IMG/VR virus record: IMGVR_UViG_3300035034_000006
Coordinates: 1-23,400 of that record
DNA length: 23,400 nt
Origin: a virus
Strand: one strand, 5' to 3'
The translations under genes and the position numbers were made by a program. Shown piece after piece: positions 1 through 23,400 of the stretch (positions are counted from its first letter, which is position 1; each line of letters starts with the position of its first letter). Under the pieces are notes generated by a model that was not told the DNA's origin, did not search any database, and was given only the letters and a program-made list of their open reading frames with translations.

Positions 1-3000
1 AATGCGCAATGTGTTAGTAGTAGCGAAGCTACCAGTGTTTCCGTTTACAACATTTATTAGATATACGCGGCCTTGGTTATTGTCGTGCTTTTGATAGAAC
101 ACAACTTCGCCAGTAGCGCCAGTGCTATTGTCGAAAACAGTAACAGGACCAACAGTATAATCTGGGAGCCCGTTGCTATCAGTAAACAATGATCCGTCCG
201 GTTCAAAGAAGTCACCTATATCCAGCGGGTCGTTAGCATCAACGTCAATTGTTTGTGTAGACGTGAGTGTAAAGTCAATGTATCCGTCCCAAACAGTTTC
301 AATTGTATGAGTTGTTGGTGCTGACTGCGTTGCTCCGTTTAAGTAGTCGTATGTAAAACCGTAGTCAGTAACATCGTCACTGTTTGAAGTACTATTGACC
401 CATAGCTTAAAGTTGCCTTTATCAATGATATCCTGTTGGATTGTGTCATCAGCAACAATCGGCTTCGGTAGTCGAATAGCCCATAGGTTCTCCCACTGGA
501 TAGCAGCATCAACATTGTTGATAGCTCTCAAGTGCGGAAGTTCCGGGTTAGCCTCTGGTATTCCTTGGACATCACCTAAGTACGAAAAGTTAATAATAAA
601 ACTTTGGTCGTTAGCAGTGCCGTAAGCAGCTACCGTATCAAGCACGTTGTTAAAGTCGCTGAGTTCAAATGTAGTTGAGTCAACTAATTGATTAGCTAAC
701 TCTTGATATACTAATCCAGCGCCGGCGACGCCAAACGCAGTAGGTTGTGTTCCTGCCGGCGCGTTTTCGTACGTAATCCCGCCCCAGGTACTAATTTGCC
801 AATAACCACCTAATTTTGAATTAGGTTCGTATGCTGGCTGAGTGTATGTTCCTACTACTTTACCGTTATTAAGCAAGGTGCCTTCTTGTGTAAACTCTCC
901 CTGAACATCTTTGATATAAAGAACAACTTCAAAGTTCTGTGAGAACCTTTCAGCAACAACACCTTGGCCTGATGATGTAGTAACTGTGTTGCCTATAATA
1001 GGCAAGTTATCACCGCTCTGTATGTAGAGTACGTGGTCAATCTTTTTAAGTATCTCGTGGCCTCTTGTTAGAGACTCGCCGTCTACTATGCCTACTATAT
1101 CTGTAGGTGTATCGTATACATCACCGAACGGCTCATACGCAGTTAGTGGGTCTACTACTGGCACGCCGTTTACGTACCTTGTAAGGTTAGTGTACTTGTT
1201 CCAATGTAGATAGATTGTGTCGCCCGTTACGCTTCCCTCGTACTGATTAATAGGCGCGCGGATTAATACGTGGTCAACCGCAGTATTATGAACATACGGT
1301 GAGCCTTGTAGTATTAGCTTAGGCGGCGTTGTATCTGCTTCGTCAATTAAGAATGCGTAGCTAGTAAACGTGTTAAACGTAGTGTTGGCCTGTACCGGAG
1401 TTATTGTCCTGTCAGCCTTCCAGTTCTGCGCTGCAAACTTAACAATGTCGTCAGTTAAATAAGTCTCAGTTGGGTCAAATTGCCCTTTAATTGGAGAAGC
1501 AATATTTGAGGCTGCTGGTGAACCGACCGCTAACCAATTTCCGTCTGGACTAATTGCCACCGACTTACCAAACTCTTGTCCAGTGTCAATGCTGCTTTCA
1601 ACTGCTTGAGCTGGGCGAAGTTCACTTTCAAATAATAGCTTATTTGCTTCACTTGCGCGAGTATAAACGTATGCTATACCGTCTCTGTTTGCCGGGTCGC
1701 CGATTACTACTTTGTTGTTATCGGACGTGATGGCAATTGCCTTACCAAACTCAAAGTCCGGTTGTTCTTTGTCACTATTATTAATTGAGAACAGTTCCGA
1801 ATAAACTTCTTTATTCTCTAATACAGTCCAGTTGTTGTATCCTACCCCGTCAATCCATAACCTTTGGTCTTTTACCAGCGACTGTTGAACAATTGTGTTA
1901 GCTTCGTTAATGTCTCCGACCCTAACACTGCGCAATGTACTAACGTAAGCGTTAATGTTTACTTGGTCCTCAACAGTTAGCCCGTTTGGTACTATAACTG
2001 TTACTGTGTCGATGCCGATACTATCTACACGGTAGAAGCTATCGTTAGTAGTATCAGTTCCCTGAATGCCAATGTACTGTCCAGGCGTTAACGTAGTTGC
2101 TCCTGTTTCGAAAGTAACAATCGCAGCCGGGGTACTAGTGTCAGCTCTTACGTCCACTACATTGTCTGTGCCTTCAATAGAGGTAACTCGAAGATCAGTA
2201 CGAATATGCTGTAGTACGTCCCAATCTTCGTTAAGTCCCACTACCCATATATAGTCACCGTAGTTTACGCTCGAAATGTTCCCGTCTAACACGTTCTCAG
2301 CATTTAGTACTCTAAATGATACATCATCATCTCGTACATAACCAGGTGTACGCAACTCATCCTTAGACTCAGTTGCTATAGAGAACGGCTTATTGTTGTA
2401 TCCGTCCGGAGCAGCATAGATTTCAAACGGACGCAAGCGATAAACAAGGTCTGTAGCATTTTCTGGCAAGCCGCTAACTAATTCAACTGGCTGCGGTGAT
2501 AATCTAAATTCAGCCTCGTCAAGTAAGAACTCAATTACTTCTACGTTGTCAGTATCACCGTATCGTCCCAAGCGTATTGCCCACTCTTCATAAAACTCCA
2601 AGCTATCTTTATCTGCTGACCCCAATGCATCAAATAACTTAGATAACGCATTCACGGTCCCTTTATCCTGGATCATTCCTTGATAAAACTTGTACTGCGA
2701 TACGTCGTCATTAATAATGTTCTGTAAGTACTGACGCTTTTGATAACCGATCAAGTGCTGAGCATGTTTTTGTTGCTCAACATCAAAGTTATCAGTGTCT
2801 AGATCATAAAAGTCAGTAAACTGGTTGATTCTGTAATCAAAGTTAGGAATTAGTTTAGCTTGTGGTCTGCCGGGCAATCTTTCCCAATCTACTGCTACAA
2901 ATACGTTGTTGCTTGCTACTCCTCGAAGAGCAACATAAAAGAACTCTTTATACTTAACAAGGTCACCTACAGAATAATCAGTCCATTGTTTCCAGTCTCG

Positions 3001-6000
3001 AACTTCTGCGCTGTCGTATATAAATCCCGGAATATTAAGACTGCCATTCCAGTTATCGCTGCGGTATCCTGTAACCTTTACTCGTTCTTGTCTGTAACCC
3101 GCTTCTGGATCATAAAGGATGTCGCCAAATACTGACGTGTTGTCTAACAATATTATGTGCTCTTTCTGTACAAGTGGCATCCTGATATGAAATATACCGT
3201 CGGCTGTATTAATTGATCGAAGGCCGAATTCGTTTTGGTTACTGCGTGCAATGCTGCTAAATCTGCGTGCCAGCTTTTTACCGTTGGCTGTTAGCAAAGA
3301 ATAATCATAAAAGTTATCAAACACGTCATCTACAACAGTGTACTCGCGACTGAACTTAATTTGCTCAGCACCCGGACTCAGGGTAATAACACTACCTGCT
3401 GCCCAGTTCTGCGTTGTCCAGAACAAAAATTCCTTAACACTGAAAGACCAGTTCTCAACCTGACTTATTTCTTTGTTGAAGAAGTCAAACTTAAATCCTT
3501 GGTCTAGTAAGTGTGCTTCGTAGCCCAGCATAAAGTCGACTACATCTTGTATAGCAGGAAGTACCGTACCGTATGACAGCTCCGAAACTGTTTTTCTAAA
3601 CTTCCTGCGCAGTACAGCATCGCGCCCGCCAACTTGTGGCAACGACGATATTTGCTTAAACTTAGTCAAATCAAACGAGTCAGTACTAACGTGAGACTCG
3701 ATAACTCTATAGAACAAGTTATCATATCGTACGTTTTGACCCTTAATGTATTGTTTGCCACTACTCCAGTTAAGAAACTGTTCGCTCACACCGCCAATGT
3801 TGATAACAGGGTCAGTAGATGCTGCTAATACAGGACGATATCTAAACACAGGGTCATTTCTGTCATAACCTTTAATGACATACCCTTGTGGTGTTCGTTC
3901 AACAATAACACCGCTATAAGATACAACATCAACTGGCGAACTAGTGTTTAAGAACACTTGGTAGTTCTCAAGCGGCAAGAATGCGTTTCCTTGATTTAGC
4001 GGGGTACGGCTGTCAAGTATCAGACCAAACTTCTCTTTCTCTGTAAAACCGCCTACCTTAATTCGTAACTGAACTCCTACATTTGTCAACTGTGCCTTGT
4101 AACTGTTGTAACTGGTCTGAATGTCTGACACAAGGTATTCGAAGATATAGTTAATCAAGCCGCTTGTACTAACACGAGTAGTGTCTTCTGTGGCGTTTGG
4201 AAACGCAATGTCTTGTAGTCTAATTGCTTTATTTGACTCTGTATAAATTAGTTGGCCAGTCTGACTTAGGAATACTCTTGACAGGTCAAACCCTGTAGCA
4301 AAAGTAGCACACGGCTGGTTAAGCACTCTGGCTGTTAGCAAGCTGAACGGAAATTCACTGCCTCTGCGCCACGCTGCTTCAGCAGGTGAGTAGTCACCAA
4401 ACTTGTAGCTTGCTGATGCCAAGCGACCTACAAGATTGCGAGCATAGCTGCTTTCAAGTGGGCTTAACAAGTTGCCGCTGCTGTCTACCGGAATGTGTGA
4501 TAGCAAAGTAGGCCTTGCGTATTGCGGCATTTGCTTCTCTGCTTTGCCTGGCTCTCTGATTACGCCAGCAGCGAGATCTTGCCACAGTACAAGGTTGTCT
4601 CTTGTGTACGGAGCAGGACCGTAGACCGCTTTCCACCACGTCGGTTCAATAGTAAGGCCCAGCATTTCCCAAGGTGTAGTGTGAGGACTATCTGTGTCAT
4701 ACGCTTGCTTGTACACTGAGCGCCAGGTTCCGTTTAGCGGTACTCCGCTCGGCGATACAGTATTCGTATAGTTAAAAGTAAACGCATCGTCTCTTTGGTA
4801 CAAGCTATTAGACGTGTAATCAGGATCTCCTGCAATAGTAGTCCATTCTACAAAGTCAGCAACCATTACGCGGTTTATTGCCTGTGTAGAATATCCAGTA
4901 TCACGGAAGTCACCTGGTACAAAGCTGTTCATATCAAACAGTCTAGTATCGTACGATTGCTTTATGTTGTTATAAACTCGCTTCTCAAACTCAAGAATAA
5001 TGTCATCGCGGTAATCACCAAACGCAATTACAATACTTCCGTCGTGGCCTTGTATTACGGTTTGTGGTTCTCTGTACGTAGTGTCAACAAATAGCTTTGG
5101 TATAAATGCCGGATACAGTCCTAGCTTAGTAGGAGTGGCCGGTATGTAAGAACCGTCAGTTGTGTCACCTTCAAAGATCTCAATTATGTCACCCTTAACA
5201 ATGTCAGTGCGAATATCAACAAATCCTTCACTGTTAAATGCATAGTCTACGTCGTGTATTAGTTGCTGTGAGTTTAGGTACACTAATACAGATGTTGCAC
5301 TAAGTTTGTCGAGAGTAAACCCAGTTGTTAGTGCGTAAAAGTTGCTGTTGCTGGCCGGAACAACATATTCTAATCTACGAGTAGCTGCCGCACACAACAT
5401 ATCTGTGAAGTAGAAAGGCATACTAGACGTTTTGTTTTCGTTGAGCCTTGCCATTATTAGGTCAACTTGCTGCTTAGGTGTACCGTCAAAGCCCAGGCTT
5501 TCTGCTGTCTGTAGAAACACACGCTTAAATTTGGCGTACTCCGATCTGCTATAACGTAGTGCCTTTACAATGTTCGCATCTTTGTCTGTGATGTGGTATA
5601 GCGGCAACGCTAGAGGGCTGCTGTGCTGTACAAAACGCTTGCCGTACTTGTCAATGTCGCCTAGGTCTCGCAGGTTAGTTGCGCCCGGGAACGTACCAGC
5701 AAATCCATTTGCGTTTTCAGCGATAGATCCCACGTGGTCGTTTACTTCGCCCAGTGTAAAGCTAGTAATTTTGTTGTTAAGCGGGTTTCGCTCTATATTG
5801 TGCGCAATTTCATAATAACCATTGTCGTTCTTGGCAGTGTTGCTTTTTGCCTTTATAATTACGTTTGTATCTACAGACTGTTCCTGTGTAAACACAACTG
5901 CTGCCGTTTTCTTTGTGCGGTCAATCACAAAGTCAGTACCTTGGATGCTTAGTTGCTGATCTACAAATACCTTGACAGTTAGATCTTTTACGCTGCTGCT

Positions 6001-8112
6001 ACTATCAAACACGTCAATGTCAAATCTGTTTGTAGCAGTGTCAACCACGTACTGTCTGATCACTGCCTGGCTGCTGACTGTTGCAGCTTTTGCCCAGCCG
6101 TTCTGTGAAACGTAGTCATTAAGACTAGTGTACTTTCTCAGATAACCTATATCGGTATTCTTTTGAAGAATCGTTTCGTTTTCTTGATATGTAAATGCGC
6201 TGTTAACTAGTGAAAAGTTAAACTGTACATCACCAATATTTTGTATTGTTCTGTAGCTTAATGGAAATCCTAGTTCAGCATCTGCTGTGCCAGTGCCTAG
6301 CTTGTATTCAAATACTGTGTTACCTGTGAATGTAGATTGCTGATAGAATGTTTGGTCAGCGTAACTGTTGCCGGCACTGTCGTATATTTCAAATAGCGGC
6401 TTCTGGTTGTTTCCTAGTTTTTCTTGAGTCGCTTTCCAATTCGAACCGTCAAACCAGAACAGTTTGCCTCGGTACTTTTGACCGTTGGTTACAAGTACTA
6501 CTTGATTCTCGTAAGGAGTAGTGTCGGAGTCTTCAACTAAAGATATCTGTCTATTGTTCCCAATCTTAATGAATCGCACTCTGTAGATCTTGCCACTAAC
6601 TAATCGATCAGTGTCAGCAGCAAACAGCACTCTCATGCCTTCTGCTAACTGAGTCCCATCTACGTTATATCCTATGCTACCTTCAATTGTAGAAAATACG
6701 TCAACTGTATAGGTATCAATTAGATCAATGTCAGCTTTAGCTTCTGTGCCGTAACCAAGAAGTTTTAGGCCGGCGTCAAATTCAATAATAGGACGAACAG
6801 CACGGGCTGATTGGTCAAGTACTTCTGCAACGTCATTATACAATGCGGCTGCTTTGATTGTGTCAGAGTGGAACCATCTGTTATATCGCGACCACGCATT
6901 ACCATCTGGGCTGGCGCGGTTTACTACAATGTAATCCTTGGTTCCAGCATAACTGCTTGAGTTGTCAAACGGCAGCCTGTCCCAGGCACCCGAGCCCCAA
7001 GGTACTGCTACTTCGTCAGCATACGATGCCGGTATTCTTAGGTCGTCTTCGTTAACTAAACGGATGCCAGACCCCACACCCTCGACGTACCAATCACCCT
7101 TGCTATACTTTTCAGGAGTAACGTTTCCAATAAACGTTACTTTAAGACCATTCGTAAACTCGACGCCGTTGCCGCCTTTGTAAGTTATCTTTCCAATTAC
7201 TTCTTGTTCTATGTCAATAGACGAGCTTGATTCGATGTTAAACACTCGAATGAATCCACCTGTGTTAATATTTCGCTCGCTTAGATAAAACAGGTCATTA
7301 GGTGCTTGTGCCGGTACAGTGAACTCTATAACACCTTTGTCAATGTATTGCGCTGATATTTCGTCACCTGCTTCATTAAAGAATCGTTGACCTGTAGAGT
7401 ATTCGCTGGAAATGTTCTCTCCAGTGTTACCGGGCAGCGGTGTAGTATAGCTGCTATTGACTGTAAACGCAAACGGAAACCCTGGAGTGTCGATTTCAAA
7501 CCTGTATGTCTGACCTCTGTATAATGTTAACACAGGGTTGCCAGCAAGTCTATTAGAAAACTTGTACACAAAGTTGTCGTCTTGATCTTCAACAGTTACT
7601 CTGTATGTGCTCACTACGTCAACTGATTGTCCAGCAACAGATACAACTTGTGGACCTGTCGGTAACCAAAAGTATTCGCGGAAGTTGGTTAGTTTGTCCC
7701 AGTCTATATTTGGGTTCCAAGCATAGTATTCTTGAGCGTTTAACAAGCTCTGGTTAGATACATCACCGTTAAATGCGCTGATCTGGTTTACAAAGTCTGA
7801 GTAATCTTTAAAAAAGTCAACATTGTCAAGGTCGTCTTTTACGACAACTGCTGGCTCTAGCTGGCTATTTTGTCTTTGCTCGCTAACATCTTCAATATAT
7901 GTGTCGTTGGCACGGTATGCTTTAGCAGTCTTGCGACCATAAAAACCTGATATCTTCTCAGCAACCCCTGGCTGAACCATTTGGTCTAATGTGCTTCCTA
8001 AAATCTTTTCGTTTGCCTGTGTTCTAAAGTACCTAGGTAGTAAGTCAGAACTTTTTCTTTCAGGATTGTTTCCAGCTGGAAGCGGGTATTCGTTTTGGTC
8101 AGTGTTAGACAT
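1..8112 (-). CDS. Giant virion structural protein in the gene 7 (baseplate wedge) slot, partial at left edge
   Basis: The minus-strand frame is open from an ATG at 8112 to base 1, so at least 2704 residues are present and the C-terminus is missing. It probably belongs to the baseplate or its periphery, because it directly follows gp6, where T4 has gene 7 (1032 residues). The start overlaps the gp6 stop as TAATG, which suggests coupled translation. The N-terminus begins MSNTDQNEYPLPAGNN. Residues about 170-294 look like a beta-sandwich of the cupredoxin-like type (LTLYRGQTYRFEI ... GVIEFTVPAQAPNDLFY). A GHDGSI segment lies near residue 1023. Residues about 2120-2200 hold two FG-GAP-like beta-propeller repeats (FEFGKAIAITSD; EFGKSVAISPDGNWLAVGSP) 60 residues apart. 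The general look (aromatic, beta-rich, few Cys) fits the very large structural proteins known from marine T4-like phages. Homology to T4 gp7 is inferred from position, not seen. Confidence 0.85.
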   Translation of the reverse strand, partial: MSNTDQNEYPLPAGNNPERKSSDLLPRYFRTQANEKILGSTLDQMVQPGVAEKISGFYGRKTAKAYRANDTYIEDVSEQRQNSQLEPAVVVKDDLDNVDFFKDYSDFVNQISAFNGDVSNQSLLNAQEYYAWNPNIDWDKLTNFREYFWLPTGPQVVSVAGQSVDVVSTYRVTVEDQDDNFVYKFSNRLAGNPVLTLYRGQTYRFEIDTPGFPFAFTVNSSYTTPLPGNTGENISSEYSTGQRFFNEAGDEISAQYIDKGVIEFTVPAQAPNDLFYLSERNINTGGFIRVFNIESSSSIDIEQEVIGKITYKGGNGVEFTNGLKVTFIGNVTPEKYSKGDWYVEGVGSGIRLVNEDDLRIPASYADEVAVPWGSGAWDRLPFDNSSSYAGTKDYIVVNRASPDGNAWSRYNRWFHSDTIKAAALYNDVAEVLDQSARAVRPIIEFDAGLKLLGYGTEAKADIDLIDTYTVDVFSTIEGSIGYNVDGTQLAEGMRVLFAADTDRLVSGKIYRVRFIKIGNNRQISLVEDSDTTPYENQVVLVTNGQKYRGKLFWFDGSNWKATQEKLGNNQKPLFEIYDSAGNSYADQTFYQQSTFTGNTVFEYKLGTGTADAELGFPLSYRTIQNIGDVQFNFSLVNSAFTYQENETILQKNTDIGYLRKYTSLNDYVSQNGWAKAATVSSQAVIRQYVVDTATNRFDIDVFDSSSSVKDLTVKVFVDQQLSIQGTDFVIDRTKKTAAVVFTQEQSVDTNVIIKAKSNTAKNDNGYYEIAHNIERNPLNNKITSFTLGEVNDHVGSIAENANGFAGTFPGATNLRDLGDIDKYGKRFVQHSSPLALPLYHITDKDANIVKALRYSRSEYAKFKRVFLQTAESLGFDGTPKQQVDLIMARLNENKTSSMPFYFTDMLCAAATRRLEYVVPASNSNFYALTTGFTLDKLSATSVLVYLNSQQLIHDVDYAFNSEGFVDIRTDIVKGDIIEIFEGDTTDGSYIPATPTKLGLYPAFIPKLFVDTTYREPQTVIQGHDGSIVIAFGDYRDDIILEFEKRVYNNIKQSYDTRLFDMNSFVPGDFRDTGYSTQAINRVMVADFVEWTTIAGDPDYTSNSLYQRDDAFTFNYTNTVSPSGVPLNGTWRSVYKQAYDTDSPHTTPWEMLGLTIEPTWWKAVYGPAPYTRDNLVLWQDLAAGVIREPGKAEKQMPQYARPTLLSHIPVDSSGNLLSPLESSYARNLVGRLASASYKFGDYSPAEAAWRRGSEFPFSLLTARVLNQPCATFATGFDLSRVFLSQTGQLIYTESNKAIRLQDIAFPNATEDTTRVSTSGLINYIFEYLVSDIQTSYNSYKAQLTNVGVQLRIKVGGFTEKEKFGLILDSRTPLNQGNAFLPLENYQVFLNTSSPVDVVSYSGVIVERTPQGYVIKGYDRNDPVFRYRPVLAASTDPVINIGGVSEQFLNWSSGKQYIKGQNVRYDNLFYRVIESHVSTDSFDLTKFKQISSLPQVGGRDAVLRRKFRKTVSELSYGTVLPAIQDVVDFMLGYEAHLLDQGFKFDFFNKEISQVENWSFSVKEFLFWTTQNWAAGSVITLSPGAEQIKFSREYTVVDDVFDNFYDYSLLTANGKKLARRFSSIARSNQNEFGLRSINTADGIFHIRMPLVQKEHIILLDNTSVFGDILYDPEAGYRQERVKVTGYRSDNWNGSLNIPGFIYDSAEVRDWKQWTDYSVGDLVKYKEFFYVALRGVASNNVFVAVDWERLPGRPQAKLIPNFDYRINQFTDFYDLDTDNFDVEQQKHAQHLIGYQKRQYLQNIINDDVSQYKFYQGMIQDKGTVNALSKLFDALGSADKDSLEFYEEWAIRLGRYGDTDNVEVIEFLLDEAEFRLSPQPVELVSGLPENATDLVYRLRPFEIYAAPDGYNNKPFSIATESKDELRTPGYVRDDDVSFRVLNAENVLDGNISSVNYGDYIWVVGLNEDWDVLQHIRTDLRVTSIEGTDNVVDVRADTSTPAAIVTFETGATTLTPGQYIGIQGTDTTNDSFYRVDSIGIDTVTVIVPNGLTVEDQVNINAYVSTLRSVRVGDINEANTIVQQSLVKDQRLWIDGVGYNNWTVLENKEVYSELFSINNSDKEQPDFEFGKAIAITSDNNKVVIGDPANRDGIAYVYTRASEANKLLFESELRPAQAVESSIDTGQEFGKSVAISPDGNWLAVGSPAASNIASPIKGQFDPTETYLTDDIVKFAAQNWKADRTITPVQANTTFNTFTSYAFLIDEADTTPPKLILQGSPYVHNTAVDHVLIRAPINQYEGSVTGDTIYLHWNKYTNLTRYVNGVPVVDPLTAYEPFGDVYDTPTDIVGIVDGESLTRGHEILKKIDHVLYIQSGDNLPIIGNTVTTSSGQGVVAERFSQNFEVVLYIKDVQGEFTQEGTLLNNGKVVGTYTQPAYEPNSKLGGYWQISTWGGITYENAPAGTQPTAFGVAGAGLVYQELANQLVDSTTFELSDFNNVLDTVAAYGTANDQSFIINFSYLGDVQGIPEANPELPHLRAINNVDAAIQWENLWAIRLPKPIVADDTIQQDIIDKGNFKLWVNSTSNSDDVTDYGFTYDYLNGATQSAPTTHTIETVWDGYIDFTLTSTQTIDVDANDPLDIGDFFEPDGSLFTDSNGLPDYTVGPVTVFDNSTGATGEVVFYQKHDNNQGRVYLINVVNGNTGSFATTNTLRI

Positions 8113-11100
8113 TAGTAGCTAAGTCCCCCGGAACTGTTTAATGTGCCTACTGTAGAAGAACTTCTTAGTCCGCTATCATTAGACTTGTCTGATGTTGTGA
8201 CTATTTTGCCGTTCGCATTTAGTCGTGTAGCTGTAATTTCGTCTATAAGTTCAACGTCGTTAACCGATGCGCCACTTATAAAAATCTCGTCTGGTTCTGA
8301 GCGTATTTCAAATAAGCTACCAAACGCCTGATCTAATTGATTCGGAACAATGATAAACGTAACCAAGTCCGGCGCCATTCTGTTCATAACAAATGCAGCC
8401 AGTTCCTGGAAGAAGAATGTATCTCCAAAGTCCCAGTTTTCTAACGCAAAGTACTGATTTACCAAGCTAATAACTCTAGCCCTAATGTCGTTATCGTTTA
8501 ACACTAAATCAGGGTTCTTTACAGCCTTAAATGTTGCTTGCAAATCTTCGGGCGCCTTTGATCCAAATAGTACTTTATATTTAACTGGATGATAAATCAC
8601 CTCATCGCTAATTGACTTGATCTTGTTAATAGTAGAACCAAACGATCTAAATAATTCGTCACTACTAGATGGTTTAGGTCTATATCCTAATTGACCGTCT
8701 AAAAACAGTCTATATTCTCTGTCATACCCTCTAGTCAGAAGATATGTGTCCATTACGTTACTAGCACTTGGATCTATTCTGCTATCTGAATCAGCAGTAT
8801 GAACATAATGAAACTTTAACTTGTCACGCCCTATGCGAGCAGCATAATCTGAAATAACATCAAGCACTAATGTCCTAGCGTCTAGCTGTTTAAAGATATC
8901 TTTATCATAAAAGTAAAATACCTGCTTGTCGTCGTATGTACTTAGTGGTTGTAAAAACTCAGAAGTTTCGCTTCTTAGTAGTTTAATGCCACGAAGTTCT
9001 GCGTCAACGTATCTATAGTCTTCTGTACCTGCTTCAGTAACATACTTCTCTTGTACAATAAGTTTTTCTAGGATTGTAGTTTTCCCAGTAAGAGGATCAA
9101 TATATTCTGGCTCAACAATGTCCTTGAACAAGTCAGGGTCGTCAACTACTCCGTCACTATCGCTATCAAAGAACGTAAGCTCAACTCTAGAGTTATCGAC
9201 ATATCCTTCTTTGTCTCTAAATTCTGATAATACTTCCCAATCAAAGTCATTAGTAAACGGAAAAGTACTGTCCGGTTGCGTGTTAATATTCATTACAGAG
9301 ATTTTATCTTTAACAATCTTGCCCGAACGACTATCGTAAATCTTGTTGGCTGCGTTGTAGTAGAATCGTATTTCGTCGTCACTCTCAAATACGTAGCGCA
9401 GTCCTCTATATGTAACTTTGTATCTCTCGCCACTTGTTTCAAACTTTATGAGCCAACTTGCGTCGAGTCCTTGGCCGGATATATCAGCAGCAAATCCTGT
9501 GCTAAAGCTGCCTCTTGCGTCAAGATTTGATGCTTTAATTAACTTCCATTGTTGAAGATCTACGTCATAACGCAATCCATAATTGTTAAATGCAAATGTT
9601 TGATCAATGATTTGGCGCTTAACATCGTCAATTAACGAACCAGCTAATTTTGGTCTAATCTCAGTTAATATCGCACCGGCTGGAATATTGTCACTTAGTG
9701 AAACTGCGCCAGAATTCTCAGACAGTGTCTGTGCTGCTCCGTCACCTGCAACACCGAATACCTTGGTCCAGATTGCTGTGCGGTCACCTTGCTTTGTCGG
9801 CTCGCCTATTCTTATTACGTTGTCTTTGTCAAAGTATCGTCCTTGCGGAGCTACAAATTTAAGTAAGCTATCTGACTTAACAAATCGCATACTTGTTGCT
9901 GTAAAGTTACCAAGCCGCAGATAGTTAACTTCTGCTGTAGCCAACGAATCACTAAAGAAGCCAGTGTATGTATTTGTGTCAGCAGACGTAGCAACCCAGT
10001 ATACATTTAACTCAACAGCGTTAATAGTAGGAAACTTATCATAGTAAAAATGATTTACTTTCTTGTTTTTAAATATTGGCTCAATCTCGTTGATTACTAC
10101 CCCTTCAATGTCTGTTTGGGTGTTAAACGTAAACGAAGTTGACTTATCAACAAATTCCTTGTACACAATTCCGTCGTTACCGTACAGGTTCGTATTACTG
10201 TACTTTCCTGTTGCATCTATTAGGTCAAAGTATCTTGATATGCCGCTCGAAATACGGTTAACACTTTTGACTTTTACTATCTCTTGGCTCACAGCTAACG
10301 GCGCAACGTTATAGTCTTCGCCTGTGATCATTCTATTCTGTGTGTAATAAGTAGCAGGTGCGTTGGTCTTTATGCTTGCGCTAGATTCGGTAGGAGCACC
10401 GTTAGAAATAGTCGTTTGCAAGTCAACAGTAAACGTGATTTCTTCTTGTCTGCCGGTCTTACTCAGATACGGAATAGTGAAGTTAATCCCAGACATAGCA
10501 CCTGGAGTAATTATCATACTTCTGTTTTCACTTATTCTATAATATGATCTAAAGTTACCTTTTGGAAGATCACCAAATACGCCATCAGAAAAGATTAAGT
10601 TAATCCTGTCATCAACTCTAGTCAACACACTATACACGTTTCGAACATTACGGTTGATACTGTTGTAGATAACGTTGTTGCCTTCTACACTGTCAACTTT
10701 AGTCCATAATTCTTGCTCGTTGCCGTCGGAGTCTAACTTATACAACCATACATCAGAGTCGTTAATATTAACTGTGTCAATAGAAACAGTTTGGTTTGCA
10801 GTCGGCTGCGTTATAGTAAACTGGCCGTTATCAAGTATACCTTGACGAAAATGTGCAAAGAAACCAGTAGTCGAACTACCAGGTCCTCGTCCGTCATCGC
10901 GGTAAATGTAGGCAAAGTTATTACCAGCAAGAGGAGGCTCTTCGATTACGTTACCGTCGTTGATATCTGTTGACACTATCTGGAACGGTGTAGATTTGCC
11001 TTCAACTGTCTTCTGAAAGCTATAAACCGGTACTGTTGTGTTTAGACCGTTTATTCTATATTGTTCTGTTGGGATTCCTGCAACTGTATCGCGCTTGGCA

Positions 11101-11618
11101 GGCCGGCCAAATACTCCGTTTACAGGCAAAGAAGTATTTAGGATCTTAATAAACTGTTCATACCAGTTTGCGTTTGTGCTGTCGTTCCACTGTACTGTTT
11201 GGCCTTTTAGGTTTGCGCCGTTGCTGTCGATCAAGTCTTCAGAGGTACGCACTGCGGCAAACTTGAGGAAGCCGTTTGCTGCTTGGTTTCTGCTGGGGTT
11301 ATAGCTAATTAGTCGAGCAAGACGTAGTACACTTTCGCGACGTTCTGCTAGCTCTAGAAAGTTTTCTCTAGCATTTAAGTCTATGCGGAAGGCAAGGTTT
11401 TGCCCTAAGAAAGCAATAAGGTCAATCAGCGCAAGATACTCTGACGACTCAATATAGTCGTTGAAGTCTTCAGGATAGTTCTCACGCAAGTATGAGATCA
11501 TAGTGCGTCTTAGATTGTCAAAGTCATAACTCTGAAAATCTGCGTTTCGAAACGTTTGGTAAACACGCTTCCAGTCCTCTGCGACCAGTAATCTATTCTG
11601 TCTATCAGTTGCTGACAT
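8112..11618 (-). CDS. 6: Baseplate wedge protein gp6, enlarged
   Basis: This 1168-residue protein is the wedge subunit that forms the inner ring of the T4-type baseplate around the hub. The N-terminal 140 residues carry the gp6 pattern (FDNLRRTMISYLRENYPEDF, then ESSEYLALIDLIAFLGQNLA and ARLISYNPSRNQAANG). The C-terminal part, about 900-1130, is the baseplate J-type end (EVIYHPVKYKVLF, ALENWDFGDTFFFQELAAFV, MAPDLVTFIIVP). T4 gp6 has 660 residues, so about 500 extra residues lie in the middle. They include a DSDSDGVVDDPD loop at 818-829 that looks calcium-binding. The ATG at 11618 is preceded by GAGGAAAG, a good ribosome binding site, and by a late-promoter-like AATAAATA. The stop codon overlaps the ATG of the giant downstream gene. 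Family assignment is firm; the role of the insertion is unknown. Confidence 0.93.
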   Translation of the reverse strand: MSATDRQNRLLVAEDWKRVYQTFRNADFQSYDFDNLRRTMISYLRENYPEDFNDYIESSEYLALIDLIAFLGQNLAFRIDLNARENFLELAERRESVLRLARLISYNPSRNQAANGFLKFAAVRTSEDLIDSNGANLKGQTVQWNDSTNANWYEQFIKILNTSLPVNGVFGRPAKRDTVAGIPTEQYRINGLNTTVPVYSFQKTVEGKSTPFQIVSTDINDGNVIEEPPLAGNNFAYIYRDDGRGPGSSTTGFFAHFRQGILDNGQFTITQPTANQTVSIDTVNINDSDVWLYKLDSDGNEQELWTKVDSVEGNNVIYNSINRNVRNVYSVLTRVDDRINLIFSDGVFGDLPKGNFRSYYRISENRSMIITPGAMSGINFTIPYLSKTGRQEEITFTVDLQTTISNGAPTESSASIKTNAPATYYTQNRMITGEDYNVAPLAVSQEIVKVKSVNRISSGISRYFDLIDATGKYSNTNLYGNDGIVYKEFVDKSTSFTFNTQTDIEGVVINEIEPIFKNKKVNHFYYDKFPTINAVELNVYWVATSADTNTYTGFFSDSLATAEVNYLRLGNFTATSMRFVKSDSLLKFVAPQGRYFDKDNVIRIGEPTKQGDRTAIWTKVFGVAGDGAAQTLSENSGAVSLSDNIPAGAILTEIRPKLAGSLIDDVKRQIIDQTFAFNNYGLRYDVDLQQWKLIKASNLDARGSFSTGFAADISGQGLDASWLIKFETSGERYKVTYRGLRYVFESDDEIRFYYNAANKIYDSRSGKIVKDKISVMNINTQPDSTFPFTNDFDWEVLSEFRDKEGYVDNSRVELTFFDSDSDGVVDDPDLFKDIVEPEYIDPLTGKTTILEKLIVQEKYVTEAGTEDYRYVDAELRGIKLLRSETSEFLQPLSTYDDKQVFYFYDKDIFKQLDARTLVLDVISDYAARIGRDKLKFHYVHTADSDSRIDPSASNVMDTYLLTRGYDREYRLFLDGQLGYRPKPSSSDELFRSFGSTINKIKSISDEVIYHPVKYKVLFGSKAPEDLQATFKAVKNPDLVLNDNDIRARVISLVNQYFALENWDFGDTFFFQELAAFVMNRMAPDLVTFIIVPNQLDQAFGSLFEIRSEPDEIFISGASVNDVELIDEITATRLNANGKIVTTSDKSNDSGLRSSSTVGTLNSSGGLSY

Positions 11619-11640
11619 TCTGCTTTCCTCTATTGTATAG

Positions 11641-11648
11641 TATTTATT
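11641..11648 (-). promoter_or_regulatory. Late-promoter-like box before gene 6
   Basis: The minus strand reads AATAAATA, one mismatch from TATAAATA, in the 54-base gap between genes 25 and 6. The expected start near 11635 would give a leader carrying GAGGAAAG and then the gene 6 ATG, which is a normal late arrangement. Confidence 0.65.
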
Positions 11649-11672
11649 TGAATGAGATAACCGCGTATATAA

Positions 11673-12125
11673 TTACGCAACTAATCCGTTGTCTTGATCA
11701 AACTGCAATTGCATTTGTTCAGCAATACTATAGTCTAGGAAAGTGACCACGCACTCAATTTGAATACCGTTAAAATAACTGTCAACTATTACTCGGTCAA
11801 CAGAAACTCGTGGGTCGCTGTTGATTATTGATTCAACGTTCTCAACAATTGCTTGTTTAAGGCTTTCGGTTAGTGGCTCATAAAGAACGTCCCAAATAAT
11901 TGTACCAAACTCGGGGTTTTCTAACTTCTCACCCTGGCGAATATGAAAGTGATTTATGATATCTTGTTTAATTATTGCAACGTCATAGAGGCGAAACCCG
12001 TCGTTCTCAGGATTTACTGTGCTAATTCCTCGATAGACAGTATTTGCTGCCGGTTGTCTATTGGCTTGCGACTGTGTATTCTTGGATTGTACTCGTTTGT
12101 ACAGGTTCTTCTCTAATGAGCTCAT
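11673..12125 (-). CDS. 25: Baseplate wedge protein gp25
   Basis: This 150-residue protein belongs to the gp25-like wedge family shared by contractile phages and type VI secretion systems. In the T4 baseplate it sits with gp6 and gp53 in the wedge core and helps start sheath assembly. The body shows the family pattern: KQDIINHFHIRQGEKLENPEFG, then TIIWDVLYEPLTES, then a conserved end with VDRVIVDSYFNGIQIECVV. The length is close to T4 gp25 (132 residues) with about 30 extra polar residues at the N-terminus. It lies between gp5 (20 bases upstream) and gp6 (54 bases downstream). No Shine-Dalgarno sequence stands at the usual distance. Instead GATAAATA, a late-promoter-like box, lies 5-12 bases before the ATG. 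Confidence 0.93.
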   Translation of the reverse strand: MSSLEKNLYKRVQSKNTQSQANRQPAANTVYRGISTVNPENDGFRLYDVAIIKQDIINHFHIRQGEKLENPEFGTIIWDVLYEPLTESLKQAIVENVESIINSDPRVSVDRVIVDSYFNGIQIECVVTFLDYSIAEQMQLQFDQDNGLVA

Positions 12126-12130
12126 GATAG

Positions 12131-12138
12131 TATTTATC
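12131..12138 (-). promoter_or_regulatory. Late-promoter-like box before gene 25
   Basis: The minus strand reads GATAAATA, one mismatch from the T4 late consensus TATAAATA, in the 20-base gap between genes 5 and 25. The usual distance to the transcription start would place the RNA end at or next to the gene 25 ATG. Confidence 0.55.
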
Positions 12139-12146
12139 CAGAAAAA

Positions 12147-14480
12147 TTACGCAAGTGATTGACTAAACCAGGCAGATTCGTCGGCGCGCCTTGATACCAA
12201 ACCTGACAATTGCTGGCCGCCGGCTTTGTTGTACAACGTCATCTTTTTTGCTATTGTAGCGTTGTCTCGAGTACCGCCAGCAGTTACTTGATCCAACGAG
12301 CCGGTGCCTAGGTTAAACGCAAACGATGTCATAGCGTTAACTTGGCCTTCGTCCCAGTTGTAACCTTTATTTTCACCATAACTTATTACAAACTGCCTAC
12401 GACGAGCAACATCTTGCTCTAGGCGCTGGCGAGCAACTTCTTTAGTAATAACTTCATCACTGCTAAGTGCCCGGGTTCCGTAGCCGTTTGTCCATTGTCT
12501 CTCGTCCCAAAACGCCCTCGGTGCAAATCCTTCTTGCAAGATAATAAAATCAATTAGATTTTCAGGAGGAACTGATTGCGTTTGGTTGCTGGGAATTCCT
12601 AACTCGTCAGTAAATTGGGTTGTAGACACTGGCGTCGAAATGCTGCTATATTGTGGGGTGCTTGGTTGGGCAGACAACGACTGTGCAGAGTTCTTTCTAA
12701 AGGTATCTGGCGTAGACACGTAACTAGCATCTTCAACGTTCACAGGTGCGTCAGCTTCAACAATCGTAATGTCAGTCTTGGCCGAGGTAAAATCGGACGG
12801 CATAAGATTTTCGTGTTGCAGCCAAGGTTCGTGGCTTGGCATCCTCTTAACAATAGATTCAACTGTTATTTTTGCCATAGTAGACGGCACAATTTGGCTA
12901 TTAGTATGTACTAACAACGGGGTAAATTCACGTGCTTCTATTGCGTCTTGTGCTGATCCTGCTGGTCCTGCAGGACCTGCTGCACCGCCGTTTAGAGCTA
13001 CACTGGCGCCGTCTATAGCTACAACACCGCTGCCTAGTACGTTGACAGCGGCACTGCCATTGAGGTTAAGATTGGATCCTGATAACACGTTTAACGCTGC
13101 ACTGCTTTCTAGATTTAAAGCAGCGCCTGACTTTGCGTTTAACACTGCGCCAGATTCTATGTTTAGATCAGCTGATGTTTTGTGGCTAATAGTAGTAGCT
13201 AAATTAAAGATGCCCTGGACAGCTTTGACGTCAGAGTCGTTGCCTACCGTGAGTTTATGGTCGTTGCCTATCTTAGTGTCTTGGTCGTTTTTTACGTCAA
13301 CTTTCATATCGTGTTCAGCAAGGATATTAGTGTCATTCTTGCTTTCCATCTGAATGTTGCCGCCACTTTCTCTACCGCGGGCTCGCACGTTTACGTTTCT
13401 ACCGCCTTCAATGTTGACGTCCCTATCGGCAGTAAAATTTAAGTCTTGATCAGAATGTACACTTATGCTATCATGAGCATATATGTCTATCTTGCCGTTG
13501 CTGCTCATTTCGATCCAAGTTGTGCCTCGGGCATTGCCTATGTAGATAAGGTCCTCGGAGTTGTGCATAAGGATCTGGTGGCCGGTGCGAGTTCTAAAAC
13601 GCATCACTTCGTTGTGAGGAATAGTACGATCGCCTTCAAGATCACCTGCTTCTACATAAGCGTATTCCGGTGGACCTTTACTAGCTGGCGTTTTTCTTAT
13701 TAGCTTGTCGTCGCCGTCGTCCATAACAAAGCTAGAACCGCCTAGTCTGTTTACAAATACGTTGGCTTTTGTGTCGTGTTCTCCGTATAGGCCCGTAGGC
13801 GCCCCTTTGCGTTTGTCAATAGGTCCGGGGGTACTAATACCAAATACTGCGCTCGGGACTTCTCGACGAGCACTGCTAGTTGTCGTCCCTCTATGTTCAT
13901 CGCTTTCTAGACCTTGGTCTAGTAACGACTTAGTAAAGTCGTCATTATAAGGTTTGTTATACAATGTAGGGTCTTTATTGACTCCTGCTTGTACTTTCTT
14001 GTTATATTCGCCAGTTGGTAATTTCTTACCTTTTAGCTTCGACGGAGTAGCATCTGTAGTTAGCTCAGTACTGGCGCGCCCGTCTGGAACCATAAAGTTC
14101 ATGTATTGGTCTTGTACACAACCTATCCAGAAACCTCTCGAGATGTCGCCTTCGGCAAAGATGACAAGGACCTTTGTACCCGAGTCAGGCGGGACAAACC
14201 ACATACCATAAGACTTTTGAGTACTGGCATAACCGTCGTTTGCTGTAGAGTGTGCTGCGTTAGTAACACCGTAGAACGGACTAAGATACTTGACTTCAAT
14301 TGTGGTTCCTAACCTTTCAGGCAATGAACCAGCTTTGTTTTTTCGTAGCAAGTCGACCTTAAGAGTTCCCATGTAGTTGGGGTCAAGGTGGCTGACTACT
14401 ATTGCTTCAAACGGGCCGCTGCCGGTAAAGCCTAGTTCTCTTAACGATTGCGCTGCACCTGATCTTGTGTCTTTAGCCAT
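12147..14480 (-). CDS. 5: Baseplate central hub and needle protein gp5 with C-terminal lysozyme domain
   Basis: This 777-residue protein forms the membrane-piercing needle and should act on peptidoglycan as the tail tube enters the cell. Residues about 20-135 are the OB-fold domain typical of gp5/VgrG. Residues about 310-500 are beta-helical, ending in eight clear octads at 436-499 (SADLNIES, GAVLNAKS, GAALNLES and so on), as in the T4 gp5 needle. A short collagen-like GPAGPAGSA run follows at about 501-509, then a linker of about 130 residues. Residues about 640-777 are a GH24 (T4-type) lysozyme domain: E650 in ILQEG, D659 in FWDERQ and T664 in WTNGYG match the Glu-Asp-Thr triad, with one residue fewer between Asp and Thr than in T4. 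The later ITKEVARQRLEQDVA, QVNAMTSFAFNLGTGSL and GLVSRRADESAWF segments also fit. T4 gp5 carries its lysozyme before the helix, so domain order differs. AGAAGG precedes the ATG. Confidence 0.93.
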   Translation of the reverse strand: MAKDTRSGAAQSLRELGFTGSGPFEAIVVSHLDPNYMGTLKVDLLRKNKAGSLPERLGTTIEVKYLSPFYGVTNAAHSTANDGYASTQKSYGMWFVPPDSGTKVLVIFAEGDISRGFWIGCVQDQYMNFMVPDGRASTELTTDATPSKLKGKKLPTGEYNKKVQAGVNKDPTLYNKPYNDDFTKSLLDQGLESDEHRGTTTSSARREVPSAVFGISTPGPIDKRKGAPTGLYGEHDTKANVFVNRLGGSSFVMDDGDDKLIRKTPASKGPPEYAYVEAGDLEGDRTIPHNEVMRFRTRTGHQILMHNSEDLIYIGNARGTTWIEMSSNGKIDIYAHDSISVHSDQDLNFTADRDVNIEGGRNVNVRARGRESGGNIQMESKNDTNILAEHDMKVDVKNDQDTKIGNDHKLTVGNDSDVKAVQGIFNLATTISHKTSADLNIESGAVLNAKSGAALNLESSAALNVLSGSNLNLNGSAAVNVLGSGVVAIDGASVALNGGAAGPAGPAGSAQDAIEAREFTPLLVHTNSQIVPSTMAKITVESIVKRMPSHEPWLQHENLMPSDFTSAKTDITIVEADAPVNVEDASYVSTPDTFRKNSAQSLSAQPSTPQYSSISTPVSTTQFTDELGIPSNQTQSVPPENLIDFIILQEGFAPRAFWDERQWTNGYGTRALSSDEVITKEVARQRLEQDVARRRQFVISYGENKGYNWDEGQVNAMTSFAFNLGTGSLDQVTAGGTRDNATIAKKMTLYNKAGGQQLSGLVSRRADESAWFSQSLA
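12984..13175 (-). repeat. Eight tandem octapeptide repeats coding for the gp5 beta-helix needle
   Basis: Translation of this stretch of gp5 (residues 436-499) divides exactly into eight 8-residue units with a small or polar residue at position 1, hydrophobic residues at positions 4 and 6, and often Asn at 5: SADLNIES, GAVLNAKS, GAALNLES, SAALNVLS, GSNLNLNG, SAAVNVLG, SGVVAIDG, ASVALNGG. Octads of this kind build the three-stranded beta-helix of the T4 needle. Less regular repeats continue back to about residue 330. Confidence 0.85.
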
Positions 14481-14556
14481 TAAAACCTTCTCTGATTATC
14501 TACGCTGATTGTTGATTGCTATATTTCGTTGTTCTGCCGTGCATCGACCAGTTAGC
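14481..14556 (-). other. Gap between the hub-type gene and gene 5
   Basis: This 76-base gap holds the gene 5 ribosome site (AGAAGG at 14486-14491, five bases before the ATG). I see no late box, hairpin terminator or small gene in it. Confidence 0.6.
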
Positions 14557-17202
14557 CTATGCTAAGTCCTGACCTTCTCGTGGATCTCGCCCTGGCGTAT
14601 TGCCTATTATTTCGGGTTGCGTTTCTGCATTACCGGATCGTGACGTCGGTTGCTTCTCTACAACTGTCCTATTTTTACTCACGCCTTCAACAGACTGGTT
14701 CTTTCTGCGGATTAATGTTAATGCCTGAGTAAACTGATTTCCACTTATTGATGTCTCAACTGTAGTTACCTTATAAAACCCACTGAACCCCTTGACTAAG
14801 GTTGTGTCAGATTGAAATTCCATTACCCCTTGCTTGTTGTAGTCAACAGGCGTTCTAAAGTTTACCAATATGTCAACCTCGTTGCGCTGGTAATCGAGAG
14901 TACCGTCTTCAGTTAAGGTAAGTTTCTGACCACTGTTTCTTGCGCTGTAGTTGCCAAGACCACTATCGGGTATGTAATACGGATCACCCCAAATGTCAAC
15001 ATTAGCAGTAATTAAGTCAACATTACTGTTGAGCAACAGATGATGAAACTGTTTGGCCAAGTTCTTTTTGGCACTAGTTTCTGCAGAGCCGCCGGTATGC
15101 CACGAAGTAGCGTCACTATCTTTAGTCTGACTAGTAGGAGACAAATTGTCGCCCGGAGTAGTATCACGTCCTAACTCTGGTTCTGGGTCAGGACTAACTG
15201 TGGAGGTAGATGCTGGGTTAATGCTGCCGGCGCCCTGGTTATACCGATCTGCTCGTAGTGCTTCGAAGAACGCAGTATTAAACTCAATATCGAATTTTAG
15301 TACGTCTTTATTTGCTCCAGTGTAGATATAGTTGTATTCTTTTGATACTTGCCTAGCAAGCGGAGCTTCGCCCGTAAGACCTTTATTCGGGGGAACCATT
15401 ACGCTAGAATGTACTCTATAAGGAACAACGTTGTATACATAAACCTTGGGCTTGCTTCCAGTAATCGCTTCTACATTGGGTATGTCCAACACAAAACATT
15501 CTACTTCAATCTTAAACCAGGTTATCATTCCTTCGTTATCTGGATTTTCGAGTGCAGATTGGGTGTAGTTACTGATCAATACCATTTCTTCAATTATCTT
15601 TTGTATTGACATTCCTTGAGGGAACTTAAAGAGTCTCTCGTCCGGACTTATTTCTATACCATTTCTTGCATATATCTTCTTAACTCGGTCATAAGCAAAA
15701 TTACTTAACGGAAACGGTCTATCAGTACCTTCGTTGGAACTCAAAACCATTCTGCTTTGGCCAATTCGATTGATATCAGTAGTCGAACTGCCTGTTAGTG
15801 TTTGATAAATGTTGTTGTTTGCCGACGAACTTTTCTCACCAAAGAAGTTGTCAACCCTAGTAAGATATTGTTCAGTAGAAATAACATTACTATTATTAGG
15901 AGCCTCTATACTAACTGTAGCACCTTGTTCAGTGTCTGACGATCTAGTGTTTGTTGCTGATCTTGCTAAAGTTTTGGGGAACCGTATCACGTACAAGTTA
16001 GTTGCAGGCATGCCCTCTTTCTCTGCTATTTCTCTAAGTTTCTTATTCAATATTGCAGACAAGCTCTGCTCACCAAAGGACAATGCATCAGCAACAGTAG
16101 ATCCTCGAATACTAACTGGGTCGTTTATCCGTTGTGTGGTATCCGACAACGACTGTTCGTTCCACGGGAACCCCGACACTTCGTAAGTTGACCCGCCCGA
16201 CTCAACATCAAATTGCACATTATATAATTTGAACGGAATCTTTCTGCTAGCAAACTCAACAGGTTTCGAGTTTCCGTGTTCGTCCCAGCCAATAAAATCA
16301 ATCTCGAGCAAATACGGAGCGTCCAAATAGTTAAGGTAATTTGCTTTTTTTGCGGCAATTTCGAGACTTTGAAGGAAAAGGCCTAGACTATATGGTTCTT
16401 GGACCTTAAACGACAACTTGGTTGCAGTGCTCATTCCTGTTCTGTTGTTAGGACTTAGTATAGAACTCATATTAAAGTCGTCGATGAAATATTCTAAATT
16501 TCCATCTTCTTCAAAAGCAGTAGTTATTCGTTTATTGTCAATACCGCCGCCGCCGGTGCGGGCAATAGTAAAGTCTGCACCGTTTTTTCGATATGTGTTC
16601 TGCGGATCGTTAATGCTTGCTGTAGTTAATACACCTAACGATAAAATGCAGTTATAACTAACAAAGTCTTCAAGTTGATTTGGAATTGTAGAATTTGTCC
16701 CTGTAACTGACTGATATGCTGTAGGTGCGTTGGACGGCAGACTTGCTCCTGCTAATACTCGTTGCATAGATTCCTTACGAGTGAGCATACTACCGGCGCT
16801 GCCATAATATGGATTATTGGTAGCGTCATACGTTGCACTGTTGCTACCGACCAACGCACTTCCTGGGTTTTTGTCGAACTGTGCCGATAACTTCTTCTTT
16901 TGTTCTGTTGATAGCAATACTCCGCTGCCGGGCAACGGGGTTTCAAACTCCGACGGGTCGACTCCGGCTAATGTTTTGTAAATTTCTAAATCAGTACCTG
17001 TTTCCCCAGAAGCATTTACTCGTATACTTCCACTTCCCAGCGAGTCGCTGCTGGTCATATCGTTATATAACCCCAGTAGCCCGCCTTCTGTGTCTTGAGG
17101 AGTCAACCCTTGCGCCGTTGCTATTGCTCTACTTTTCTCTTCGCGGACTTGATTAGGAACGTTTGCCCGTTCTAACTGAATTCTACTCACATCGTTTGGC
17201 AT
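14557..17202 (-). CDS. Baseplate hub-type virion structural protein (881 residues)
   Basis: I do not recognise this protein by a decisive motif. It lies between gp53 and gp5, inside the baseplate operon, and is almost certainly a virion protein. In T4 the hub around gp5 is made with gp27. This protein is the only candidate here for that role, but gp27 is about 390 residues. The N-terminal 170 residues are Ser/Thr/Asn/Gly-rich and probably flexible. The ordered core includes YSLGLFLQSLEIAAKKANYL near 271-290 and APYLLEIDFIGWDEHG near 294-310. A beta-rich region around residues 545-605 and a hub-like end with VNFRTPVDYNKQGVMEFQ follow. The C-terminal 50 residues are polar. The ATG at 17202 directly follows the gp53 stop (TAA-ATG) and is preceded by AGGAGT, a good ribosome binding site. 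A 76-base gap with no evident signal except the gp5 ribosome site separates it from gp5. Hub role is inferred from context. Confidence 0.75.
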   Translation of the reverse strand: MPNDVSRIQLERANVPNQVREEKSRAIATAQGLTPQDTEGGLLGLYNDMTSSDSLGSGSIRVNASGETGTDLEIYKTLAGVDPSEFETPLPGSGVLLSTEQKKKLSAQFDKNPGSALVGSNSATYDATNNPYYGSAGSMLTRKESMQRVLAGASLPSNAPTAYQSVTGTNSTIPNQLEDFVSYNCILSLGVLTTASINDPQNTYRKNGADFTIARTGGGGIDNKRITTAFEEDGNLEYFIDDFNMSSILSPNNRTGMSTATKLSFKVQEPYSLGLFLQSLEIAAKKANYLNYLDAPYLLEIDFIGWDEHGNSKPVEFASRKIPFKLYNVQFDVESGGSTYEVSGFPWNEQSLSDTTQRINDPVSIRGSTVADALSFGEQSLSAILNKKLREIAEKEGMPATNLYVIRFPKTLARSATNTRSSDTEQGATVSIEAPNNSNVISTEQYLTRVDNFFGEKSSSANNNIYQTLTGSSTTDINRIGQSRMVLSSNEGTDRPFPLSNFAYDRVKKIYARNGIEISPDERLFKFPQGMSIQKIIEEMVLISNYTQSALENPDNEGMITWFKIEVECFVLDIPNVEAITGSKPKVYVYNVVPYRVHSSVMVPPNKGLTGEAPLARQVSKEYNYIYTGANKDVLKFDIEFNTAFFEALRADRYNQGAGSINPASTSTVSPDPEPELGRDTTPGDNLSPTSQTKDSDATSWHTGGSAETSAKKNLAKQFHHLLLNSNVDLITANVDIWGDPYYIPDSGLGNYSARNSGQKLTLTEDGTLDYQRNEVDILVNFRTPVDYNKQGVMEFQSDTTLVKGFSGFYKVTTVETSISGNQFTQALTLIRRKNQSVEGVSKNRTVVEKQPTSRSGNAETQPEIIGNTPGRDPREGQDLA

Positions 17203-17505
17203 TTATACTCCTAACACCTTCTTGAGTGTTTGTGGTTTAGGCAGAAAGATTGTTGTGCCCGCCACCATGTCGTATACTGGGTCTTTAATAACATTCATAT
17301 TGCGTTGAGCAAACACCCACCATAGTTTAGGCGATCCGTAATAGTCATATGCTAATAAATCCGGTCGGTATGTGTACTGGGTCTCAATAATGTATTTTGC
17401 GTCGTCGCTTTCTGCCGGTACTGAACGGATCCTTAATAGGTCCAGAGCTCCTAGATTCGTAATACCTGTGTCGTGCCACGGACTTGTGCTAGCATATCTT
17501 GACAT
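17203..17505 (-). CDS. 53: Baseplate wedge protein gp53
   Basis: This 100-residue protein matches the gp53 wedge family, whose fold resembles LysM. In T4, gp53 joins neighbouring wedges to each other and to the hub during baseplate assembly. The family signature is clear: RPDLLAYDYYGSPKLWWVFA, then QRNMNVIKDPVYDMVAGTTI and FLPKP. T4 gp53 has 196 residues, so this is the short marine form that keeps mainly the LysM-like core. The ATG overlaps the stop of the upstream tube-cap gene as TAATG, and its own TAA directly abuts the next ATG. The three genes are therefore likely translated in a coupled way. Confidence 0.9.
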   Translation of the reverse strand: MSRYASTSPWHDTGITNLGALDLLRIRSVPAESDDAKYIIETQYTYRPDLLAYDYYGSPKLWWVFAQRNMNVIKDPVYDMVAGTTIFLPKPQTLKKVLGV

Positions 17506-18413
17506 TATACGAATCCTTTTCCGTTAGTTACATAGTTACCGTTAACAAAATCGTTTAGGCTAAATTTTGATACTTCTTTTCTGCTGTATGTTGGTTGCAC
17601 CGTTACTGTTATTAGACTAGAACTAGGCACCCAAGCAATGCCTTTGCCGCTGTCGCTTCGAGTAAGACCATCAAGCCCAGGAGCATCGACTGGCATCGGT
17701 ACAGCAATGTAGTCAACGTCTGCCGGTAAGTCTACTGTGAAGTTGGTCACAACACAGGGCACACTATTAAACACATAGTCACCGTACCCGTTTAGTTTGA
17801 CCAGCGGGGGTGGCGAGCCTGCGTTTGCACCGCTGCCATAAAACATTTTTGTAACGCTGCGCAGATAATGTATTGCTGCTATCCAGTACCTGCCATCGTC
17901 GTCATTCTCTACTGTAAAGTCTCCAGTGATAACAATCTCCTGCACACTACTGTTGTCGTAGATTTGAAAAGGATAGTTGGTGTGTACTGGCTGAAGTGAA
18001 TTATAATTTGCCGAGTGGCTAACAATGATCGTAGGCGTATATGGAAACACTAACGCATTTGATTCCGCAAGCGGTGCTAATAATCCGGTTCTAGGAAACT
18101 GCACCGGCAAGCTAATCTTAACACGCCAGTCAGGGTTGCTTATAGAGTTGCTCCAGCTTGCAGTGCCTTCGCCGCCTTGACGTTCAGTACCAGGAAGGGG
18201 TAAATTAACGCCTCTTGCCTGCTTGGCAAACCCTGCGGCTGTGGCTATCTCGCTAATGAATTTCTTACCGATGCCAAGAGTGTTGTTGTAGGTGTTACCT
18301 AGAAAACTAGACTCGCTCTGCTCAGGCGGGTTCTTTGCGTCAATAGTGTCCCGACTGCCTTGGTATTTACTCTTGCCAGGAGTGTCGTTGTACGGATTTC
18401 TAGGGGTTGCCAT
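17505..18413 (-). CDS. 48: Baseplate tail-tube cap protein (gp48/gp54-like)
   Basis: This protein of 302 residues resembles the T4-like tube-initiation proteins gp48 and gp54, which sit on the hub and seed the tail tube. Supporting segments are DWRVKISLPVQF, TPTIIVSHSANYNSLQPVHT, VQEIVITGDFTVENDDDGRY, WIAAIHYLRSVTKMFYG and a C-terminal VTVQPTYSRKEVSKFSLNDF. The first 90 residues are polar and low in hydrophobics. An ATG also exists at 18425 in the same frame, but the ATG at 18413 is preferred because GGAG at 18420-18423 stands six bases before it, whereas the earlier ATG has no ribosome site. It is the first gene of the baseplate operon and diverges from gp55. Whether it is the orthologue of gp48 rather than gp54 cannot be settled by eye. 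Confidence 0.72.
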   Translation of the reverse strand: MATPRNPYNDTPGKSKYQGSRDTIDAKNPPEQSESSFLGNTYNNTLGIGKKFISEIATAAGFAKQARGVNLPLPGTERQGGEGTASWSNSISNPDWRVKISLPVQFPRTGLLAPLAESNALVFPYTPTIIVSHSANYNSLQPVHTNYPFQIYDNSSVQEIVITGDFTVENDDDGRYWIAAIHYLRSVTKMFYGSGANAGSPPPLVKLNGYGDYVFNSVPCVVTNFTVDLPADVDYIAVPMPVDAPGLDGLTRSDSGKGIAWVPSSSLITVTVQPTYSRKEVSKFSLNDFVNGNYVTNGKGFV

Positions 18414-18435
18414 TTTAATCTCCATTTATATCAAG

Positions 18436-18443
18436 TATTTAGT
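18436..18443 (-). promoter_or_regulatory. Late-promoter-like box for the baseplate operon
   Basis: On the minus strand this reads ACTAAATA and is followed by CT, sharing TAAATACT with the boxes before genes 25 and 6. The T4 late consensus is TATAAATA; this copy has two mismatches at its 5' end. A start near 18430 would leave a short leader with GGAG before the ATG at 18413. It adjoins the gp55 promoter on the other strand. Confidence 0.5.
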
Positions 18444-18471
18444 TGACAAATTTAACTACGTGTATTATAAT
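18443..18471 (+). promoter_or_regulatory. Consensus sigma70-type promoter for gp55
   Basis: TTGACA at 18443-18448 and TATAAT at 18466-18471 are separated by exactly 17 bases, a full match to the consensus of the bacterial housekeeping sigma factor. Transcription would start near 18478, about 10 bases before the AGGAGG of gp55. A perfect host-type promoter fits early expression of the late sigma factor. Confidence 0.88.
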
Positions 18472-18487
18472 AATAAATATACACCTT

Positions 18488-18493
18488 AGGAGG
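18488..18493 (+). promoter_or_regulatory. Ribosome binding site that fixes the gp55 TTG start
   Basis: AGGAGG stands six bases before the TTG at 18500. It decides the start of gp55, which has no ATG in a suitable position. A rare start codon behind a full-strength ribosome site may tune the amount of late sigma factor. Confidence 0.8.
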
Positions 18494-18499
18494 TACTTT

Positions 18500-19399
18500 T
18501 TGAGAAAACGCAACTATCTAAATAATAAAGACATATTAGTACAAATTCATAAGTCAAAAAATACGTTTTGTAGCTTCGCTCTACCCGAGTACAACTCATA
18601 TGATCTTATCTTAACCAATGTCGAAGATATTCATATTCCTACTACAAAGGAAACCGACGAGGAAGGCAACGAAGTCCCAGTTTATGGTTCTGTTGACCGT
18701 GCAAAGCGGGCCAAAGCCAAGAAGCTGAGCTCACAAGCATACGAAGCCCGCAAACTTGCTGGTGAGAAAGTTAAACAAGCAGAATGCGAAGTATATGTGG
18801 ACAGCATTACTACAGAGGAACTTGTCTTTCGAGTAATGACGTTTGATCATATACCGGAGGCACCTGGCAGGAAACGCACCCCAAAGACAGTAGCAGACAC
18901 CAAGATAAAACTCAACTTTCCGCCGTTTAAGCACTATAAATTCGACGACGAAGGCAAGGTGATCCTTGTGGGGAAGAGTCACTGGAAGGGAGATTTAGAC
19001 TACGGACACTTTGATCGAGAACACGGCCAAGCTACGAACGAGCTAGCCAAGATGTGGATAAAGTTGTGTGAACGCTATGCTACACGAGGAAATGTGCGCG
19101 GTTATACCTACAACGACGAGATGCGTGGCCAAGCAATCCTGCAACTGTCACAGATCGGTCTACAGTTTGACGAAAGCAAGTCCGACAATCCGTTTGCTTA
19201 CTACACCGCCGCAGTAACCAATAGTTTTGTTCGCGTAATCAACATAGAAAAGCGCAACCAAAATATCCGTGACGATATTCTTGAGATGAACGACCTGACT
19301 CCTAGCTACACACGTCAGCAACTAGGACAGTGGGAAACAGAGGTCAAACGCAACGACGACGATCTAGAGAACGAACGGCGCAACAGCAACGACGACTAA
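18500..19399 (+). CDS. 55: Late-transcription sigma factor gp55, long form with TTG start
   Basis: gp55 is the sigma-like factor that directs host RNA polymerase to T4-type late promoters. The start chosen is a TTG at 18500, because AGGAGG at 18488-18493 stands six bases before it and because a promoter just upstream excludes the earlier in-frame TTG at 18443. This gives 299 residues against 185 in T4. The N-terminal RNYLNNKDIL matches the T4 start (YNYVNNKELL). The sigma core is at about 178-262: MWIKLCERYATRGNVRGYTY, NDEMRGQAILQL, FDESKSDNPFAYYTAAVTNS, VRVINIEKRNQN. Between these parts lie about 155 residues absent from T4 gp55, including a Lys/Ala-rich helix near 66-95 and a beta-rich part. 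The C-terminus is polar (DLENERRNSNDD) and lacks the hydrophobic clamp-binding tail of T4 gp55. The gene has its own strong sigma70-type promoter. Confidence 0.87.
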   Translation: MRKRNYLNNKDILVQIHKSKNTFCSFALPEYNSYDLILTNVEDIHIPTTKETDEEGNEVPVYGSVDRAKRAKAKKLSSQAYEARKLAGEKVKQAECEVYVDSITTEELVFRVMTFDHIPEAPGRKRTPKTVADTKIKLNFPPFKHYKFDDEGKVILVGKSHWKGDLDYGHFDREHGQATNELAKMWIKLCERYATRGNVRGYTYNDEMRGQAILQLSQIGLQFDESKSDNPFAYYTAAVTNSFVRVINIEKRNQNIRDDILEMNDLTPSYTRQQLGQWETEVKRNDDDLENERRNSNDD

Positions 19400-19406
19400 A
19401 AACCCT

Positions 19407-19435
19407 TTGACAACAACGACTTAGTAGTGTATACT
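19407..19435 (+). promoter_or_regulatory. Sigma70-type promoter for gp47-gp46
   Basis: TTGACA at 19407-19412 and TATACT at 19430-19435 have a 17-base spacer, with one mismatch from consensus. The site lies in the 56-base gap after gp55 and would start transcription near 19442, just before GGAGG and the gp47 ATG. It allows the recombination genes to be read independently of the gp55 promoter. Confidence 0.85.
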
Positions 19436-19455
19436 TTATAAAACTGGAGGAATAA

Positions 19456-20466
19456 ATGTTCAAGAAAGCTGCCGTGTTTACGGACCTACACCTAGGGTTG
19501 AAAGGAAACTCTAAGATACACAACCAGGACTGTGAAGAATTCATAGACTGGTATATTGACGAGGCTAAAAAAGCAGGTTGTGAAACTGGCATCTTTTGCG
19601 GGGACTATCATCACAATCGCAACACGCTGAATATTTCAACTATGAACAGTTCCTTGAGGATTTTAGAAAAACTAGGCAGTGCTTTTGAACAGTTTTTCTT
19701 TTTTCCAGGAAATCACGACCTGTATTACAAAGACAAACGTGACGTTCACTCTGTCGAATTTGGCAAACACATACCCGGCATAACTATTGTTAACGAAATC
19801 ACGGAGCGAGACGATGTTGCCCTTGTTCCGTGGTTAGTAGGCGACGAATGGAAGAAAATGGAAAAGCTAAAGTCGAAATACCTCTTCGGACATTTTGAAC
19901 TGCCTAGCTTTTATATGAACGCAATGGTACAGATGCCAGACCACGGTGACTTAAAAGCACAGCACTTTAAGAATCAAGAGTACGTGTTCTCTGGACACTT
20001 CCACAAGCGACAGAAGAAAGGAAAAATTCATTACATTGGTAATGCTTTTCCTCACAACTACGCAGACGCTTGGGACGATGCCCGCGGTATGATGATACTT
20101 GACAAGGAAAACGACGGCGAACCTGTGTTTATCGATTGGCCAAATGCTCCTAAGTACCGCACAGTAAAGCTGTCAGCGCTTCTAGATGAGAATAGTAACA
20201 TCATCAAGAGCAAGATGTACTTGCGAGTAACCATTGACATACCGATTTCGTTCGAAGAAGCAAGTTTTATCAAAGAAACATTCATCAATCAGTACCACTG
20301 TCGCGAGATTACACTAATTCCGCAGAAGCAAGTGGAAGAAATGTCGTCGGACATTAATATCGAGCACTTTGAAAGCGTGGACCAGATCGTTTCTAACGAA
20401 ATTACTGCCATTGACTCTGACAACTTTGATAAGAAAATGCTGTTAGACATCTACAACGAGTTATAA
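19456..20466 (+). CDS. 47: Recombination endonuclease subunit gp47 (Mre11-like)
   Basis: This 336-residue protein is the metal-dependent nuclease subunit of the T4-type gp46-gp47 complex, which resects DNA ends for recombination-dependent replication and repair. The calcineurin-like phosphoesterase motifs are all visible in order: D10-L-H12, GD at 49-50 followed by YHHN, GNHD at 85-88, GHFE at 145-148 and GHFH at 180-183. The length is near T4 gp47 (339). GGAGG stands before the ATG. The gene has its own sigma70-type promoter after gp55, and gp46 follows after three bases, so the two subunits should be made together. Confidence 0.96.
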   Translation: MFKKAAVFTDLHLGLKGNSKIHNQDCEEFIDWYIDEAKKAGCETGIFCGDYHHNRNTLNISTMNSSLRILEKLGSAFEQFFFFPGNHDLYYKDKRDVHSVEFGKHIPGITIVNEITERDDVALVPWLVGDEWKKMEKLKSKYLFGHFELPSFYMNAMVQMPDHGDLKAQHFKNQEYVFSGHFHKRQKKGKIHYIGNAFPHNYADAWDDARGMMILDKENDGEPVFIDWPNAPKYRTVKLSALLDENSNIIKSKMYLRVTIDIPISFEEASFIKETFINQYHCREITLIPQKQVEEMSSDINIEHFESVDQIVSNEITAIDSDNFDKKMLLDIYNEL

Positions 20467-20469
20467 TCA

Positions 20470-22242
20470 ATGATAAAAATTAAGGACCTAACGGTTCGCA
20501 ACTTTATGAGTGTAGGCAACATTACACAAGCTGTGGACTTTAACAAAGAAAAACTTACTTTAGTACTAGGCGAGAACTTAGACCAGGGCGGAGATGATAA
20601 TGGATCACGCAACGGCACTGGTAAAACTTCTATTATTAACGCCCTTAGCTATGCGCTTTACGGTACTGCCCTTACAAATATTAGGAAAAATAATCTAATA
20701 AACAAGACCAACAGTAAAGGTATGCTAGTAACGCTACATTTTGAGAAGGACGGATTAGATTATCGCATAGAACGCGGTAGGGCTCCTAATTTCCTAAAGT
20801 TCTACATCAATAATCACGAACAAGAGATAATTGATGAGTCTCAAGGCGATAGTCGCAAAACTCAAGAAACAATTAATGCACTGTTAGGCATGAGCCACGA
20901 TATGTTCAAGCATATTGTTGCCCTAAACACCTATACCGAGCCGTTTCTTAGTATGCGGACCAACGACCAACGGGCAATTATTGAGCAGCTCTTGGGCATT
21001 ACTATCCTGTCTGAGAAAGCAGAGGTACTAAAGGAAAAGGCTAGGGCAGTTAAGGCAAGAATCGTAGAAGAGACCCTAAAGATCGATGCTATACAAACTG
21101 CTAACAGTAAAATTGACCAAACAATAAAAAGTCTTGGCACAAAACAGAAGATGTGGAACAATAAGAAGCAGCAAGACATCGTAAACCTTAAAAGGGCAAT
21201 CTCTGAGCTCGAACATCTTGATATTAACAAGGAACTTGAGGATCACGAGATGCTTTCCAATTGGACCGACCTCAATAACAAGGTCGTTGCGCTCCGCAAG
21301 GAAAAAAGCACGTTAGAGAGCGCTCTAACACGCGCTGAGAAGACGGTTAAGAAGGTACAACAGGACATTGACGGTCTCGAAGACGCAAAGTGCTACGCTT
21401 GTGAACAAGAACTACACGCAGATAAGAAAAAAGAGATTCTTGACAAGAAATCTAAAGAATACGATGACGCAATGCTGTATCACACTGAGGTTACTACCAA
21501 GTTCGAAAAGGTTATGGCAGATCTCAATGAGATTGGTGACCTATACGGTAGACCCAACACGTTTTACGAAACAATGAAGGAAGCATACGAGCATCAGAAC
21601 AACGTTGCCAGTATCCAGCAGGCGCTTGAGGCAAAATCCAACGATGAGGATCCTTATCAGAGCCAGATTGACGAATTACAGACCGAAGCCATCCAAGAGA
21701 TTAGTTGGGGAGCAGTAAACGACCTTACTAACATCAAAGAGCACCAAGAGTTTCTACTCAAGCTGCTTACAAACAAGGATAGCTTCATTCGTAAGAAGAT
21801 TATTGACCAGAATCTTGCGTACCTGAACCACAGACTATCGTATTACTTGGATAGACTAGGGTTACCGCACCAAGTTACGTTTCAAAATGACCTGAACGTA
21901 GAAATTACCCAATTAGGCCAAGACCTTGACTTTGACAACTTGTCACGAGGCGAACGAAACAGGCTTATACTAGGTCTTAGCTTTGCTTTCCGGGACGTTT
22001 GGGAGAGTTTATATCAGAACGTTAACTTGTTATTCATTGATGAGCTAATAGACAGCGGCCTTGATAGTGCCGGCGTAGAGAGTGCGTTGTCGGTGCTCAA
22101 GAAGATTGGCAGAGAACGCGAAAAGAACATTTTCCTAATCTCCCACAAGGACGAACTGATCGGACGGGTGAATCACATTCTTAAGGTTATCAAAGACGGT
22201 GGCTTTACTGCCTACGCAAACGATGTGGATGTAGTAGAGTAA
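20470..22242 (+). CDS. 46: Recombination endonuclease subunit gp46 (Rad50/SMC-like ATPase)
   Basis: This 590-residue protein is the ATPase partner of gp47. The Walker A motif is GSRNGTGKT at 45-53, following an Asp/Gly-rich GENLDQGGDD. Two long Lys/Glu-rich coiled-coil arms flank a zinc-hook CYAC at 308-311. The ABC signature is LSRGE at 491-495 and Walker B is LLFIDE at 520-525, followed by the D-loop-like DSGLD. All elements needed for ATP-driven dimerisation and hook pairing are therefore present. T4 gp46 has 560 residues. The start lies three bases after the gp47 stop and lacks a strong ribosome site, so it probably depends on coupling. The next gene starts one base after its stop. Confidence 0.96.
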   Translation: MIKIKDLTVRNFMSVGNITQAVDFNKEKLTLVLGENLDQGGDDNGSRNGTGKTSIINALSYALYGTALTNIRKNNLINKTNSKGMLVTLHFEKDGLDYRIERGRAPNFLKFYINNHEQEIIDESQGDSRKTQETINALLGMSHDMFKHIVALNTYTEPFLSMRTNDQRAIIEQLLGITILSEKAEVLKEKARAVKARIVEETLKIDAIQTANSKIDQTIKSLGTKQKMWNNKKQQDIVNLKRAISELEHLDINKELEDHEMLSNWTDLNNKVVALRKEKSTLESALTRAEKTVKKVQQDIDGLEDAKCYACEQELHADKKKEILDKKSKEYDDAMLYHTEVTTKFEKVMADLNEIGDLYGRPNTFYETMKEAYEHQNNVASIQQALEAKSNDEDPYQSQIDELQTEAIQEISWGAVNDLTNIKEHQEFLLKLLTNKDSFIRKKIIDQNLAYLNHRLSYYLDRLGLPHQVTFQNDLNVEITQLGQDLDFDNLSRGERNRLILGLSFAFRDVWESLYQNVNLLFIDELIDSGLDSAGVESALSVLKKIGREREKNIFLISHKDELIGRVNHILKVIKDGGFTAYANDVDVVE

Positions 22243-22243
22243 A

Positions 22244-23086
22244 ATGACTAAGAAACAGGAAACCGTAACTGAAAAAATGGATAGGATGCGGGCAATATCT
22301 AATAAAGGTAAGCCACAAGAACCAGAAGACTATCGCAAAGTCAGTGATGAGGAGTTTACTGATAGTCACGATGCGCTTACCAAAGCATACCTTGACTATT
22401 TCGATGCGTATTTCCTGTATCTTAAACAAGATTCAGTAAGAACCTACTACGCTTGCCAGAAGAGACTCAAGCACCTTACTGCGACGGCTAAATTATTACA
22501 GCTGGACTGTCAAGACAACTTTTATAAAAATAGATTACGTCAGGTGTACGCAAACAAAGGAAAAAGAATGGCAAGCATGAGTAAGACTAAAGGAAAAACG
22601 TTTGAGAGAGAGATAGCAAAGTTTCTCTCGCAGTCCTATAATAATAGTTTTACAAGAGTGCCTGATTCAGGGGCATTTACTGGTGGGAAGAACGCGCACC
22701 GTAGAGATACACTGTCTGAAGGACAGATCAGAGCACACAAAGGCGACATTATTCCGCCAGACGACTGGAAGTACTTCAACTGCGAATGTAAGAACTACGC
22801 AGACTTCAGTTTTCATCAACTGTTTACACAAAGTCCAGTTCCTATCTTAGAACTTTGGCTAGAACAAACACTAGAAGCAGCAGACCCGGGCGATATTAGT
22901 ATATTGTTCATGAAATTCAACCGCAAAGGCAAATATGTGGCATACTTAATGCCAGAACCATTCTACACCATCAGGCACTTAGATTATATCGACAAAGGCG
23001 GCAACGTTTGGCGCATTACAGGCTTTGATGACTTCTTTGAACACAACACCATTAACTTTGAGGCACGTTGTAAAACAATTTCTTAA
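22244..23086 (+). CDS. PD-(D/E)XK nuclease with helical N-terminal domain
   Basis: I do not recognise a named T4 gene. The C-terminal half (about 112-280) looks like a PD-(D/E)XK nuclease of the resolvase type: KGKTFEREIAKFLS gives the first acidic residue (E121 or E123), KGDIIPP gives D168, and FNCECKNY gives the E181-x-K183 pair, followed by YADFSFHQLF. The N-terminal half (about 30-105) is helical, with many Tyr, Lys and Asp. At residue 109 an in-frame ATG (22568) follows AAAGGA at a good distance, so a shorter nuclease-only product is possible. The gene starts one base after gp46 and is probably coupled to it. This suggests a role with gp46-gp47 in processing recombination intermediates, for example as a Holliday-junction or branched-DNA nuclease. 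The substrate is inference. Confidence 0.8.
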   Translation: MTKKQETVTEKMDRMRAISNKGKPQEPEDYRKVSDEEFTDSHDALTKAYLDYFDAYFLYLKQDSVRTYYACQKRLKHLTATAKLLQLDCQDNFYKNRLRQVYANKGKRMASMSKTKGKTFEREIAKFLSQSYNNSFTRVPDSGAFTGGKNAHRRDTLSEGQIRAHKGDIIPPDDWKYFNCECKNYADFSFHQLFTQSPVPILELWLEQTLEAADPGDISILFMKFNRKGKYVAYLMPEPFYTIRHLDYIDKGGNVWRITGFDDFFEHNTINFEARCKTIS

Positions 23087-23099
23087 AACTTCTCACACT

Positions 23100-23128
23100 T
23101 AGGCACATTTAACAACTCATAGGCACAC
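23100..23128 (+). repeat. Short direct repeat TAGGCACA
   Basis: TAGGCACA occurs at 23100-23107 and 23120-23127, exactly 20 bases apart, about two DNA turns. The pair lies just before a promoter-like site and after the nuclease gene. It could be an operator, but two copies of eight bases can arise by chance. Confidence 0.4.
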
Positions 23129-23154
23129 AACCAGCACTGTTTGGTCGGGAATGC

Positions 23155-23182
23155 TCGACTCATCAAGAGTTTGCGATATAAT
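23155..23182 (+). promoter_or_regulatory. Possible sigma70-type promoter before the right-edge non-coding stretch
   Basis: TATAAT at 23177-23182 has TCGACT (four of six matches to TTGACA) 16 bases upstream at 23155-23160. The -10 lies inside a perfect 13-base palindrome (23174-23186). Transcription would start near 23189 and run rightward into the stretch with several hairpins. Confidence 0.45.
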
Positions 23183-23400
23183 ATCGTCGACGGATATCGA
23201 TGCGCTGGAAGGCAAAAGCTAACTAAAGGCTTTAAAAGAAGTAGGCGCTGTGAAAAAGATACAACCTACAGGCAAGTAATTTCGCTTAATAGGGATTAAC
23301 TGCCATCCGTTGATATTGTGAAGCTAGAGTAAGGGGTACCGGTCAACCGCCTCTGATACAGAAATGTAAATCTCTTTTATTAAGATGGTGACGCTCACTC

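Follow-up and report, generated by a model that had tools for sequence, protein, structure and literature searches.

A gp5-like phage spike with a GH24 lysozyme behind its needle, in a slot where wall enzymes are exchanged among relatives

What does it mean for a gp5-like phage spike to carry its lysozyme after the needle instead of before it? This question is raised by a gene in the window, which is the entire virus record of 23,400 bases. The gene (12147..14480, minus strand, as are all spike features below) is an intact ORF of 777 aa whose product matches PHROG 13211, ‘baseplate hub subunit and tail lysozyme’, with E=3e-50, and which by Pfam ends in a GH24 domain. A preliminary description had read the order OB fold, needle, lysozyme from the protein, and Pfam places the domains in this way. 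More fully, the product consists of an OB fold, a putative needle, a conserved tip segment, a disordered linker and then GH24. A full-length AlphaFold2 model, a monomer of moderate quality (pLDDT 68, pTM 0.41), has a beta domain at the N-terminal start and GH24 at the end, and a fold search with this model returned matches mainly to the GH24 part.

The OB-fold region covers approximately residues 20–125 (14106..14423), as judged from PF04717 at residues 89–122 (24.1 bits against a Pfam cut-off of 23.8) and from strands in the AlphaFold2 model; the T4 gp5-type OB family, PF06714, had no Pfam match in the window spike. It is followed by a conserved inter-domain region at about residues 126–297 (13590..14105), which has no Pfam match and, by the spacing in relatives, corresponds to the place of the T4 gp5 lysozyme without containing the enzyme. 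In 81 relatives the OB-to-needle spacing is 168–187 residues, thus no enzyme is present at the T4 position in these spikes, and Pfam found no GH24 in the window spike outside residues 637–777. The putative needle, resembling a triple beta-helix, lies at about residues 320–466 (13083..13523), where two needle profiles match below cut-off (DUF2345 at 321–368 with 23 bits, Gp5_trimer_C at 385–419 with 23.6 bits). In the full-length monomer model, residues 331–450 are predicted with pLDDT 74–91 and form no intrachain strands; a confident strandless stretch of this kind could arise if the strands are made between chains of an intertwined triple helix that was modelled as one chain.

Downstream of the needle, the sequence contains two GPA triplets at residues 502–508 (12957..12977), a site that reads GPASPASPA or GPAAPA in relatives. 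The triplets are where the preliminary description had placed a collagen-like run, but two of them do not make a run, and a collagen-like shaft was rejected. The next part, residues 510–596 (12693..12953), is a tip segment recognized by its conserved columns, with a small hairpin region at about residues 510–560 of the model (pLDDT 76–86) and the residues DTFRK (592–596) at its end. Only then follows the linker rich in Ser, Thr, Pro and Gln (residues 597–636, 12573..12692), which is variable among relatives and has pLDDT <50 at residues 597–634. Hence the long linker proposed earlier is real over 597–634, but the proposal had missed the conserved and partly folded segment of about residues 510–595; the idea of a flexible tether holds, with 597–634 disordered and GH24 folded separately in the AlphaFold2 models.

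The tip segment contains the motif R-x-P-x-H-E-P-W-x-x-H-E-N-x-x-P at residues 546–561 (12798-12845), again defined by conserved columns. An exact search for ‘EPW’ across 109 distinct spikes recovered this HEPW motif from 91 of them, with the enzyme present or absent. In Salicola phage SCTP-2, whose spike has no enzyme, a close variant ends the protein, and in Atu_ph07 one precedes the C-terminal part of the spike. We suggest that the motif segment belongs to the needle tip, where the motif is possibly the needle apex, or a site for a metal or a partner. Between the spike gene and the gp25 gene of the window there is no PAAR tip gene (gp5.4 type). The PAAR profile was found in contigs of 2 of 15 relatives and adjoins the spike in one. 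In locus L034 a PAAR gene recognized by profile (about 8781-8984) lies directly between spike and gp25, and by eye a PAAR-like gene occupies the same place in L012 (7311-7613) and likewise throughout L012–L014.

The C-terminal domain, residues 637–777 (12150..12572), was identified by PF00959, by its model and by Foldseek. The Phage_lysozyme profile matches residues 650–768 with 64.4 bits (cut-off 22.3, E=1.6e-17), the AlphaFold2 model of the domain has pLDDT 94.7, and Foldseek aligned it to solved muramidases and endolysins with E-values of 1e-6 and TM-scores to the query of 0.7–0.8. Among the fold matches, T4 lysozyme ranks behind proteins of P1, phage 21 and Acinetobacter phages. The preliminary description had assigned residues 640–777 (12563-12150 of the window) to GH24 and named a catalytic set of E650, D659 and T664, and both assignments were confirmed. 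In an alignment of 30 sequences the Glu codon (12531..12533) and the Asp codon (12504..12506) are invariant, and the Thr codon (12489..12491) encodes T or S. The distance between Asp and Thr is one residue shorter than in T4 lysozyme, as had been noticed, but this spacing is conserved in all 30 aligned relatives; it is therefore a mark of the GH24 subgroup, and we rejected it as a peculiarity of the window protein. By profile and predicted fold, the C-terminus of the window spike is a bona fide GH24 lysozyme, and it is predicted to be active.

The spike gene stands among phage baseplate genes. On the minus strand an 881-aa structural gene is followed by the spike, a gp25-like gene, a gp6-like gene and finally a very long open gene; a gp53-like gene and a 306-aa virion gene lie upstream. 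The plus strand of the window encodes a late sigma factor and a RusA-like resolvase. The gp25-like wedge gene (11673..12125, minus strand; phrog_261, phrog_43) comes directly after the spike gene, and the very long gene, an ORF of at least 2704 aa on the minus strand (1-8112) after the gp6-like gene, runs past the window edge. On the other side, the 881-aa virion structural gene (14557..17202, minus strand; phrog_11190) adjoins the spike gene. Its counterparts carry a second wall enzyme in some relatives, and Pfam recognized none in the window gene. The surroundings of the spike have the same gene order in RaK2, PBECO4 and PA5oct and, for the part upstream of the spike, in Atu_ph07; the window phage is probably a distant relative of the RaK2/PA5oct jumbo-phage branch within the T4-like viruses.

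Scanning viral contigs three times yielded at least 147 spikes that share the conserved N-terminal part, from which removal of near-copies and of unusable ends left a non-redundant set of 93. Behind the tip segment these 93 carry an M15 peptidase (15), GH24 (13), GH19 (10), a VgrG3-like muramidase (8), a second histidine-rich peptidase-like module (5), a lambda-endolysin-like module assigned by eye (3), an SLT-like module (3), M23 plus GH24 in the RaK2-like manner (3), Hydrolase_2 (2) or an M15-like module (1), and 30 are free of enzyme; the names of modules unmatched in Pfam are our own motif readings, and the sampling is biased as one scan targeted GH24. On the tree of the 93 spikes at least 17 module changes are needed, far below the number for shuffled labels and above the minimum of 10, and for GH24 alone 4 changes are forced by supported branches. 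The slot behind the needle is thus an evolutionary socket, in which modules have been swapped among relatives. No description of such exchangeable modules was found in the literature searched, a limited library; the domain order was known.

Loss of the module is also seen. The spikes of L004–L006 end inside the linker, with 69% identity in the best segment, and are a natural enzyme deletion nested among bearers of GH24. In L004, gp25 lies directly behind the shortened spike; the possibility that the lysozyme had been split off into the next gene was rejected, as three-frame translation showed none. The genes adjoining the enzyme-free spikes of the non-redundant set had no module match either.

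Several other ends were observed in the course of the survey. The spike of L069 has a VgrG3-like C-terminal muramidase by profile (PF21277, E=4.7e-24), and L071, L073, L078, L079, L089, L100 and L108 have an end of this type by similarity to L069. A trypsin/HtrA-like domain, not an enzyme one would expect at a tail tip, forms the spike end in two jumbo phages: Atu_ph07 of Agrobacterium (L049 4764-7391; PF13365, E=6e-17) and Phosso of Sinorhizobium (L218 2414-5545; weak HtrA profile matches). L124 has a split spike, in which 2873-4720 encodes a needle protein lacking motif and enzyme, and the next gene, 4699-6387, encodes an HEPW-like motif together with a Phage_lysozyme2 domain.

Genes for a second enzyme lie mostly just upstream of the spike (L057:2-3661, L059:1319-4960, L066:3193-4932, L088:2573-4981 and others). 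In 33 of the 34 non-redundant loci in which both modules were recognized, the spike and its adjoining gene carry modules of opposite kinds, peptidase versus glycosidase; since this pairing involves just two independent switches on the tree it is not significant, and we treat it as a lead rather than a result. A tentative extension, to which we would give somewhat less than even odds, is that a conserved needle with HEPW tip and an exchangeable wall enzyme would act with an opposite-kind enzyme from the adjoining gene so that both peptidoglycan bonds are attacked, with modules matching host wall chemistry and being exchanged with other phages and with type VI systems. If this is true, the central spike of a large uncultivated phage group would be a modular delivery device.

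We consider it the best explanation, with a probability of roughly 75%, that the window protein is a trimeric spike of a contractile tail which carries its lysozyme as C-terminal cargo behind the needle, in an exchangeable slot. The domain order, the GH24 identity, the disordered linker, the separate folding of GH24, the gp25, gp6 and gp53 neighbours, the swapping of modules, the natural deletion in L004–L006 and the presence of the homologous CBB spike in virions (PMC5259590) speak for it. Against it stand the needle assignment by sub-threshold profiles and a strandless monomer model, the unmatched PF06714, the neighbour gene in the window, which lacks a second enzyme unlike that of many relatives, and the failure of virion mass spectrometry to detect RaK2 gp078 (PMC3622015); natural enzyme-free spikes also imply that the C-terminal module is not always needed. 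According to this explanation, a disordered tether of about 40 residues would hold GH24 behind the needle. Sheath contraction would presumably drive needle and tip segment through the outer membrane, and three GH24 muramidases, if the spike is a trimer, would thereby enter the periplasm, located at the tip or close to it. There they would cut glycan strands, upon which the tail tube could pass. The changed piercing of the wall and changed handling of the tip protein put forward in the preliminary description may follow from such an arrangement.

The tether at the tip would be wrong if a cut in the linker, made while the phage assembles or infects, separates the lysozyme from the spike to act as a free or bound enzyme. 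There is a precedent, as maturation cleavage of T4 gp5 separates the lysozyme part from the beta-helix, and a long, disordered, Ser/Thr/Pro-rich linker is suited to such a cut; moreover, RaK2-like phages have a related stand-alone lysozyme gene adjoining the spike gene. However, the linker has no conserved cleavage motif, and spike and enzyme share one reading frame in every GH24-bearing spike found. We regard cleavage as unlikely. The chain might instead fold back along the needle and hold the lysozymes beside needle and baseplate much as in T4, in which case the order differs and the mechanism is the same. About 40 disordered residues together with the tip segment could, judging from the model, span part of the way back, but the same slot holds enzyme folds without a common surface, which speaks against conserved docking of the enzymes on the needle; we consider folding back rather improbable.

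A further alternative concerns the enzyme itself, as activity is lost or altered in some muramidase folds, and the C-terminal GH24 might be a non-catalytic module for binding the wall. The SpmX domain is among the fold matches, T664 is replaced by S in some relatives, and the Asp–Thr spacing is short; against this, E650 and D659 are invariant in 30 sequences, and unrelated hydrolases take the place of GH24 in relatives, which favours activity over binding. Hence we judge a purely binding role to be very improbable, and keep an active lysozyme carried as cargo behind the needle as the preferred reading. An enzyme behind the needle was previously a known curiosity of a few jumbo phages, and the survey suggests a socket for interchangeable wall enzymes across a broad, uncultivated and largely marine phage group. 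Such spikes would be a source of virion lysins with many chemistries, a module shared with type VI spikes would tie two delivery machines together mechanistically, and both the breaching of the wall and the reason for enzyme-free spikes become testable.

Among known systems, T4 gp5 shares with the window spike the OB fold, GH24, the putative needle, the hub position and the context of gp25, gp53 and gp6. However, its lysozyme lies between OB fold and needle (183–310 by Pfam), while that of the window lies after needle and tip segment, and its GH24 is of another lineage. The order ‘after instead of before’ had been presented as unusual, but it is published. In RaK2 gp078, described in 2013, a beta-helix is flanked by unmatched regions and a lysozyme is at the C-terminus (PMC3622015); the CBB spike, described in 2017, begins with a gp5 domain, has a possible M23 domain and ends in a lysozyme, and mass spectrometry detected this homologous spike in virions (PMC5259590). 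Since the order is also general within the window clade, a unique domain order was rejected, and the objection that the preliminary description had raised against itself, an order common to the whole marine group, applies in part. The order does not extend to every marine T4-like phage, as the spike of cyanophage S-SSM5 is enzyme-free and GH24 and M15 sit in a separate protein.

Profile scans found the order OB, needle, GH24 in RaK2, PBECO4, Vibrio 2.275.O, Munch, Kaldavass and XbC2, an SLT-like module behind the needle in XacN1 and a trypsin-like one in Atu_ph07; in phage EP75 a CHAP domain follows the OB fold. The RaK2-like spikes (RaK2 gp078, CBB_240, PBECO4, Munch, Kaldavass, XbC2 and Vibrio 2.275.O) resemble the window spike in OB fold, putative needle and C-terminal GH24 and share the neighbours gp53, structural gene, spike, gp25 and gp6. 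Most of them, however, insert ahead of GH24, behind the needle, an M23-like domain, for which the window spike has no Pfam match, and in RaK2, PBECO4 and Munch a related free lysozyme gene adjoins the spike gene. A 100/100 split in the GH24 tree (unrooted, with long branches) has T4 gp5, the C-terminal domains of RaK2 type and the free lysozymes adjoining them on one side, and the other side holds the window domain and the other GH24 spikes of its group, mixed with GH24 of other proteins. Positions on opposite sides of this split suggest that C-terminal placement was probably reached twice and independently, in the RaK2 type and in the window group. Among annotated GH24 domains of the phage collection, the nearest is that of Vibrio phage D530, with 41% identity and in the same subgroup, but the protein that holds this endolysin domain is no spike: it is an internal virion protein, in a phage of 45 kb.

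Evolved VgrG proteins such as VgrG3 also carry a C-terminal enzyme behind the needle, and the PF21277 module family is common to them and to relatives of the window protein (L069). The window spike differs from them in its score against the VgrG profile TIGR03361 (15.9 bits, cut-off 186.35) and in the phage baseplate genes around it, among which an immunity gene is not expected. Specialised VgrG proteins bring in C-terminal muramidases with the tip (PMC9927483), and by this analogy the window spike, though not a VgrG by profile, most likely works as the phage counterpart of an evolved VgrG.
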